From Phycisphaerales bacterium (GTDB taxonomy: Bacteria; Planctomycetota; Phycisphaerae; Phycisphaerales; UBA1924): DNA of 64,000 bases. Both the position numbers and the translations under genes were made by a program. The DNA is taken from positions 62,001-126,000 of the forward strand of contig JAJDDK010000005.1 of the NCBI GenBank assembly GCA_029260345.1, read 5' to 3'. Below the pieces are notes generated by a model. The model had not been told where the DNA came from and made no database searches. It was given only the letters and a program-made list of their open reading frames with translations. Positions 1 to 64,000 of this stretch are shown piece after piece; position 1 is the first letter of the stretch; each line of letters begins with the position of its first letter.

Positions 1-1067
1 GTGAAGAGCTGCAGCAGATAGCCCTGATCGTCGGCGTCGACCAGCACGCCGAGTTTGCGGATCTTGTCGTGATCTTCCTTCACCGGGTCGTGCCCGTTTT
101 CGCGCAGGGTGGTGTTCACGCGGTCCCAGACGACTTCGTAATACGTGTCCGGCAGGGAGAGGAAGTCCACATCGCGGCGGCGCAGTTCTGCGACGCTGGA
201 AAGCTCATCATTCGTGCGCAAAGCGAGGTGCTGCACGCCGGGCGTCATGTTGTGCCATTCCAGGTATTCCTGAATCTGGCTCTTTTTCTTGCCTTCGGCG
301 GGCTCGTTGATGGGCATCTTGATGACGCCGAAGCCGCTGGCCATGACCTTGGACATGAGGGCGGAGTATTCGGTCGAGATGTCGTTGTCATCGAAGTGCT
401 TGAAGAGCTTGAACTCAAGCACATTCTCGTACCACTCGACCCAGTGGTTCATCTTGCCTTCTTCGACATTGCCGACGCAGTGGTCGACCCATTGCAGGCC
501 GCAAGGGTTCTTCTTGTTGTATTCGTTGATTCGTCGGGCGTCAGCGGGCTTGAAAAGCGGGCTGAAGCGGCCGCCATTGCGCACGGTCTCGAGGTCGTAC
601 TTCCCGGTGCGCGAAACGAAGGTGTGCGTGGCGCGACCGTAGGACTCGATCGCGGCGCTCGTCACCGAACCATCGTCATCCGACTCCGTCCGCGGCTCAA
701 ACGCGACCTTCGCACCGTTCTTCACCGCGCGCTCAAACGCTTTCTCAGCATCCGCCACGGTGAACGCAACGTCCTTCACGCCGTCGCCGTACTTGCGCAC
801 TTCTTCGCCAATCGGGCTGTCGGGCGTGAGGCCGGTCTGGAGGACAAACCGGATGTTGCCCTGCGTCAGCAGATAGCTCGCCACGTCGCGGCTGCCGGTC
901 GTCAGATCCGAAAACTGCTCGATCTGGAAGCCGAAGGTGTTGGCGTAATAGTGCGCCGCCTGCTTGGCGTTGCCGACATAAAAGCGGACATGGTCCACGT
1001 CGACGAGGCGAAGCGGATCGGTCGTCGCGGCGGCGGAAGTGGCGTTTGATGGCGTAACGGTGGTCAT
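1..1067 (-). CDS. hpd: 4-hydroxyphenylpyruvate dioxygenase, 3' end cut by window edge
   Basis: Converts 4-hydroxyphenylpyruvate to homogentisate in tyrosine breakdown; a cytosolic non-haem Fe(II) enzyme. Reading the minus strand from ATG 1067 gives 355 residues without a stop before the left edge. The product has two vicinal-oxygen-chelate halves: an N-terminal one starting around LRLVDVDHVRFYV, and a C-terminal one with the iron-ligand histidines in WVDHCVGNV and GVQHLAL. The third ligand, a glutamate near the C-terminus, lies outside the window. A strong AGGAGG site sits about 8 nt before the ATG, so the start is secure. It is divergent from the threonine aldolase gene. No homogentisate dioxygenase gene is visible here. 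Confidence 0.93.
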   Translation of the reverse strand, partial: MTTVTPSNATSAAATTDPLRLVDVDHVRFYVGNAKQAAHYYANTFGFQIEQFSDLTTGSRDVASYLLTQGNIRFVLQTGLTPDSPIGEEVRKYGDGVKDVAFTVADAEKAFERAVKNGAKVAFEPRTESDDDGSVTSAAIESYGRATHTFVSRTGKYDLETVRNGGRFSPLFKPADARRINEYNKKNPCGLQWVDHCVGNVEEGKMNHWVEWYENVLEFKLFKHFDDNDISTEYSALMSKVMASGFGVIKMPINEPAEGKKKSQIQEYLEWHNMTPGVQHLALRTNDELSSVAELRRRDVDFLSLPDTYYEVVWDRVNTTLRENGHDPVKEDHDKIRKLGVLVDADDQGYLLQLF

Positions 1068-1291
1068 GGGGTATTCCTCCTCAATGCGTCCTGAGAGGGC
1101 ATGATAGGCAAGAATCAGAGCCACGAGCGCGAGCGAGTGGTGGCTGGGATGAGTTCGCAGAATTGCCCTCGAACTGGCCGTAAATCGCACGCTGGGGCCA
1201 TGTTCAGCCTCAGATCAAATGAACGAATTGACACCGCCTCGACCCCGTGCTTGCGCTTGGGGCTCTGGTCTGGGATGTACACTCCGTCGCA

Positions 1292-2377
1292 ATGCGCACC
1301 TTCCGCTCCGACAACAACGCTGGCATGACGCCCGAAGCCATGCGAGCCATCGCGGACGCCAACGGCGGACATGCCGTCGGCTATGGCGACGATGAGATCA
1401 CGACGCAGGCCGTCGCGGCGTTCAAGAAACTCTTCGGGCCGTCGTGCTCAGTGTTTTTCGTCGCGACTGGCACAGGCGCGAATACGCTCGCGGTCGCAAG
1501 CCTGACGGAGCCATGGCAACGGGTGCTGTGTCATGTGCACAGCCACTGGAATGATGATGAATCGACGGCGCCGGAGCGGATCACGCACTGCCGCACGGCG
1601 CCCCTGCATCCGAGCAGTGGTGATGGGTCGAAGCTGACGCTTGGGGATATTGAACGCGCCGGCGCGCAGGGGCGCGGCGACGTCCATCAACCCGGCCCCG
1701 GCGTGTTGACGATCTCCAACTCAACCGAGTTCGGCACGGTGTACACGCCTGACGAGATGACTGACTTGTGTAATGCAGCGCACAAGTACGGCTACCGCGT
1801 GCATGTGGATGGCTCGCGATTCGCCAACGCCGTCGCATCGATTATTAAGAAGACGGGTGAGTCGGATGCGGGGAAGGTCTGCCGCGCGCTGACGATTGAG
1901 GCGGGTGTGGATGCGCTGTCGTTTGGCGGCACGAAGAATGGACTCGCCATGGGTGAAGCGATTGTATTCTTTTCGCAGGGTGACGGCGCGGCGTACAAAC
2001 GCGCCACCATGTCACTCCCCCACCATCGCAAAGGAACTGGACACCTGCTGAGCAAACATCGCTTTGTGAGTGCGCCGTTTGCGCACACGCTCAAGGACGG
2101 TTCGTGGCTGCGGCACGCCACTCACGCAAACGACATGGCATACCGTCTGAGCGAAGGGATGCGCAATGTCGGCGCCACGGTTCGCTTTCCGACCGAGGCC
2201 AACGGCGTGTTTGTCGAACTTGCAAAGCGAACCCACGACATGCTGGTGTCGCGCGGGCACCGGTACTACCCCTTTGGTGATGTGTCGTGGAATGTTTACC
2301 GCTTTATGTGCAGCTTCGACACGGAGATGGAAGAGATCGAGACGCTGATCAAGGATGTGATCGCGGCTCGGCACTGA
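1292..2377 (+). CDS. ltaE: low-specificity L-threonine aldolase / beta-eliminating lyase family
   Basis: PLP enzyme expected to cleave L-threonine or L-allo-threonine to glycine and acetaldehyde. The 361-residue product starts MRTFRSDN, a typical family N-terminus, so ATG 1292 is preferred over an upstream in-frame start at 1247. The probable PLP lysine is K215 in SFGGTKNG, and D173 in HVDGSR would contact the pyridine nitrogen. This SFGGTKN form resembles the Pseudomonas-type low-specificity enzymes. No good Shine-Dalgarno sequence is seen. It stands alone, followed by a repeat-rich gap. Substrate stereospecificity cannot be read from the sequence. Confidence 0.88.
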   Translation: MRTFRSDNNAGMTPEAMRAIADANGGHAVGYGDDEITTQAVAAFKKLFGPSCSVFFVATGTGANTLAVASLTEPWQRVLCHVHSHWNDDESTAPERITHCRTAPLHPSSGDGSKLTLGDIERAGAQGRGDVHQPGPGVLTISNSTEFGTVYTPDEMTDLCNAAHKYGYRVHVDGSRFANAVASIIKKTGESDAGKVCRALTIEAGVDALSFGGTKNGLAMGEAIVFFSQGDGAAYKRATMSLPHHRKGTGHLLSKHRFVSAPFAHTLKDGSWLRHATHANDMAYRLSEGMRNVGATVRFPTEANGVFVELAKRTHDMLVSRGHRYYPFGDVSWNVYRFMCSFDTEMEEIETLIKDVIAARH

Positions 2378-2737
2378 TGAAATATGGCCGTGTGCCACTG
2401 CACTTAAGCAGTGGAGATTCTTGCCTCCTCCCCTGCCCCGCGGGGGAGGACCGAGGAGGGGGCTTCTCCGTTTACTTTCCCTCCGCGCCTCGAACGTGAA
2501 CCACGCAATCGAGCAATGGAGAAGTGAGTAGTTCAGTAGCCCTCCCCCTGCCCCCTCCCGCAAGGCGGGAGGGGAGGCCGTCTGATCCGAACCGTCCCGA
2601 CGTGTCGGGATCAGGACGCGGTTTCCAAAGAACTCACTTCATCGCGTGCCACTGCTCTCAAGCAGTGGTGAACCATTGGACGACACTTTGAAGGTCGCAC
2701 TGCTCAAGAGCAGTGGCACACGATTCTTGAAGTTTGC
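2378..2737. repeat. gene-free gap holding palindromic repeats
   Basis: No convincing ORF. Three copies of a hairpin-forming element built on GTGCCACTGC-n-GCAGTGG lie at 2392-2414, 2646-2668 and (inverted) 2698-2720. Between them are two GC-rich hairpins of the CCCTCCCC/GGGGAGG type (about 2424-2460 and 2541-2578), and at 2586-2630 a hairpin with a CCGAACCG...CGGTTTCC frame that resembles the repeat at 23958 and 53471. The gap lies between the aldolase stop and the 3' end of a converging lipoprotein gene, so the hairpins could act as terminators or mRNA-end stabilisers. Confidence 0.7.
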
Positions 2738-3376
2738 TTACTTCAAAGGCGGCAAGCCTGAATCAGCGCGCCATTGGTTCAAGAGTGCGCGCATGCGCTG
2801 CGGGTGATCGCCGCTGGGATCAACGTTTCCGTTTGGCATGAGAGCCGCGAGTTCTTCAGGATTGTTTGCGCGAGCCCAAGTGAGGAACTCTGTCGTTCGG
2901 CCTTGAGGTCGCGCGCCTGTATCCGCTGGTGCGACGAGCAATCCGACGAGTCGGCCGTCATCATCAAGGAAATACGTGTTGCGATTCGTCACCCAGCCGC
3001 GATCAAGCAAAAGGAAGTAATCGTTCGTCTCGCGATAGACCATCGCGACTTGGTTCTCACCCGATTCCCATTGAATGATCTCGGAACGCTTGTTGAAATG
3101 CTTGTCCCACGCGGCCCACGGCCCGGTTGAACCGCTGCCGACGCTCCACGGCATGCCCTCGCCCTGTTTCACGTCGAACCAGCGGCGCGCATCCGGCGAC
3201 ATCATTGCTTGGGCGTCGGCGTAATCCTCCGCCGCGAGTTTGGCGCGAAATTGCTCGACGGTTCGCTGCGCGGCTGACGGGCCCGCAGCGCATCCGATCA
3301 ACACAAACCCCGCTACCGCTATCGCCAGATAGAATGCGATTCTCAAGGGGCGTCTCCTCTGACTTGTGTTTCGCAT
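2738..3376 (-). CDS. predicted lipoprotein, unknown function
   Basis: 212 residues. The N-terminus has basic residues, a hydrophobic stretch and a lipobox ending LIGC (Cys about residue 29), so it should be lipid-modified and membrane-anchored. The mature part carries alternating charged and aromatic blocks (TVEQFRAKLAAEDY, ARRWFDVKQG) that look like a small alpha+beta SnoaL/NTF2-type fold, but this is weak. The family is not recognised. The start has no clear Shine-Dalgarno site. It is divergent from the beta-propeller gene, with about 107 nt between their starts. Confidence 0.75.
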   Translation of the reverse strand: MRNTSQRRRPLRIAFYLAIAVAGFVLIGCAAGPSAAQRTVEQFRAKLAAEDYADAQAMMSPDARRWFDVKQGEGMPWSVGSGSTGPWAAWDKHFNKRSEIIQWESGENQVAMVYRETNDYFLLLDRGWVTNRNTYFLDDDGRLVGLLVAPADTGARPQGRTTEFLTWARANNPEELAALMPNGNVDPSGDHPQRMRALLNQWRADSGLPPLK

Positions 3377-3483
3377 GTGATTCGAGCGCCTTGCCGCAAC
3401 GGCGCCCCGGTGTCGGGCGTACCACTGGCCGGCGGCGCGGATTCACCTTCTGCCGCCGATTCAAGGTGATGGAGACTCCACCC

Positions 3484-4518
3484 ATGCGCACTTTTCGACA
3501 ACTCTCATTTCTCGCGGCGGCTACGCTCCTCTTCGCATCGCCCGCGATTGCGGGCACGCTGGTCGTCCTGAACAAATCCGAAGCAGACGTCACGTTTCTG
3601 AATGCGGACACAGGTCGCGAGATCTCTCGGATTCCGGTGGGCGATGGGCCGCACGAAGCCGCGACTTCGCCCGACGGCAAGACGATCGTTGTGTGCAACT
3701 ATGGTGGACGCGAGCCGGGCTCGACGCTGAGTGTGATCGAGCGCAACGGTCGGCGCATGAAATCGTCGCTGATCAAGCTTGGGAATTATCACCGGCCGCA
3801 CGGCATTGTGTTCTTGAGCGATGGCGATCGCGTGGTGGTGACGGCGGAAGCGGAAAAGAAACTGCTGATCGTGAACATTCGCACCGGCGCGGTTGAAGCC
3901 GCGATCGATACGGATCAGGAAACGTCGCACATGGTGGCGCTGACGCCGAACGAAGAACTCGCGTTTGTCGCGAACATCCGATCGGGCAGTGTGTCCGTGA
4001 TTAATCTGGTGAAGAAGGAACTGGTCAAAGTCATTCCGACCGGCGCCGGAGCGGAAGGCGTGTACGTGCACCCGACGCGGCCGGAAGTGTGGGTGACGAA
4101 TCGTGCCGCGAACACGATCAGCATTATTGACACGGATTCGCTGGACATTGTGCGCACGCTGGACAGCGGCCGCGTGCCGATACGCGTCTCGATCACGCCG
4201 AACGGCAAGCATGCGCTAGTGAGCTGCGCCGACAGCGGCGACGTGTGGGTGTACGACGTTGAATCGCGCAAAAAGATCGCGGCGATCGCCATGGATGCCG
4301 AAGCAATCACGCCGGACGAGCGGCAGAAACGCCTCTTCGGCGATCAGTTTGAAGAAAGCCCCGTGCCCGTCGGCATTCTCATTGAGCCGAACGGCCAGCG
4401 CGCTTTTGTTGCAAACACCAACGCGGATGTCATCACGGTGATTGATCTGGAGACGTGGCGCATCGCCGGGCGCATGCGCGCCGGGAAAGAGCCGGACGGC
4501 ATGGCGTGGGTTGATTAG
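3484..4518 (+). CDS. exported YVTN/YncE-type beta-propeller protein
   Basis: 344 residues. A signal peptide (MRTFRQLSFLAAATLLFASPAIA) is followed by repeated blades of about 40 residues with the pattern 'v.v.n...n.vsviD..t..v...i..G..P.gv..sPDGk', for example FVANIRSGSVSVINL and VWVTNRAANTISIIDTD. Such proteins are periplasmic or surface scaffolds; some bind haem or metal, but no ligand set is obvious here. ATG 3484 is chosen because it starts the signal peptide and follows a GGAG at 3471-3474; the frame is open much further upstream. It converges on the TlpA-like gene with only 15 nt between stops. Confidence 0.88.
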   Translation: MRTFRQLSFLAAATLLFASPAIAGTLVVLNKSEADVTFLNADTGREISRIPVGDGPHEAATSPDGKTIVVCNYGGREPGSTLSVIERNGRRMKSSLIKLGNYHRPHGIVFLSDGDRVVVTAEAEKKLLIVNIRTGAVEAAIDTDQETSHMVALTPNEELAFVANIRSGSVSVINLVKKELVKVIPTGAGAEGVYVHPTRPEVWVTNRAANTISIIDTDSLDIVRTLDSGRVPIRVSITPNGKHALVSCADSGDVWVYDVESRKKIAAIAMDAEAITPDERQKRLFGDQFEESPVPVGILIEPNGQRAFVANTNADVITVIDLETWRIAGRMRAGKEPDGMAWVD

Positions 4519-4533
4519 CGCTTGAACGGCGCG

Positions 4534-5718
4534 TCAGTCGCCGCGCTTCACAAGAATCACTGGCATCGGCCGCTGCTCTAGCCTCACGTCGAGGCCGAGC
4601 TGGTCGCGCAGCGCCGCGACGACGGACTGCGGATCGTTCACATCCCATTTGATTTCAAAGTTCCAGCCCCCTTCAAGGCCGGTCTCATCAATCACCGGGG
4701 CGCGCAGGTCGCGCTGCAAATTGGCGACGATCTGCTGAATCGGGACGTTCGTCGCTATGACGTGGCCGTCGCCGCCTTTGATGGCGGGCTGATCCGTGCC
4801 GCGCACGAGGTGCATGGCGCCGGCCGGACGTGAACGCAGCACATACACGGGGACCGTGCGCTCAACTTCTTTCAACCTCGGCTGAGCCATTTGCTCGATG
4901 ATGGCTCGCAGCATCGCATCGGTCATGCTGGAGTCCGGTTGTGGCGGCACAATGCGCACGTCGTAACGCGCATCAAGCAGGAGATCGTCCGACACAAAGC
5001 GATACGCTTCGATGTTTGTGATGAGCGAAAGCAAATCCGCCAGCGTCGCGGCTCTCGCCTGAAACTCATCCCCCTTCCAGATCGCCATGCGATCGCCGGG
5101 TTTGGCGGGGCGCACTTCAACCTGCATCAGCGGGAACGCACGATTGCGCAGCGTTTCCGGCGCGTTCGGATCTTCGTAGAGCTCCGTCAACTTCACGTTC
5201 GGCGTGCGCCCGTTCATGATGGTGCGCAACATCTCGGGGTTCAGCTCATCGGGATGCACGAGCGCCGCGACGATTCCCTTGGGATTGATCACGACCGCCA
5301 TCGGCACGCCCGGCACCGCATACTCGCCCCACATCGACCAGTCGGGATCAAGCCCGACGTACGCGCTCATGCCGACTTCGGCCATGTATTTGCGCACGGC
5401 GGTTTCGTCTTCGTTGGTCAGCGCGATGAACGTGACCGGCTCATCCTTCATCTCGCGGGCCAGCTCATTGAAGTGCGGCATCGCTTCATGGCATTTCGGG
5501 CAATTGATTGAAAAGAACTCAATGACGAGGGTCCGCCCCTTGTTGCCGCTGAGCGTAGGGGGCACGTTGGATGGCGCATTGAGCAAGCGATCAATGGAAA
5601 GCTCCGGCGCCGGCATCCCGACCCAGACGACGCCGGCGTGCGCCGCGGCAGCGAACAGGATGGCGCCTGCGATGACCATCGCGGCGAGTCGGCAGGACTG
5701 TTTCATCACGTATCGCAT
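4534..5718 (-). CDS. exported TlpA-like thioredoxin fused to a TIGR03435-type domain
   Basis: 394 residues. A signal peptide (residues 1 to about 28) precedes a TlpA/ResA-like thioredoxin domain (about 35-165) with redox motif C73-P-K-C76 in FFSINCPKCHEAM and the cis-proline segment GVPMAVVI. The C-terminal half (about 200-394) ends LRDQLGLDVRLEQRPMPVI, which matches the end of the TIGR03435/DUF3738 family ('soil-associated' proteins, common in Acidobacteria). The role is probably thiol-disulfide exchange in the periplasm, target unknown. GGAGGA lies 10 nt before ATG 5718, which decides the start over the next ATG at 5706. Confidence 0.85.
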   Translation of the reverse strand: MRYVMKQSCRLAAMVIAGAILFAAAAHAGVVWVGMPAPELSIDRLLNAPSNVPPTLSGNKGRTLVIEFFSINCPKCHEAMPHFNELAREMKDEPVTFIALTNEDETAVRKYMAEVGMSAYVGLDPDWSMWGEYAVPGVPMAVVINPKGIVAALVHPDELNPEMLRTIMNGRTPNVKLTELYEDPNAPETLRNRAFPLMQVEVRPAKPGDRMAIWKGDEFQARAATLADLLSLITNIEAYRFVSDDLLLDARYDVRIVPPQPDSSMTDAMLRAIIEQMAQPRLKEVERTVPVYVLRSRPAGAMHLVRGTDQPAIKGGDGHVIATNVPIQQIVANLQRDLRAPVIDETGLEGGWNFEIKWDVNDPQSVVAALRDQLGLDVRLEQRPMPVILVKRGD

Positions 5719-5834
5719 CGGCAGCGGCTCCTCCGAACGAACCTCACGAATGATTGAATCAAAACGGCCACGCAGGTGCGGCGTTCAACCGGTGATTTCC
5801 TCACGAAATCCCAACACACGGTACCGGGAGCCCC

Positions 5835-6932
5835 ATGCTAGGCTTCGCCCCACCGATGACGACCTCGATCACGCTTAGTTCGCTCAGCAAGCACATCGGT
5901 TCCGTCCGGGCCGTGGACGACATCACGCTGACGATTGAACCGGGCGAATTGTTCTTCCTGCTTGGGCCGTCCGGGTGCGGCAAGACGACGATGCTGCGCC
6001 TCATCGCGGGCTTTATTGAACCGACAGCCGGGCGCGTGCTGTTCGGTGATCGCGATGTCACGAAACTGGCGCCCAACAAACGCAACGCGGGCATGGTGTT
6101 CCAGAGCTATGCGCTGTGGCCGCACATGACGGTGCTGCAGAACGTGGCGTTTGGTCTGGGGGCGAAGAAAGTCCCGAAGCCCGAGCGCCGCGAACGTGCC
6201 ATGCAGGCTTTGAAAAGCGTGCAAATGGAAGAATGCGCGAGCCGCAAGCCGTCGCAGCTTTCGGGCGGACAGCAGCAGCGCGTGGCGCTGGCGCGAGCAT
6301 TGGCGGTGGAGCCGCAGGTGCTGCTGCTTGATGAACCGCTGAGCAACCTCGATGCAAAATTGCGGCTCGAGATGCGCAGTGAGATCCGTCGCCTCTGCAA
6401 GAAAGCCGCGATCACGACGATCTATGTGACTCACGACCAGGCGGAAGCGCTGAGCATGGCGGACCGGCTCGCCGTGATGCGTGCAGGAAAAATCGTGCAA
6501 GTCGATACACCGGTCGGCGCCTACCGGCGTCCGAAGAGCCGCTTCGTCGCGGAATTCCTCGGCGAAACGAATTTGATTCCGGCGACGATTGTCGGGCGGC
6601 GCGGCGACGACATTGAACTTGACTCCCCCGCCGGGCGACTGATCGCCCAATCGAATGGATTGATGTTATCGGACCTCAAGAACGTCGTTTGCTCGATCCG
6701 GCCGGAAGCGGCGCGGCTCGGAGCGTCCTTGAATTGCGACAACGTCTTTGATGCCAACAATTTAGAATCGATCTATCTCGGCAGCACGGCGCAGCGGCTC
6801 GTGAGCATCGGTAGCCAAGGCGTGCAGTTGAAAGTGAACGAGCCTAATCCTGAAGGCGGCGGGCCGACGGCTGGTAAGCTGCAAGTATCTGTGAATAAAG
6901 AAGATATCGTAATTCTGCCAGACGTCGATTGA
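5835..6932 (+). CDS. ABC transporter ATP-binding protein, PotA/FbpC-like
   Basis: 365 residues. The nucleotide-binding domain has Walker A GPSGCGKTT (about 44-52), Q-loop VFQSYALWP, signature LSGGQQQRVALARAL, Walker B VLLLDEP, D-loop SNLDA and H-loop THD. A C-terminal TOBE-like extension (about 245-360) places it with importers of the spermidine/putrescine, Fe(III) or sugar type. No permease or binding protein is nearby, so the substrate is unknown. Either ATG 5835 (GGGAG at 5826-5830) or ATG 5856 (a TAGGCT hexamer 11 nt before it) could be the start. It converges on the histidine kinase gene with 9 nt between the ends. Confidence 0.9.
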   Translation: MLGFAPPMTTSITLSSLSKHIGSVRAVDDITLTIEPGELFFLLGPSGCGKTTMLRLIAGFIEPTAGRVLFGDRDVTKLAPNKRNAGMVFQSYALWPHMTVLQNVAFGLGAKKVPKPERRERAMQALKSVQMEECASRKPSQLSGGQQQRVALARALAVEPQVLLLDEPLSNLDAKLRLEMRSEIRRLCKKAAITTIYVTHDQAEALSMADRLAVMRAGKIVQVDTPVGAYRRPKSRFVAEFLGETNLIPATIVGRRGDDIELDSPAGRLIAQSNGLMLSDLKNVVCSIRPEAARLGASLNCDNVFDANNLESIYLGSTAQRLVSIGSQGVQLKVNEPNPEGGGPTAGKLQVSVNKEDIVILPDVD

Positions 6933-6941
6933 ACTCGTGGT

Positions 6942-7697
6942 TCACGCCGCGACGGATGCGGCTTCGAGCTGGTCCGGCGCTTTGATAATGATCTGCGCTC
7001 CACCCTCCGGGCGGTTGGAGGCTTCGATTTTTGCATCGATGCATTGCGACAAGAGCCGCACGACTTCGAGCCCGACACCACCTTGCCATGGGTCGAAGGA
7101 ATTTCCAGCGATGTCGCCATTCTCACTGAGCCGTTCGAGAACCGCTTGCGGCAATCCCGGACCGTTGTCAGTAACGCAGAACGCGACGCCGCGCATCGAA
7201 CCGGCAGCGCTGTTCCACGTGGAACGATGCACTGAGATTGAAACGCCCGAGGGATCCCCGCCGCTGACCCGAACCGCGTTCGAAATGAGATTCGAAATGA
7301 TGTGGTGAAGAACCGCTGAGTTCGTGGCGAGCGAGAGATCGCCGGACGCAAACTCCACGCGAGGAGCGTCGTCAGCGTTCCACGTGGAACAACTTTCCAA
7401 GGCGCCTGAAATCACATTCGATGGATGAACGCCGTCCACAAACCCGCTTTCGCGCTCTAGAATCGCTTCTGTAATCACCGAAACGCGGTCGATCGTTCGA
7501 ATCACGCGGCTGGCAAGTGGATCAGAATCGCCCCGATTGGTTGATGCTTTTGCGGTTTGTGCGGCGATGCGAAGCGGGGAAAGCGCGTTCCGCACCTCAT
7601 GAGCCACCATTCGCGCCAGCGTGTCGAACGCAGCGCTCGTCGGCGGCGAGTCCGGCTGCGATGGAGCATTCTCGTGATGGCGTGACTGGGGGCGCAT
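6942..7697 (-). CDS. soluble histidine kinase, transmitter only
   Basis: About 251 residues from ATG 7697; the frame stays open to a TTG at 7763 that overlaps the Nudix gene. The H-box is AHEVRNALSPL (phospho-acceptor His about 33), the N-box NLISNAVR, G1 DNGPGLP and G2 GGVGLEVVRLL, so both catalytic halves look intact. There is no transmembrane segment and no recognisable sensor domain, only a short polar N-terminus. No response regulator gene is adjacent. Two parS-like palindromes lie within its coding sequence (7212 and 7377). It is transcribed after the Nudix gene, 44 nt downstream. Confidence 0.83.
   Translation of the reverse strand: MRPQSRHHENAPSQPDSPPTSAAFDTLARMVAHEVRNALSPLRIAAQTAKASTNRGDSDPLASRVIRTIDRVSVITEAILERESGFVDGVHPSNVISGALESCSTWNADDAPRVEFASGDLSLATNSAVLHHIISNLISNAVRVSGGDPSGVSISVHRSTWNSAAGSMRGVAFCVTDNGPGLPQAVLERLSENGDIAGNSFDPWQGGVGLEVVRLLSQCIDAKIEASNRPEGGAQIIIKAPDQLEAASVAA
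7212..7225. other. parS-like ParB binding site 1
   Basis: Perfect 14-bp palindrome GTTCCACGTGGAAC. Extended to 16 bp it reads TGTTCCACGTGGAACG, one base from the bacterial parS consensus TGTTNCACGTGNAACA. It lies inside the histidine kinase gene, 1.2 kb from parB. Confidence 0.9.
7377..7390. other. parS-like ParB binding site 2
   Basis: Same perfect 14-bp palindrome GTTCCACGTGGAAC; the 16-mer CGTTCCACGTGGAACA has 15 of 16 consensus bases. It is inside the histidine kinase coding sequence, 165 bp from site 1. Confidence 0.9.
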
Positions 7698-7741
7698 CGA
7701 AGCGCCACTATCGGGCAAATCACAGGCTGAAATAAGGCGAT

Positions 7742-8197
7742 TCAGTTCGACTCGGACAACCAATCAATCGCCGTTTCGCCCGCCGCCCGTTCAGCCACCC
7801 ACGTGGCGATTGCCTGGGGAAGCATGGTCGCATCAAGCAGTTCGTTCGCGCGGCGCCATTCAAATGCAATCTTTGACTCGAGGCTCACAACCGTCGAAGG
7901 CCAATCGCCGGTCATCGGTTCCACGTGGAACACCAGGTTCAACTCATGGCGAGGCTTGCCTCGCTGCTCAAATCGAAACTCCGCAACCAGCAGCAGGGGG
8001 CCGGTGCGTACCTGCAATCCCGTCTCTTCATCGAACTCGCGGGCGCAAGCCTCCGCCGCCGATTCGCCCGGCTCAACATGACCGCCAGGTAGATAGCAGT
8101 AGCCGTGCTTCACGTTCTGGCAGACGAGCACTTCATCGCCGCGCCTCGCGACGCCGCGGGCGATGACTTCAATTCGTTTTGGATCTGCTGAGTTCAA
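7742..8197 (-). CDS. Nudix hydrolase
   Basis: 151 residues. A complete Nudix box (G-x5-E-x7-REU-x-EE-x-GU) spans about residues 39-61: GHVEPGE, then ACAREFDEETGL, with all catalytic and Mg-binding glutamates present. It should hydrolyse a nucleoside diphosphate linked to another group; the substrate (oxidised dNTP, NDP-sugar, ADP-ribose) cannot be told. The start is a TTG at 8197, because a stop lies just upstream in frame. A parS-like site lies within the gene at 7918-7931. Divergent from parB. Confidence 0.88.
   Translation of the reverse strand: MNSADPKRIEVIARGVARRGDEVLVCQNVKHGYCYLPGGHVEPGESAAEACAREFDEETGLQVRTGPLLLVAEFRFEQRGKPRHELNLVFHVEPMTGDWPSTVVSLESKIAFEWRRANELLDATMLPQAIATWVAERAAGETAIDWLSESN
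7918..7931. other. parS-like ParB binding site 3
   Basis: Third perfect 14-bp GTTCCACGTGGAAC; the 16-mer GGTTCCACGTGGAACA has 15 of 16 consensus bases. It is inside the Nudix gene, 474 bp before the parB start. Confidence 0.9.
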
Positions 8198-8404
8198 CGT
8201 GCTTCATCCATCGGCGATCGCGGCTTCGCCAACCTCCAAATTGTGCGGTACGATGTGCCGCAGGCCCGATATCTGTCATTGAGAGCTCGAATTCAAACTG
8301 TTGTTTTCTTGCTCTCAAGGTGACTTGGTGGTCCTTGGTCCGTCCGATAACCGTATACGCGCCGCCGCGAGCTGATCACACGATAGCGGCAGGGGAGCTC
8401 AGAC

Positions 8405-9397
8405 TTGGCAACGTCAAACGCGAAAGACGCAAAGAAGCCCAAACGACTCGGCCGAGGCCTCAGCAGCCTCCTCAGCGAACCCGTTTCGATTGAGAAGCAA
8501 GGCGCCTCCGCCACGCCCGCACCTGCTCCTGCCGCTGCCACTGCGCCTTCAACCGAGGGCCCCGGATGGCGGCCCATCGCCGTCGGCGCCATCGTTCCGA
8601 ATCGATACCAGCCGCGCCATCACTTTGATGAAGAAGCGCTGGAACGCCTGGCCCAATCAATCCGTTCCGCCGGCGTCATGCAGCCCATTGTTGTTCGCCC
8701 GCTCGCGAATGATGACGATGCGCCCGCCGGCGCTGCATGGGAACTGATCGCGGGCGAACGACGCTGGCGCGCAGCGCAACGCGCTGGGCTATCCGAAGTT
8801 CCCGCCGTCATTGCATCGCTGACAGATCGCGAAACCGCGGAATGGTCGCTCGTTGAGAACCTCCAACGCGAGGACCTCAACCCCATCGAACGCGCCCGCG
8901 CTTTCCAACGGTTGCAGGAACATTTCGAACTTACGCAGGCCGAGATTGCACGCCGCGTCGGCCTCGAACGTTCCACCATCGCCAATCTCATCCGCCTCAC
9001 CGAACTCGAAGAACTCATTCAAGATGAAATCAGCGCCGGGCGCCTTTCCCCCGGGCACGGCAAAGCTTTGCTCGGCATGCCCTCCGGCAAAGCGCGGCTG
9101 CAAACCGCGCTCCGCGCCCGCGATGGCGAATGGTCCGTGCGACGCCTTGAGCAACACGTTCAGCAATTGAACGATGAACGCCCAGGCGAAACGCCCCGCA
9201 CTGAGGCGCCGGAGTCGTCCGCTCGCGCCGCCGCGAAACGCGATCTCGAGCGCCGACTTCGTGATCGGTTCGGCACCAAGGTGCGCGTGCACCTCGACAA
9301 GGCGGGACTGCGCGGGCGCATTCAGGTGGATTTCTACGATCTGGAACAGCTCGACGGCGTACTTGCACGCATGGGGGTATCCCCTGATCGCACGTAA
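8405..9397 (+). CDS. parB: chromosome partitioning protein ParB
   Basis: 330 residues. The N-terminus KPKRLGRGLSSLLSE is the typical ParA-interacting segment. The ParB/Srx CTPase domain includes GERRWRAAQR (about 117-126) and ENLQREDLNPIE (151-162), followed by the helix-turn-helix (about 176-197) that reads parS, and a C-terminal dimerisation part. CTP-dependent clamps should load at the three sites in the adjacent genes. The start is TTG 8405 with AGGGGAG seven nt upstream; no ATG fits the conserved N-terminus. No parA adjoins it, which is unusual, so ParA must be encoded elsewhere. Confidence 0.95.
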   Translation: MATSNAKDAKKPKRLGRGLSSLLSEPVSIEKQGASATPAPAPAAATAPSTEGPGWRPIAVGAIVPNRYQPRHHFDEEALERLAQSIRSAGVMQPIVVRPLANDDDAPAGAAWELIAGERRWRAAQRAGLSEVPAVIASLTDRETAEWSLVENLQREDLNPIERARAFQRLQEHFELTQAEIARRVGLERSTIANLIRLTELEELIQDEISAGRLSPGHGKALLGMPSGKARLQTALRARDGEWSVRRLEQHVQQLNDERPGETPRTEAPESSARAAAKRDLERRLRDRFGTKVRVHLDKAGLRGRIQVDFYDLEQLDGVLARMGVSPDRT

Positions 9398-9548
9398 AGC
9401 TCGTCCTTTTCCTCACTTTAGATACGCGTAACTTCGCCTTGCCAGCGCATGGCGTGGGCTGTACCGTTTGGACTTGTGTCGTTCGCGCTACGATTGCGCT
9501 GCATTAATTCTTCATCACCTTGCGATCGTAAGCGGCCAGCCTCCTATG

Positions 9549-9599
9549 TGAGGTCGGATGCTCTTCCATCGCACCAAGCTCTCTTCACAGGACCTCACG
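9549..9599 (+). promoter_or_regulatory. inverted repeat spanning the ribosome-binding region of the next gene
   Basis: GTGAGGTC (9549-9556) and GACCTCAC (9592-9599) are perfect 8-bp complements ending 2 nt before the ATG at 9601. In RNA the stem would hide the start region; in DNA it could be an operator for the gene's own HTH product. Both readings are inference. Confidence 0.4.
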
Positions 9600-9600
9600 A

Positions 9601-9996
9601 ATGGCAAAGCGCGCACTCAACAAAGTTTCGACCGACGACCTTGCCGCGGAGCTCAAACGCCGCAGCAAGTCCATCAAAACACTCGAACGCAAGCGCGATC
9701 GCCTTGCGCAGCAGCTCGACGAAGTGAACGAAGAGATCGCCATGCTTGGCGGCGCCGTTGTGATGGGCGGCGTGAGACGCCGGCCGCGCAACGAAATGAA
9801 CCTTGAAGAGTCGCTCATCAAACTCCTCAAGAACAAAACGCTCTCCGTCACCGAGACTGCGGAGAATGTGCAGAAGGCCGGCTATCGCACGACCAGCCCT
9901 AACTTCCGCACCATCGTCAATCAAACGCTTATTAACAGCCCCGCGTTCAAGCGCGTTTCCCGCGGCAAGTACACCGTCAAGGCCAACTACAAATAA
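9601..9996 (+). CDS. small coiled-coil / winged-helix-like protein, unknown function
   Basis: 131 residues, highly basic. Residues about 15-50 are a charged heptad-like helix (LAAELKRRSKSIKTLERKR) likely to form a coiled coil. The C-terminal part (about 70-131) contains ESLIKLLKNKTLSVTETAENV and ends FKRVSRGKYTVK, the layout of a winged-helix DNA-binding domain with a terminal beta wing (HARE-HTH-like). A nucleoid or regulatory protein is plausible. It follows parB by about 200 nt and has its own upstream region with an inverted repeat over the ribosome-binding site. The exact family is not recognised. Confidence 0.75.
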   Translation: MAKRALNKVSTDDLAAELKRRSKSIKTLERKRDRLAQQLDEVNEEIAMLGGAVVMGGVRRRPRNEMNLEESLIKLLKNKTLSVTETAENVQKAGYRTTSPNFRTIVNQTLINSPAFKRVSRGKYTVKANYK

Positions 9997-10024
9997 ACCA
10001 ATACTGAACAGCGCACGGAGGCGC

Positions 10025-11398
10025 TTAAGCGTCGGTCGCCGTCGGATTCGCACGACGCATATCCCGGCGCAGCCGCAGGAACATGAGCGACGCGATCCAG
10101 CTCACAAACGCCAGCAGCACAAAGAGCCATTCTTTCATGCCGCTGTAGTGATAGGTCGCGCCGCCGATTTTGAAGTTCCACCCGGCATAAAGAAGAACAC
10201 CAAGGAACGATGCGATGGCGCCGCGCACACCGGTGAGTGTGACGTGAATGCCCATGTACAGCGTCGCCAGATGGCGCGGCGCAAAGTCATGGTGACCGAG
10301 GTTCCACGCGAGTCGTCCGCCTCCGTACCCCATGCCAAGCACGATGCGCCCGAGCAGCAGCAGGGGGACGCTCGCCACGCCAAGCCCCAGCGCCGTCGTT
10401 GCATTGGCCGCGACAAACAGCCATGCGTGCCATGAGCGGAAGCGCACGATGTGAACGCGATTCAGAAGCCGCGCCCACATGGGAATCGTGATCACCGTCA
10501 GCAGCGTCGGCGCGACCTGCGTCAGCGTGATCGCCCATGCGTACCCAAGGTGCAAATCCTCATCCACCGCGATGATGAACGGCGCCAGTCCCGCCATGGC
10601 GCTCATGCCAAGCACGAACTGCGCCGCCATGTACGCGCGGTAGTGCGGATCATCGCGCAGCACTTCCAGCATGCCCCGCGCGCCGAACTGACCGCGCACG
10701 TCCGATGCCAATCCTGCATGTTCAAGCTTCAATTGCGCCGGCCCGCCGCGCCAGCGCACGTGCGACATCGCCCAGACACCGATCAGCGCGATGAGCGCAC
10801 ACCCGATGTACATCGCGCGAAACGCGAATACATCGTGCGTCTTCGTCACTTGAAGCACGCCGCCAATCACCGCGGCGGACACACTGATGATCAGAGCTAT
10901 GATCGATGCGTACCGCCCGACAATCGACGCACGCAGCGACCTCGGGTAATTCGACCGCCACACGTCGGACCGCGCCGTCACCAGCCCCGCCACAAAGCTC
11001 CGCCCGAGATACACCAGCGTCACCAGCATCCACACGCCGGCCGCGTTCACCGGCGCCAGCGCGATCAGCGCCACGCATGCAATCACTAGCGATTGCAACA
11101 CCGCGACAGCCCGCACGCGATTCTTCCCGACGAGCAATCGCGCCCAAACCAGGCTTGTCAGGTTGGCGACCATCGGCGCCGCGGCGACCGCCGCCACAAT
11201 CAGCTTGTCCGCATCAAACGTTTTCTTGGCGATCACGCCGACGACGCCGCTCTCTAGCGCCGCCATCGCAAAGGGGAACGCCATGGCGCTGCGCAATTCC
11301 CAGCGAAAGCTCGGCCGCGTCATGAGCGGCAGCGTGCGAGCGTCAAAGTAGCGCCGGGGAGGGCCGAAGAGATCGATCACGTTCCTTGGCAGTATCAC
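10025..11398 (-). CDS. major facilitator superfamily-type transporter
   Basis: About 457 residues with roughly 11-12 hydrophobic segments spread evenly, including ESGVVGVIAKKTF near the first helix, a basic cytoplasmic loop SDVWRSNYPRSLRASIVGRY after helix 4, and a second six-helix half from about residue 245. This is the general MFS layout; no substrate motif is recognised. The first in-frame start is GTG 11398, but GTG 11380 or ATG 11323 are possible. It converges on the small gene at 9601 (28 nt gap) and lies just past the terminator at 11427. Confidence 0.8.
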   Translation of the reverse strand: MILPRNVIDLFGPPRRYFDARTLPLMTRPSFRWELRSAMAFPFAMAALESGVVGVIAKKTFDADKLIVAAVAAAPMVANLTSLVWARLLVGKNRVRAVAVLQSLVIACVALIALAPVNAAGVWMLVTLVYLGRSFVAGLVTARSDVWRSNYPRSLRASIVGRYASIIALIISVSAAVIGGVLQVTKTHDVFAFRAMYIGCALIALIGVWAMSHVRWRGGPAQLKLEHAGLASDVRGQFGARGMLEVLRDDPHYRAYMAAQFVLGMSAMAGLAPFIIAVDEDLHLGYAWAITLTQVAPTLLTVITIPMWARLLNRVHIVRFRSWHAWLFVAANATTALGLGVASVPLLLLGRIVLGMGYGGGRLAWNLGHHDFAPRHLATLYMGIHVTLTGVRGAIASFLGVLLYAGWNFKIGGATYHYSGMKEWLFVLLAFVSWIASLMFLRLRRDMRRANPTATDA

Positions 11399-11426
11399 TC
11401 CACACCGGCGCCGTCAAAACCCGGCG

Positions 11427-11453
11427 CATAAAAAAGCCCGGTCAAGCCGGGCT
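11427..11453 (-). terminator. rho-independent terminator of the small lipoprotein gene
   Basis: On the minus strand a 7-bp GC stem (AGCCCGG / CCGGGCT, 5-nt loop) is followed directly by a run of T residues. It lies about 37 nt beyond the stop of the gene ending at 11490 and points the same way. Confidence 0.85.
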
Positions 11454-11489
11454 GTTGGTTCATGCAAATGTTCGACTGCGGCGTCGCGA

Positions 11490-11750
11490 TCAATACGGCG
11501 ACGGCTGCTTGTGCAGACGCGACGGCTTGTCGTACAGCCAGAACGTCGTGAAGTCGTTGCGCATCGCGCGGATATTCGTGTTTCGCGTGATGGCCGCGCG
11601 GTTCCAGTTCTGCACGTTGGAGACGTTCAGCGTGCCGACGCCGGGCGTCGGATTGCCGCGATAACCGCCGCACCCAACCAGCGTCGTCGCGGCGATGGCG
11701 CCGGCGCTCAAAACCAGAGCGGCGTGAACTCGTGTGCGTCGTCGGGACAT
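11490..11750 (-). CDS. small predicted lipoprotein
   Basis: 86 residues starting MSRRRTRVHAALVL. The signal sequence ends in a lipobox LVGC (Cys about residue 27), and the mature part is short, polar and rich in N, R and T (VSNVQNWNRAAITRNTNIR). GAGGAG lies about 8 nt before ATG 11750, so this start is preferred to the longer frame from 11798. It is monocistronic, with a clear terminator downstream. No function can be assigned. Confidence 0.8.
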   Translation of the reverse strand: MSRRRTRVHAALVLSAGAIAATTLVGCGGYRGNPTPGVGTLNVSNVQNWNRAAITRNTNIRAMRNDFTTFWLYDKPSRLHKQPSPY

Positions 11751-12204
11751 GGACCGTCTCCTCAATGGCTGAAAATACGCGTCGCGACCGGGCCGCACGC
11801 AGTGGTGTTCTATCGACGCCGCCGGGGCGAGTCAATGAGGCTTTGGGGCCGTTCGGGCTTTGCTTGGACCCGCCGCCAACCTCGACACCCCATCATTCGG
11901 ATTTCCATCGACGACGGTTCCCACGCGGAGTATGCTCTGGTCAAGGTTCGCTTCGTCGTCACCTGGCTCGCGGCCATGACAAATGCTCGAACCTTCAAGT
12001 CACCCCTGGGGAGCCCCTGAACCCCGAGACGATGGCCATGCCTCCTCTGAGTGGACGGCCGGGATCACGGACAGGGCGCCCACTTGGTCGCAGGGGTTCG
12101 AGCATCGCTTGGACGCGGGCTTCGACAACGAGGCGAACTTTTTTCATGCGCTTGCTTTTTTGGAGCAAGTGAATGACGGGAATCGCCATCGCTAGGATGC
12201 CCCC
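11751..12204. other. gene-free region with a possible structured RNA upstream of cysE
   Basis: No ORF here looks real. A perfect 11-bp complementary pair, ATGCTCGAACC (11983-11993) and GGTTCGAGCAT (12095-12105), encloses about 100 nt. A second helix, AGTGG (about 12049) with CCACT (about 12080), and a GC-rich hairpin near 12000-12025 sit inside it, giving a plausible multi-helix RNA closed by a terminal stem. Downstream are two short T-runs (about 12137 and 12154). It matches none of the riboswitch, SRP, RNase P or tmRNA signatures I know. It could serve cysE or be an independent small RNA. Confidence 0.4.
12193..12198 (+). promoter_or_regulatory. -10-like hexamer TAGGAT, 6 nt before the cysE ATG
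   Basis: TAGGAT then six nt then ATG 12205. Transcription would begin at or next to the start codon, giving a leaderless mRNA. No Shine-Dalgarno site or clear -35 box is seen. Confidence 0.55.
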
Positions 12205-13200
12205 ATGCCATCGGGGCGTTCAGAATCCGGTTCTCATTCGTCGGGGCCGCCGCCCGTGCCGTCGCGGGTGCGGGCGTCGATTGCGGAATCCATCCGCGCC
12301 CAGCCGGTCCTCTCGCATCTCGATGCGCCGATGCTGCCCAAGGGGCGGAACATCCGGCGATTCGTCGAGCAGGTTCGCTGCCTCGTCTTTCCCGGGTTTT
12401 TCGAGGATGAGGCCCTCGCCTCGCCGGGCGTCGACGGCTGGGTGGAGAAGCTGCTCGGAGAGATTCACGAATCCGCGTGCGCGATCATTCACCGCGCGAT
12501 CGAATACGCCGCCCATGTCGGCCTGCCGACGCCGCAAGATCGGGCTGCGGCGCCGGACCCCTCAAGCCAGGCACAGCGCGTGGTGGATCGTTTCCTCAAA
12601 GAACTCCCGTCACTACGCAGCGCCATCGCGCTTGACGTCATGGCGGCGTACGACGGCGACCCCGCCGCGACGCATTCCGATGAGACCATCGCGTGTTACC
12701 CCGGCGTCAGCGCTGTGTTCAGCTATCGCCTCGCGCATATTCTGTTGTCACTGGGTGTGCCGCTCGTGCCGCGGATTATTACGGAGCAGGCCCACGCGGA
12801 CACGGGGATTGATATTCACCCCGGCGCGAAGATTGGCAAATCGTTCTTCATCGATCACGGCGCGGGCGTGGTGATCGGCGAAACCACGATTGTCGGTGAT
12901 CATGTGAAGCTGTACCAAGGCGTCACGCTTGGCGCGCGGAGTTTTGAAAAGGATGCGCACGGACGACTCGTGCGCGGCCTGAAGCGCCATCCGACCATCG
13001 GTCATCGTGTGACGATCTATGCGGGCGCGTGCATCCTCGGCGGAGATACAGTCGTGGGAGATGATTGCGTCGTCTCCGGCGGCGTGTTCCTGACGTTCAG
13101 CGTCCCGCCGCGCCATGTGGTGCGACAGAAACAAGCGGAACTTGTGCTGCGCACGAATCGAGAAGTGGAAAACATGGAGCAACCCTCCAATGACGGATGA
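12205..13200 (+). CDS. cysE: serine O-acetyltransferase
   Basis: 331 residues. Makes O-acetylserine from serine and acetyl-CoA, the committed step of cysteine synthesis. An alpha-helical N-terminal region (to about 190) is followed by left-handed beta-helix hexapeptide repeats. The family core is present: YRLAHILLS, then DIHPGAKIGKSFFIDHGAGV with the catalytic His of the FIDHG segment, and GETTIVGDHVKLYQGVTLGA. The N-terminus is longer than the E. coli enzyme, as in EpsC/SATase forms with an extended helical domain. The last 11 nt overlap the phosphatase gene, so the two are probably co-transcribed. Confidence 0.92.
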   Translation: MPSGRSESGSHSSGPPPVPSRVRASIAESIRAQPVLSHLDAPMLPKGRNIRRFVEQVRCLVFPGFFEDEALASPGVDGWVEKLLGEIHESACAIIHRAIEYAAHVGLPTPQDRAAAPDPSSQAQRVVDRFLKELPSLRSAIALDVMAAYDGDPAATHSDETIACYPGVSAVFSYRLAHILLSLGVPLVPRIITEQAHADTGIDIHPGAKIGKSFFIDHGAGVVIGETTIVGDHVKLYQGVTLGARSFEKDAHGRLVRGLKRHPTIGHRVTIYAGACILGGDTVVGDDCVVSGGVFLTFSVPPRHVVRQKQAELVLRTNREVENMEQPSNDG

Positions 13201-13894
13201 AACCGCGGCGCCTAAGCCGAAAAAACCATTCAGCCCCGTTCGGTTCGCCATCAATGCGCTGCTCTTTGTCTCGCTCATCGGCGGCGGTATCTGGGTGTGG
13301 GATGAATACGTCAAGGATCAGGTCATCATTCGCAACTACGGCGTGGTCGTAGACGGCGAGATTTATCGCGCCGGACGTCAGACGCCGCGCACAATGCGGA
13401 AGCTGCACGACCAGAACAACATTCGCACCGTGGTTGATTTTGGCGCGTTTGAACGGGGTTCGAAAGCAGAACTCGAACAGCAGGGCGTCGCGGCGGAGCT
13501 CGGCATGGAGCGCCATCGCTTTGATCTCTTAGGTGATGCGACAGGAAATCCGAATGATTACGTCGCCGCGCTGCGTCTCATGAGCGATGAATCGAATTAC
13601 CCGATGCTCGTGCAGTGCGGCGCCGGCGCCCAGCGCACCACACTCGCCGTCATGCTGTACCGGCACCTCGTCGAAGGCAAACGTCTCGCAGATGTTTACC
13701 CCGAGTCATTCCGACACGAACACGACCCTGATGACGACTGGATTCTGCTGATTTATCTCGCGGAACATCTCGACGAAATTCGCGATGCGTACGAAAGCGG
13801 GGGCTGGATTCCGGGATATCCGTTGCCGACGGAATATGCATCCGCCGAAACGCCTGCGGAAAGCGAAGCGTCCGTCAGTGACGACGGAGCCTAA
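13190..13894 (+). CDS. membrane-anchored tyrosine/dual-specificity phosphatase-like protein
   Basis: 234 residues. A cytoplasmic basic tail, then one membrane helix (about 18-37), then a periplasmic domain. The P-loop C143-GAGAQ-R149 fits C-x5-R of cysteine-based phosphatases. EIYRAGRQTP (57-66) is typical of the DSP-like group that includes plant/fungal SIW14-like and bacterial enzymes. The general acid is unclear; several Asp residues lie near 112-123. ATG 13190 is placed by GGAG at 13176-13179 and by the overlap with cysE. The C-terminus is acidic. The 3' end overlaps the converging permease gene by 20 nt. Confidence 0.82.
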   Translation: MTDETAAPKPKKPFSPVRFAINALLFVSLIGGGIWVWDEYVKDQVIIRNYGVVVDGEIYRAGRQTPRTMRKLHDQNNIRTVVDFGAFERGSKAELEQQGVAAELGMERHRFDLLGDATGNPNDYVAALRLMSDESNYPMLVQCGAGAQRTTLAVMLYRHLVEGKRLADVYPESFRHEHDPDDDWILLIYLAEHLDEIRDAYESGGWIPGYPLPTEYASAETPAESEASVSDDGA

Positions 13895-15527
13895 AGTATT
13901 CAAACGCCGTATAGGCGCCGAGCGCCGCGACGCCGCCCCAAAGGACGAGCAGCCCGGTCACAATGTTGTCCGCGACTGCGTTTTCACCGCCGGAGATGGT
14001 GATCACCGACGCCAGCGCCGGGAAGAAGCTCCAAAGATACACCTGCAGTGGCATTCCGTCGCGCAGGCGTAGTGCGACGATGGCGCCGGTCAGCGTCATC
14101 AGGAAACACGCCACTGCGAGCGCAAAGCGTTCGTTGTGATTGCCGAAGATTTCACGCCGCAGCCGTTCGATGCGTGTGTCCAGGACGTCGCGCCGCCGCA
14201 CGAGTTCGGTGATTTCAGGATCATCACGCGAACGATCGATCACGCGATCCGCTTCTTGCAGCAATTGCGCCGAGCTGAATTCGTACAATTCCGCGCCGGG
14301 GTCGGACACGAGTCGCAATTGCTCAACGATTTGCCGCTCGCGCATGGCGCCGCCCCCGTTGCGTGTGCCAACCTGCGTGAGTTCGAGCGTGATGGACGTG
14401 GGGCCGGCGGTCTCTTCGGCGTTCACACTGATCCAGGCGCTCTCGGCGGTCTGGCGACGACGGGCGCCGTCGCTCAAGACCCAATCCACTTCGATGGATT
14501 CACCGGGGCTTGGCAGTAAATGCCAGCGGCCATTCTCATAGCGCACGTCCGAGGCGCGAATCGCAAGCCGTTGCCCCAGCGCATCAGTGAGACCAACACG
14601 TGATTCGCCCGCAATCGCCGCGACCAGAAGGCGCTCCGTGCGGCGTTTCGTCAGCGCCGCAGCAAGACGCCGGCGCAACTGATCAACCGCGTTGTGCTGC
14701 TCGGGATTGTCATGCAAGTCGCCAAGCTGAAGAAACGTATAGAAGCGAGGGCTCTCTTCAAATGCATTTGGAACGATCCACGGACCGATGCGCCGAATGG
14801 TGCCGACTTCACCAAGGCCCTGTCCCTGTTGCCGTCCAACGGCGCCTTCAAGACGCATATGAACCATCGTGACGACGTCGGCGCCTTGCCGTTCGGTGCT
14901 GAGCAGCACTTCAGCGCGTTCGGCGGCGATCTCCGCCTGAATGGAGCCATCCGGCGCGGCGTCATACGCAACAACACCCGTTAAGAACAATCGATCCGTC
15001 ACGCCCCGTGCCGGATCGGGCTGCCCGCGAATGGCGCGATCGGCGTGAATGGCCAGTCCGTTCAACTCGACCGCGTCGCCCTTTTCGATGGAGGTGATGA
15101 GCATGCGCGCCACATCACGCGTGATCAGTTCCTGCATCGAACGCAGAAACGTCGGAATCACAAAGTGCGCCAGTCCCGCGACCACGATTGCAAGACTCAA
15201 TCCAAGTCCGATCGCCGGCATCAACACCGAACGGTGGCTGATGCCCCCGGCGGACGCCGCGAGATGTTCGTTGTCCGCCGCGAACCGGTGATAGACAAGC
15301 GTTGACGCAAATCCGGCCGCGAACGGCGACGCGAATTGCAGCATGGGAATCATGGCCAGCGCCATGAAGCGCAGCGCGTCAGTGGGTCCGAGTTGTCCTT
15401 CGGCGAGCGGTCGCACCCCGGCGGCGAATGCGACGATGCCGCACAGCGCCGCGAGCGTCAGCGCCGCCAGACGCCACAGGTCTTCGGTGAGCAGTCCCCA
15501 GATGCGCAGCGGAAATCGAATCCACAT
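13875..15527 (-). CDS. LptF/LptG-family permease (YjgP/YjgQ)
   Basis: 550 residues. Three N-terminal membrane segments (about 20-38, 52-75, 95-125), a large periplasmic region, and three C-terminal membrane segments (about 455-545) give the LptF/G architecture. LptFG with LptB pulls lipopolysaccharide from the inner membrane, which fits the lipid A genes at 39-45 kb. The periplasmic region is longer than in E. coli LptF/G (about 360 residues in total there). No second lpt permease is adjacent. ATG 15527 starts the first hydrophobic block; the frame is open far upstream, but that part looks non-coding. Confidence 0.78.
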   Translation of the reverse strand: MWIRFPLRIWGLLTEDLWRLAALTLAALCGIVAFAAGVRPLAEGQLGPTDALRFMALAMIPMLQFASPFAAGFASTLVYHRFAADNEHLAASAGGISHRSVLMPAIGLGLSLAIVVAGLAHFVIPTFLRSMQELITRDVARMLITSIEKGDAVELNGLAIHADRAIRGQPDPARGVTDRLFLTGVVAYDAAPDGSIQAEIAAERAEVLLSTERQGADVVTMVHMRLEGAVGRQQGQGLGEVGTIRRIGPWIVPNAFEESPRFYTFLQLGDLHDNPEQHNAVDQLRRRLAAALTKRRTERLLVAAIAGESRVGLTDALGQRLAIRASDVRYENGRWHLLPSPGESIEVDWVLSDGARRRQTAESAWISVNAEETAGPTSITLELTQVGTRNGGGAMRERQIVEQLRLVSDPGAELYEFSSAQLLQEADRVIDRSRDDPEITELVRRRDVLDTRIERLRREIFGNHNERFALAVACFLMTLTGAIVALRLRDGMPLQVYLWSFFPALASVITISGGENAVADNIVTGLLVLWGGVAALGAYTAFEYFRLRRH

Positions 15528-15767
15528 ATCGGTCCATCGTCGCCGCGTTTGACGTGGCGCACAAGCGAGCGATGCACGTTCGTCCGGAAACGGCTGGAAA
15601 GCTGCGCGGGCCGCAACGACTGGGCCGCCCTCACATGGCCGATCCACACAAATTCGACTCCTTGGCGCTGCTTTCGATGGCGAGAGTTTTCGATGGTGGT
15701 ATGGCGGCGCCCGTAATCCAGTTTCGCATCGGGGCGCCTGGCACATATTTCGTCCGGGAGACGACCC

Positions 15768-16214
15768 ATGCGTGGCAAGACACATACACCTCGATCTCGT
15801 CGCGGCTTCTCGCTGATTGAGAACCTGATGGCCGCAGCGGTGCTGGGCATCATTGTGCTGGCTGTGGGGCTGGCCGTGAGCGCCGCCCAGAAAGCAAGCC
15901 AGGAGGGCAAGAAGACCGTTCTGGGCGCCATGGCGGCGGACGACCTGATGTCTGAGCTGCGCGCCGTGGCGTACGCCAATCTGCCGGGCTACGACGGGAT
16001 GGTTCAGGACGTCGGCGCGTTGCAGACGCTGACCGGCGATGACTACCCCGACACATACTGGGCCTTGGGGCGCAGTGTGCTGGTGGAAGACACGCAGTAC
16101 GTCGAAGGCGGCCTGGGCGCCGTGATCGACGGCCGGCGCATCGTCGTCGCGGCGTTCGATGACGATCGTGTCTTGGTCGAACTGGAGTGCTTTGTTCCGG
16201 AGCCGTCGTCATGA
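15768..16214 (+). CDS. minor pseudopilin, PilV/GspI-like
   Basis: 148 residues. Class III (prepilin peptidase) signal RRGFSLIENLMAAAVLGI: cleavage after Gly, Phe+1 and Glu+5 as required for pilin assembly, followed by the hydrophobic helix. GGGAG lies just before ATG 15768. It is the first gene of a four-gene cluster; its stop overlaps the next ATG (ATGA). It is likely part of the tip complex of a type II secretion or type IV pilus machine, whose ATPase and platform genes are not in this window. Confidence 0.88.
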   Translation: MRGKTHTPRSRRGFSLIENLMAAAVLGIIVLAVGLAVSAAQKASQEGKKTVLGAMAADDLMSELRAVAYANLPGYDGMVQDVGALQTLTGDDYPDTYWALGRSVLVEDTQYVEGGLGAVIDGRRIVVAAFDDDRVLVELECFVPEPSS

Positions 16215-16846
16215 AAGCCCGCACACGCACACATGCACGGCGCGGCTTCACGGTCGCGGAACTGTTGATCGGCATCGTCATCACGGCGCTCGTCGCCATG
16301 GCGATCTCGACCATGCTGACGCTGGTCGGCGAGACGACGTCTCGTTCGCGCGATGAGCGCGCTGCCGTCATGCGTTCGCATCTGGCGCAGGTGCGCCTGC
16401 GTTCGTACACCGAGCCGTCGCTGGCCGTTTTGCAATTTGACGCCACCAAAGGAGTGGCGATCTGGCTGCACGATGACAACCCCGGCGAAAAGGTGAACCT
16501 GACTGAATTGCGTGTGCTGTGGTTTGACGCCGAGACCGGCGCCATCACCGCAGAACGCGTGGAGTTTCCCGACAACTGGACGCCGGAAATGATCGCTGCG
16601 GCAGACGCCGTGCTGGTGAAAACCTCGGATTTCTTTGCTGAAATCATCGCCATGCGCGAGGCGGGCCAGACCACGACGGACACGCTGCTGGAGACCGTCG
16701 CGGATTTAGATCTGACCTTCAATGGCGTGGGGATTCAGTCCTCCGACCGCGTTCGCTACGCCATCACTCTGACTTCTGATGAAGGCGACGAAGTGCAAAC
16801 GTACATCGTCGTTGGGCTGCCGAATCACATCGAGCCGTCCGCTTGA
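16211..16846 (+). CDS. minor pseudopilin, PilW/GspJ-like
   Basis: 211 residues. Prepilin signal RRGFTVAELLIGIVITALV with Phe+1 and Glu+5, then a hydrophobic helix and an extended polar domain. Start ATG 16211 overlaps the preceding stop, showing translational coupling; the frame opens 24 nt earlier but the coupled ATG is preferred. The size and order (second in the cluster) fit PilW/GspJ. It is followed 26 nt later by the PilX-like gene. Confidence 0.86.
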   Translation: MKARTRTHARRGFTVAELLIGIVITALVAMAISTMLTLVGETTSRSRDERAAVMRSHLAQVRLRSYTEPSLAVLQFDATKGVAIWLHDDNPGEKVNLTELRVLWFDAETGAITAERVEFPDNWTPEMIAAADAVLVKTSDFFAEIIAMREAGQTTTDTLLETVADLDLTFNGVGIQSSDRVRYAITLTSDEGDEVQTYIVVGLPNHIEPSA

Positions 16847-16872
16847 TTCCCTGTCCCTGTGAGGAGCGCACT

Positions 16873-18606
16873 ATGAACCGACGTACACCAACTTGCTTCC
16901 GTCGCACTGCCTCGGCGCCGCGCCGTCGCGGCGTCGCCATGCTGCTGGTCATCGTCGCGCTCGGCACGGGAGTGGTCCTGGCGGGCGCGTACATGACAAG
17001 CAACAGCACCGCCGGTTCGGTCGGCGACAACGCTTCCAGCGCCATCAAAGCAAGCTGGAGCGCCAAGACCGCATCAGACATCGGCGTCGCCATCATGGAA
17101 ACCGAGCTGGACTGGCGCACCGCCATTGCAGATGGAACGCTGATCAGCAATCAACCAATCGCCGGCGGCAACGTGACGATCACGTTTCAGAATTTGGACG
17201 GCGACGCGCCAAGCGCTGACGACGCTGACGTCATTATGACAGTCACTGCCGTGGTCAATGGCGTAGAAAGCAAGACGCAGAAGATCGTGCGTCTGATTCC
17301 CGACGCCAATGTTGAGGAAGCCATCGAGAACATCGCGGATGAATTCACGGTGTTCGCGGACGAAGCGCTGGAAGTGGACAGCACGTCGGTCGTCGGCGTG
17401 TGGAGCGCGAGCCCCGAAGCGAATTCGTCGAAGATTGGCAAAGTCGGCATCGGCTTTGCGGACGGCTCCAACTTCCAGGTGTCGTCGAGCGCCAAGGTGT
17501 CCAAGATGGGCATCTATGTCTCGAGCGCTGCCGCATCGTCGCTGCGAACCGCAATCAACGACGTGCGCTTTACAACGGGCGTTCGTTTGCCGGTGCCGCT
17601 GCCGGCGCCGCCGAAGCTGATGCCATCTGACTTTGACAGCCTGATCTATGTGGAAACTGAAATCGACTACAACGGAACGTCCGGCAACCTGCCGCCGGGG
17701 CACTTCAAACGCCTGCGATTGCGCAATGGCGCCGTCGTCACACTGAATGAGATCTACGGCACGCACTATGCCTTCGATGATCTGGATATCGAATCCGGCT
17801 CCGTGCTGGTGATTGCCGGCAATGTCAAGATTCGAGTTGACGACGATATTCGGGTCAGCAATCGCTCCGCCATCGAATTGAAGACCACGGACTCCACGAT
17901 GGAGGTCTGGATCGCAGACACACTGGATGTCAGAGACAGCACGATAGGATTCGCACGAGCGATTGCCGCTGATTCCGGCCGTTCGCGATACGACAAATTC
18001 AAGTATCGCTCACCATCTTCGATTCGCATCAATGGCGTCTACAACGATGGGCGATTCATTGATAACGATTTCGTCCCCGGCCAGTACGTGATCATCGAGG
18101 ACAACGCTTTGGTCTCTGCGAACATCTACGCTCCGTACTCCGAAGTTGACATTCGCGACGGCGGCACCGTCTTCGGGCGCATCTCAGGGCGGCGCATGCG
18201 CCTGACCAGCAACGGCGCCATTCTGGGTGATCCTGCGCTGGATAAGGGCATTGGTCTGACGGAGAAAATGGGCCCGCTGTACAAGGCAAACGGCGATCCG
18301 ATCGACGGATTGGCGGATGCGCTGGCCAACGTCAATGACACCGCCGGGCTGGATGCCGCGGTCGATGGACTGACTTCAACACTGGGATCCGTGGTGGATT
18401 TGGTCGGCGGTTTGCTGGGTGGCGGAGGTGGCGGGGAACCCGCCATCGATGTCACCGAACGCAAAAGGGGCCGCGCCATCGCCCGCGAGTGGCCCATGAG
18501 AGCGTTTGCGATGGAGATCCGCAAGAAGAACGAGGATTTCTTGGATGAGCCGGACGGATCGTTCCTGGTCGCGAAGGCCGATGATGATGATGACGATGAT
18601 GACTAA
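16873..18606 (+). CDS. PilX/GspK-like protein with beta-helix-like domain and poly-Asp tail
   Basis: 577 residues. The N-terminus RRRGVAMLLVIVALG resembles the PilX/GspK anchor, which lacks Glu+5. The long C-terminal domain has repeated short beta strands (SGSVLVIAGNVKIRVDDDI, YAPYSEVDIRDGGTVFGRI), suggesting a stacked beta structure of the kind seen in large PilX-type proteins. The chain ends in eight aspartates encoded by a GAT/GAC repeat (about 18580-18603), a possible Ca2+-binding tail. GAGGAG at 16861-16866 fixes ATG 16873. GspK-type proteins cap the pseudopilus tip, which fits the neighbours. Confidence 0.8.
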   Translation: MNRRTPTCFRRTASAPRRRGVAMLLVIVALGTGVVLAGAYMTSNSTAGSVGDNASSAIKASWSAKTASDIGVAIMETELDWRTAIADGTLISNQPIAGGNVTITFQNLDGDAPSADDADVIMTVTAVVNGVESKTQKIVRLIPDANVEEAIENIADEFTVFADEALEVDSTSVVGVWSASPEANSSKIGKVGIGFADGSNFQVSSSAKVSKMGIYVSSAAASSLRTAINDVRFTTGVRLPVPLPAPPKLMPSDFDSLIYVETEIDYNGTSGNLPPGHFKRLRLRNGAVVTLNEIYGTHYAFDDLDIESGSVLVIAGNVKIRVDDDIRVSNRSAIELKTTDSTMEVWIADTLDVRDSTIGFARAIAADSGRSRYDKFKYRSPSSIRINGVYNDGRFIDNDFVPGQYVIIEDNALVSANIYAPYSEVDIRDGGTVFGRISGRRMRLTSNGAILGDPALDKGIGLTEKMGPLYKANGDPIDGLADALANVNDTAGLDAAVDGLTSTLGSVVDLVGGLLGGGGGGEPAIDVTERKRGRAIAREWPMRAFAMEIRKKNEDFLDEPDGSFLVAKADDDDDDDD

Positions 18607-18618
18607 CGAGGCGATGGT

Positions 18619-19155
18619 TTGAACCACGAAGTTCCAACAACCAAGCCCTTCACTCGACGAGCGTGCGCGTTCACGCTCGTCGAGCTTTTGATTGCGATCG
18701 CGATCCTCGCGGTCGCCATCGGCATCGCCGTTCCTGCGTTGCAGCCGAATGATCGCGCTTTGCTCGTGACCGCTGCGGGACAAGTCGCGGCGGATATGGA
18801 ATACGCCCAGTCGCGCTCAATCGCCGTTCCCAACGACGCCACGCTGGTGAAGTTCGACCCGGACAAACGCGACGGTGCGACGTACTGGGTCGCCACAGTC
18901 AGCGACCCTGATACGCCCGTCATGAAGCCATACACCACCACGCCGCACACGATCACGTTTGGCGTCGGTGCGGCGGCGGACCTCGCAGGTATTTCCATCG
19001 AGCTCATTGGTGTGACGGATCAAGTGGTCTTCGACTCAGTCGGGCGGCTCAATCCAATCACGGATGTTCGCGTCCGTCTGTCGAATGACGGAGGTGAACT
19101 GGACGTGGCGGTGTCCGCCGCGACCGGTTTCGTGACGATTGAAGACCCGCCGTAA
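18619..19155 (+). CDS. pseudopilin, GspH/FimT-like
   Basis: 178 residues. Prepilin signal FTLVELLIAIAILAVAIGIAVPAL with Glu+5; the residue before Phe is Ala (CAFTL), an allowed but less common variant of Gly-1. The C-terminal domain fits the GspH/FimT size. The start is TTG 18619, 12 nt after the previous stop, with GAGG at 18608-18611. It closes the four-gene cluster, and a hairpin terminator follows at 19172. Confidence 0.85.
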   Translation: MNHEVPTTKPFTRRACAFTLVELLIAIAILAVAIGIAVPALQPNDRALLVTAAGQVAADMEYAQSRSIAVPNDATLVKFDPDKRDGATYWVATVSDPDTPVMKPYTTTPHTITFGVGAAADLAGISIELIGVTDQVVFDSVGRLNPITDVRVRLSNDGGELDVAVSAATGFVTIEDPP

Positions 19156-19171
19156 GTCTCGTTGAAGCGAG

Positions 19172-19195
19172 CCGGCTCGTCCCCGAGCCGGTTTT
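19172..19195 (+). terminator. rho-independent terminator of the pseudopilin cluster
   Basis: Stem CCGGCTCG / CGAGCCGG (8 bp, 4-nt loop) followed by TTTT, 17 nt after the stop of the last pilin gene. Confidence 0.7.
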
Positions 19196-19252
19196 CGCTG
19201 GCAGTACATTGGACGTTGACCGGGCCGTGGACGGCCCGGCTCGCGGGACCGG

Positions 19253-19258
19253 TACAAT
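19253..19258 (+). promoter_or_regulatory. -10-like hexamer TACAAT, 8 nt before a GTG start
   Basis: TACAAT, eight nt, then GTG 19267. It follows the terminator at 19172, so a new transcript must begin here, and there is no Shine-Dalgarno site. Confidence 0.5.
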
Positions 19259-19266
19259 GCGCCGCG

Positions 19267-19824
19267 GTGTCACGGCGACGACTGCATTACGAACGCGCTT
19301 TCGAAGGATTTCTGCGAGCTCGCGGAATTCCCTATGTCACCGTCGATGAAGCGCGCAAAGCGCTCCTCGGCGCCGGCGCGATTGATGGCCTTGAATCCCG
19401 CGCGCTCAAATCATTTGACTTTGTCGTGTACGGCGCCGGTCGCAACCATCTCATCGACGTCAAAGGCCGCAAAATGGGGGCTGCCGGGCGCGGTCGGCTC
19501 GAGTCCTGGGTCACCACCGAAGACGTCGAATCGCTCGCGATCTGGCAGGGCCTTTTCGGCGACGGGTTCGGCGCAGGTTTCGTTTTCATGCACTGGTGTG
19601 AGCAGCAGCCCCCTGATGCGCTCTTTCAGGAAGTCATCGAACATCGCGGCCGCTGGTACGCCCTGCGACACGTCGCTCTGGATGACTACCGCGATGCGAT
19701 GCGCGTCCGCAGCCAGCGCTGGGGCACCGTGGATCTGCCGGCGCAGGACTACCACCGGCTGAGCGAGCCATTCTGCCCGATTCAGGCGACCAGACCCCGA
19801 ACCGAGGCGCCGGCGACCGTCTAA
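19267..19824 (+). CDS. HYExAFE-family protein, nuclease-like fold
   Basis: 185 residues from GTG 19267 (VSRRRLHYERAFEGFLR). The HYERAFE block gives the family its name; the family is known mainly from Planctomycetota. The segment FDFVVYGAGRNHLIDVKGRK has the D-x(n)-D-V-K arrangement of PD-(D/E)xK nucleases (hydrophobic strand, Asp, then E/D-x-K as DVK), suggesting a restriction-endonuclease-like fold. Activity is not demonstrated for the family as far as I know. It follows a terminator and has its own promoter-like hexamer. Confidence 0.75.
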   Translation: MSRRRLHYERAFEGFLRARGIPYVTVDEARKALLGAGAIDGLESRALKSFDFVVYGAGRNHLIDVKGRKMGAAGRGRLESWVTTEDVESLAIWQGLFGDGFGAGFVFMHWCEQQPPDALFQEVIEHRGRWYALRHVALDDYRDAMRVRSQRWGTVDLPAQDYHRLSEPFCPIQATRPRTEAPATV

Positions 19825-19866
19825 TTCCTTTACACCCCGCACGCCCCGGCGTATCGTCGATTCACC

Positions 19867-20148
19867 ATGATCAGACGAATCACTGCGGTGCTGACGCTTC
19901 TTGCCGCCTTGACACTCCTGGCGGCGCCGGCGATGGCCCAAGTCTCGCCGACACAAGGGTTGCCGACGACCAACCAGGCGCCGCCGCCAAATGCGGCTCA
20001 ATCCGCCAATCGCATCCCGCCGCCCACGCCGCCTGCGACGGAATCGCTCGGCATGTCCGTCCTGCTGTACTACACCGTGCTCGTGGTGCTCGGCGGCGCG
20101 ACGATCGCCGTGAGTGTTTTCCCCGGCAAGCGCGGCCACCAGGACTGA
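19867..20148 (+). CDS. small exported membrane protein, unknown
   Basis: 93 residues: signal peptide ending AMAQ (about residue 25), a proline-rich linker (PPPNAAQ, IPPPTPPATE), and one membrane helix (about 63-83) with a short basic tail. A TATCGT hexamer lies 9 nt before ATG 19867. It is first in a run of three small envelope proteins. No known family is recognised. Confidence 0.65.
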   Translation: MIRRITAVLTLLAALTLLAAPAMAQVSPTQGLPTTNQAPPPNAAQSANRIPPPTPPATESLGMSVLLYYTVLVVLGGATIAVSVFPGKRGHQD

Positions 20149-20240
20149 CGCCGCCAGTTCGGAACCGATTGGCCGATGGCACGAATACCAACGTCACGTG
20201 CATCCACTTCGTTTGGAACGCCCTTCAGGGGAACGACGAT

Positions 20241-20537
20241 ATGAACAGAAAACAGTTTCGAGCGCTCATCGCGCTCAACGCCTTCCTGCTGATCGCCCTC
20301 GCGGCCGTATCACTGGCGCCGAGCGTTTCAGCGCAGGCCGGTTCCCGCGCCCGCGGCCAGTACGGCATGATCAGCGGTCTTGTGCAGGGGTCGGAGGTCG
20401 CCGCGATTTACATCGTTGACGCGTCCAACCAGGAAATGATCTCGCTGTACTGGGATCGCAACCGGCGCGGCTTCACGGCGCTTGGCTATCGCAACCTGGC
20501 TGAAGACGCCGTCGTCGCCACCGGAGGTGGCCGATGA
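20241..20537 (+). CDS. small membrane-anchored protein, unknown
   Basis: 98 residues: an N-terminal membrane helix or uncleaved signal (about 8-32), then a short globular part GMISGLVQGSEVAAIYIVDASNQ..., which looks like one or two beta-propeller-like strands (visible VDASNQEMISLYWDRNRR). ATG 20241 follows AGGGGA; the frame is open from 20169, but the earlier part is not credible. The stop overlaps the next gene (ATGA). The next gene product has a similar layout, so the pair may be diverged duplicates. Confidence 0.68.
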   Translation: MNRKQFRALIALNAFLLIALAAVSLAPSVSAQAGSRARGQYGMISGLVQGSEVAAIYIVDASNQEMISLYWDRNRRGFTALGYRNLAEDAVVATGGGR

Positions 20538-20869
20538 GCAATCAAGCAAACTCAAATCGTCGCATCGCGCCGGGCGTCACCACCTTGTGGGCCGCCGCCT
20601 TCGTCATCTTCGCCATGATTCTGATGCAGGCGTCACGCCTCGGACCCGGCGTGGCCTACGCCAATGATTCCGGTTCTGTGGCGGACCTCGCGCTCGCCAC
20701 GGTCGCCGTCGGTAACAACGAAGACGTCATGGTCGTGCTGGACGGCCGCGCCGAGAAGGTGATGGTCTACGGCATCTCCGGCAACCGTCAGCTCGAGTTC
20801 CTTGGCAATCACAGCGTCTCAGACCTCTACATCCAGGGACGCCAGTCCGTCGGCCGTCGCAGCCGCTGA
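20534..20869 (+). CDS. small membrane-anchored protein, paralogue-like to its upstream neighbour
   Basis: 111 residues: a membrane helix (about 18-35), then LALATVAVGNNEDVMVVLDGRAEKVMVYGISGNRQLEFLG, a half-propeller-like motif (value, description, value), and a basic tail. GGAGG at 20522-20526 precedes ATG 20534, which overlaps the previous stop, so the two are translationally coupled. A shared role in the envelope is inferred. No database family is recognised. Confidence 0.68.
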   Translation: MSNQANSNRRIAPGVTTLWAAAFVIFAMILMQASRLGPGVAYANDSGSVADLALATVAVGNNEDVMVVLDGRAEKVMVYGISGNRQLEFLGNHSVSDLYIQGRQSVGRRSR

Positions 20870-20916
20870 CTCGGGTATGATGATCGCACGCTTCGCGTAT
20901 GGACCCCGCCGGGCCT

Positions 20917-20957
20917 GATCGAACGCCCGCGCGGGACGCAACAACCCTTGTTCGATC
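20917..20957 (+). promoter_or_regulatory. inverted repeat upstream of ricT
   Basis: GATCGAAC (20917-20924) and GTTCGATC (20950-20957) with a GC-rich mini-hairpin between them. It lies 67 nt before the ricT start, in the only gap that could hold its promoter; operator or attenuator is a guess. Confidence 0.3.
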
Positions 20958-21023
20958 GACAACACGGTTCGCACCCATCTCCTGAGATGCACTGCGCGCC
21001 GCCTACGCGAAGCGAATGCCCAC

Positions 21024-22340
21024 ATGTCGATCTTTCCCCTCGAGCAATTCGAGACGGACGTCAAACTCGCGCAAGAAGAGCGCGAGATCTACGAGAAGCT
21101 CAAGGCGCCAAAATCCATGGTGGTGCGCTTCGGCTACCTCCGGCTCGTCGGCGAATATCCCTACACCGGCAACATCACGCCCGGCTGCGGCTCAAAGATC
21201 GTCGTCCGCACCCATCGCGGCACCGAGATCGGCGAAATGCTCACCAGCACCTGCCCCAACGCCGGGTGCGCCAAGAGCGTCACGCGCCAGGAAATGCTCG
21301 AATACATCGAGAACTCCGGCGGCAAGGACTACCCGTTCTACACCGACGGCAAAGCCCTTCGCGTCGCGACGATCGAGGACATGAATCGTCAGGCCCAGCT
21401 TGAGTCCACCAAATCGGAACTGATCAAAGCCGCCCGCGCCCGTGTCGCCGAATTCGACATGCCGATGAAGATCATCGAGGCGGAGCCGATCCTCGGCGAA
21501 GAACGATTGACGTTCTACTTTACTTCAGAAGAGCGCATCGACTTTCGCGATCTGGTGCGCACGCTGGCCGAAGATCACAAGTGCCGCATCGAGCTGCGCC
21601 AGGTCGGCGCTCGCGACGAAGCGCGCATCACCGCCGACTACGAACGCTGCGGCCAGCACTGCTGCTGCAAGCAGTTCCTCAAAGTCCTCAAACCCGTCTC
21701 CATGCGCTCCGCCAAGACGCAGAAAGCCACACTCGATCCGCTCAAGATCAGCGGGCGGTGCGGCCGCCTCATGTGCTGCCTGCGCTACGAGGACGAAACC
21801 TACGAAACGCTGAAGAAACGACTGCCGCGCCGCAAGAAGCGCGTCGGCACACTCGAAGGCCCTGGCATCGTCGTTGATTCGCAGATTCTCACGCAGCTCG
21901 TCCTCGTCGAACTGGACTCCGACCGCCGGCGCATCGCCGTGCCTGTCGAAGAACTGCGCGATCCTGATGCGCCGCTCCCGGTGAAAGAGCCGGAGCCCGA
22001 TCCCTTCCGCGGCGTCAGCAAAGACAAGGTGGAAGAACGCACCGACGATCAAAAACGCACCAAACGCCGGCGCAGTCGGCGCGGGCGCGGCAAAACCAAA
22101 CACCAACAACAAGACGACTTCCGCGCCAAGTCTCAGCAGACCGACGCGCCGGAAACCTCAAGGCCGCCAAAGAAAGACCGCGCCCCATCTGCAGACGCTC
22201 CCTCAGGCGAACCCGCCGGCGGCGAGGGCGGCGCTCCCAAGAAGAAACGACGCCGTCGCGGTCGGCGCGGCAAAGGAAAACGCCCCGGCGGTGAAGGCGG
22301 AGGCGCCGACAACGCAAATCCCGGCCCCTCAAGCGATTGA
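21024..22340 (+). CDS. ricT: PSP1-domain protein, RicT/YaaT-like
   Basis: 438 residues. The PSP1 domain covers about 30-290 and has the family cysteine blocks ERCGQHCCCKQF and GRCGRLMCCLRYE. In Bacillus, RicT with RicA and RicF forms an Fe-S complex affecting RNA processing; no ricA or ricF gene is visible here. The extra block CPNAGCAKS near residue 75 adds two more cysteines. The last 100 residues are a lysine/arginine-rich low-complexity tail (KKKRRRRGRRGKGKR), probably RNA- or ribosome-binding. ATG 21024 lacks a strong Shine-Dalgarno site. lepB follows after 38 nt. Confidence 0.88.
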   Translation: MSIFPLEQFETDVKLAQEEREIYEKLKAPKSMVVRFGYLRLVGEYPYTGNITPGCGSKIVVRTHRGTEIGEMLTSTCPNAGCAKSVTRQEMLEYIENSGGKDYPFYTDGKALRVATIEDMNRQAQLESTKSELIKAARARVAEFDMPMKIIEAEPILGEERLTFYFTSEERIDFRDLVRTLAEDHKCRIELRQVGARDEARITADYERCGQHCCCKQFLKVLKPVSMRSAKTQKATLDPLKISGRCGRLMCCLRYEDETYETLKKRLPRRKKRVGTLEGPGIVVDSQILTQLVLVELDSDRRRIAVPVEELRDPDAPLPVKEPEPDPFRGVSKDKVEERTDDQKRTKRRRSRRGRGKTKHQQQDDFRAKSQQTDAPETSRPPKKDRAPSADAPSGEPAGGEGGAPKKKRRRRGRRGKGKRPGGEGGGADNANPGPSSD

Positions 22341-22378
22341 GCGCACCGCTCCCGATGCCCGATATCCTCTGACCCGCT

Positions 22379-23941
22379 GTGAGCACCTCAAGCGCCAATC
22401 CGACAGGCGAAAAACGCGAGCCGGAATCGCTGAAGGAGACGCTGATCTCCATCATCATCGCGTTTGCGCTCGCCTTCGTCGGCCGCTCGTACGTCATCGA
22501 ACCGTTCGTCATTCCCACCGGCTCCATGGCGCCGACGCTCAACGGCGCGCACATGCGCTTCCACAGCGCCGCCAGTGGATTTGAATGGGCCGCAAACCCG
22601 CGCGATTACACCCCCGATGGTCGCCAGCCCTACGGCGTGCAAGGCTCGCGCCGTTCGGGTCAGCCCATCACGGTGGATGATCCAGTCACCGGCACGCCGT
22701 TTTCACAGGCGGATGTGCCGCTTCGCGCCGGCGATCGCATCCTTGTTCTGAAGTACCTCTACGCCGTGCTTGATCCGGCGCGGTTCGATGTGGTGGTCTT
22801 CAAGAACCCTGAAAACCCGCAAGAGAACTTCATCAAGCGATTGGTCGGATTGCCGCACGAGGAAATCTGGCTGTGCGATGGCGATCTCTTTGTGCGCGAG
22901 CCTGATTCAACGGACCCCGAGAAGAAACGCTGGCGCGTGCAGCGTAAGCCGCGCCGTGTGCAGGACGAAGTGTGGTGGCCGGTTTTCTCCAGTGATTACA
23001 CGCCGCTCGATGGCGCGCTGATGGGTCAAACCTGGCGCGGCCCGTGGACCGGCTCAGACTGGGACGTCAGTGGCCATGCGTATCGCACCGATTCTTCCAG
23101 CCCCGGCGATCTCACGTGGAACAACGACGCATGGCCCATCACCGATCGCACGCCATACAACGATCCGATTCATGGCCAGCGCCAGTCCATGCACTTTCCC
23201 GTTTCCGACATTCGCCTGCGCCTCGGTGTTGAACCGGACGAAACCGGACTGAACGCCACGGCAACGCTCATCGCGCGCCAGCATGTGTTCAAAGCGGATC
23301 TCGACGGAACCACCGCAACCTTACGCATGCGCCGCATCGACAGCGACGACTGGACCGTCCTCGCCAGCGGCGAGTTCAAAGGTTTTACGCCGGGACGCAT
23401 CACCACGGTGGAAGTGGCGCACGTCGATCAATCGCTCGAACTGCGCCTGAATGGCAAGCGCATCGCGTACGGCACGTACGACTGGTCGCCGACTGAACGA
23501 CTCACGTGGGCAACCAATGAAAACGCCTCGCGCGATCGCGGCTTGCCGCTTGCCGAGCCCGAGACGTACCTCGCGCCGCAGGTGTCATGGTCCTTCAGCG
23601 GCTCGCCCGTCACGCTGTATGACGTCGGTCTGGATCGCGACCTGCACTGGCGCACCGATCATGACTCGACGGGCTACAGTCGCGCTTCGACACCAGACAC
23701 GTCGTTCACGCTGAACAAAGATCAGTTCTTCATGCTCGGCGACAACAGTCCGTCAAGCCGCGATTCGCGCATGTGGGACATTGTGGACCCGTGGGTCGCG
23801 GCGACCATCGACGACCGCATCGGCGTCGTCCCGCGCGAGTTGATGATGGGCAAGGCGTTCTTTGTGTACTTCCCGGCGCCGCACCAGAACCTCGGCCCGA
23901 TCCCGGTGCCGGATTTCGGTCGCCTGCGCTTCATCAAATAA
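22379..23941 (+). CDS. lepB: signal peptidase I with a large insert
   Basis: 520 residues, against about 170-330 in most bacteria. One membrane helix (about 19-40), catalytic Ser49 in VIPTGSMAPTL, catalytic Lys153 in FIKRLVGLPHEEI, and box E GDNSPSSRDSR (about 454-464). About 270 residues separate the Lys region from box E. This insert has alternating beta-like segments (TVEVAHVDQSLELRLNGKRI) that resemble a jelly-roll/LamG-type fold. A smaller insert (about 57-115) follows the Ser motif. The start is GTG 22379, with a TATCCT hexamer 10 nt upstream. It removes signal peptides of exported proteins such as those at 3.5, 57 and 58 kb. Confidence 0.9.
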   Translation: MSTSSANPTGEKREPESLKETLISIIIAFALAFVGRSYVIEPFVIPTGSMAPTLNGAHMRFHSAASGFEWAANPRDYTPDGRQPYGVQGSRRSGQPITVDDPVTGTPFSQADVPLRAGDRILVLKYLYAVLDPARFDVVVFKNPENPQENFIKRLVGLPHEEIWLCDGDLFVREPDSTDPEKKRWRVQRKPRRVQDEVWWPVFSSDYTPLDGALMGQTWRGPWTGSDWDVSGHAYRTDSSSPGDLTWNNDAWPITDRTPYNDPIHGQRQSMHFPVSDIRLRLGVEPDETGLNATATLIARQHVFKADLDGTTATLRMRRIDSDDWTVLASGEFKGFTPGRITTVEVAHVDQSLELRLNGKRIAYGTYDWSPTERLTWATNENASRDRGLPLAEPETYLAPQVSWSFSGSPVTLYDVGLDRDLHWRTDHDSTGYSRASTPDTSFTLNKDQFFMLGDNSPSSRDSRMWDIVDPWVAATIDDRIGVVPRELMMGKAFFVYFPAPHQNLGPIPVPDFGRLRFIK

Positions 23942-23957
23942 TGTGGTGTAACCAATT

Positions 23958-24287
23958 CCGAACCGCGCCCGTGAGGAAGCGGTTTTGTGCATGAATTTAA
24001 TCCAGCGAGAAACCACATTGGCCCCGAAGGGGCCCACGATTGTTGCCACGGGTGAAGCGATCCCGGCATCGCCGGGGTGAGCGCAACTCGTGGAAAGAGC
24101 GCAATGATCCAACAAGCCCCGAAGGGGCGATGGAAACGAGCAGCTATTCCTGCGCCCCTCCGGGGCTGGATTCATTTGGGATATTCACCACGAGTTACGC
24201 TTCGCTTCACTCGTGGCAACAATCGGACGCCCCTCCGGGGCAAGGAGATCCATTGCACAAAGCCGCTTCCTCACGGGCGCGGTTCGG
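23958..24287. repeat. 330-bp imperfect palindrome with 35-bp terminal inverted repeats (MITE-like)
   Basis: The outer arms 23958-23992 and 24253-24287 are inverted copies, matching 33 of 35 bases (CCGAACCGCGCCCGTGAGGA is the shared beginning). Inner arms also pair: GCCCCGAAGGGGC near 24020 with GCCCCTCCGGGGC near 24228, and ATTGTTGCCACG with CGTGGCAACAAT, plus a second GCCCCGAAGGGGC / GCCCCTCCGGGGC pair nearer the centre. No ORF of note is inside. The right end touches the stop codon of the LOG gene. A single related arm occurs at 53471. Gap 23942-24288 holds nothing else. Confidence 0.8.
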
Positions 24288-24288
24288 A

Positions 24289-25122
24289 TTAATCAATGGC
24301 CTGCGAACGCTGCGATGACGTGTTGTCGTTTTTCTCACCAAGCCACCAGCGCGGCTTCACCGGCGCGCCATACTTCAACCCAAACCGCTCCATCGACACA
24401 TCACGAATATGTTGCGCCGCTTCCTCTGCGGAGTCCGTCACAAAGATGTCTTCGATATCTTTCGCGTCAATGGTCTTCTCTTCGACCATCGTGCCGCGAA
24501 TGAAATCAAACAGCGGTTGCCAGTAATCGCGACCCATCACCACCATCGGAAAATTCTGAATCTTCGCAGTCTGGATGAGCGTCGCCGTCTCAAAGATTTC
24601 ATCCATCGTGCCGAAGCCGCCCGGCAGCGCCACAAAGGCATAGCTGTATTTCACCAGCATCACTTTGCGCACAAAGAAGTACCGAAACGTGACGACTTTA
24701 TCGAGGTACGGATTCGCCGATTGTTCGAACGGCAATTCGATGTTCACGCCGACACTGTGCCCGCCCGCGTCTTTGGCGCCGCGGTTCGCGGCTTCCATCA
24801 CGCCGGGGCCGCCACCGGTCATGACCGTGAAGCCAACCTTCGCCAATTCGCGCCCCACGTCGCGGGCCATGATGTAGTAGGGGTGTTCTTCTTTGAATCG
24901 CGCCGAGCCGAACACGGTGACGCACGGGCCGAGGAAGTGCAGTTGGCGAAAGCCGCGCAGGAATTCAAGGCCAATGCGACCGAGTCGCAGCAGTTCGACG
25001 CCGCGCTCCTCGGGGCCTTCCAGAAACCGGCGCACGTCCTGACGTTTGCCGTCGGGGTGCTCCATGGCGTCGCTGGCTTCGCGAGCGACGGAGACGTCTT
25101 TGCTGTGTGAAGTGTCGGTCAT
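24289..25122 (-). CDS. LOG-family protein (TIGR00730-like nucleotide hydrolase)
   Basis: 277 residues. The family releases free base from nucleoside 5'-monophosphates (cytokinin-activating enzymes are the best-known members); older annotations call it lysine decarboxylase. GGGPGVMEAANRGA (about 103-116) and the hallmark PGGFGTMDE (167-175) are intact, as is the Arg-Lys pair in FFVRKVMLVK. An N-terminal extension of about 60 residues is longer than in short LOG proteins. No Shine-Dalgarno site is seen before ATG 25122. The gene ends against a palindromic repeat. Confidence 0.88.
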   Translation of the reverse strand: MTDTSHSKDVSVAREASDAMEHPDGKRQDVRRFLEGPEERGVELLRLGRIGLEFLRGFRQLHFLGPCVTVFGSARFKEEHPYYIMARDVGRELAKVGFTVMTGGGPGVMEAANRGAKDAGGHSVGVNIELPFEQSANPYLDKVVTFRYFFVRKVMLVKYSYAFVALPGGFGTMDEIFETATLIQTAKIQNFPMVVMGRDYWQPLFDFIRGTMVEEKTIDAKDIEDIFVTDSAEEAAQHIRDVSMERFGLKYGAPVKPRWWLGEKNDNTSSQRSQAID

Positions 25123-25162
25123 GACGAGTGGGGATCACTGGAGAGGCGCCAACTGGATTCCG

Positions 25163-25258
25163 GGGTGCCGTGGTACGGGCGCCGCAGGCGACAGTGCCAC
25201 GCTTGTGCAAATTGTGGCGCATTCGTGGCACTGCCCTTCGGGCCGTACCACGGCACCC
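25163..25258. repeat. 96-bp nested palindrome, GGTGCCGTGG family copy 1
   Basis: GGGTGCCGTGGTACGG (25163-25178) pairs perfectly with CCGTACCACGGCACCC (25243-25258). Inside, CAGTGCCACG (25192-25201) pairs with CGTGGCACTG (25224-25233). It lies between the LOG start and the hisS stop. A second element with the same outer ends is at 38199-38297. Confidence 0.85.
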
Positions 25259-25270
25259 TAGTGCATGCGC

Positions 25271-26671
25271 TCAGGTTGCGCGCCCAGCCCTGATCAATTC
25301 CACGAGCGTCGCCACCGAAACACCGTCCGTCTGCTCACCCGATTCCAGATCTTTCAGAGCGCATGTTTCCGCGTTCTCAAGAATCGCCGCAAACCGCGCC
25401 CCCGTGTTCGCGGCTTCCTTCAGGAGCTTTCCGACATTTCGCGTCGTCTTGTACGTGTGCCGCGCGTGCAGACCGGCCTGGCGCAATCCCGCGACCACGC
25501 CGAGCAAAGCGTCTTCACTTGCGTCATCACCGGTCGAGATCACGAATACATCCGGACGCAGGCCGAGTTCATCCGCAAGCTGCTCGTCGCTCGGCATGAG
25601 GCCCTTGTCTTGCAGCACGTTTGCGAGAACAACGTCGCCCATGGCGAAGCCCACCGCAGGAGTAGGGGCGCCGCCGAAAAGTTCGACGAGTTTGTCGTAG
25701 CGCCCGCCGCCGGCGATAGCGCGCTCTTTGCCGCTGACTTCGTGAACTTCGAAGACCAAACCCGTGTAATAGTCAAGTCCACGAACAATCGCTGCATCGA
25801 GATTGCACCAGGCCGACATCTTCATTGAGTTCAGATTTGACAAGAGCGATTTCAATTCGCCAGCAGGATTAATCCATTTTGCTGAGTGAATTCTCGCTGG
25901 ATCTTTGCGACCAGTCTTGCGATAAATGAAGTCGGGATTATCTAGATCAAGCGGATGTTCCACAGCAGTGATGATAAATTCTGCCTCCTCAGGAGTGATG
26001 CCGAGTTCCTGCGCTTTTTCCCGACGCTCTTTAGCGGAAAGTTTCGGAAGGCAATCAATAAACGCGAGTCCATTCTTGTAGTCATTGAATGCACCTTCGC
26101 CGGCGGCGTCGAGAATCTGATTTGCAAGGCCACGATGACTAATTCGAATATTGATTTCATCACTTGAGCAACCACAACTTCGCAACATCTCCACACAACA
26201 AGCAATCACCTCAGCATCCTGCCGCGCCTTCGCCTCCTCGTCATCATCCGCGCTGCCCAGCAAATCAACATTCCACTGCAAAAACTCCCGCAGTCTCCCC
26301 CGCTGCGGCCGCTCCGCGCGGAAGTACGGCCCCACACTGAACCACTTCACCGGCTTGGGCAGGCTGGCCGCCTTCGCCGCGACCATGCGGGCCAGTGTGG
26401 GCGTGAATTCGGGGCGCAGGGCGAATCGCGTCTCCCCGCCGGCTCTCGTGAACGAAAACAGCTCCGAGAGGATCCCCTCGCCGCTCTTGACCGTATAGAG
26501 ATCAGCGTGCTCGAATCGCGGGCCGTCGATTTCCTCGAAGCCGTGGCGGACGGCGGTCTGCCGCCAGGCGTTTTCGATCCAGCGCCGCCGCAGCATTTCG
26601 GCGGGATAGAAATCTCGCGTGCCTCGCGGCGCCTGGAACACATGCTGTTTTCCGCTCGACGATCCGGCCAT
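25271..26671 (-). CDS. hisS: histidyl-tRNA synthetase
   Basis: 466 residues from ATG 26671 (MAGSSSGKQHVFQAPRGTRDFYP). Class II aminoacyl-tRNA synthetase: motif 1 region near FYPAEMLRRRWIENAW, motif 2 FRAERPQRGRLREFLQWNVD, His-specific motif LDYYTG, motif 3 around AVGFAMGDVVL, and a C-terminal anticodon-binding domain (about 365-460). The frame opens at ATG 26704; ATG 26671 is preferred because TACCCT lies exactly 6 nt before it, as in other genes here. The middle of the gene (about 25840-26180) is visibly less GC-rich than the flanks. Confidence 0.94.
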   Translation of the reverse strand: MAGSSSGKQHVFQAPRGTRDFYPAEMLRRRWIENAWRQTAVRHGFEEIDGPRFEHADLYTVKSGEGILSELFSFTRAGGETRFALRPEFTPTLARMVAAKAASLPKPVKWFSVGPYFRAERPQRGRLREFLQWNVDLLGSADDDEEAKARQDAEVIACCVEMLRSCGCSSDEINIRISHRGLANQILDAAGEGAFNDYKNGLAFIDCLPKLSAKERREKAQELGITPEEAEFIITAVEHPLDLDNPDFIYRKTGRKDPARIHSAKWINPAGELKSLLSNLNSMKMSAWCNLDAAIVRGLDYYTGLVFEVHEVSGKERAIAGGGRYDKLVELFGGAPTPAVGFAMGDVVLANVLQDKGLMPSDEQLADELGLRPDVFVISTGDDASEDALLGVVAGLRQAGLHARHTYKTTRNVGKLLKEAANTGARFAAILENAETCALKDLESGEQTDGVSVATLVELIRAGRAT

Positions 26672-26677
26672 GGGGCT

Positions 26678-26683
26678 AGGGTA
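26678..26683 (-). promoter_or_regulatory. -10-like hexamer TACCCT, 6 nt before the hisS ATG
   Basis: On the minus strand TACCCT, then AGCCCC, then ATG 26671. No Shine-Dalgarno sequence. Confidence 0.5.
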
Positions 26684-26776
26684 CATGGAATAAACCACTC
26701 TCATCAGGGAGTCTTGGCGCCGACGACTTCATCGTCCGTTCCACGGCGCCCGACACCCGAGTTTGGGGCACGCCGC

Positions 26777-28105
26777 ATGAAAACTTCAACCTCCGCCATC
26801 ATCTCGATCGCCGTCATTGTTGGCCTCGGCACGACGGTCTTCACGGTCGCGACGACGGAGCCGGCGAAGGTTGATGTGGTCGATAATCTCACCACCGCAA
26901 CCGCCGGCGTTGTGGAGCGCCCCAACCTCATCGACTCCTGGTCGCGCGTGGCGCGCCTCCTCATCAGCCGCGAAGAGCCGCTGGCGATGGTGGTTGATCA
27001 GTGGCTCGGCGACTTTGGCGATGAACGCGCGGCCACCTACGGCGCTGAAGCCATGATCTGGTACGCCATCAGCAACGATCTGGCCCGGCGCGATGACCGC
27101 TTCGTGCGTGATTACACCATCCCCGCCGCCGTCGCCGCTCGAAAGAAGTCCATTGATTTATTGCTGAAGCATTCGCAGACGTCGCCCGACGACATGCAGT
27201 ACTGGCACTGGAACAGTCTCGCGTGGGCATGGGTGCGCAGCGGGCAATACCGCTCGGCGCGCGGCGCCCTTGAACGAACCGAAGCCGCGCTCCGCGCATT
27301 GCCCGCCGACTACCCGTCCATCGACATCGCAACAGCGCTGGAACGCCTCGCCAGTTGCTGGGGCCCAAACGGCCTCGGCGACACAGAAGGGCAGATCGCG
27401 GCATTGCGAATCGGTGAAGCGCTTTTTCTGAAGCACGGCGAACGCTGGCCCGCACGCCCCCAGCGCATGCCCACCAATGTTCTGTCGCTTGCTTTGGCGA
27501 TTGGCGCCTCCGGCGACCCCGATGCAGAGGCGGAGCTTTTTGATCGCACCGTCGATCGCTACGAATCCGAAATGCCTACCGAAGACCGCCGGGCGGCATG
27601 GTTCACCGTCGTCAATGTCTACGACCGAGGCTTGATGACCGAGCCGGACCTCTCGAGAGTCGAGCCGTGGACGCACGCGCTCGAAATGCTCTCCGCCGAA
27701 ATCGAAGAGCACGGCCAGCGCGGCGACATGAATTGGAATCGCATCGGCTGGAGCTATTGGCACGCCCAGGCAAAGGACGACGCCCGAGCCGCATGGGCCA
27801 AATGGCTCGAATTTCAGGAAGCTTCCTTCGCCGAGAGTCAGTCCGCGGGCGGCTACTACAACATCGCCTGCGGCCGCTCGCTCACCGGCGATCACGACGG
27901 CGCCATCAAAGCCCTCGCCAAGGCCATCGAACTTGGTTGGTGGGACCGCGAGGACACCCAGCGTGATCGGGATTTTGCCTTCCTCGCCGATGATGAGCGT
28001 TTCCACGCCTTGCTCGCCGAGATGACCAAGCGCCACGAGGAGCAATACCGCGAGTTTCAGGAATCGATCCCGCGCAACTCATTGCGGCCGCCTATCGGGA
28101 ACTGA
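26777..28105 (+). CDS. exported/membrane-anchored TPR-like protein
   Basis: 442 residues. An N-terminal hydrophobic segment (about 6-25) is followed by a helical protein with TPR-like pairs: SLAWAWVRSGQYRSARGALE, and near the C-terminus YYNIACGRSLTGDHDGAIKALAKAIELGWW, the typical last-TPR pattern in which a shortfall of residues is followed by a capping helix. Probably an envelope scaffold. Start ATG 26777 is taken because it begins the hydrophobic segment; the frame is open upstream. It precedes nuoG but a new promoter-like hexamer separates them. Confidence 0.75.
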   Translation: MKTSTSAIISIAVIVGLGTTVFTVATTEPAKVDVVDNLTTATAGVVERPNLIDSWSRVARLLISREEPLAMVVDQWLGDFGDERAATYGAEAMIWYAISNDLARRDDRFVRDYTIPAAVAARKKSIDLLLKHSQTSPDDMQYWHWNSLAWAWVRSGQYRSARGALERTEAALRALPADYPSIDIATALERLASCWGPNGLGDTEGQIAALRIGEALFLKHGERWPARPQRMPTNVLSLALAIGASGDPDAEAELFDRTVDRYESEMPTEDRRAAWFTVVNVYDRGLMTEPDLSRVEPWTHALEMLSAEIEEHGQRGDMNWNRIGWSYWHAQAKDDARAAWAKWLEFQEASFAESQSAGGYYNIACGRSLTGDHDGAIKALAKAIELGWWDREDTQRDRDFAFLADDERFHALLAEMTKRHEEQYREFQESIPRNSLRPPIGN

Positions 28106-28147
28106 TTCCGCCGGACTCGCCAACAGGGCATCGCGGCGCCCTCCTGC

Positions 28148-28153
28148 TAGGAT
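28148..28153 (+). promoter_or_regulatory. -10-like hexamer TAGGAT, 9 nt before the nuoG ATG
   Basis: TAGGAT, nine nt, ATG 28163; no purine-rich ribosome site lies between them. Confidence 0.45.
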
Positions 28154-28162
28154 TGGCCCGCC

Positions 28163-30139
28163 ATGCCGAAGATCACGATTAACGGACAGCCCTGCGATTT
28201 CACCCCCGGTCAGACCGTCCTTCAGGTCGCGTCCGCCAATGGAATCGAAATCCCGCATTACTGCTTCCACGAGGGGCTCTCGATCGTCGCCTCCTGCCGC
28301 ATTTGTCTGGCGGAAGTCTGGGCGCCGAACCCCCGCAACGACAACAAACTCGAGCCGATTCCCAAGCTCCTGCCCACGTGCCAGATCACGGCTCAGGACG
28401 GCCAGGCGATCTACACCGACTCCCCGCGCGCCCTCGCCAACAAGAAGGCCGTGATGGAGTACCTCCTCGTCAATCACCCGCTTGATTGCCCGGTGTGCGA
28501 TCAGGCCGGTGAATGCACGCTTCAGGACTATTCATTCGAGCATGGTCGCGGCGTGTCGCGCTTCGAAGAACAAAAGATCAAGCAGCCCAAAAAGGACGTC
28601 GGTCCCAACGTCCTGCTCTATTCCGACCGCTGCATCATGTGCACACGCTGCGTGCGCTTCACGCGCGAAGTCTCCGGCACAAACGAACTCATCGTCGACG
28701 GTCGCGGCAATCAGGAACAGATCGACGTCTTCCCCGGCAAAGCGCTGGACAACCCGCTGGCGTCAAACGTGATTGACCTGTGCCCAGTCGGCGCGCTGCT
28801 CGATAAAGATTTCTTGTTCCAGAAGCGCGTGTGGGACCTCACCAGCACGCCCAGCATCGATGGCCTCACTTCCAGTGGCGACAACCTCTGGATCGATCAC
28901 GCCGACGGGCAGATCTATCGCGTGCGCCCACGAGCGAACCTCGAAGTCAACAACTGGTGGATCACCGACGAAGTGCGCTACGGCTGGAAGCACGTGCATT
29001 CCGAAGATCGCCTGACGACGCCGATGCGCCGCCAGCACGGCGCGCTGGTGGACACCGAATGGCCCCGCGCTGTGCGCGACACTGTCAGTGGTGTGCAGAA
29101 AGCGCTCGAAGGCGGCAAGCGCCTCGCGATGCTCGTCTCGCCGATGCTCACCTGCGAAGAAGCATTCCTTCTGAGCGACACCGCACGCGCCTTTGATGAA
29201 AAAGCCATCTTCGGCGTCGGCCCGATTCCGATTCGCGGCGAGGATCAAGTCTTCCCGCCCGACGCCGCCAAGGATCACATCCAAAGCCCTCGCGCGCCGA
29301 AGACCATGGGCGAGCCGCGCCCGTTTGTGCTCCGCGCCGAAAAATGCCCGAACAGTCGCGGCGTGAAGCGCGTGCTCGACGGACTGAACAGCGGCGGAAC
29401 CGGCGTCTCGCCCGTCGCAGACTTCGACGCCTTCGTCGCCCGCCTCAAGCGAGACGACATCGGCGCCGTGATCCTCACCGGCAATTACCCAAGCGCCTGG
29501 GCGACTGATGCGCTGCGCGAAGCGCTCAAACGCGAAGGTCTTTTCGTCGTGCTGCTCGACACGCTGAATTCCAGCCTTGTTGAGTTCTCCGACATCGTCA
29601 TGCCGTCGAGCACATGGGCGGAGAAAGCCGGCACGTTTGAAAACGCCGATGGCCGCTTGCAGGCATTTGAGCCCGCGATTCGCCCGATTGACTTCACGAA
29701 GCCCGAAGGTCAGATCGCGATTGACCTGTCCGTGACACTGCGCACCGGCAGCGCTGAGAACGCCGCGCCGCTGACGGCGCTGCCGTGGGACAGCGCGCCG
29801 AACAATGATTATTCCGGCTCGCCGCGCAACATCACGGCGCAGCCGGCGATGATGAATGGTGACGGCGAACACGGTGACGGTGGGACGGGCGTCTCGCCCG
29901 TCGAAAGCGCCCGCGAAGTCGGCGGCGCCATGCCCGGCGACTTCCCACGCCCAGACGTCGCCGTCCCCGTCGCACACCCGGCAGTCCCACCCCGCACGAT
30001 GCGGCAAATTTACCGAGCCGCGCAGGTGCGTAGAGACATGGCCGTCACGCACGATTCACTGAAGCTATTCACCACGCACGTGTATCAGCCGCCCGCATCG
30101 CAAACGCGCTCGGCGGATATGCAGGTCGTCGAACTCTGA
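28163..30139 (+). CDS. nuoG: NADH-quinone oxidoreductase subunit G
   Basis: 658 residues; the Fe-S subunit of complex I's NADH arm. [2Fe-2S] ligands C34, C45, C48, C73; the His-Cys3 [4Fe-4S] site H105, C109, C112, C118; and a second [4Fe-4S] with C157, C160, C163 and C207 in IDLCPVGAL. A molybdopterin-oxidoreductase-like region follows, without obvious cofactor residues. Two in-frame repeat insertions read GGTGVSPV (about 411-418 and 572-579). The C-terminus (from about 560) is low in complexity. No other nuo gene is in the window. The gene ends 37 nt from the converging P-type ATPase gene. Confidence 0.92.
   Translation: MPKITINGQPCDFTPGQTVLQVASANGIEIPHYCFHEGLSIVASCRICLAEVWAPNPRNDNKLEPIPKLLPTCQITAQDGQAIYTDSPRALANKKAVMEYLLVNHPLDCPVCDQAGECTLQDYSFEHGRGVSRFEEQKIKQPKKDVGPNVLLYSDRCIMCTRCVRFTREVSGTNELIVDGRGNQEQIDVFPGKALDNPLASNVIDLCPVGALLDKDFLFQKRVWDLTSTPSIDGLTSSGDNLWIDHADGQIYRVRPRANLEVNNWWITDEVRYGWKHVHSEDRLTTPMRRQHGALVDTEWPRAVRDTVSGVQKALEGGKRLAMLVSPMLTCEEAFLLSDTARAFDEKAIFGVGPIPIRGEDQVFPPDAAKDHIQSPRAPKTMGEPRPFVLRAEKCPNSRGVKRVLDGLNSGGTGVSPVADFDAFVARLKRDDIGAVILTGNYPSAWATDALREALKREGLFVVLLDTLNSSLVEFSDIVMPSSTWAEKAGTFENADGRLQAFEPAIRPIDFTKPEGQIAIDLSVTLRTGSAENAAPLTALPWDSAPNNDYSGSPRNITAQPAMMNGDGEHGDGGTGVSPVESAREVGGAMPGDFPRPDVAVPVAHPAVPPRTMRQIYRAAQVRRDMAVTHDSLKLFTTHVYQPPASQTRSADMQVVEL
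29398..29416. repeat. palindromic repeat inside nuoG, copy 1
   Basis: AACCGGCGTCTCGCCCGTC; imperfect palindrome read in frame as part of GGTGVSPV. Less perfect than copy 2, so probably older. Confidence 0.7.
29884..29902. repeat. palindromic repeat inside nuoG, copy 2
   Basis: GACGGGC-GTCTC-GCCCGTC, a perfect 7-bp stem, in the same reading frame as copy 1 and again giving GGTGVSPV. Confidence 0.75.
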
Positions 30140-30176
30140 TCCGAGTCGCGACCGTCAGGGAGCGGCGTAGGTCAAA

Positions 30177-32153
30177 TCACCTCACCGCCGGCGGCCCCGC
30201 ATACGCCAAAATCCGCAAACTGTTCGCCACGACGATCAGCGTCGAACCCTCATGCCCGATCACACCGACGCCCATGGGGATCCAGCCGATCAGCGCAAAC
30301 ACCGCAAGCGTGGTGATCACCAGCAGCGCGAAGATCAGGTTCTGATACATCACAAAACGGATTCGCCGCGCGAGGCGGATGGACCACGGCGCGACGCGCA
30401 AGTCATCGTGCAGAATCACCACATCCGCCGTCTCCAGCGCGGCGTCGGCGCCGATGCCGCCCATCGCCAGGCCGATGTCCGCGGTCGCCAGCGCCGGCGC
30501 ATCATTCACGCCGTCGCCGATCACCGCGAGACGCCCGTGCCGCGCTGAACTTTCGCGCAGTTTGCGGATCCATTCGACCTTCTGTTCCGGTAGCAACTCC
30601 GCGTGAAACTCGGTGATGCCAAGTTCCTTCGCGACTTTCTCCGCGACGAGGCGACTGTCGCCGGTGAGCATCACGATGGATTCAACGCCGGATGCATGCA
30701 GATCGTCCACGAAATGCTCCGCACCCGGTCGCGGCGTATCCGCCAGCGCAAACACCACCGCTTCGCCGCCATAAGCAAACACGGCCGTGATGCCGCCTTG
30801 CTCGCGCACGCGCTGCACTTCGCCTTCGATGCGCCCGCGCATGTTCTCATTGACGCGCGGCGCCACATACTCCACCGTGCCGATGTGCGCCTCTTCGCCC
30901 TTCCACTTCGCGCGAATGCCTTTGCCGGAGACCATTTCAAAGTCGTCGAGGGCGGCGGGTTTGACGCCGCGCGTGTGCAGGAACTTGGAAATCGCGGTGG
31001 CGATTGGGTGTGTGGAGCGTTCTTCAATCGCGAGCACAATCGGGAGCATCGCTTCGATGTCAGCGCCGTCGGAGGTTTCAAACCCGGTGACGGCAATCTG
31101 CCCGGTTGTAAGTGTGCCGGTCTTATCCACGACGACGTGCTTCACGCCAGCGAGTCGTTCCAGCGCATCGCCGCCTTTGACGAGCAGCCCGCCGCGGGCG
31201 GCGCGGTTGAGGCCGCAAAGCGTTGCGGTGGGGGTGGCGATGACGAGCGCGCACGGGCTGGCGACGATCAGCAGTGTGATCGCGCGGTACGCGGCGTCCG
31301 TGAACGTCATCTCATGGCCGGTGAAACGCTCGTGAAAAAACGTGAAATAGATGAGCGTGAGAATCGCAAAAGCGAAGACGCTCAGTGTGTACGGCGTGCT
31401 GAAGTGATCGATCACGCGCTGGATGGGCTGGCGCTGGCCCTGCGCTTCGATCACGAGATCGAGGATGCGCTGCAGGCTGGATTCGCGCATCGGGCGCGCC
31501 ACTTCGATTTCGAGGGCGCCGTTTTCGTTGAGCGTTCCGGCATAGACCTGATCGCCGGGGTCCACCGGGCGCGGCAGCGATTCGCCGGTCAGTGTGCTTT
31601 GATCGACGGTGCTGACGCCATTGGTGATGACGCCGTCGGTGGGGATGGTTTCGCCCGGACGCACGAGGATGACGTCACCGGCGATGAGTTCCTCTGGCGC
31701 GATGGGGATCCACGTGCCGTTGACGCGCTTCAGCGCTTCGTTGGGCATGAGTTTGCTGAGGCGCTCGACGGCGTCCTTGGCTTTGGCGAGGGCGCGGTGT
31801 TCGAGGGCGCCAGCAAGTGTGAACATGAAGAGGAGCAGGGCGCCTTCGCCGGGATGCCCAATCAGAGCCGCGAGCCCGGCGCCGACGACCATGAGAACGT
31901 CGATATTGGGTTCGAGTTCGGCGATGGATTCAATCGCGGCTTTCACGCCGTGAATGGCGCCGAGCAGCAGGCTCAGCCACACCAGCGCATGCCCAACGTC
32001 ATGAAACCCCTGCGCCCAGCGGCCGAGGGAGTCATCAACGAGTTGTTGCAGGGAAAACCCGACCAGCAGCGACACACCGGTGGCGAGCGCGATGGGCAAT
32101 TGCCATTCATCACTGAAGAGTTTGGCCGCGAGCGTGCGGGCGGGGGAGGTCAT
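30177..32153 (-). CDS. P1B-4-type heavy-metal ATPase (Co/Fe/Ni/Zn efflux class)
   Basis: 658 residues, no N-terminal metal-binding domain. TGES actuator motif (about 189-192), membrane metal site S-P-C at 299-301 (IVASPCALVIATP), phosphorylation D343 in DKTGTLTT, HP locus STHPIA, GDGVNDAPAL hinge, and the last-but-one helix H634-E-G-S-T. SPC together with HEG(S/G)T is the P1B-4 signature (CoaT/CtpD type), whose members export Co2+, Fe2+ or related ions. No metal sensor gene adjoins it. A TACCCT hexamer lies 8 nt before ATG 32153. It is downstream of three paralogous genes on the same strand. Confidence 0.9.
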   Translation of the reverse strand: MTSPARTLAAKLFSDEWQLPIALATGVSLLVGFSLQQLVDDSLGRWAQGFHDVGHALVWLSLLLGAIHGVKAAIESIAELEPNIDVLMVVGAGLAALIGHPGEGALLLFMFTLAGALEHRALAKAKDAVERLSKLMPNEALKRVNGTWIPIAPEELIAGDVILVRPGETIPTDGVITNGVSTVDQSTLTGESLPRPVDPGDQVYAGTLNENGALEIEVARPMRESSLQRILDLVIEAQGQRQPIQRVIDHFSTPYTLSVFAFAILTLIYFTFFHERFTGHEMTFTDAAYRAITLLIVASPCALVIATPTATLCGLNRAARGGLLVKGGDALERLAGVKHVVVDKTGTLTTGQIAVTGFETSDGADIEAMLPIVLAIEERSTHPIATAISKFLHTRGVKPAALDDFEMVSGKGIRAKWKGEEAHIGTVEYVAPRVNENMRGRIEGEVQRVREQGGITAVFAYGGEAVVFALADTPRPGAEHFVDDLHASGVESIVMLTGDSRLVAEKVAKELGITEFHAELLPEQKVEWIRKLRESSARHGRLAVIGDGVNDAPALATADIGLAMGGIGADAALETADVVILHDDLRVAPWSIRLARRIRFVMYQNLIFALLVITTLAVFALIGWIPMGVGVIGHEGSTLIVVANSLRILAYAGPPAVR

Positions 32154-32161
32154 GGGGTGAC

Positions 32162-32167
32162 AGGGTA
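32162..32167 (-). promoter_or_regulatory. -10-like hexamer TACCCT, 8 nt before the metal ATPase ATG
   Basis: Minus strand: TACCCT, eight nt, ATG 32153. Confidence 0.4.
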
Positions 32168-32195
32168 CGAAAAGCGCTTCGACTGTGGCGGAAAG

Positions 32196-33581
32196 TCAAT
32201 ACGGAGATTGCAACAATGGGCCTCTTGGAGCATTTGCAACGTCATGATTGCCGTATCGCGTTGACCACGGTATACGCAACTCATACGCCCGGCCAGAAGA
32301 GTCGTCAGGCGCAAGTATGTATTCAAAGGGATCTCCGGAAACGGAATCAATCGCATCATCGTTATCCATCGCATCTGTGAGTGCATTCGGCCAAACCCCA
32401 TGTTCTTGCTGATAGATCTCCAACAAGAGCATCGCCCGCACTGCAAGAATTTGAGATGTGGCTGACAAGTAAAATTTCCGTGATCCTTCCGCCGAATACA
32501 TCGAAATTGTTGAGAACAATGGATGGCGCAGCAAAGGTTCCTGCTCCAGACGGCGCTCCAATAGGTTGTGCACTGATTGAGATTGCACGTTACGTAAATG
32601 GACGATCCGAGCGTCTGCTTGACGCTGCGCCGCACGTCGACCTGGAGACCACGGACGAAGAATCGCGCTGGCGCTTGATCTTGTAAGTGAGTTCAGCTCC
32701 CATATTGAACTGTCGTACACTGTGATCAGTGGAAGACCTGCCCGTGTGTGACCCCATTGAATGACATCGACCAGTTCGATCGAATGAGCCGAGATTGCAC
32801 GGCCAAATGCCTGCTCAACATCGAACTCTGTTTGCTCAAGCATATTTTCGATGCTCTGACACACGTCAATAGGAATTTCATATTCGTTGACTACTTGAGC
32901 GAGTTCAATCAAGAACAGCAAAGCGAGGCCAATGGCGCGGTTATTGTCCTTCATCGTTGGCTGGTTCAAGTATTGTCGCGCTAATTGAAGTCCAAATTCC
33001 ACTCGCGCAATGACGTCATTCCAATCTGCCGCGTGTGCTGACGCACGGAGCTGCGCCCTATTTAATTCGGATAATAAAAATATATTGCCGGCGAACTCAT
33101 TCTCTGGATCACCCATCACCAGTAGTGTCGTTTGCCAATTTGAGCCAAATGGATAAACGCCAATGAACCGCGAATACGGAGCGGCGAAGCGGTCCATCAC
33201 GACAATTGACGCTGCCTTTTGCAATAAATGGCGATGTTCACCTAGCCACTGGACCAAATCAGATCGGTCCTTGTCCGTCCATTCACCGCGTGAAGCTTCG
33301 AACGAAGCAAGAACCACTCGCTTGCGTTCGTTCGGGCGCATCAGTAAATGCGATTCATCCAGTTCGTCGGCAAATAGCTCTGAATATGCATCCCACGCAT
33401 TCTCACCCTCAGGCTGCCCCTCGAGCGTGAGCGCATCGAGCTGCGCGATCGTATCAACCGTCGGGTGCGGCTTCGCGACAATCAACGCCCACGTGCGCCA
33501 GCAGCCGACCGCAAAAACAGCAGCGGCGACGGCGAAAATCACCAAGGCGTGTCGTGGCCAGTGGCGGATCCAGTTGAACAT
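32196..33581 (-). CDS. membrane-anchored paralogue C of a three-gene array, unknown function
   Basis: 461 residues starting MFNWIRHWPRHALVIFAVAA: short cytoplasmic tail, one membrane helix (about 11-28), then a mostly helical extracytoplasmic part. Shared with its two neighbours: the block IAQLDALTLEGQPEGENAWDAY near residue 46, a leucine/arginine-rich middle, and a C-terminal block LLLEIYQQEHGVWPNAL ... DSVSGDPFEYILAPDD...GRAYELRIPW. That end resembles a motif (Y-x-x-E-x-G-x-W/Y-P...DP-x-[ST]-G) found in many planctomycete envelope proteins. Base composition is AT-richer than the genome, notably 32700-33200. Function unknown. Confidence 0.78.
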   Translation of the reverse strand: MFNWIRHWPRHALVIFAVAAAVFAVGCWRTWALIVAKPHPTVDTIAQLDALTLEGQPEGENAWDAYSELFADELDESHLLMRPNERKRVVLASFEASRGEWTDKDRSDLVQWLGEHRHLLQKAASIVVMDRFAAPYSRFIGVYPFGSNWQTTLLVMGDPENEFAGNIFLLSELNRAQLRASAHAADWNDVIARVEFGLQLARQYLNQPTMKDNNRAIGLALLFLIELAQVVNEYEIPIDVCQSIENMLEQTEFDVEQAFGRAISAHSIELVDVIQWGHTRAGLPLITVYDSSIWELNSLTRSSASAILRPWSPGRRAAQRQADARIVHLRNVQSQSVHNLLERRLEQEPLLRHPLFSTISMYSAEGSRKFYLSATSQILAVRAMLLLEIYQQEHGVWPNALTDAMDNDDAIDSVSGDPFEYILAPDDSSGRAYELRIPWSTRYGNHDVANAPRGPLLQSPY

Positions 33582-33587
33582 GGAAAA

Positions 33588-33593
33588 ATCGTA
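33588..33593 (-). promoter_or_regulatory. -10-like hexamer TACGAT, exactly 6 nt before the ATG of paralogue C
   Basis: Minus strand TACGAT-TTTTCC-ATG 33581. The same spacing is seen in paralogues A and B. Confidence 0.6.
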
Positions 33594-33619
33594 ATGCAGT
33601 TCGGCGCGAGCCGCACGGA

Positions 33620-35071
33620 CTATTCCTGGTTGGAATCAACGCCGAGCGTTTCGGCTAGGAGCAGCTCGCGCGGCATGAGAATCTCCGCGTCCGGGCGCGT
33701 GCGGTCCATCCAGGGAATGAACAGTTGAATCGGACGGCCGGACGCATCATCGGGCGTGCGCACGTAGTCGAAGAGTTTGCCAGAGACCGGGTCCGTCGCG
33801 TCAGATTCCGTGACCACATCGAGGAGCGACTCCCGCCAGGCGCCGGATTCACGCTCGTGCAGTTTCAGCAGCAGCGCGAGGCGCCACCCGTGAAGTGATG
33901 ATTCAAGCATCTGACCATGCCGCACGGCTCTATCCAGCGCCGGCAAGAAGACGTAAAGCACCATCGAAACGAAATCAGTGCCGGCGTCGTCACTGAGAAT
34001 CTGATCAAATTTTCTTTTATCAAGGGTCCCCTGCAATGAAAGCTCTTTGATCTTTGCAAATCGTTCGTTGATGCGCCGCTCCGCTTGCGCTCGATCCGCC
34101 TCGAAAAGGCCATAGAGACAAAAGAAGCTGTTCGTCACGGGCGACTGCCCGGTACCCGGACCGCCGCTCATTGTGAGAAATGGCCCCATACTGGTGAGCA
34201 ACCCATTTCCATCGCCGTCATCCGAGTACGACCACTGGATGAAATCAATGAGATGAAAGCGCTCCGCCTCGACCCATCGATGCGTGGATTCGATGCGCGA
34301 CCAATCGCAGTTCTCAAGGATGTCAATGACACGGCGCATCACCGGCGCCGGCGGGTCACACTCATAGCTCGACCGCACGGCTTCAACGCATGTTTCAACC
34401 ATGATGGAATATCCGACAAGCTGCTCGATCAGCGACGCCTGACGCATGACACCGTCGCCAATTGCCACGCCCGTCTCAACGCGCAAGACAAAGTCTTCCC
34501 AGCGTCCCTCCGCCGCATCGACGCGCATCGCCTGTGTGTTGAGCGAAACGAGACGTCGGGCGGGCCCAAGCCACGGCAGCAGCAGCGAGTCATACAACAT
34601 CTGCCTGTTTGAGGCATCCAATTCACCCGTCAGAGCGTTGCCCTGATGCACATACGGCGCATGAAAGGCGGGCTTCGCGGCCGTCGCCGCCAGTTGCTCC
34701 AGCAAGTCGTCAAAGGAGCGGAGCGTCGCGATGTCAGCCGTGCGATTCGCGGCGTCCCATGAGCCTCGCAAAAGCTGACTCGATGCCGCGAAGGAGTTCG
34801 CCGCCACGGCGCTCGGCCCCGGAGGAACCGTCATGTCGCCGTCTCGACCAAGGCCATCAACGATGAGCGCACGCAGATCGTCCCACGCGTTTTCCCCCAG
34901 CGGCTGATCGCGCGCCACCATTTCATTGAGCTGCGCGATGTAGTCAATGCTCGGGTTCGGCCGCGTAGTCAGGACTGGGTACGAGAGGATGACGCCGATG
35001 GAAAGCAACGCCGCCGCGATCGCGAAAAGCACCAATGCGTGTCGCGGCGAGTGGCGGATCCAGCTGAACAT
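33620..35071 (-). CDS. membrane-anchored paralogue B of a three-gene array, unknown function
   Basis: 483 residues starting MFSWIRHSPRHALVLFAIAA. Same layout as C and A: a membrane helix (about 11-28), IAQLNEMVARDQPLGENAWDD near residue 44, and C-terminal LLLKLHERESGAWRESL ... DATDPVSGKLFDYVRTPDDASGRP...IPW. Its GC content is closer to the genome average than that of A and C. The first 17 codons are nearly identical in nucleotides to those of C. It ends 38 nt before the start of C. No catalytic motif is recognised. Confidence 0.78.
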   Translation of the reverse strand: MFSWIRHSPRHALVLFAIAAALLSIGVILSYPVLTTRPNPSIDYIAQLNEMVARDQPLGENAWDDLRALIVDGLGRDGDMTVPPGPSAVAANSFAASSQLLRGSWDAANRTADIATLRSFDDLLEQLAATAAKPAFHAPYVHQGNALTGELDASNRQMLYDSLLLPWLGPARRLVSLNTQAMRVDAAEGRWEDFVLRVETGVAIGDGVMRQASLIEQLVGYSIMVETCVEAVRSSYECDPPAPVMRRVIDILENCDWSRIESTHRWVEAERFHLIDFIQWSYSDDGDGNGLLTSMGPFLTMSGGPGTGQSPVTNSFFCLYGLFEADRAQAERRINERFAKIKELSLQGTLDKRKFDQILSDDAGTDFVSMVLYVFLPALDRAVRHGQMLESSLHGWRLALLLKLHERESGAWRESLLDVVTESDATDPVSGKLFDYVRTPDDASGRPIQLFIPWMDRTRPDAEILMPRELLLAETLGVDSNQE

Positions 35072-35077
35072 GAAGCG

Positions 35078-35083
35078 ATCTTA
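35078..35083 (-). promoter_or_regulatory. -10-like hexamer TAAGAT, exactly 6 nt before the ATG of paralogue B
   Basis: Minus strand TAAGAT-CGCTTC-ATG 35071. Confidence 0.6.
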
Positions 35084-35104
35084 GTGGGTCGACGCCGAAC
35101 GATC

Positions 35105-36535
35105 TCAATCTATGACTTCGTAAGGAACGGGCGGCGCCGCCGGAAGCGCTTCGCGCGGCCGGTTCACGATGGCTTGAGGGTCGCCTGAATCAAGCCATGG
35201 AATACGCAGTTCGTAGGGGCGTCCGTGCTCATCCAGGGGTGTGCGCTCATAGATGAATAGATCGCCGGAGACTGGATCCGTCGCGTTCTCAATGGACACT
35301 GCGCTTGTCACCAATTCCGGCCAGTCGCCAGTCTCGGCGTGATAAATCTCGAGTAGAAGCATGAGGCGGAGCCCGGCGACGAGTGAGTCCAATCGAAGTG
35401 ACCTGCGATAGTAGAAATTGAGTTTGAATCCAAAGAACGCCGGCACGGGATGCCATGCGCGATCGAAAAAGAACGCGTCCCAAAGCCCGTCAGCATCGTC
35501 GCGCAATGCCTGATCGATCATCTCTAATTCGAATTGATTGATTTCTGCAATCTGGTTTATCGCCATTGAAGCGCCACCCAACCAGGGACCGGCGATATTC
35601 ATTCTCGGAAAGGTCTGCATTGGCAGCATAGGGGAGTTTCCATACTCCTCGTAGAAATCAAAGAACGCATTTGGAAGAAATACCCCATTTCTTGAATGCA
35701 CCCATTGCACCATGTCCTTCCACGCGGTCTGCTCGGCTTCGATGAATCTTGGCGCCAGGTCACGCGTTGAGAAACGGAGTTCTGCAAGGGCGTTGAGCAT
35801 TTCACTCGCATGATCAGGCGAAACCTCTGTTGAATCTAAAGTTTGCGAAGCCTCAACAAGAATCCTCTCCACGCTGCTGTAGGCGAGAGCCTGTTCTATA
35901 AGAAATAAGCGATTCGACAAGTGATCGCCGATTCGCAATCCGGTCCGAAGTCGTCGTAATGCTTCGTTCCAATCTCCGCGCTCGAATGCGGCGCGAAAAG
36001 CAAGTGTGTTTAGACGCCGAAGCATATTGAGACCGGAAAGCGCTGAAAGCGGCATTTTTTGGAGCGGCTTCGAGAGATCAAATGGAATCGGATCATCTGT
36101 CAAGACGCCATCGATGTTGTATGGCATGAAATACGCGGAGTGCTCAGCCGCGTGATCAAGCATTTGCAAGAGCGGTTGAAATTTATCGAGAGTTGCGACC
36201 TCTGCCGTTCGATCGATCTGATCCCAATTGCTATGCAAAAGGGTCGTCTGTCGAATGAACTGCTGAAGCTCTCTTGCAAGTGGAGTCGTCTCGCTTTGAG
36301 ATCCGGTGATTCCAAATTCCCTTGACAGAATCCGCCGATACAGCGGCCACGCATTCTCTCCCTCTGGTTGAACGCGCTGCACAAGCTCATTGAGTTGCGC
36401 CAAGTAATTAATCGATGGCTCTGGCTTTGCGTTGTGCAGCGCCCACGTGCGCCACGCGCCGATGGCGAGGAGGATGAACACGACAGCCGCGCATTTCAAT
36501 GCGATTTGGGGCCAGTGGCGGATCCAGCTGAACAT
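35105..36535 (-). CDS. membrane-anchored paralogue A of a three-gene array, unknown function
   Basis: 476 residues starting MFSWIRHWPQIALKCAAVVF. First of the array in transcription order. Shared features: a membrane helix (about 12-30), YLAQLNELVQRVQPEGENAWPLY near residue 43, and C-terminal LLLEIYHAETGDWPELV ... NATDPVSGDLFIYERTPLDEHGRPYELRIPW. The middle is AT-richer than surrounding genes. ATG 36535 is fixed by homology with B and C and by the hexamer upstream. The gene is separated from kbl by 138 nt containing a repeat. Unknown role; an extracytoplasmic binding or scaffold domain is the simplest guess. Confidence 0.78.
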   Translation of the reverse strand: MFSWIRHWPQIALKCAAVVFILLAIGAWRTWALHNAKPEPSINYLAQLNELVQRVQPEGENAWPLYRRILSREFGITGSQSETTPLARELQQFIRQTTLLHSNWDQIDRTAEVATLDKFQPLLQMLDHAAEHSAYFMPYNIDGVLTDDPIPFDLSKPLQKMPLSALSGLNMLRRLNTLAFRAAFERGDWNEALRRLRTGLRIGDHLSNRLFLIEQALAYSSVERILVEASQTLDSTEVSPDHASEMLNALAELRFSTRDLAPRFIEAEQTAWKDMVQWVHSRNGVFLPNAFFDFYEEYGNSPMLPMQTFPRMNIAGPWLGGASMAINQIAEINQFELEMIDQALRDDADGLWDAFFFDRAWHPVPAFFGFKLNFYYRRSLRLDSLVAGLRLMLLLEIYHAETGDWPELVTSAVSIENATDPVSGDLFIYERTPLDEHGRPYELRIPWLDSGDPQAIVNRPREALPAAPPVPYEVID

Positions 36536-36541
36536 GGGTGA

Positions 36542-36547
36542 ATCCTA
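36542..36547 (-). promoter_or_regulatory. -10-like hexamer TAGGAT, exactly 6 nt before the ATG of paralogue A
   Basis: Minus strand TAGGAT-TCACCC-ATG 36535; identical hexamer and spacing to cysE. Confidence 0.6.
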
Positions 36548-36616
36548 TTGGAGTCCGTGATCGGAATGTCGAATCTTGATGTGAATGAGACTTGGTAGAA
36601 GGAGGAGGCAGGGGAG

Positions 36617-36675
36617 CCCTCATCCGTCATCCCGACGGGGTCGGGATGCCACCTTCTCCCAGTGGGAGAAGGGTT
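36617..36675. repeat. intergenic repeat CCCTCATCCGTCATCCCGAC type, copy 1
   Basis: CCCTCATCCGTCATCCCGAC, a short hairpin (CCCGAC/GTCGGG), then ACCTTCTCCC and GGGAGAAGGG. It runs into the stop codon of kbl (36674-36676). A second, nearly identical copy is at 38066-38123. Confidence 0.8.
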
Positions 36676-37882
36676 AGAGCTTCTTCAACGCGCTCACCAG
36701 GCCGTCAATGTGCGTTTTCTCATGCGCGGCAGAGATCTGCACGCGCAACCGCGCTTCACCTTCCGGCACCACCGGGTAGCCGAAACCGATGACGAACACG
36801 CCGTTCTCCAGCAGTTTCTTGCTCATCGCGATAGCCGTCGCAGTTTCTCCGACGATGATCGGGCAGATCGCGGTGGGGGAGTCGATGACGTCGAAGCCGG
36901 CTTTCTTGATCTCGGCGCGCGCGTACGTGACGTTGTCGCGCAGCTTCTGCACACGTTGCGGCTCGTTCATCAAAATCTCGATCGCTTTGTCCGCGGCACA
37001 CGCGACTGGGACGGGCAGCGCATTGCTGAACAAGGTCGGCCTGCCGCGCTGCACGATCATGTCGATCGCGCTGGCCGGCCCCGCAATAAACCCGCCCGCG
37101 GCGCCGCCCAGCGCCTTACCCAGCGTGCCCGTGAAAAAGTCAATGCTCGAGCCGGGCATGCCGAAGTGTTCGTGCGTGCCGCGACCGGTCTTGCCCATGA
37201 CGCCGGTGCCGTGGCTGTCGTCAACGACGAGCAGCGCATCGAATTCATCGCACACAGCGCGCAGGCCGGGCAGGTCCGGCAGATCGCCTTCCATGGAGAA
37301 CACACCGTCGGTGACCACCCAGATGACCGCATCGCTGGCGAGTTCGCCGCGCGCCTTGGTGAGTTTGGTGCGCAGATCGTTCAGATCGTTGTGTTTGTAG
37401 ACGCCCTTGTTCAGGCCTTTCTTGATCGTCGTCGCGAGGCGGATGCCGTCGATGATGGACGCGTGATTGAGTTCATCTGAAATCACGAGGTCGCCGTTTT
37501 TGCACAGCGTCGGGAAGATCGCTTCGTTGGCGTTCCAGCAGGAGACGAACGTGTAGGACGCTTCCGCGCCCATGAGTGCGGCGATGCGTTTCTCAAGTGC
37601 AAGGTGCGGCGCGAATGTGCCGCAGATGAAGCGGACGCTCGCGGTGCCGGCGCCGTAGTCGCGCAAACCCCGATGCGCCGCTTCAACCACTTCAGGATGG
37701 TTCGCCAGCCCGAGGTAATTGTTCGAGCAGAAGCACAGGCACTCGCCGTAGCCCGCGAGCTTCACCGTCGGACCCATCGGACCTTCGATGGTCTGCAATT
37801 CCTTGTGCTGACCGGTTGACCGCAGTTCGTTCAGAACGGCGTCGGTGCGCGCGAGAAACGGATGGGTGGTCGTGTTGGGCAT
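36674..37882 (-). CDS. kbl: glycine C-acetyltransferase (2-amino-3-ketobutyrate CoA ligase)
   Basis: 402 residues; alpha-oxoamine synthase family, PLP fold type I. It interconverts glycine + acetyl-CoA and 2-amino-3-ketobutyrate + CoA, normally after threonine dehydrogenase. GTASVRFICGTFAPHLALE (79-97) is close to Kbl rather than BioF. D221-D-S-H-G-T-G contacts PLP and K256 in TGTLGKALGG should form the Schiff base. GGAG lies about 7 nt before ATG 37882. No tdh gene is adjacent; with the aldolase at 1.3 kb it suggests threonine/glycine turnover, though the genes are 34 kb apart. BioF or another family member is a weaker alternative. Confidence 0.88.
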   Translation of the reverse strand: MPNTTTHPFLARTDAVLNELRSTGQHKELQTIEGPMGPTVKLAGYGECLCFCSNNYLGLANHPEVVEAAHRGLRDYGAGTASVRFICGTFAPHLALEKRIAALMGAEASYTFVSCWNANEAIFPTLCKNGDLVISDELNHASIIDGIRLATTIKKGLNKGVYKHNDLNDLRTKLTKARGELASDAVIWVVTDGVFSMEGDLPDLPGLRAVCDEFDALLVVDDSHGTGVMGKTGRGTHEHFGMPGSSIDFFTGTLGKALGGAAGGFIAGPASAIDMIVQRGRPTLFSNALPVPVACAADKAIEILMNEPQRVQKLRDNVTYARAEIKKAGFDVIDSPTAICPIIVGETATAIAMSKKLLENGVFVIGFGYPVVPEGEARLRVQISAAHEKTHIDGLVSALKKL

Positions 37883-38329
37883 GGCTCTGCTCCGGGGAAA
37901 GAATCAAATGCTGAGGGAGACAGAGTAATGGAGGCGGGGAGGGGACGGGCGCGATTCTCCCCTCTCCTCCTGGGAGAGGGTGGCCGAGCGCAGCGAGGTC
38001 GGGTGAGGGTCGAATCAAATTCGCCAACGCGCGGCTAATGTGTTCAATGGGCGCCAAACACTCGGCCCTCATCCGTCATCCCGACTCGTCGGGATGCCAC
38101 CTTCTCCCAAGGGGAGAAGGGTTTGTTCCCTCTTCCTCTGGAAGGGGGTGGTCGAGAAACGCGAGGTCGGGTGAGGGTCGTTGTGCGAACAAGACGATGG
38201 TGCCGTGGTCTTGACTGTCCTCAGTCAAGGCCACGACATGCGCTGCAAACTCGGTAAACGCGTGGCCTTGCCCGAGGACGGACAAGACCACGGCACCGTA
38301 GAAAAGTACTTTGAAGCACTGGTTCTCCC
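37883..38329. repeat. repeat-filled gap
   Basis: No gene. It contains two copies of a repeat with a GGGAGAGGGTGGCCGAGCGC-type core ending GAGGTCGGGTGAGGGTCG (37961-38012 and about 38128-38180), one copy of the CCCTCATCCGTCATCCCGAC element (38066-38123), and the GGTGCCGTGG palindrome (38199-38297). A partial CCCTCATCCGTC copy begins at 38327 and supplies the stop of the next gene. Confidence 0.8.
38199..38297. repeat. 99-bp palindrome, GGTGCCGTGG family copy 2
   Basis: Arms 38199-38235 and 38261-38297 are inverted copies matching at 33 of 37 bases; both begin GGTGCCGTGGTCTTG. Each arm can also fold on itself (CTTGACTGTCCTCAGTCAAG in the left arm). The outer ends are shared with the element at 25163-25258. 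Confidence 0.85.
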
Positions 38330-38854
38330 TCATCCGTCAACGGTGCGCGCTGCCACTTTCACTTTCTTCCGCGGCGTCACCGGCGGCAACAACCCCCAGA
38401 AGATGCACAGACTTGCTCCGGCAAACAGGACGAGGCGCGATCGCTCACCACGGGCCAAACTGCCGAGGACGCTGTTCGGCGGCTTGTATGCCGCTGGCGT
38501 GCGCGGCGGCTCGGGCTCGACACCCTCAAAAACATTGATGGGCTTGCGAGCCGCTTCTTCCGGATCCTCGAACAGAATGGCCTGCTTGCCGGCCGGCCGC
38601 AGGTGCAGATGCGTCGCGGCGAGCGATGCGATCAGCGTCGGGTCTTTGCGATCGAGGGCGTCGAGATAGTCGGAATACCGCTCGACTCGTTTGGTTTGGT
38701 GATCCGCCCAGCCGCGCCCCTGCTCGACCTGCCGCTCCGCGATGTGGGCGTCGTCGAAGGCCGGGATCAGCGCCGTTGCGACAAAGACGGCGCCGCCGGC
38801 AAGGACGAACAGCCAGCCTGGATCAAACATCGATGGGGGTGGAGCTTTGCGCAC
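38330..38854 (-). CDS. small two-helix membrane protein, unknown
   Basis: About 174 residues from GTG 38854, or 166 from ATG 38830. A membrane helix (about 12-32), a charged linker of about 90 residues (QVEQGRGWADHQTKRVERYSDYLDAL), and a second helix (about 140-158) before a basic tail. The position after lpxA suggests cotranscription with the lipid A operon, but there is no known homologue to support a role. Its stop TGA lies within a CCCTCATCCGTC repeat. The start is unresolved; neither has a good ribosome site. Confidence 0.6.
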   Translation of the reverse strand: MRKAPPPSMFDPGWLFVLAGGAVFVATALIPAFDDAHIAERQVEQGRGWADHQTKRVERYSDYLDALDRKDPTLIASLAATHLHLRPAGKQAILFEDPEEAARKPINVFEGVEPEPPRTPAAYKPPNSVLGSLARGERSRLVLFAGASLCIFWGLLPPVTPRKKVKVAARTVDG

Positions 38855-38904
38855 GGCCTGCAGAACATCGGCCGTTCGACGTATTCGCGCTCAAAGGCGC
38901 CTTT

Positions 38905-39744
38905 TCAGCGCCGTGGCGCCGATTCCGGGCGAAACGTCTCGCGGTAGCGCCCGTGGATGCCGAGCTGCATGCGTTCGAGGTAATCGCAGAGCTTGGTGAC
39001 GGAGGAGGTCACACCCGGTTCGGCCCGGAGACGCTGGATCGTCACTGCGATTGGGTCATCGCCGCGATAGAGCTGCTTGAACGCGGTGCGGACCGCTTCG
39101 ACCTCTTCCGGCGCCCACTGGCGACGAATCAGCGCTGTGGTGTTCACTTTGCGCGGCTCAGCGGGGCTGCCTTCGACCACGAGGAATGGCGGGACATCTT
39201 TCGTGATGCGAGCCAGACCGCCGACAAACGCCAGCGGGCCCACGGTGGTGAAGTGATGAATGCCGGCGCCGCCCGCGATGGTGGCGCCAAATTCGATCAG
39301 GCAGTGGCCGCCGAGCATCACGCTGTTGGCAATAACGACCTGATCTTCAATCACGCAGTCGTGCGCGACATGCGCGCCGACCATGATGAGGCAATCCGAG
39401 CCGATGACCGTCTTGCCGCCCCCGACTTCGGTGCCGCGATGGACGGTGACATGCTCGCGGAAGCGGTTGCGATCGCCGACGACCAGTTCGGACATCTCAC
39501 CGTGGAATTTCAGATCCTGCGGCTCAGCGCCAAGCACCGCGAACGGATACACCACGTTGTCAGCGCCAAGGGTCGTCGGGCCGGTCACGCATGCATGATT
39601 GTGCAACACCGTTCCAGGGCCAATGGTCACGTTCGCGCCGACCACCGCATAAGGACCGACGCTCGCGGTTTCGTGAACCGTGGCGCTGGGGTCTATCACC
39701 GCTGACGGGTGGATTCGATGCTCTCGCATGACAGTGGTGGCCAT
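38905..39744 (-). CDS. lpxA: UDP-N-acetylglucosamine acyltransferase LpxA
   Basis: 279 residues; the first enzyme of lipid A synthesis, a cytosolic trimer. Left-handed beta-helix hexapeptide repeats from about residue 12 (IHPSAVIDPSATVHE). Active-site segments VTVHRGT (H102) and MVGAHVAHDC, with the catalytic base His128 in VAHDC, match E. coli His125. The C-terminal helical part (about 200-279) is complete. ATG 39744 directly abuts the stop of lpxC/fabZ, so translation is coupled. lpxB does not follow. Confidence 0.95.
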   Translation of the reverse strand: MATTVMREHRIHPSAVIDPSATVHETASVGPYAVVGANVTIGPGTVLHNHACVTGPTTLGADNVVYPFAVLGAEPQDLKFHGEMSELVVGDRNRFREHVTVHRGTEVGGGKTVIGSDCLIMVGAHVAHDCVIEDQVVIANSVMLGGHCLIEFGATIAGGAGIHHFTTVGPLAFVGGLARITKDVPPFLVVEGSPAEPRKVNTTALIRRQWAPEEVEAVRTAFKQLYRGDDPIAVTIQRLRAEPGVTSSVTKLCDYLERMQLGIHGRYRETFRPESAPRR

Positions 39745-41070
39745 TCAGTCCTGCTCCGCGTCAACCATCATAAAGCGTACGCGGGCCTCAGCGACGAGTT
39801 TCCCAGAGACGAAACTGCGGCACTGCACATCGCCAAAGCGACTCGACGCCCGGATCGCCTCCGCCTCAATCACCAACTGATCGCCCGGAACGACCGGCCG
39901 ACGGAGCTTGACATTATCGAGGCTGAGCAGAACCGCCACTTTGCCTGTCCGATCCAACTTCTGGCTGAGCATCAATCCGGAGAGCTGACTCATCGCTTCC
40001 ACGATCAGAACGCCCGGCATGATGGGCGAACCGGGGTAATGACCCTGAAAAAACGGCTCGTTGATCGAGACATTTTTCACGCCCACAGCGCGGCGGTCGC
40101 CTTCCATCTCCAGCACGCGATCCACCAGGACCATCGGGTAGCGGTGGGGCAGCAGCCGCATGATCTGGCGGATGTCCATCGCCGGGGCGGGCAAGTGATC
40201 GTCGCGATCCGAGCCGCGCCGGGCGAATTCGACAAGCTCGCGGGCCATGCGCTGGTTCAGCGAGTGTCCGGACTTGCTTGCGAGGATGCGCGCGTTGATG
40301 GGGCGCCCGACCAGCGCCAGGTCGCCAATCAGGTCGAGCAGCTTGTGCCGCACGGGCTCATCTTCGAAGCGGTACTGATTGTCGATTGGCCCGGCGTCAT
40401 CAATGACGAGCACATCCGTTGGCGACACATGCTCGAACATGCCTTGCGAGCGCATCGCTTCGGCTTCCTGACGCAGCGCGAACGTGCGCGCCGGGCCGAT
40501 GTGCGTGCGGTAGGTCTCGGTGTCGAGTGTGTACGCATGGATTTGCCGACCAATCGGCGTGTTCTCGCCGTAATCAAGGTCGTACAGAAGATCCATGCCT
40601 TCGCCGGCGGTCGGCATGGCCGCGATCATCGCGTCGCCTTCGCGCAAGGTGATCGGTTCGGTGACCACGATCGGCTTTCGCAGCTCGTCCTGATCCACCA
40701 GCCCCGCCGCCGTCACCGCTTCGACAAACGGCGTTGCCGAGCCATCGCCCGCGGGCAGTTCCGGCGCATCCAGTTCGATGACGGCGTTGTCGACGCCGCA
40801 ACCGACCAGGCCGCTGAGACAGTGTTCAATGGTTTCGACGATCGCTTCGCCGCGCTGCAGCGTCGTGTGACGGGGGCGCGAAACGACGTATTCGACTCGG
40901 CCCGGAATGGGCTTCGACCCCGGAAGATCGGTTCGAATGAAGACAAACCCCGTGTCCGGGTCCGCCGGGCGCAGGGTCGCCGTCACCGGCGCGCCGGTGA
41001 AAAGCCCTCGGCCGGTGATCGTCGCGGCGCCGGCCAAGGTGCGCTGTTTCGGCGTTGTCATTGAACCCAT
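39745..41070 (-). CDS. lpxC/fabZ: LpxC-FabZ fusion: UDP-acyl-GlcNAc deacetylase / hydroxyacyl-ACP dehydratase
   Basis: 441 residues. LpxC part (about 1-290): zinc ligands H83, H242 and D246 in EPVRHKLLDLIGDLAL, catalytic E82 and H269 in SKSGH. FabZ part (about 298-441): H309 in LLPHRYP and E358 in MPGVLIVEAMSQ, the dehydratase pair. The fusion is known in Bacteroidota and some other phyla. It couples the committed lipid A step with the fatty acid step that competes for the same substrate. ATG 41070 follows GAGGA closely; ATG 41061 is an alternative. It lies 6 nt after lpxD. Confidence 0.94.
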   Translation of the reverse strand: MGSMTTPKQRTLAGAATITGRGLFTGAPVTATLRPADPDTGFVFIRTDLPGSKPIPGRVEYVVSRPRHTTLQRGEAIVETIEHCLSGLVGCGVDNAVIELDAPELPAGDGSATPFVEAVTAAGLVDQDELRKPIVVTEPITLREGDAMIAAMPTAGEGMDLLYDLDYGENTPIGRQIHAYTLDTETYRTHIGPARTFALRQEAEAMRSQGMFEHVSPTDVLVIDDAGPIDNQYRFEDEPVRHKLLDLIGDLALVGRPINARILASKSGHSLNQRMARELVEFARRGSDRDDHLPAPAMDIRQIMRLLPHRYPMVLVDRVLEMEGDRRAVGVKNVSINEPFFQGHYPGSPIMPGVLIVEAMSQLSGLMLSQKLDRTGKVAVLLSLDNVKLRRPVVPGDQLVIEAEAIRASSRFGDVQCRSFVSGKLVAEARVRFMMVDAEQD

Positions 41071-41076
41071 CAATCC

Positions 41077-42162
41077 TCAATCCGCGTCCGGTTCGAGTCC
41101 TCGAGCTCGCAACTGCTTCATCAGTTTCGGCAGTCGGCCCGTCGCGGCAACAATACGCATGGTTTCCTTCGCGGGCCGCGCAGGATACCCGACCCAGATT
41201 TCACCCGCCGGAATGTCGTCCATCACGCCGGATCGCGCCCCAACCTGGGCCCCGGCGCCAATCGAGACATTATCTCGCACGCCGACGCCTCCTCCGAGCA
41301 CCGCGCCGTCCCCGATCGTCACGCTCCCGGCGATCCCGCACGCCCCGCAGATGATGCAGCAGCGCCCGATGCGGCAGTTATGGCCGATCTGCACGAGGTT
41401 GTCGATCTTCGCGCCCGCGCCAATCACCGTGTTGCCGAACTTGCCCCGATCGATCGTCGCCCCGGCGCCGATTTCGACCCCATCGTGAACTTCGACGGCG
41501 CCGGCGTGCGGGATTTTGATCAGCCCCGCGCCACCCGGCGCCGGTCGGTAGCCGAACCCATCGGCGCCGATCACCGCGTTCGGATGAATCGTGACGCCGT
41601 CACCCAGCACGCAGCGGTCCTCGATCACCATGCCGGCGCGCAGGTTGCAGCCGCGACCGACCGTCACGTGCGCCCCGACCACGGCATTGGCATGCAGCAT
41701 CGTGCCGTCGCCGATGCGCGATCCCGGCCCGACGACGGCGCCAGGGCCAAGACGCACATTGGCGCCGATCACCGCGGTTGGATCGATCGTCGCGGTCGGA
41801 TGCGTCCCCGCCGGCGGCGCGACATGCTCCGGCGTGATCTTTTCGAGCAGCGCGATGAGGGCGCGATCTGCATCATCCACGATCAGCAGCGCTCGCTGCG
41901 CGGGCTCATGGCCCGGCGTCTCCACGCCGCGTGAGACGACCGCCGCGGCCGCAGCGCTGCGCGACCACGTCGCGCCGTACTTGTTATCGCGAATGAACGC
42001 CAGCGTCTCGGCGTCCGCGTGATCGAGCGAATCCAGTCGTGTCACGCGCAAGTCATCACGCCCGACCAGCTCCGCATCGAGCAGTGCGGCGAGCTCACCC
42101 GTGGTCCATCCGGCGCCCGCGGCGCGTGCGCCGTCAGACCCCGCTGTCATTGAATCCGGCAT
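41077..42162 (-). CDS. lpxD: UDP-3-O-acylglucosamine N-acyltransferase LpxD
   Basis: 361 residues; adds the N-linked acyl chain after LpxC. An N-terminal uridine-binding domain (about 20-115), then a long beta-helix ([20 protein letters not shown] and onward) and a C-terminal helix ending [11 protein letters not shown]. The expected catalytic histidine is in VQIGHNC (about residue 260). The typical [13 protein letters not shown] segment is present. ATG 42162 lacks an obvious ribosome site; it starts 19 nt after the skp gene. Confidence 0.94.
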
Positions 42163-42181
42163 GAATCCACTGGACCTTTAC

Positions 42182-42811
42182 TCACGGGTTGCGAGCGCCG
42201 CCCGCATTCGCGGCGCGACCAGCGTTCCACTCGTTGTTCAACAATCGCGCCACCGCGTCCGTGATGTCCGTTGATTCCGCCGCAAACAACACGCGCCGGC
42301 CCGACATCACCGCGCGAATCTGCGCTTCCGTGTCGCGCGGCGTCTCACCGACAGAGTCATTGTTGATCACCAGCGCGTACCCATTTTGCTGGGCGACCGT
42401 CGCCGTGGCTTGCCTCATTTTGTCAAACAAATCCGCAAAGACTTCAGCTCGGCGGCGATCCACAAGCTGCTCAGCGAAACGACCGAGCACTTCGATCTCG
42501 ATGCGCAACTGGGCGACTTCCTCCGCCTTGCGGCGCCGCGCCTGGCCGGCAAGCGCTTCCATATCGGCGGTCGCCAGCTCGAGCAGGTCGCCCTGATCCT
42601 GAATCTTCTGATTCTGAAGCTGGATGAAGGCCCTGAGTTCTTCTTCGCGCGTGACGCGCTCATCAAGCAGATCCACCAGCGCCGTGAGGTTGACGGTCGC
42701 GACTTTCGTACTCGGCTGGGCGCCGCCCTGAGCGCCGGCGCGCCATGCCGCGGTCCCCACAACAAGCAGCGCGGCCACAAGAATCGGAATGCTCCACTGA
42801 TTCAGACGCAT
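42182..42811 (-). CDS. skp: OmpH/Skp-like periplasmic chaperone
   Basis: 209 residues. Signal peptide (about 1-28), then KVATVNLTALVDLLDE, the usual OmpH first strand, followed by a long charged coiled-coil (about 55-140) and a C-terminal strand-rich part. Skp holds unfolded outer-membrane proteins on their way to BamA, encoded directly upstream. ATG 42811 is fixed by GGAGGG seven nt before it; the upstream frame to 42871 is probably leader. Confidence 0.88.
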   Translation of the reverse strand: MRLNQWSIPILVAALLVVGTAAWRAGAQGGAQPSTKVATVNLTALVDLLDERVTREEELRAFIQLQNQKIQDQGDLLELATADMEALAGQARRRKAEEVAQLRIEIEVLGRFAEQLVDRRRAEVFADLFDKMRQATATVAQQNGYALVINNDSVGETPRDTEAQIRAVMSGRRVLFAAESTDITDAVARLLNNEWNAGRAANAGGARNP

Positions 42812-42917
42812 GTTGGCGCCCTCCGTGACTAATCCTGAATGAGTGCGAAAATGAGGCTCAACCCTCATCATAGCGATGGCGGCGCCCTCCAGACCGGCTC
42901 CGCGGGCCGCGCCGAGA

Positions 42918-45458
42918 TCAGAACGGAATATCCGCCGTGAACGTGAACACGCGCGTCTCGTCGCCCTCCTCCTTCAGAAGCGGGAAACCAAAGTCGAACG
43001 CCAGCGGCACCGGCCCCAGCGCCGGCACGCTGATGCGGAATCCGCCGCCCACGCTCACGCGGTAATCCTCAAATCCGATGTCTTCCGTGACCGTGCCAGT
43101 GTCAACGAATCCCACCACGGACACGATCTCCTGAAACACCGGCTGAGTGAACTCCAGACCAGCGAAGAACGACCATCCGCCACCGTTGGCATACGGGCTC
43201 GGCCCACCGGTGTTATTCGCAACGCCGCGCGGCGAAACGCCCTGAAAATCAAATCCGCGGAAGTTTGAGCCGCCGAGATACAACCGCTCATAAATCGGCG
43301 CCTCGTTTCCCTGCGGAATCCACCCCATGGCGATGCGCGTCGAAAGCACGCTCGTGCGCCCAAGCGCATCGCGGTGAATCGGCAGAAACAACTGATGCTC
43401 TGCCGTCAATCGTGTGTAATTAAAGTCGCCGAACACCTGCTCGATGCCCAGTTCCGTCCGCGTGCCCGTCGTCGGGCTGAAGCGTTGCGTCGGCGGCACG
43501 GTGGTGCGCGTCAAACTCAAGCTGACGGCTGAGAAGTTGTGATCGTCGGCGACGGCAAAAGCGTCCACCGGCGCATCGGGTTCGAGATCCGACAGGCTCA
43601 CGGTGTCATTGCGAAAACCAACCTGCGCCACCCAGCGATCACCAAAGCGGCGTCCAAACCCAAACGAACCGCGCAGCCGCTCCTGGTCGTAATCTTCATA
43701 CACGCGCGTGTTGAGCGTGCCCGACAACGACAACGACGTGTTCGTCTCAAGGAGCGAAGGCTCGGTGAAGCTCACGCCGTAGTTTTGAATCTCGGTGCCC
43801 GGCGCGATCGTGATCTGGAGCGTCTGACCGGCGCCGCGAAACGCGCGACGATGAATGACGTCGCCGAAACTGCGCGGCAGATTGCCGATGTCGAAGTTGC
43901 GCTCCGTGATCTGGATCTGACCAATCAGCCCGGAGTCCGCGCTCACCGCCGCGACGAACGTGACCGACCCCGTATTCGCGTCTTCGACTTCGACCAGCAC
44001 GTCGCGATATCCCGGCGCCGTCGGATCCTCCGGTTGCAGCGTGATCTTGGCGCCGCCTTCGGGCTTCTGCGGCGACGAAGCGACAAACAACCGCGATTGC
44101 CGGAGCAACGCTTCAGTCTCCGCAAGATCCTGCACATCCAGGGGGCGTTCCGGTTTCACACGAACGCGCCGAAGAATGACGCCGTTCTTTGTGATCACGT
44201 TGCCAAGAATGACCACTTCACCCGTCATGAAGCGATCGCCCTGACTGACTTGCAGCACGAGATCAACAAACGGCTCATCCGGATCGCGCAATTCCACACG
44301 CCGCACGTCAGCGTCGATATATCCCAGACCGTTGTACGCCTCGCGCACCGTCCGGGCCGCGACCGTGCCGGCGTTATTCGCATACGCATCGCCTGGTTTG
44401 GTCGGGATCAAACCAATCACCTGCATCGGGCTGAAAATCGGCGGCTCGTCCACGCCGTCAATGCGCTCCACACGCACATCGCGCAACCGGTACCGCGGCC
44501 CTTCATCGATCAAGAACGTCGCGATCGCTTCGCGCCCGTTCGGCGCGATCGTCAATTGCCGATCCACGCGCACATCGAGATACCCCGATGACACATAGAA
44601 CTGAATCAACGCCGTTACGTCGTTGTCGAGCGACTCTTCGTTGAGCCCGCCCTTCTTGAGGAGGCCCGCCGTTTTCGTCGAAACGTTTCGGCGCAGTTGC
44701 GTTTCAGTGAACGAATGTCCGCCTTCAAATTGAATGGACATCAGCCGCACGCGCTCGCCTTCGCGCACGCGAAATAGCACCACGCCGTTTTTCAGCTCTT
44801 CTTCATCGACGGTGACGCGCGCCGTGTAATACCCCTTGCCGCGATACAGCTCTTCAATCGCGCGCCGGGCTCGATCAATGCGAAACCGGTCCATCGGCAC
44901 GCCGACCACAAGATTCACATGATGCACGGCTTCGGAAAGGTCCTCATCGGAAATGCGCCGATTGCCCACCGCTTCCACGGCGTTCACGATCGGCGCCTCG
45001 CGCACCACGAACACCACCGTCACCGAACCATCGTCGTGCGGCTCAACCGCGGCCTCCACCGTTTCAAACTCATAGATGCTGTACAGGCGCCGAATGTCTT
45101 CGGTGATCGTCGCCGCTGAAAATGCTTGCCCTTCAGACGTTCGAACCTGATTTCGAGCAAAACCATCAGAAACGCGCGACAAGCCCTCAAAACGAATCTC
45201 GATGACCGGCCGACCTTCATACGGTGAGAGCGTGGACGCGTCCGGTGTGACGCCCGGCTGGGCCCGTGCCTCCGTCGTCCACATCGCGCCAAGTCCAGTC
45301 AAGACAACAACAAACAACGCGATATGCACAGACCAACGTCGTGGCGCTGGGCGCGCAGACGAATTCACCACATCCACGCGGTTAGGAATCGCTTCTGCCA
45401 CTGAGTCCGGACAATACTCGTCACTAACATCACTCACAACCGCCCGACGCGTGAACAA
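42918..45458 (-). CDS. bamA: outer-membrane assembly factor BamA
   Basis: Up to 846 residues. A signal peptide (core HIALFVVVLTGLGAMW, ending about residue 67) is followed by POTRA domains (from about 78, the first with IEIRFEGLSRV; about five in total) and a C-terminal Omp85 beta-barrel with the signature LGGSNFRGFDFQG and terminal ...ADIPF, whose last Phe is the usual barrel signal. First gene of the operon bamA-skp-lpxD-lpxC/fabZ-lpxA. The TTG at 45458 gives an overlong leader; GTG at 45368 or nearby would give a normal signal peptide, so the true start may be downstream. Confidence 0.92.
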   Translation of the reverse strand: MFTRRAVVSDVSDEYCPDSVAEAIPNRVDVVNSSARPAPRRWSVHIALFVVVLTGLGAMWTTEARAQPGVTPDASTLSPYEGRPVIEIRFEGLSRVSDGFARNQVRTSEGQAFSAATITEDIRRLYSIYEFETVEAAVEPHDDGSVTVVFVVREAPIVNAVEAVGNRRISDEDLSEAVHHVNLVVGVPMDRFRIDRARRAIEELYRGKGYYTARVTVDEEELKNGVVLFRVREGERVRLMSIQFEGGHSFTETQLRRNVSTKTAGLLKKGGLNEESLDNDVTALIQFYVSSGYLDVRVDRQLTIAPNGREAIATFLIDEGPRYRLRDVRVERIDGVDEPPIFSPMQVIGLIPTKPGDAYANNAGTVAARTVREAYNGLGYIDADVRRVELRDPDEPFVDLVLQVSQGDRFMTGEVVILGNVITKNGVILRRVRVKPERPLDVQDLAETEALLRQSRLFVASSPQKPEGGAKITLQPEDPTAPGYRDVLVEVEDANTGSVTFVAAVSADSGLIGQIQITERNFDIGNLPRSFGDVIHRRAFRGAGQTLQITIAPGTEIQNYGVSFTEPSLLETNTSLSLSGTLNTRVYEDYDQERLRGSFGFGRRFGDRWVAQVGFRNDTVSLSDLEPDAPVDAFAVADDHNFSAVSLSLTRTTVPPTQRFSPTTGTRTELGIEQVFGDFNYTRLTAEHQLFLPIHRDALGRTSVLSTRIAMGWIPQGNEAPIYERLYLGGSNFRGFDFQGVSPRGVANNTGGPSPYANGGGWSFFAGLEFTQPVFQEIVSVVGFVDTGTVTEDIGFEDYRVSVGGGFRISVPALGPVPLAFDFGFPLLKEEGDETRVFTFTADIPF

Positions 45459-45571
45459 CCTGTGGACATCTTGTCAGGCGGGGTTGCCGCGATTCTTGTC
45501 AGCGCGTACGTTTTCGCGTTCCCGACGCGGGGCCGGGACACGGATGGAAGCCACTCGCGCGGCGTCGAATC

Positions 45572-46000
45572 ATGCATTCGACACCGCCGCAGCACATAGA
45601 TGTCGCACGGATGCAGACCGTTTTGTCGTTGCTTCTTTCAATTCGGAGAGTCGTGCCGCTGCGCTTGACGTGCATCGCCGCCGTTGCGGCATTGTGCATG
45701 GCGTTCGCCGCGGCGGTCCTTTGGACGTGGCTCGACCCCGACGTGCTCGCCGGCGCCGATGCGACCCCGCTCCTCGGATTGCTCGGATTATTTTTGCTTC
45801 CGGCCGGCGTCATCGCAACCTACCGCCTCGATCGCAGGCTCCGTGCTGAAAACAAGAGGCACGATCACCGCGTGGTGCAGCACCAAGCCGAACTCAGCCC
45901 CATCACGGCTGAGCCGGATCGTTCGATTCTGCATCGGGCGCGACCGGATCGACCCGCTCGATCAACACGGGGACGGCGGCTCGCGGCGCCCAGGCCGTAG
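45572..46000 (+). CDS. small two-helix membrane protein, doubtful
   Basis: 142 residues at most (ATG 45572; ATG 45611 is as likely). Two hydrophobic helices (about 32-53 and 65-83) and a basic C-terminal tail. The last 98 nt overlap the converging anti-sigma gene, so the C-terminus may be fortuitous. The hydrophobic pair and codon use look genuine. Family unknown. It lies between the divergent bamA start and the anti-sigma stop. Confidence 0.5.
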   Translation: MHSTPPQHIDVARMQTVLSLLLSIRRVVPLRLTCIAAVAALCMAFAAAVLWTWLDPDVLAGADATPLLGLLGLFLLPAGVIATYRLDRRLRAENKRHDHRVVQHQAELSPITAEPDRSILHRARPDRPARSTRGRRLAAPRP

Positions 46001-47012
46001 GCGGCAATTCCCACCACATCAGGTCATCTGCGACAAACGCCGCCTCAAGCGAGGTTTCATCCGCAAGTTCTTGCAGCCAGGCGCCTTGCACACCACCACC
46101 GACGGCCGTCACGGCAGCGATCAGCCGCGTCATCGCGCCCGGTGTCGTGAGCGCATCCGCCACCACCAGCCGCGCGGCGTCGCCCCCCAGATCATCATTC
46201 ACGTCGACCAGACGTCGCCACCGCGCCGCGGTCGCATCGTCGGTGTCATCCTGCGCCAGCAACGCGTTCTCGACTGCGGACGGGTTCGTCGCGCGCACCA
46301 GCAGCAACATTCGACCTTCAGCCGCAAGCTCAGCGGCCCGGTCAGGCGTCAGTGCAAACTCCGGCGCATGTTCTGCGGGATGAATCAGCCGGAAACGAAG
46401 CGATGCCGCCCCGCCCGAAGGTTCTCTCGAAAAGCCTTCGGAGGACATGGCTTTGGCAGCCAAGCTCTGCCGCCCCGCCGCGATCTCTGCGGGAGGCGCT
46501 TCCGCCAACGTCGCCATAGCGCTGTTGTCTGTGCCGCCCCCCAAATCCATCAACATCGAATCTGATTGCGCATCGGCAAGCTCCGGAGCCATCAGCGATT
46601 CCGGCTCCGCCAGCGCAAACGTCTCATGCTGATCCATAGGGTCGTCAAGCATGAAGAAGCCGACCAGCGACGCCGCGCTCGCTGCGATCACCAAACCCGC
46701 TGCCGCCACAAACCGCACCGGCGTAATTCGAATGCGCTTCGCATGTGATTCCATCGCCGCAACTGAGCCGCCAAACAGCGCATCGCGTTCTGCGATCTCC
46801 ATCGCCGCATCCACCATGCCGCGCGGCGCCCGCACCGCTTCGATCTCCGCAAGCGCCCGCAGCCGGTCACGATCAGCGCGAGCCGCCTCGACCCAAACGC
46901 GCAGCGACGCATCCGCCGCAATCGCTTTCTCCACTTGCGCGGCGGCCTCGGGCGAAAGCTCTTCACCCTCGATCCAGGCCAGCAGGTCATGTTCACTCGG
47001 ACGGTGCGCCAT
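45903..47012 (-). CDS. anti-sigma factor-like membrane protein
   Basis: 369 residues. The N-terminal segment (about 1-80) starts SEHDLLAWIEGEELSPE, like the sigma-binding domain of anti-sigma factors, but shows no HxxxCxxC zinc motif. One membrane helix lies at about 98-120, followed by a large periplasmic domain with a low-complexity acidic linker. It starts 1 nt into the end of the ECF sigma gene, so they are co-transcribed and it probably sequesters that sigma. What signal the outer domain senses is unknown. Confidence 0.78.
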   Translation of the reverse strand: MAHRPSEHDLLAWIEGEELSPEAAAQVEKAIAADASLRVWVEAARADRDRLRALAEIEAVRAPRGMVDAAMEIAERDALFGGSVAAMESHAKRIRITPVRFVAAAGLVIAASAASLVGFFMLDDPMDQHETFALAEPESLMAPELADAQSDSMLMDLGGGTDNSAMATLAEAPPAEIAAGRQSLAAKAMSSEGFSREPSGGAASLRFRLIHPAEHAPEFALTPDRAAELAAEGRMLLLVRATNPSAVENALLAQDDTDDATAARWRRLVDVNDDLGGDAARLVVADALTTPGAMTRLIAAVTAVGGGVQGAWLQELADETSLEAAFVADDLMWWELPPTAWAPRAAVPVLIERVDPVAPDAESNDPAQP

Positions 47013-47653
47013 CAGATCTCATCCTTCACACCGGACACTTCGTCCGGATCGCTCAAAGCCTCCATCGCTTCCCGAAGCGCACTGCGTGCCCGAAACAGGC
47101 GGCTCTTCACGGTGCCAATCGCCAGATCCATCGTCTGAGCGATGTCCCGATAATCCAGCCCGCGAACGTCCCTCAGCGTGAGGATCGCCCGCTGCTCCGG
47201 CTCCAGCGACCGCATCGCCTCAGCAAGCCGACGAAGGTCTTCCTGCAATTCGACGCTCTGACCCGGCTCCGGTTCCCCGCTTTCCAGCAGAGATCGCGGC
47301 ATCTGGCCATCTCCGGTGGTCGCCTCCAGCGATGGCCCCTTGCGGTGCTTCTGCTTCCGCAAATGGCTGATGCACACGTTCATCGCGATCCGCGTCATCC
47401 ACGTCGTGAACTTCGCCCGCTCATCAAATGTGTCGATCGCCCCGATCACGCGCACCATGGTGTCCTGCGCCATGTCCCGCGCGGTTTCGCGATCGCCCAC
47501 GATCCGCATGCACGTCGCAAAAATCTGCTTTTCGTGCCTCGTCAGCAAACGCTCCAGCGCGCCGCGATTCCGCCCCTTGGACGAGAGATACGCGCGAATG
47601 AGCGATGCATCATCAAGAGCGTCCAAACGAATTGGGTCGTCAGATGAAACCAT
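47012..47653 (-). CDS. ECF-family RNA polymerase sigma factor
   Basis: 213 residues. Sigma-2 domain (about 25-98) with DMAQDTMVRVIGAIDTFDER and FTTWMTRIAMNVCISHLRK, and sigma-4 domain (about 145-200) with LRDVRGLDYRDIAQTMDLAIGTVKSRLFR, an intact helix-turn-helix. The linker between them is longer than usual and acidic (EPEPGQSVE). Paired with the anti-sigma gene at its 3' end. Targets unknown; ECF sigma factors usually activate their own promoter, but no clear -35/-10 is seen upstream. Confidence 0.9.
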   Translation of the reverse strand: MVSSDDPIRLDALDDASLIRAYLSSKGRNRGALERLLTRHEKQIFATCMRIVGDRETARDMAQDTMVRVIGAIDTFDERAKFTTWMTRIAMNVCISHLRKQKHRKGPSLEATTGDGQMPRSLLESGEPEPGQSVELQEDLRRLAEAMRSLEPEQRAILTLRDVRGLDYRDIAQTMDLAIGTVKSRLFRARSALREAMEALSDPDEVSGVKDEI

Positions 47654-47755
47654 GAGCGCGTCGCGAGCGGCGGGCGCCGCGTCTTCCTCTCCAACATCGG
47701 CTCACCGCTGGCATCGGCTACGATGGGCCTTTCCCTCATTTTCCAAACCCGCGCC

Positions 47756-49231
47756 ATGACTGATACCACCCCAAACAGCCCGCCGACGCCGGATCCGCTT
47801 TCAGGATACGTCTCTCCGCTCGCAACCCGAAATGCCTCGGCGGAAATGCAGGCGATCTGGTCCCCACGCCGCAAGTTCGGCCTGTGGCGCCGCATCTGGC
47901 TGGCGCTTGCCGAAGCGGAGCAGGAACTCGGCCTGTCGATCACCGACGAACAGCTCGCCGAGCTCCGCGATCATCTCGATCCCACCAATCAGGAACTCGC
48001 CGCCGCCGCCGCGCACGAGAAGCGCCTCCGTCACGACGTGATGGCCCACGTGCACGCCCTGGGCGACGTCGCGCCAGCCGCGCGCCCCATCATCCACCTC
48101 GGCGCCACCAGCCAGTTCATCAACTGCAACACCGAGATCGTCCTGCTGCGCGAATCGCTCGACCTCATCGCCGTGAAGACCGCGCGCGTGATCGATGCCC
48201 TCGCCGACTTCGCCACGACATGGCGCGATCTTCCGACGCTCGCCTTCACGCATTACCAGCCCGCGCAACCAACCACCGTCGGCCGCCGCGCCGCAGGCTG
48301 GGCCTACGACCTCGCCCTCTGCCTCGATCGCATCGAGCACATGCGCGACAGCCTCCGCCTGCGCGGCGTCAAGGGCGCCACCGGCACCCAAGCCTCATTC
48401 CTCGCGCTCTTCGAAGGCGACGCGAGCAAAGTCGACCAGCTCGACATCCTCGTCTGCGACAAACTCGGCTTCGCCGCCGATCAGCGATTGCTCCTCACCG
48501 GGCAGACCTACCCGCGCGTGATTGACGCTTTCGTCCTTTCCGACCTCGCCTCGCACGCCAGCGTCATCCACAAAATCTGCAACGACATTCGCTTGCTCTC
48601 CAACCGCAAGGAACTCGACGAACCCTTCGGCGATTCGCAGATCGGCTCCAGCGCCATGCCGTACAAGCGCAACCCCATGCGCTGCGAACGCGCCACCGGC
48701 CTTGCTCGTTTCGTGATGTCACTCGCGCACAACGCCTACGACACCGCCGCGACGCAGTGGCTCGAACGCACACTCGATGACTCCGCCAACCGTCGCCTCT
48801 CACTTCCCGAATCATTCCTCGCGCTCGACGGTTGTCTCGACATCATGCACAACGTCAGTGGCGGCCTCATCGTTCACGAAGCCACCGTCAACGCCAACCT
48901 CCTCGCTGAACTCCCATTCATGGCCAGCGAAAACCTGATGATGGCCGCCGTCAAACTCGGGCGCGATCGGCAGGAAGTTCACGAAGCCATCCGGCGGCAC
49001 AGCCAGGACGCGGGAACGCGCGTCAAAGACGAAGGCCTTTCAAACGATCTCATCGATCGCCTACGCGATGAACCACTCCTCGCCGGCGTCGATCTCGACC
49101 GCGAACTCGACCCCGCCAAATACGTCGGCCTCGCCCCGCGCCAGGTCGATCGCTTCATCGCCGACGTCGCAACGCCCGTGCGGCAGCGATTTGCGGACCG
49201 TCTCGCCCCGCCCCCGGAACCCAACGTCTGA
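47756..49231 (+). CDS. purB: adenylosuccinate lyase
   Basis: 491 residues. It catalyses two purine steps: SAICAR to AICAR, and adenylosuccinate to AMP. Lyase-1 superfamily signature GSSAMPYKRNP is intact, with the general-base segment around THYQPAQPTT and the flexible loop SSAMPYKRNPMRCE. The C-terminal helical domain runs to about 460, followed by a proline-rich tail. ATG 47756 is preferred to the upstream 47723 because it begins the polar N-terminus normal for the family. Divergent from the ECF sigma gene. Confidence 0.93.
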   Translation: MTDTTPNSPPTPDPLSGYVSPLATRNASAEMQAIWSPRRKFGLWRRIWLALAEAEQELGLSITDEQLAELRDHLDPTNQELAAAAAHEKRLRHDVMAHVHALGDVAPAARPIIHLGATSQFINCNTEIVLLRESLDLIAVKTARVIDALADFATTWRDLPTLAFTHYQPAQPTTVGRRAAGWAYDLALCLDRIEHMRDSLRLRGVKGATGTQASFLALFEGDASKVDQLDILVCDKLGFAADQRLLLTGQTYPRVIDAFVLSDLASHASVIHKICNDIRLLSNRKELDEPFGDSQIGSSAMPYKRNPMRCERATGLARFVMSLAHNAYDTAATQWLERTLDDSANRRLSLPESFLALDGCLDIMHNVSGGLIVHEATVNANLLAELPFMASENLMMAAVKLGRDRQEVHEAIRRHSQDAGTRVKDEGLSNDLIDRLRDEPLLAGVDLDRELDPAKYVGLAPRQVDRFIADVATPVRQRFADRLAPPPEPNV

Positions 49232-49297
49232 TCCCGACCGGCCCGGGCAACCCCGCCGCCGCCCCTCGGTACGATCCGAACGGGAGTCGCCCACCGC

Positions 49298-52132
49298 GTG
49301 ATACGACCAATCATTCAAAATTTGAACGTCACAGCGCTCGCCAAGTGCTGCGTCGCCATCAGCGCCATCGCGCTTATGTGCGCCACAACCGCACGCGCCG
49401 GTGATCCGCTTCCATCGCGCGAAGGCATCCTCGACACCACGCTCGACAACGGCCTGCGCGTTATCGTCGTCCCGCATGACAACCCGCCGGGACGCACCGT
49501 CCTGCGCCTCATCGTCGACGCCGGTTCACTTGACGAACTCGATAACGAGCGCGGCGTTGCGCACGTCATTCAGCACATGGCCTTTCACGGCTCGGATCAA
49601 TTCCCCGCCGGCTCCGCCCGCCGCGTGTTTCAATCACTGGGCATGGAGCTTGACCGACACGAAAACGCCTACACCACGTTCGATCACACCGTGTACACGC
49701 TCAATCTCCCCGGCGTTTCCGAATCCGTCCTCGACAAAGGGTTGACGTTCCTCAGCGACGTGCTCGACGGCCTCACGTTCCCCGACCCCGCAATGGAAAC
49801 CGAGCGCAGCGTCATCCTCGACGAAATGCGCCAGTACGACTCGCCCGAACGACGCGTCTTTCAGCGCATCCTTCCTGCGCTGGCGCCCGGAAGCCTCGTC
49901 AGCGAACGCTTCCCTACCGGCGACACCGAATCCATCGACGCCATGATGCGCGAGCAGTGCGTTGCTTTCTACTCGCGCCTGTACACGCCGGACAACAGCA
50001 CGCTTCTGGTCGTCGGCGATGTTGAGATCGACGCCGTCCGCACGTTGATCGTTGAGCATTTTGCGCCGATCAAGCCGCGAAAGTCCGCGCAGCGCCCCGA
50101 ATCCGGCGTGCGTCCATTCACCGAACAACACGCGCTCGTCGTGACGGATCCCGAACTCGTGCGCGGCGTCGTCGCGGCCATCGCCGTCGGCCCGCCCACC
50201 GAACCCGCCCGTCATGGCTCGCAATTCCGCGACCAACTCGTCGATCAACTCGTACGTCAACTCATCACCCGGCGCCTTGAGGCGAGATCATTCAACGGCG
50301 AGGCGTCTTATGCAGGCAACGGCATGTACGTCGGCAATGCCTACGGCGCCATGTGGATAGGCCAGATCGTTTTAATCGGTCCGTCCAGTCGCTCCCCCGG
50401 CATGCTTGCAGACCTCATCTCCGAAATCGAACGCGCCCGCCAGTACGGATTTACTGACGCTGAAGTGCAACTCGCGCGCGAGACGCTCCTCGCCGAAGCA
50501 CGCTCCATCGCCGAAGGCGAAGCCAATCTGCCCGCGACCTCCATTGCCGGACTCCTGACCGAACCCATCGTCGCAGACGCGCCATTGATTTCGAGCGGAC
50601 AAAACTTTGCCCTTCTCGAAAAACTGCTGCCCACCATCACCGCGGCGAATGTCACCGATCGATTCATCGAGATGTTTGCCCCCGAGCGCACCGCGATCCT
50701 GGTCGAACTCGGCGACGGCGTCCCTGTTCCAACCGAAACTGCGGTGATGAAGGACGTTCGCAGGATCGCAGCACAACCCGTCGCCCCACCCCAATCGCCC
50801 GTTGCGCTTCAGGCGCTTCTGGAAACACCTCCCGGGCGCGCTTCACTGGATTCGGCCGACCTCGACGCCGCCAGTGGTGTGCTGACCATGCACTTCGAGA
50901 ACGGCGTCGTCGCGCACCACCGTTTGATGAACGAGCGCGCCTCCGAAGTCACCCTGCGCCTCACGCTGGCTGGCGGCGAAATCGAAGAGGACGCCACCAC
51001 CCGCGGCCTCACTCGCGCGGCTTCCGTTGTCTTCGATCGCCCTGCAACGCAAACCCTCACCGGCCTTACCGTGCGCGACTTCCTGTCCAGTCGCGGCATT
51101 TCAATTCGATCGCGCGTGTCACTCGACGCCGTCACCATCGAAATTGACACGCCGCGCGATCAGATCAACGCGGCGTTCCAGCTTCTCTACCTCACGCTCA
51201 TCGACCCCATCATCGAACCGGCGGGGCTTGACGATTGGCGCCAGCGCGAAACCGCTCGCGCCCTGCGCCGCAGCACGCAAACTGGCGGCCTCGTCGAAGA
51301 CGCGCTCGTTGCCACCATGTATCCCGCAGACGAAGTGCGCGTGCGATCTCTCACCCCGGAGTTGATCGAACGCATCGACGTGGACGCGGCTCAAACCTGG
51401 CTGCGCAATCTCGTGCTCCGCGCCCCGATCGAACTCTCCATCGTCGGCGACATCTCACGAAGCGCCGCCGCCGAGCTTGCGTCTCGTTACGTCGGCAGCC
51501 TGCCGGCGCGAGCGACGATTGACCACACCGCATTCGCCGAACGACGCAAGGTGCAGCGTGCCAAAGCGCCCTTCAAGCGCACGATCACCACAACGACGCA
51601 GTCCGATCAGGCCGTCGTGGCCGTCGGATTCGTCGGCCCCGACAGTGATGACATCGAAGAGGCGCGCGTGCTCGATGTCGCGGAGCGCGTCCTGCGCCCT
51701 CACCTGATCCAGAAGCTGCGTGATGAACTCGGCCTAGTGTCGTCCGTCACTATGACCAACCGACCCGCACAAGCGCTGCCCGGCTTCGGTCTCTTTCTGG
51801 TGATCGCGCCAACCAGCCCGGCACAATCATCACTCGTCGCCGACCTTATCGATCGCGAGTTTGAACAGCTCGCACTGGGCGGCCCCGGTCTGCTGGATGT
51901 CGTCATCGCACAATCCCAACTCGCCAGCGCCGCAAGTGAATCGCTTCTTGAGCCCGAACACTGGTCGAAGCAGCTCGCCGACATGCGCTATCGCAATCGC
52001 TCGCTCCCCGGCGTCACCCAGAGCGCGACCGCCCATCAGGATGTTGAGCCATCGCACGTGCGAGACGCCCTGGCGCACCGGCTCTCCGTCGGCAACCGCA
52101 TTCGCATCATCATCCTCCCTGAGGACGAATAA
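49298..52132 (+). CDS. exported M16 (pitrilysin-type) protein with catalytic Glu replaced by Gln
   Basis: 944 residues: signal peptide (about 1-34) and four M16-type domains, like PqqL or bacterial zinc proteases. The active-site motif HxxEH reads H89-V-I-Q92-H93: both zinc histidines are present but the catalytic Glu is Gln (codon CAG). The third zinc ligand is plausibly Glu in ETERSVILDEMRQ (about 167-179). The second half has no HxxEH. The same Glu-to-Gln change in insulin-degrading enzyme abolishes catalysis, so this may be a zinc-binding pseudoenzyme. GGGAG precedes GTG 49298. Full length, no frameshift. Confidence 0.87.
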   Translation: MIRPIIQNLNVTALAKCCVAISAIALMCATTARAGDPLPSREGILDTTLDNGLRVIVVPHDNPPGRTVLRLIVDAGSLDELDNERGVAHVIQHMAFHGSDQFPAGSARRVFQSLGMELDRHENAYTTFDHTVYTLNLPGVSESVLDKGLTFLSDVLDGLTFPDPAMETERSVILDEMRQYDSPERRVFQRILPALAPGSLVSERFPTGDTESIDAMMREQCVAFYSRLYTPDNSTLLVVGDVEIDAVRTLIVEHFAPIKPRKSAQRPESGVRPFTEQHALVVTDPELVRGVVAAIAVGPPTEPARHGSQFRDQLVDQLVRQLITRRLEARSFNGEASYAGNGMYVGNAYGAMWIGQIVLIGPSSRSPGMLADLISEIERARQYGFTDAEVQLARETLLAEARSIAEGEANLPATSIAGLLTEPIVADAPLISSGQNFALLEKLLPTITAANVTDRFIEMFAPERTAILVELGDGVPVPTETAVMKDVRRIAAQPVAPPQSPVALQALLETPPGRASLDSADLDAASGVLTMHFENGVVAHHRLMNERASEVTLRLTLAGGEIEEDATTRGLTRAASVVFDRPATQTLTGLTVRDFLSSRGISIRSRVSLDAVTIEIDTPRDQINAAFQLLYLTLIDPIIEPAGLDDWRQRETARALRRSTQTGGLVEDALVATMYPADEVRVRSLTPELIERIDVDAAQTWLRNLVLRAPIELSIVGDISRSAAAELASRYVGSLPARATIDHTAFAERRKVQRAKAPFKRTITTTTQSDQAVVAVGFVGPDSDDIEEARVLDVAERVLRPHLIQKLRDELGLVSSVTMTNRPAQALPGFGLFLVIAPTSPAQSSLVADLIDREFEQLALGGPGLLDVVIAQSQLASAASESLLEPEHWSKQLADMRYRNRSLPGVTQSATAHQDVEPSHVRDALAHRLSVGNRIRIIILPEDE

Positions 52133-52157
52133 TCCGCGAATCACAGGTCGCCGGCGA

Positions 52158-52163
52158 TACACT
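52158..52163 (+). promoter_or_regulatory. -10-like hexamer TACACT, 7 nt before the rmuC ATG
   Basis: TACACT, seven nt, ATG 52171; no Shine-Dalgarno. Confidence 0.5.
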
Positions 52164-52170
52164 CCATTTC

Positions 52171-53487
52171 ATGAATCCGCTCGCCATCACGTTTCTCCTG
52201 CTCGCAGTTGCACTTGCCGTTGTCGCGGCGTGGCTCTTCCTTCAACGAAGCCGCCTGCAACGTGACCTCAACACGGAAACTGAACGCGCCCGCGCCGCCG
52301 AATCCGCCCGCGAACTCGCCGCGGCGCGCTTGGCCGACATCGAGAAGACACAACTTCAGATGCGCGATGCGTTCAAGTCGCTCGCCAGTGACGAGCTCAA
52401 GAACACCTCAACCGAATTTTTGAAGCTCGCCAAACAAACCTTCGCGGCGGAGCAGGAAAAAGCCAAGAGTGAACTCGAGCAGCGCAAACAAGCCGTGGAC
52501 TCACTCGTCAAACCACTGCACGAAAAGCTTGAGAAAACCGGCGAGACGCTCGGCAAGATCGAACAGGCCCGCATCGAGGCGTACGCCAAACTCGCCCAGC
52601 AAACACAGGACGTGCTGAAATCAAGCTCCGATCTGCGCCTCGAAACATCAAAGCTCGTCAAGGCGTTGCGCAAGCCTCAGGTGCGCGGCCGATACGGCGA
52701 AATCCAGCTTGAGCGCGTCGTCGAACTCGCCGGCATGCGCGACTACTGCGACTTCGACACGCAATCATCAATGACCAATTCGGACGGCGCCAAACTCCGG
52801 CCGGACATGGTCGTGCGTCTTCCCAATGAACGACTCATTGCCATCGACGCCAAGACCAACATCGATGCGTATCTCGACGCCATCGAAGCCGAAAGCCCGG
52901 AAGAATCCGAACAACACCTCGAGCGCTTCGCGCGCCACGTCGCCGAGCAAGCCAAGGCGCTGGCGAAAAAGGAATACAGCGCCCAGCTCAAGAACTCGCC
53001 TGAGTTTGTGGTGATGTTCATCCCCGGTGACCAGTTCATCGACGCCGCCTTGCAGCGCCAGCCGGAATTGCTGTCCCTCGCCGCCGATTGCCGCGTCATC
53101 ATCGCCAGCCCGTCCACGCTCATCGGATTGCTCCGCGCCGTCTACGTCGGCTGGCGCGAAAAGAGCTTGTCCGACAGCGCGCACGAGCTTTTCGAACTTG
53201 GCAAGGAGCTCCACGAACGCGCCGTCGTCGCGCTCGAAAGCGCTGCGAGCGTCGGCAAAGCGATCGACGCCGCCAAAGAGCGCTACAACAAATTCGTCGG
53301 CTCCGTGGATCGTCGCCTCATGCCGACACTGCGCAAGTTCGAAGAGAAGGGCGCCGCGAGTTCAAAGAAACTCGAAGCCCTCACCGAACTCGAAGGCGAC
53401 ACCAGATCAATTCAGTCGCTGCCAACGCCAACTGAATTGCCAGAAATCGTAACGCGACCACAGGTCGAATCCGAACCGCGCCCGTAA
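52171..53487 (+). CDS. rmuC: RmuC-family protein
   Basis: 438 residues. One N-terminal membrane helix (about 5-24), a long coiled-coil region (about 28-165), then the RmuC domain (about 170-370) with GRYGEIQLERVVELAG, RPDMVVRLPNERLIAIDAKTNI and FVVMFIPGDQFIDAAL, which carries the nuclease-like core of the family (D...DAK). RmuC limits DNA rearrangements such as inversions at short inverted repeats; that is notable given the palindromes here. The last residues (SEPRP) and the stop lie in a repeat copy. Confidence 0.9.
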   Translation: MNPLAITFLLLAVALAVVAAWLFLQRSRLQRDLNTETERARAAESARELAAARLADIEKTQLQMRDAFKSLASDELKNTSTEFLKLAKQTFAAEQEKAKSELEQRKQAVDSLVKPLHEKLEKTGETLGKIEQARIEAYAKLAQQTQDVLKSSSDLRLETSKLVKALRKPQVRGRYGEIQLERVVELAGMRDYCDFDTQSSMTNSDGAKLRPDMVVRLPNERLIAIDAKTNIDAYLDAIEAESPEESEQHLERFARHVAEQAKALAKKEYSAQLKNSPEFVVMFIPGDQFIDAALQRQPELLSLAADCRVIIASPSTLIGLLRAVYVGWREKSLSDSAHELFELGKELHERAVVALESAASVGKAIDAAKERYNKFVGSVDRRLMPTLRKFEEKGAASSKKLEALTELEGDTRSIQSLPTPTELPEIVTRPQVESEPRP

Positions 53488-53498
53488 GGAAGCGGTTT
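53471..53498 (+). repeat. single arm of the CCGAACCGCGCCCGT repeat family
   Basis: CCGAACCGCGCCCGTAAGGA then AGCGGTTT; related to the 35-bp ends of the palindrome at 23958-24287 (one G-to-A change). Its TAA is the rmuC stop codon. Confidence 0.8.
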
Positions 53499-53524
53499 CC
53501 ACGGTTCAACTCCAAATCCACAGC

Positions 53525-54964
53525 TCACTCCGCCAACTGACGCCGCAGGTAGTTGATCAGATCAACTTTCGTAATCAGTCCCAAATACCGCCCATCATCA
53601 TCCACCACAATCGCCACCCGATCCGCGCGGAAGATCGGCAACAACTCCTTCACCGATGTTCCCGGCTTCACCGTCTCCAGGCGGCTTGTCATGTAATCGC
53701 TCACCGCTTTGCTGAACGCGTCCTTGCCCGAACTCACCGCCAGCAGAATGTCGCCTTCATCAATGATGCCGACGACTCGATCATGATTTCCCGGATCAAC
53801 CACCGTGAGCTGCGACACGTCATGCAGGCGCATCATTTTGAACGCCTGCTGCACCGGCTCATTTGGCTTGACGGTGTAATCCTCTTGCGCCGTATGCCGA
53901 CGCGCAATCAAATCTCGCAAATCATTATGCGACTCTCGATCGATGAACCCGTTATCGATCATCCAGTAATCGTTGAACATCTTGGACAGATACTTCGCGC
54001 CGGAATCGCAGATCAGCGTCACCACATTCAGCTTGCGCTCCTGCCGGCGACAAAACACCAGCGACGCATGCAAAATGCACCCTGTGGATGATCCCGTCAG
54101 CAGTCCTTCCCGTCGCAACAGATCTCGCGCCGCATGGAACGATTCCCCATCCGTCACCGAAATCGCTTCATCCACCAGATCAAGATCACAGATGTCGGGC
54201 ACGAAGTCTTCACCCATGCCCTCAACCAACCACGATCCCGGCTCGACAATCTTCCCCTCATTCACCAGCGGCGCCAGAATCGAACCCGTCGGGTCCGCCA
54301 GAATGATCTGACACTCCGGGTTCTGCTCCTTCAGAAACTTCGCGGCGCCAGCCAGCGTGCCGCCGGAACCGACGCCGCACACAAACGCATCCACTTTGCC
54401 GCCCGTCGCGGCATGAATCTGCTCCACAATCTCCGGACCGGTGTGCTCGTAATGCGCCACTGGGTTGTCCGGATTCGCAAACTGATTGATGTAGTACGAG
54501 TTGGGCGTTTCCTTGGCGATGCGAGCCGCGACTTCCTGGTAGTAGTCCGGGTGCCCCTTCATCACGTCGGAGCGCGTCATCACCACCTGCGCGCCCATCG
54601 CTCGCAGGTGCTGCACCTTTTCCTGACTCATCTTGTCAGGCATGACGACGATCAGCTTGTAGCCGCGCTGCGCCGCGACGAGCGCCAGGCCAATGCCTGT
54701 GTTCCCCGCCGTCGCTTCGACCAGCGTCGGCGCCGGGTCCGCCTTGGGATCAATGCGGCCGGATCGCTCCGCGCCTTCGATCATCGACATCCCGATGCGG
54801 TCTTTGATCGACCCCGCCGGATTGTTCGATTCCAGTTTTCCGAACAGACGACACGGACCGGTGTCCAGTTTGGAAAGCTCGAGCATCGGCGTGTTGCCGA
54901 TCATCTCAAGCACATTTCCGAACACCGGCGCCGCAACTTGTGCTGATTTTGTTCCGCCGCTCAT
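53525..54964 (-). CDS. cbs: cystathionine beta-synthase with C-terminal CBS pair
   Basis: 479 residues. A PLP-dependent beta-replacement domain (about 15-335): PLP Lys54 in NPAGSIKDRIG, the SxGNTGxGLA loop in ATAGNTGIGLALVAA, and the phosphate loop GVGSGGTLAGAAKFL. Two CBS domains follow (about 355-475), which could bind adenosyl ligands. It may condense serine and homocysteine or make cysteine from O-acetylserine; with cysE at 12 kb both routes are possible. No haem-binding N-terminus. Starts at ATG 54964 with TACACT 7 nt upstream. Confidence 0.9.
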   Translation of the reverse strand: MSGGTKSAQVAAPVFGNVLEMIGNTPMLELSKLDTGPCRLFGKLESNNPAGSIKDRIGMSMIEGAERSGRIDPKADPAPTLVEATAGNTGIGLALVAAQRGYKLIVVMPDKMSQEKVQHLRAMGAQVVMTRSDVMKGHPDYYQEVAARIAKETPNSYYINQFANPDNPVAHYEHTGPEIVEQIHAATGGKVDAFVCGVGSGGTLAGAAKFLKEQNPECQIILADPTGSILAPLVNEGKIVEPGSWLVEGMGEDFVPDICDLDLVDEAISVTDGESFHAARDLLRREGLLTGSSTGCILHASLVFCRRQERKLNVVTLICDSGAKYLSKMFNDYWMIDNGFIDRESHNDLRDLIARRHTAQEDYTVKPNEPVQQAFKMMRLHDVSQLTVVDPGNHDRVVGIIDEGDILLAVSSGKDAFSKAVSDYMTSRLETVKPGTSVKELLPIFRADRVAIVVDDDGRYLGLITKVDLINYLRRQLAE

Positions 54965-54971
54965 GCGGGCG

Positions 54972-54977
54972 AGTGTA
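54972..54977 (-). promoter_or_regulatory. -10-like hexamer TACACT, 7 nt before the cbs ATG
   Basis: Minus strand TACACT-CGCCCGC-ATG 54964. It lies within the 40-nt gap after the FG-GAP gene. Confidence 0.45.
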
Positions 54978-55004
54978 TCGCGCGGGCGCCCGCGCGGCCG
55001 GACC

Positions 55005-57359
55005 TCACTCCGGCGCCGTCATCTGCGGATAAATCAGCACCCGATCGTGCACCAGCAGCGCCACATCCGGCGCGCCGTCGCCCGTCAGGTCGCCCACGAT
55101 CACCGACGACGGCTGATACGTCGCGCCCTCGCCCGACTGGAACAGCCGCGTCTGGAAGACCTTGAACTCCGTCGCGAAGTGCAGCTTCCGATCCGCCGAC
55201 AGCGTGAACACCTGGCACATCTGGTTTCGCGCGTCCAGCACGATCAGATCCGCGAAGCCATCGCCGTTCACATCGCCGACGGCGATCTCGTGCTCCAGCC
55301 GGTTTTCATTGTCCGCCCGGAACGCGTCGACGAGTTCAAGCGTCGCCCCGGTCCCGGTCAGACGAATGACGGAGAAGCCTGCGTTGTCCACGCTCAACAG
55401 TTCTGGCGCGCCCGATCCAGAGAAGCTTCCCGCGAACAACTGCGCCGGCCGCTCGCCCGCGACATCAATCCGGTGCAGCAACGACCAACTCTTGGACTCT
55501 GGCGCCGTCCCGAACAGCAGCACCGCGCCGGAACCACTGTCAGACGCAGCGACCACCGGCCCCGTCGCGCCAATCAATCGGCCCGCTCGAACCGAATCAA
55601 ACACGGCCAGCCCAGTCAGCGCGGTCTGCGCATCCGGCGCCGACACCTGACGCTCCACGCGCCAGCCTGTCTCCCGGTCATACGCGCACGCGCGAACGAA
55701 ATTCTGATCCGCGATCAAGAGTTCCGCGGCGCCATCCTCAGTCACATCCAGCAGCGCCGTGTTGCCCGGCCCCGCCGCCTGCACCAGTCCAAACTGCGGC
55801 ATGTCGCTGCTCGAAAGCACCCGCGCCGGTCGCCCCGTTTCATCCGACAAGACCAGCGTCATCGGTTCACCGGGCGTCAGCAACATCACATCGGGATGCC
55901 CATCACCATCCACATCCGCCGCGAGGATCGCCCCCGGCGCTCGCCGCACATTCGACAGCGCCACCACCGTCGCTTCACCCTGCGGCGTGTGAATCTCCAG
56001 CGAATAATCCCGGCGATCGCGCACCACCACCGCCAGCCCCGGGCCTGATTCCAATTCCATCCAGCCCATCGCCACCGGCGCCGCGCCCGAAGTCTCCAGC
56101 GCAATCGGCGACGGGAACAGCAATTCTCCGTCCTCATACCGGCTCACACCGATCGCCTGCTCATCTTCACTCAACACGAACACGCCAAGCCCAGCGCCAT
56201 CCTCCCAATTGCCAATGGCGATCGCGCTGGGATTCTTAAATGTGCTGAAACGTTCCGCACGTCCAAGACCTTCGCCTTGGCGCTGGCGGAACAACAGCGT
56301 CGCATTGCCAGTCGGGTCCGCCGCGACCAGATCCAGCCGCCCGTCTCCGTCGAGATCCGCCACCGCAGTCGGTCGCGCACGATCCGCCGCGCCCGGCCAT
56401 GCATGGCGCTCCGGCCGCGTTTCCGCCGCAAGTCGCCCCTCCGTCATCAGCGCCGGCGCAAGGTCATACAGAACGAGCCGTCGCGTCGCCCGTTCAATCA
56501 CCGCGATGCTCGCTGCGCTTTGGTACGGCAGGCGCACCGGCTCCACTTCGCGCAGCGCCGGCATTTCAAATCGCAGTTCGGCGCCAAGCTCGCGCGGGCC
56601 GCGCTTCCCGCTGGCGCCCAAAGCGCCTTGCAGCCAAACCCGCAGCGGCAGCGCATGCTCCGGCGACACCGCGACGAGATCCGTCAGCCCATCGCCGTTG
56701 AAGTCTTCCACCATGATCGCGACGAGCTGATCGTCCGAAGCCCCCGATCCGAGTTGAATTGGTTCTGCGAATGTGCGATTCGCATACGGATACACATGCA
56801 CGCGCCCGCCGACGATCGCCAGAATCTCCGGCGCGCTGTCGCCCGCCACATCCGCAATCGCCAGTGACTGTCGCGTCGTTGCAAGCATCCGCTCCCGCCG
56901 GCGCGCGATGCGATCAAACGTGCCGTCCTCCTGCTGCGCCATCACAACCAGTTCGCCCGGTCGCCCTGCATACACGAGGTCCAGCCGCCCATCGCCATTC
57001 ATGTCCGCCGCCGCAATGGCGCCGACGCGATGCGCCACGCTCACATCCTTGCGCTCGAAATAGGGCGAAGGCGGCAGTTCATTCGGTCCCGACAGCGCGG
57101 GCAACTCCGCATCGCTCAGGGGCGTTTCACGCTGCAGGTGCAACTCAATGCGGCTCTTGCGATTGTTCACCACTGCGAGGTCCGTCAGACCATCGCCGTT
57201 GAAATCCGCCTCGAGCATCGGCCCCGCGTCGTCGTCAATCACGACCGTGCGCGGCGGCTCAAACCCGAAATATCGCGCCAGCGACTCATCCTGTGCCCCC
57301 GCGCCAGAAGCGCCCAAGAGAACAACGCAACATCCGACAAGGCCACGGGTGCAATCCAT
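55005..57359 (-). CDS. exported FG-GAP/VCBS repeat protein
   Basis: 784 residues. Signal peptide (about 1-22) then multiple repeats with Ca2+-binding D-x-[DN]-G-D-G loops: DFNGDGLTDLAVV, DMNGDGRLDLVYAG, DLDGDGRLDLVAAD, DVDGDGHPDVMLL, DVNGDGFADLIVLD, DLTGDGAPDVALLV. These build a beta-propeller (integrin-alpha-like), usually on the cell surface or in the periplasm. ATG 57359 follows GGGAG; the longer open frame to 57842 covers the divergent protease gene region and is not credible. Ligand unknown. Confidence 0.88.
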   Translation of the reverse strand: MDCTRGLVGCCVVLLGASGAGAQDESLARYFGFEPPRTVVIDDDAGPMLEADFNGDGLTDLAVVNNRKSRIELHLQRETPLSDAELPALSGPNELPPSPYFERKDVSVAHRVGAIAAADMNGDGRLDLVYAGRPGELVVMAQQEDGTFDRIARRRERMLATTRQSLAIADVAGDSAPEILAIVGGRVHVYPYANRTFAEPIQLGSGASDDQLVAIMVEDFNGDGLTDLVAVSPEHALPLRVWLQGALGASGKRGPRELGAELRFEMPALREVEPVRLPYQSAASIAVIERATRRLVLYDLAPALMTEGRLAAETRPERHAWPGAADRARPTAVADLDGDGRLDLVAADPTGNATLLFRQRQGEGLGRAERFSTFKNPSAIAIGNWEDGAGLGVFVLSEDEQAIGVSRYEDGELLFPSPIALETSGAAPVAMGWMELESGPGLAVVVRDRRDYSLEIHTPQGEATVVALSNVRRAPGAILAADVDGDGHPDVMLLTPGEPMTLVLSDETGRPARVLSSSDMPQFGLVQAAGPGNTALLDVTEDGAAELLIADQNFVRACAYDRETGWRVERQVSAPDAQTALTGLAVFDSVRAGRLIGATGPVVAASDSGSGAVLLFGTAPESKSWSLLHRIDVAGERPAQLFAGSFSGSGAPELLSVDNAGFSVIRLTGTGATLELVDAFRADNENRLEHEIAVGDVNGDGFADLIVLDARNQMCQVFTLSADRKLHFATEFKVFQTRLFQSGEGATYQPSSVIVGDLTGDGAPDVALLVHDRVLIYPQMTAPE

Positions 57360-57468
57360 GAGGGTTCGTCTCCCAATCGTGGACGAGGCGACTACAAAAG
57401 GAACGACGACCGACGCCGCCCGCGGGACTACTCTATCCGGACACGCCAACGACGCCGGGAGTGAACTC

Positions 57469-58440
57469 ATGCCTATGTCCAGTTTGACGCACCGCACCAT
57501 CGCCTCCGCCCTCGTCCTCGCTGCGGCGATCCTCCCCATCGCGGGCGCCGACGTCGTGCGGCTCATCGACGGTCGCGAAATCGCGGCGCCCATCCTCAAA
57601 GAAACCAGCGAGGCCATCTGGCTCGACCTCGGCCACGATGTCGTTCGCGTGCCCCGCGACCGCGTCGAATCCATCACGCGAGACGAAGTCGACCTCGACG
57701 CCGGCGCCAGCGCCGACACCCCGGCCCTGTTCCGCACCGCGACCAGCCTGCCCGAACGAACGCCGACCGATCTCTCCAAACGATTCGGCGGCGCCGTCGT
57801 GCTCGTCTCCACCCCCAGCGGCCTCGGCTCGGGATTCATCATTCATCCCGATGGCTACGTCGTCACCAACGCGCACGTCATCCAGGGTGAGACCAACATC
57901 ACTTGCACCGTGTACGAACAGGGCGAATTGCAATTCCGCCGTCGCCCCATCGAAGACGTCGAAATCGTCGCCATCAACAACCACGTCGATCTCGCCCTTC
58001 TGAAGATGAAGCACCCAGACGACGATCCATTCCCGATCGTTTTTCTGGAAGGTGACGACGCTGTCGATCCCGGACAGTCCGTGTTCGCCATCGGCAACCC
58101 GCTCGGTCTGGAGCGTTCACTTTCGCAAGGCGTCGTCGCCAACGCGCAGCGATCCTTCGAAGGGCTGGCGTACATCCAGACCACGGCCGAGATCAACCCA
58201 GGCAACTCCGGAGGCCCGCTCTTCAATCTGCGCGGCGAAGTCGTCGGCGTCACCAACATGGGCATTCCATTCGGCGAAGGTCTCGGTTTTGCGATTCCCG
58301 TGCGCTACGTGCGCGATTTCCTGCGCAACCGTGAAGCGTTCGCCTACGACAAGAGCAACCCCAACAGCGGCTACACCTACGAGTCCGCGCCGCCGCGACT
58401 CGAATTCGGCACGCCGCCCGTTCTGAAGGATTCCAAATGA
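57469..58440 (+). CDS. exported trypsin-like serine protease, HtrA-type without PDZ
   Basis: 323 residues. Signal peptide (about 1-27), a short domain (about 28-70, VVRLIDGREIAAPI) resembling an SH3-like or SHD1-like lead, then a chymotrypsin-fold protease: H136 in VVTNAHVI, D174 in NNHVDLALLK, S247 in INPGNSGGPL. A PDZ domain is absent, unlike DegP. GGGAG at 57457-57461 fixes ATG 57469. Stop overlaps the next ATG (ATGA), so the next protein may be its partner or substrate. Periplasmic quality control is likely. Confidence 0.9.
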   Translation: MPMSSLTHRTIASALVLAAAILPIAGADVVRLIDGREIAAPILKETSEAIWLDLGHDVVRVPRDRVESITRDEVDLDAGASADTPALFRTATSLPERTPTDLSKRFGGAVVLVSTPSGLGSGFIIHPDGYVVTNAHVIQGETNITCTVYEQGELQFRRRPIEDVEIVAINNHVDLALLKMKHPDDDPFPIVFLEGDDAVDPGQSVFAIGNPLGLERSLSQGVVANAQRSFEGLAYIQTTAEINPGNSGGPLFNLRGEVVGVTNMGIPFGEGLGFAIPVRYVRDFLRNREAFAYDKSNPNSGYTYESAPPRLEFGTPPVLKDSK

Positions 58441-60206
58441 GACGCATGCGATTCGTTCCCGCTCGCCTGACTGCGGCAGTGTGCGGACTGACGCTGGCCG
58501 CCGGCGCCGGCGCTGATCTCACAATCACCGATCTCGCTCCGCGCAACTCGATCGCCGTCCTGTCGATAGATGATTACACGACGTTGCGTGAAGCGTTCGA
58601 CCGCACGGGATTTGCGGCGCTGCTTAAAGACCCGCAGATGAAAGCGTGGATGCGCACCGTCGCGCCCAAACAACAGGAATCCGTGCGCGAATCGCTCGAT
58701 GACATTGGTCTCGAGATGGGCGACTTGCCTCAGCCCGCCGGGGCGGTCGGCGCCGCGATTTGGGTGGACCCCGTTGCGGCATCGCCCCTCATCGCGCATG
58801 CGCTCGTCATCGCAGACTTCGGCGCGGACGCTGATCGTTTCGACGAAGCCATCGACGCCGTGCTTGAGCGCGCCGAAGATCGCGACCACATCCGCGTCCT
58901 GTTCGATGAAATCGAAGGCGCCGAGGTCCGCGAGATCGAATTCCTTGATTGGGAAGAAAACGAGTTTAGTGAGCCGCTCTTCAAGTTTGCTCCGCGCCTC
59001 TTCATCGCGCGTCGCGACGGTTTGTTCCTCGCCACTTCAGACGATGACGAACTGGCCCGCGCCCTTCAGCGCGCCGCCGGCGAGCCGCTGGACGCCGCCC
59101 GCGATCGCGCCGAACTCACCGAAGCCCGCGAAGCGATCAATCTCAGTCACGTCTACGCCGCGGCGTTCGCCGAGCCGTTGATCGACGCCGTGAATCGTGC
59201 GATGGAATCCGACAACGGCGTGGACGCCGCCGGAGGCGTCGCCTTTGACATGCGCCCGATTCTGGAGGCGCTCGGTTTGTCTTCCGTCACCGCGTTGTCG
59301 TACGGCGTTGAGTTTGACGCCCCCGGCGCGATGCTCGTCAGCCGTTCGGCTTTGCTGTCCCGCCATCGTGAAGGCGTCCTCGCACTCTTTGATCAGCCGC
59401 TTGGCGCATTCGAACCGCCTGCGTTCGTCACCTCCGATGCGTCGAGTGTGCGTTTGCTGAATTTCGACTTCGGCAGTGTTGTGCCCCTGGTGAACAACGT
59501 GATTGCAACGCTGCCGCAGGAAGCGCAATTCCAGGCGCAAGCCATCGCCGGTTTCGCCACCGCCACGGCCGGGCCGATTCTGCAATCGCTCGGCCCAGAA
59601 ACCTATATCTCCGCCTCATTCGAGCGCCCTTTCGGGCCCGACAGTCAGAAACAATTGGTCGCAATTCGCGCCAATGATCCGCAGGCGATTTCAAACGGCA
59701 TTCAGCAGTTCGCGCCGATGGCCGGCCTTGAGAGCCGCGTGTTTCAGGGTGACACCATCTGGGGTTCAGCGTTCGGCCCGTCACTCGCGCTGTCCGCGGG
59801 CCACCTGATCATGGGCGGCGGGGAATCCGTCGAGACCGCGATTCGTCAGGCCGTCAATGCCCAGTCGCCGCGACTCTCTGATGATGCGCAGTTCAAGCGC
59901 GCCGCCGCGCTCACGTCGCCCGGCGCGGTGTACTACACCTGGACCGACTTCGGCCCGGCGCTGGAATACTCCGCATGGGCGACGGAAAACTGGGACGTCA
60001 CACTCCGCGCCGAGCTGGCCGAAGCGGGCTTTGACGAAGCTGAGATCGACGAGTGGATCAAAGACGAACGCGAGTTTGAAGAAGAGAACCCGTTCCCCGA
60101 CATGCCGCCGATTTCCGTCTTGAAGCGCTACCTCGGCGACATCGTCGGCGAAACGCATGCCAACGATCGTGGCTTCATCTATCGCAACATGTGGCTGGCG
60201 CCGTAA
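58437..60206 (+). CDS. large exported protein, unknown, coupled to the protease
   Basis: 589 residues. Signal peptide (about 1-27, cleavage near AGAGA-D). The mature part is acidic, begins TITDLAPRNSIAVLSIDDYTTLREAFDRTGFAALLKDP, and is built of repeated alpha/beta stretches (VGAAIWVD, LVIADFGADADRFDEAIDAVLERA, LFIARRDGLFLATSDDDELARAL) that resemble DUF3352-type proteins. Translation is coupled to the upstream protease by ATGA, suggesting joint action in the periplasm. The family assignment is tentative. Confidence 0.75.
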   Translation: MRRMRFVPARLTAAVCGLTLAAGAGADLTITDLAPRNSIAVLSIDDYTTLREAFDRTGFAALLKDPQMKAWMRTVAPKQQESVRESLDDIGLEMGDLPQPAGAVGAAIWVDPVAASPLIAHALVIADFGADADRFDEAIDAVLERAEDRDHIRVLFDEIEGAEVREIEFLDWEENEFSEPLFKFAPRLFIARRDGLFLATSDDDELARALQRAAGEPLDAARDRAELTEAREAINLSHVYAAAFAEPLIDAVNRAMESDNGVDAAGGVAFDMRPILEALGLSSVTALSYGVEFDAPGAMLVSRSALLSRHREGVLALFDQPLGAFEPPAFVTSDASSVRLLNFDFGSVVPLVNNVIATLPQEAQFQAQAIAGFATATAGPILQSLGPETYISASFERPFGPDSQKQLVAIRANDPQAISNGIQQFAPMAGLESRVFQGDTIWGSAFGPSLALSAGHLIMGGGESVETAIRQAVNAQSPRLSDDAQFKRAAALTSPGAVYYTWTDFGPALEYSAWATENWDVTLRAELAEAGFDEAEIDEWIKDEREFEEENPFPDMPPISVLKRYLGDIVGETHANDRGFIYRNMWLAP

Positions 60207-60215
60207 ACCGTTCGG

Positions 60216-60872
60216 TCAGCGCGTCGCGGCGAGCGCTTCGTCCGCCAGCGCCGTGCGCGTCTTGACCTCTTCACTGCGCCACCCGATCTGGGCGTCCACA
60301 TCAAAGAGCGACAGGAACGACTTGAGCTGTCGTTCCACGCTGCGTTTGGCTTCCGCTGCGTATTTGGCGTCGTTCGTCGTGTACAGATCGGCGGCTTGTG
60401 TTTGCGCCTTGCGCATGAGTTCGCCCTGCGTCGCTGCGTCCACCTGAATGATGTCCAGCAAGCCCAGCACGCGGCCCGCCTGAATGTCATACGGCTGCAC
60501 ATCCACAAGGCGCAGCACACCTTCGATCGCGGGAAGGTCGATGCGATATTTGCCGGGAGCGGTTTCCTTCACGTCCTGCTCGCGAATTCGCGCCAGGTCC
60601 ACCGAAAACTGCTTTTCGAACTGAAAGATCATCGCGACACGGGCCTGACTCAGCAAAATCGGCGGCAACCACGAGAAACCCTTCGTGCTCGTCGCAATCT
60701 CCTTGGCGCACACTTCCATGCCGACCAGTCGCCCCACGGCACGCACCTGCTCAAACACGGTGTGCGTGTGCACCGTCTGCACTTTCGCCTTGCGGCCGAA
60801 CAAACGCTGGGCGCCGATCAGCACACCCGCGCCCAAAATGATGCCCGCCAGAATGAGGAGGAGTTCAGTCAT
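60216..60872 (-). CDS. DUF4230-like membrane-anchored protein
   Basis: 218 residues from ATG 60872 (MTELLLILAGIILGAGVLIG). One membrane helix (about 3-22) and an outer domain with FQFEKQFSVDLARI and GKYRIDLPAIEGVLRLVD, which fit the DUF4230 pattern of a beta-sandwich plus a C-terminal helix. TAGGAT lies 10 nt upstream. Converges with the 58437 gene (9 nt gap). No function is known for the family. Confidence 0.72.
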   Translation of the reverse strand: MTELLLILAGIILGAGVLIGAQRLFGRKAKVQTVHTHTVFEQVRAVGRLVGMEVCAKEIATSTKGFSWLPPILLSQARVAMIFQFEKQFSVDLARIREQDVKETAPGKYRIDLPAIEGVLRLVDVQPYDIQAGRVLGLLDIIQVDAATQGELMRKAQTQAADLYTTNDAKYAAEAKRSVERQLKSFLSLFDVDAQIGWRSEEVKTRTALADEALAATR

Positions 60873-60956
60873 CAACAGCACAATCCTAGGAGACTTCGCT
60901 CCCTTCTTCCGTAAATCGCCTTTTTGCTTTCAATTGCCGTTTCCGGACGAAGCCCA

Positions 60957-61601
60957 TCACGCGGCGTTTGCGTGATGCTCATCCGGATCCTCAACGCCCG
61001 CTTCCAGCGCCCGGATGAGGTAGTGCCCGCCCGCCGAAACCAAGGCCACCACCGCAAAGAACACCAGCACCGCCAGCATCGTTTGCACGATCGGATTCAA
61101 TCCGCCCACCAGTTGACCAAGCGGTCCGGCGATCCACAACGCCGCGGCAATGGCCACTGGCGCCAGGCACGCCAGCCCGATGGCGAAGCGCCGAAATGAT
61201 ACGGAGGGATGCCGCAGCATCAGCGTTAGCGCCGCCAGCCCAAGCACAGCAAAGCCCGCCCCAAGACGCGCCGCTGAATGCGGATTGGTCACCGCGCTGC
61301 GAACAATCGCGCCTGGGCTGAATCCGGCGACTTGCCCGGTGCCGCCCGCCGAATTCGCCAGCAGCGCACACACCACCGCGGCGCCGCCCGCGCACGACAT
61401 CGCCCACGCCGGCGCGCTTCGAAACAGATTCAGCGCCGTCACTATGCCAAACACCCCGGCCAGCGCCAGCACCACTTCAAATCCAATCCGGAACCACGCC
61501 CCAAGGCTGATCGCAAACCACACCCCATACCCGCCGCTCCCCAGGAGAAACAGCGACAGCAACCCGACCAAAGCCAATATGAATCGCGGCGTGGACTTCA
61601 T
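60957..61601 (-). CDS. multi-pass membrane protein, unknown
   Basis: 214 residues from ATG 61601 (MKSTPRFILALVG). About six hydrophobic helices (about 7-27, 30-50, 60-80, 105-125, 140-162, 175-200) with small loops; glycine- and alanine-rich. The C-terminal tail is acidic with a His pair (DPDEHHANAA). No family is recognised. It is the last gene before the AT-richer restriction-modification region, so the change in composition falls near 61650. Confidence 0.7.
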   Translation of the reverse strand: MKSTPRFILALVGLLSLFLLGSGGYGVWFAISLGAWFRIGFEVVLALAGVFGIVTALNLFRSAPAWAMSCAGGAAVVCALLANSAGGTGQVAGFSPGAIVRSAVTNPHSAARLGAGFAVLGLAALTLMLRHPSVSFRRFAIGLACLAPVAIAAALWIAGPLGQLVGGLNPIVQTMLAVLVFFAVVALVSAGGHYLIRALEAGVEDPDEHHANAA

Positions 61602-61784
61602 CTCGTGCGGGGTACTGTATCGACGCCAAAGCCACGCACTTTTCCACAATCCCGCAGTCTAATCCGAATTTACTAGACAATAACCTCGCTCGTGCTAACC
61701 TACCATATAGGCGGGATTCAGAAGAGAGGATACAAGGCATTGGGGGTAGCCTGCCATTCCCCCTCAAGAGAACGAGTGGCAGCG

Positions 61785-63020
61785 ATGGATAGCAAAGAAG
61801 CCCTACCAAAGGCGGCAGAGTTCTTTGCAGGAATTGGACTTGTCCGACGTGCGTTGGAGCACCCGCGTTCGAAGTTTCGCTGGGAAACGATTTACGCCAA
61901 CGACAATGACCCCAAGAAGCATCGAATCTACCAATCGCTGTTCCCGGACGCGCCATCAGTCCTAGATAAACGGGACATCGGCGATGTTCAGCCCCAAAAT
62001 ATCCCGGCATGTGATCTTTGGACTATTTCGTTCCCGTGCACAGACGTAAGCCTTGCTGGGAACCGAGGCGGCATCCGAGCAAATCAAAGTGCGGCCGTTT
62101 GGAAAGTCCTTAGCCTTTTGAAGGAGATTCCGAGGAATCGGACTCCACGAGTCCTGCTTCTTGAGAACGTTGTCGGATTGCTCTCAAGCAACGATGGTCG
62201 AGATTTCGGATTCTTGATAAAGGCGCTCAATGAACACGGATATGGCGTGGATCCGTTGAGAATTGATGCAAGACATTTTGTCCCTCAATCTCGACAGAGG
62301 CTATTCCTAATTGCGACTAAGTTGGATGCGAATTCGCCAGAAGAAATTGATCCGCATGACATTGCACCGTCTGAAGTTCGACCTCAAATACTACTTAATG
62401 CAATGAGAATGCATCAGAAGTATATTTGGCATGCGCGGCCATTGCCTTCGATTCGGTCACGCGCCGTCAAAGTCGATTCTGTCTTAGAGCCCTTGCCGCT
62501 TGATGACGAAAGATGGTGGGATAGTGGGCGAACAAAGCATTTTTACAACCAAATTCACCCGCGACATTTACCGGCTGTGAAAGAGGCGCTTAGCAGCAAA
62601 GATATTTCATATTTTACTGCATTTCGTCGCGTCAGAGTCATCGATGGAACAAAGCGATGTGTTGCCGAGATACGACGCGACGGGATCGCCGGATGCCTGA
62701 GGACACCAAAGGGCGGAAGCGCAAAACAGATTGTCGTACGTGCAAGCAGTGAAGGGCTATCTGTTCGCCACTTAACTCCGTTTGAGTGCATGCAACTACA
62801 AGGATGGAAGAAAAGACCAGATCCTTCAATCGACACTGATGATATGTTGTTCGCTTTAGGAGATGCGGTTTGCGTGCCAGCAGTGCGTTGGGTGCTGGAG
62901 AATGCGGTAGGGCATCCGAACAGCAATGCTCCAAGACCAAGTAAGTCTTCACGGAGTTCCAAGAATGACAATGGAAGAAGTTCTTCAAGGACTCGACGCG
63001 TCGCTGTCAAATTGGCTTGA
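61785..63020 (+). CDS. dcm: DNA (cytosine-5-)-methyltransferase
   Basis: 411 residues from ATG 61785. C5 methyltransferase motifs in order: I AAEFFAGIGL (10-19), IV FPCTDVSLAG with catalytic C85, VI LLENVVGLL (126-134), VIII QSRQRLFLIA, a target-recognition region (about 225-320), IX near RDGIAGCLRTPKGGSAKQ, and X ALGDAVCVPAV. Recognition sequence unknown. Composition is visibly lower in GC than the rest of the window, a sign of transfer. The upstream frame to 61692 is possible but less likely. The 3' end overlaps the next gene. Confidence 0.92.
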   Translation: MDSKEALPKAAEFFAGIGLVRRALEHPRSKFRWETIYANDNDPKKHRIYQSLFPDAPSVLDKRDIGDVQPQNIPACDLWTISFPCTDVSLAGNRGGIRANQSAAVWKVLSLLKEIPRNRTPRVLLLENVVGLLSSNDGRDFGFLIKALNEHGYGVDPLRIDARHFVPQSRQRLFLIATKLDANSPEEIDPHDIAPSEVRPQILLNAMRMHQKYIWHARPLPSIRSRAVKVDSVLEPLPLDDERWWDSGRTKHFYNQIHPRHLPAVKEALSSKDISYFTAFRRVRVIDGTKRCVAEIRRDGIAGCLRTPKGGSAKQIVVRASSEGLSVRHLTPFECMQLQGWKKRPDPSIDTDDMLFALGDAVCVPAVRWVLENAVGHPNSNAPRPSKSSRSSKNDNGRSSSRTRRVAVKLA

Positions 63021-63969
63021 TGAAAACCGTGTCGGAACTCGCCCAGTCGCGAGAGGGACGATTGCAGGCGCCCTCTTAATTCTTGAAGGCGTTGCAGATG
63101 ACTGGCCCAGGGATTGGGAATCATTCCTGTCAGACAAAGTTAGAGGCCAACTGAAACGATGCTCTGGCGAAAGAGTTCAAGAAATTATCGCGCGTTTTGG
63201 CAAACACAATCGCCTCTACAGCCAGGAAGGGGGGCGGACAAATAGAGCGCAAAGGCCAGCGGGAGAGTTATTATTCGAGCTGATTCAGGCTTCAAAGCTT
63301 GATAAATTGTCTGAGAATGATCGACGTTGGGTTTGCGAGCAATTGCAGCGAAGACTTTATGACGACTTTGTCAAGCCGTGGTATGAGAATGCCGGGGTCC
63401 AAATTAAGTGGAACCGATCGATAACTACGCAAACCGCTTGTCAAAGGCTCTTAGAGAGCGCCAAAGAGATCGGTGCGACAGGGGTTGCGGCACAACACAT
63501 TGTTGGAGCGGCACTCGCCTTAGCGAATAGCTCTCGCGAGATTTCCAACCATCCTGTACCTGCATCAGATTCCTCAACTGACAGAAGCGCGGATTTTGAA
63601 GTAGGGAATGCTGCAATTCACGTGACTGTCGCGCCCGCAAACAAGCTCCTGCGTCGATGCGACGGCAACCTCGATGAAGGACTTGATCCAATAATTCTCA
63701 CGACGGCCGAAGGCTCTCGATATGTCGAAGACCTACTCACGCAGAATGGATTACAAGGTCTAGTTGCGGTCTTGGAGATTACTCAATTTGTTCATACGCT
63801 TATTGAACAAATTGCAGGCTTCGAACCTCCTGCTCGAACCAAGTACTTATACGACTTATTGGTCGAATACAATCGAAGAATTCGCGAATCTGAATCGGAT
63901 CGAAGCGCTTGCGTAAGAATTCCAAAAACTCTTGAGCAAGCTGCAAAGAAATCAGGAACACTGTTCTAG
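62965..63969 (+). CDS. DUF4928-like protein, putative restriction endonuclease partner of the methyltransferase
   Basis: 334 residues from ATG 62965 (MTMEEVLQGLDASLSNWL), with GGAG at 62953-62956; ATG 62926 is the alternative. It overlaps dcm by 56 nt. The sequence and size fit the DUF4928 group found next to C5 methyltransferases. SADFEVGNAAIHVTVAPANK looks like a nuclease core: Asp/Glu on a strand followed by A-I-H-V-T-V, a position where PD-(D/E)xK enzymes have E-x-K, but a lysine is missing there. Cleavage activity is inferred. Complete gene; nothing follows to the window end. Confidence 0.7.
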   Translation: MTMEEVLQGLDASLSNWLDENRVGTRPVARGTIAGALLILEGVADDWPRDWESFLSDKVRGQLKRCSGERVQEIIARFGKHNRLYSQEGGRTNRAQRPAGELLFELIQASKLDKLSENDRRWVCEQLQRRLYDDFVKPWYENAGVQIKWNRSITTQTACQRLLESAKEIGATGVAAQHIVGAALALANSSREISNHPVPASDSSTDRSADFEVGNAAIHVTVAPANKLLRRCDGNLDEGLDPIILTTAEGSRYVEDLLTQNGLQGLVAVLEITQFVHTLIEQIAGFEPPARTKYLYDLLVEYNRRIRESESDRSACVRIPKTLEQAAKKSGTLF

Positions 63970-64000
63970 CAATTGCCTTTGACAATCTTCACACTCGCCG

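Follow-up and report, generated by a model that had tools for sequence, protein, structure and literature searches.

A probable single-chain M16 pseudoprotease with HxxQH in place of the HxxEH motif in a Phycisphaerales bacterium

The 64,000-nucleotide stretch of Phycisphaerales DNA analysed here (the window) encodes a full-length M16 protein in which the HxxEH motif reads HxxQH. The question raised by this locus is whether a protein so altered still cuts peptides, or whether it belongs to a maintained lineage of pseudoproteases that puts the M16 fold to another use. The second answer was that of the original prediction, which had been made from the sequence of the window and had suggested that the protein may bind peptides or assemble with an active partner, as in the mitochondrial processing peptidase (MPP).

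An intact M16 clamshell with substitutions in both halves

The gene occupies positions 49298-52132 of the forward strand, where the frame is open over 944 codons from a GTG start; the opposite strand is broken up by stops along its whole length there. Its product contains the segment ...GVAHVIQHMAFHGS..., which includes H89, Q92 and H93, and it matches two Pfam domains, each over two stretches: PF00675 (Peptidase_M16; E=1e-24, 87.6 bits, against a curated cut-off of 22.3 bits) and PF05193 (M16_C; E=3.9e-32, 112 bits, against 23 bits). With both domains well above their cut-offs, the protein belongs to the M16 family by descent. Residues 1-34 (49298-49399, + strand) resemble a signal peptide, with a hydrophobic stretch followed by A-R-A, and a similar N-terminal stretch is present in every sister protein. 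With this segment ending in ..ATTARA immediately before G35, the protein looks like an exported one.

An AlphaFold2 model built from 32 sequences (pLDDT 90.9, pTM 0.88) is an intact two-half clamshell, and matches to M16 structures span its entire chain. The best full-length structural match is an M16 protein of P. gingivalis (9ldy; TM 0.89, Z 33.9, 2.4 A over 895 residues). The next matches are PqqL, FusC and then insulin-degrading enzyme, including the entry 2ypu. The best PDB sequence matches are likewise single-chain bacterial M16 proteins, namely 9ldy, PqqL (6ofs) and FusC (6b03). At about 20% identity, 9ldy has the same full-length fold, but it reads HFLEH at the place where the window protein, which has also lost a conserved tyrosine, reads HxxQH.

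The altered motif, H89-V-I-Q92-H93, reads as had been predicted; it lies at 49562-49576 (+), with the general-base Glu replaced by a Gln encoded by CAG at 49571-49573. The claim that the zinc ligands remain also stands: by sequence, H89 and H93 are accompanied by E176 (49823-49825, +), which occupies the position of the third, distal ligand in an invariant column of alignment A1. A second lesion, absent from the original prediction, affects the Arg/Tyr (R/Y) pair that in the C-terminal half of active M16 enzymes serves substrate binding and transition-state stabilisation (PMC12731061). Alignment with relatives places this pair at 51719-51742 (+), where active proteins read R-E-x-x-x-L-V-Y-S and the window protein reads R808-D-E-L-G-L-V-S815-S, so that the Arg is kept and the Tyr is lost. 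As judged from these alignments, the protein is without two catalytic residues, located in different halves, and not just one. Substrate-strand positions that are conserved in the active set differ as well (F118L, G119D, Q122E and N97H). A concentration of losses at the active site is not significant for the window protein taken alone (p=0.1) and is significant for several of its sisters.

Relatives and the history of the glutamine

The bacterial family to which the window belongs, within the order Phycisphaerales, is represented by about 90 genomes in the collection. Of these genomes, 41 have a full-length relative with HxxEH and 18, counting that of the window, have a full-length relative without it; contig ends truncate G045 and the active copy of G077. 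Active members (e.g. G009, G057 and G062) share 34-36% identity over the full length and the same architecture with the window protein, but they differ from it in reading HYLEH, in keeping R...Y intact and in lying, at 0 of 24 loci, beside rmuC. The nearest relative is that of G039 (40-41% identity), in which the motif is HLVQH, both His and the distal Glu are retained, and Gly takes the place of the R/Y Tyr. Because G039 also carries HxxQH at roughly 40% identity, an isolated error does not account for the Gln, and the prospect that it might be found in this sequence alone, which had been named as fatal to the original prediction, did not materialise. Two further relatives, in G040 (HILAH) and G041 (HIMSH), retain all three ligands and have Ala or Ser in place of Glu, whereas most of the remaining HxxEH-less relatives are without the zinc site; the entire group lacks the Glu. 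When contigs were scanned using nothing but the window protein, no relative emerged; an alignment-based scan, with a pattern allowing E or Q, did recover relatives, and no other HxxQH was seen among its 80 best named ones. Among 110 positions that are near-invariant in the active set, only the catalytic Glu is changed in 18 of 18 HxxEH-less rows, a result that is purely descriptive, since the rows were chosen for lacking HxxEH.

Rooted trees were computed with the active-site columns removed, using other planctomycetes, Verrucomicrobia and sulfate reducers as outgroups. Nine HxxEH-less rows group as a single clade nested within the active HxxEH family (100/99; 98% of bootstrap trees), and all 18 HxxEH-less relatives form one clade in a quick tree (SH-aLRT 98), although the long branches found elsewhere in this clade mean that some of the grouping may reflect long-branch attraction. 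An initial, poorly rooted tree had implied two label changes for the HxxEH-less rows and was superseded once better outgroups were used and the active-site columns were removed. The window protein and that of G039 are sisters (100/100), and many active members have end branches at least as long as that of the former (0.58), which argues that it is not decaying fast. These topologies fit a history in which the catalytic Glu was lost once, long ago, and the zinc site was lost later in most members.

The conservation of 18 HxxEH-less proteins at full length in one clade, together with the intact 944-codon frame, bears out the proposal of a full-length pseudoprotease whose gene is maintained. We regard the window protein as very probably a pseudoprotease, and the lost residues and the clade-wide loss suggest that it would not hydrolyse peptides. 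A full-length active copy occurs in 1 of the 18 pseudoprotease genomes, compared with 40 of the 72 others (Fisher p=1e-4, uncorrected for kinship).

Two observations concern the distribution of the family. G038 is the only genome seen to contain both kinds of protein; it has two similar HxxEH-less copies, L080 and L082 (RFAQT and RFAQE), and an active HFLEH copy elsewhere. In addition, two contigs filed under Rokuibacteriota and Methylomirabilota (L187 and L188) encode M16 proteins that score high to the Phycisphaerales family, and L187 nests inside that family in the tree; these are cases of either horizontal transfer or misplaced contigs.

Possible roles of a probably non-cutting clamshell

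The Gln stands at the same place in the same fold (TM ~0.75) as the one introduced into insulin-degrading enzyme by the Glu111-to-Gln change (2ypu). That protein is a laboratory mutant and keeps its Tyr, whereas the window protein occurs in nature, lacks the Tyr too and is part of a clade. The parallel, which the original prediction had drawn, holds for the swapped catalytic Glu itself (PMC3623905). In vitro, the mutant binds amyloid-beta stably and keeps it from aggregating (PMC3623905), and this behaviour would be the closest functional precedent for peptide holding. By analogy, replacement of the general-base Glu by Gln and of the transition-state Tyr by Ser would abolish cutting, H89, H93 and E176 would still bind zinc, and peptides in the periplasm would still enter the clamshell chamber, where they would be held or sensed but left uncut.

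Cutting itself may be left to the half-length M16B proteins of the genome. The search for active-looking M16 paralogues that the original prediction had called for yielded L001 (HFLEH, contig C5) and L004 (HFFEH, contig C6). Each has HxxEH and is without R/Y; conversely, L005, also on C5, and L003, the neighbour of L004 on C6, have R/Y and are without HxxEH. These smaller proteins look complementary, and from their motifs L001/L005 and L004/L003 look like complementary M16B sets that would be capable of ordinary peptide cutting. In L004, HFFEH and the distal Glu are also separated by a long insert.

We lean, by a modest degree, toward an exported single-chain pseudoprotease of the FusC/PqqL type that binds zinc and, instead of cutting peptides, holds or senses them. 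Because most of the clade is without zinc ligands, however, binding of zinc or peptide may not be the trait under selection, and the substitutions at substrate-strand positions (F118L, G119D, Q122E and N97H) also count against this reading. The main rival is a pure scaffold or subunit, in which the M16 fold would serve protein contacts as it does in the bc1 core proteins and the zinc ligands would be remnants undergoing slow decay. This seems to us possible and yet distinctly less probable. Sister proteins remain full length despite having lost their zinc ligands, and what almost all of them conserve is a set of glycines and other residues that are probably structural, as a scaffold would lead one to expect; on the other hand, all three ligands are kept in the window protein and in G039, G040 and G041 despite their long separation. 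Known M16 proteins that have lost catalysis and are nevertheless kept, such as alpha-MPP and the bc1 core proteins (PMC11266112, PMC12731061), resemble the window protein in this respect, but they are half-length subunits of heteromers, and the zinc motif is lost in alpha-MPP, whereas here the halves are fused in a single chain that keeps its zinc ligands.

The remaining explanations are all improbable. Slow hydrolysis, possibly of special substrates, might be supported by the Gln or by another residue, and the retention of the zinc ligands and Arg808 would agree with a working peptidase. Some weak activity is conceivable given that the Glu111-to-Gln mutant of insulin-degrading enzyme showed apparent residual activity of up to ~6% in one assay, a figure its authors suspect to be an overestimate (PMC3623905). 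We nevertheless think a working peptidase unlikely, as both the base and the Tyr are gone from the window protein, and the close sisters all lack the Glu and mostly lack the zinc site. Somewhat less likely still is a pairing with an active M16 protein, in which the window protein would be the dead partner, as alpha-MPP is to beta-MPP. Active-looking candidates are encoded elsewhere in the genome, but they look complementary among themselves. Moreover, MPP is built from a pair of half-length chains of which one is dead, and the 944-residue window protein already contains both halves, with no M16 partner gene found adjacent to 49298-52132; the MPP analogy of the original prediction is thus a weak one. 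Finally, one base change, GAG to CAG, would be enough for the Gln to have arisen by a sequencing error or by a recent mutation private to this genome. However, the Gln and the loss of the Tyr are common to G039, the sister clade is uniformly without the Glu and the reading frame is undamaged, making this explanation scarcely credible.

If the peptide-holding reading is extended beyond the window protein, an ancient lineage of exported single-chain M16 pseudoproteases might act as peptide holdases or sensors, with its HxxQH members (window and G039) as natural counterparts of the Glu111-to-Gln trap, at a stage preceding the loss of the zinc site in sister genera; we offer this wider proposal tentatively, as something doubtful rather than expected. 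In the papers cited here, the M16 pseudoproteases described either are half-length chains within complexes or form the non-catalytic half of an active enzyme, and no planctomycete M16 pseudopeptidase appeared among the ten best-ranked titles of a literature search, outside which most subscription journals lie. In the present lineage, the loss of catalysis from a single-chain exported M16 protein appears to have been a single event, after which the protein was kept at full length in ~17 genera. The graded series from HxxQH with intact ligands to no motif at all constitutes a natural test of what a non-cutting M16 clamshell does. Annotation by homology would label such HxxEH-less proteins zinc proteases.

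The rmuC locus

The M16 gene is followed by rmuC (52171-53487, +; 438 aa; PF02646, E=4.3e-88), which starts 39 nt after the M16 stop. This order is found in the window and in nine further genomes, and all ten M16 proteins are HxxEH-less. The arrangement is absent from the 24 active family loci mentioned above, and no M16 gene was seen upstream of rmuC in ~50 other family genomes examined, several of which are cut by contig ends. The same arrangement recurs in G091, a member of a different Phycisphaerales family, with an M16 protein that reads HFIEH. Because the M16 copy in this outgroup family is active, the linkage is probably older than the loss of the Glu, and M16-rmuC is probably an ancestral locus. 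In the window, purB lies upstream of the M16 gene; the other M16 loci showed no purB alongside, and it is for that reason placed outside the unit.

A -10-like box, TACACT (52158-52163, +), directly precedes the rmuC start and is a candidate promoter element. Similar TANACT boxes precede rmuC in most linked loci, and a follow-up set of 56 rmuC loci, nearly all unlinked, has them at 28. A simple M16-rmuC operon was accordingly downgraded as an explanation, as rmuC has a -10-like box of its own that many unlinked genomes share. Since the box occurs without a linked M16 gene, the adjacency is best taken to reflect a common history of the locus, which explains it at least as well as a common function would.

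Across genera, the TANACT box lies 6-10 nt before the rmuC start codon (52158-52173 in the window; L081, L083-L087, L089, L093 and L169), and TACACT also precedes a cystathionine beta-synthase-like gene whose start is at 54964 (-). The proximity of these boxes to start codons suggests that near-leaderless transcripts may occur in this group. Over the whole window, TANACT boxes before ATG or GTG are not over-represented (6 seen versus 8.7 in shuffles). Genes for LptF/LptG-like permeases and a NUBPL-like P-loop NTPase had no match beside the M16-rmuC pair of the window. In several sister loci (L081, L083, L084, L086 and L089), the pair lies near LptF/LptG-like permeases upstream, and the NUBPL-like NTPase is among the shared genes beyond rmuC.
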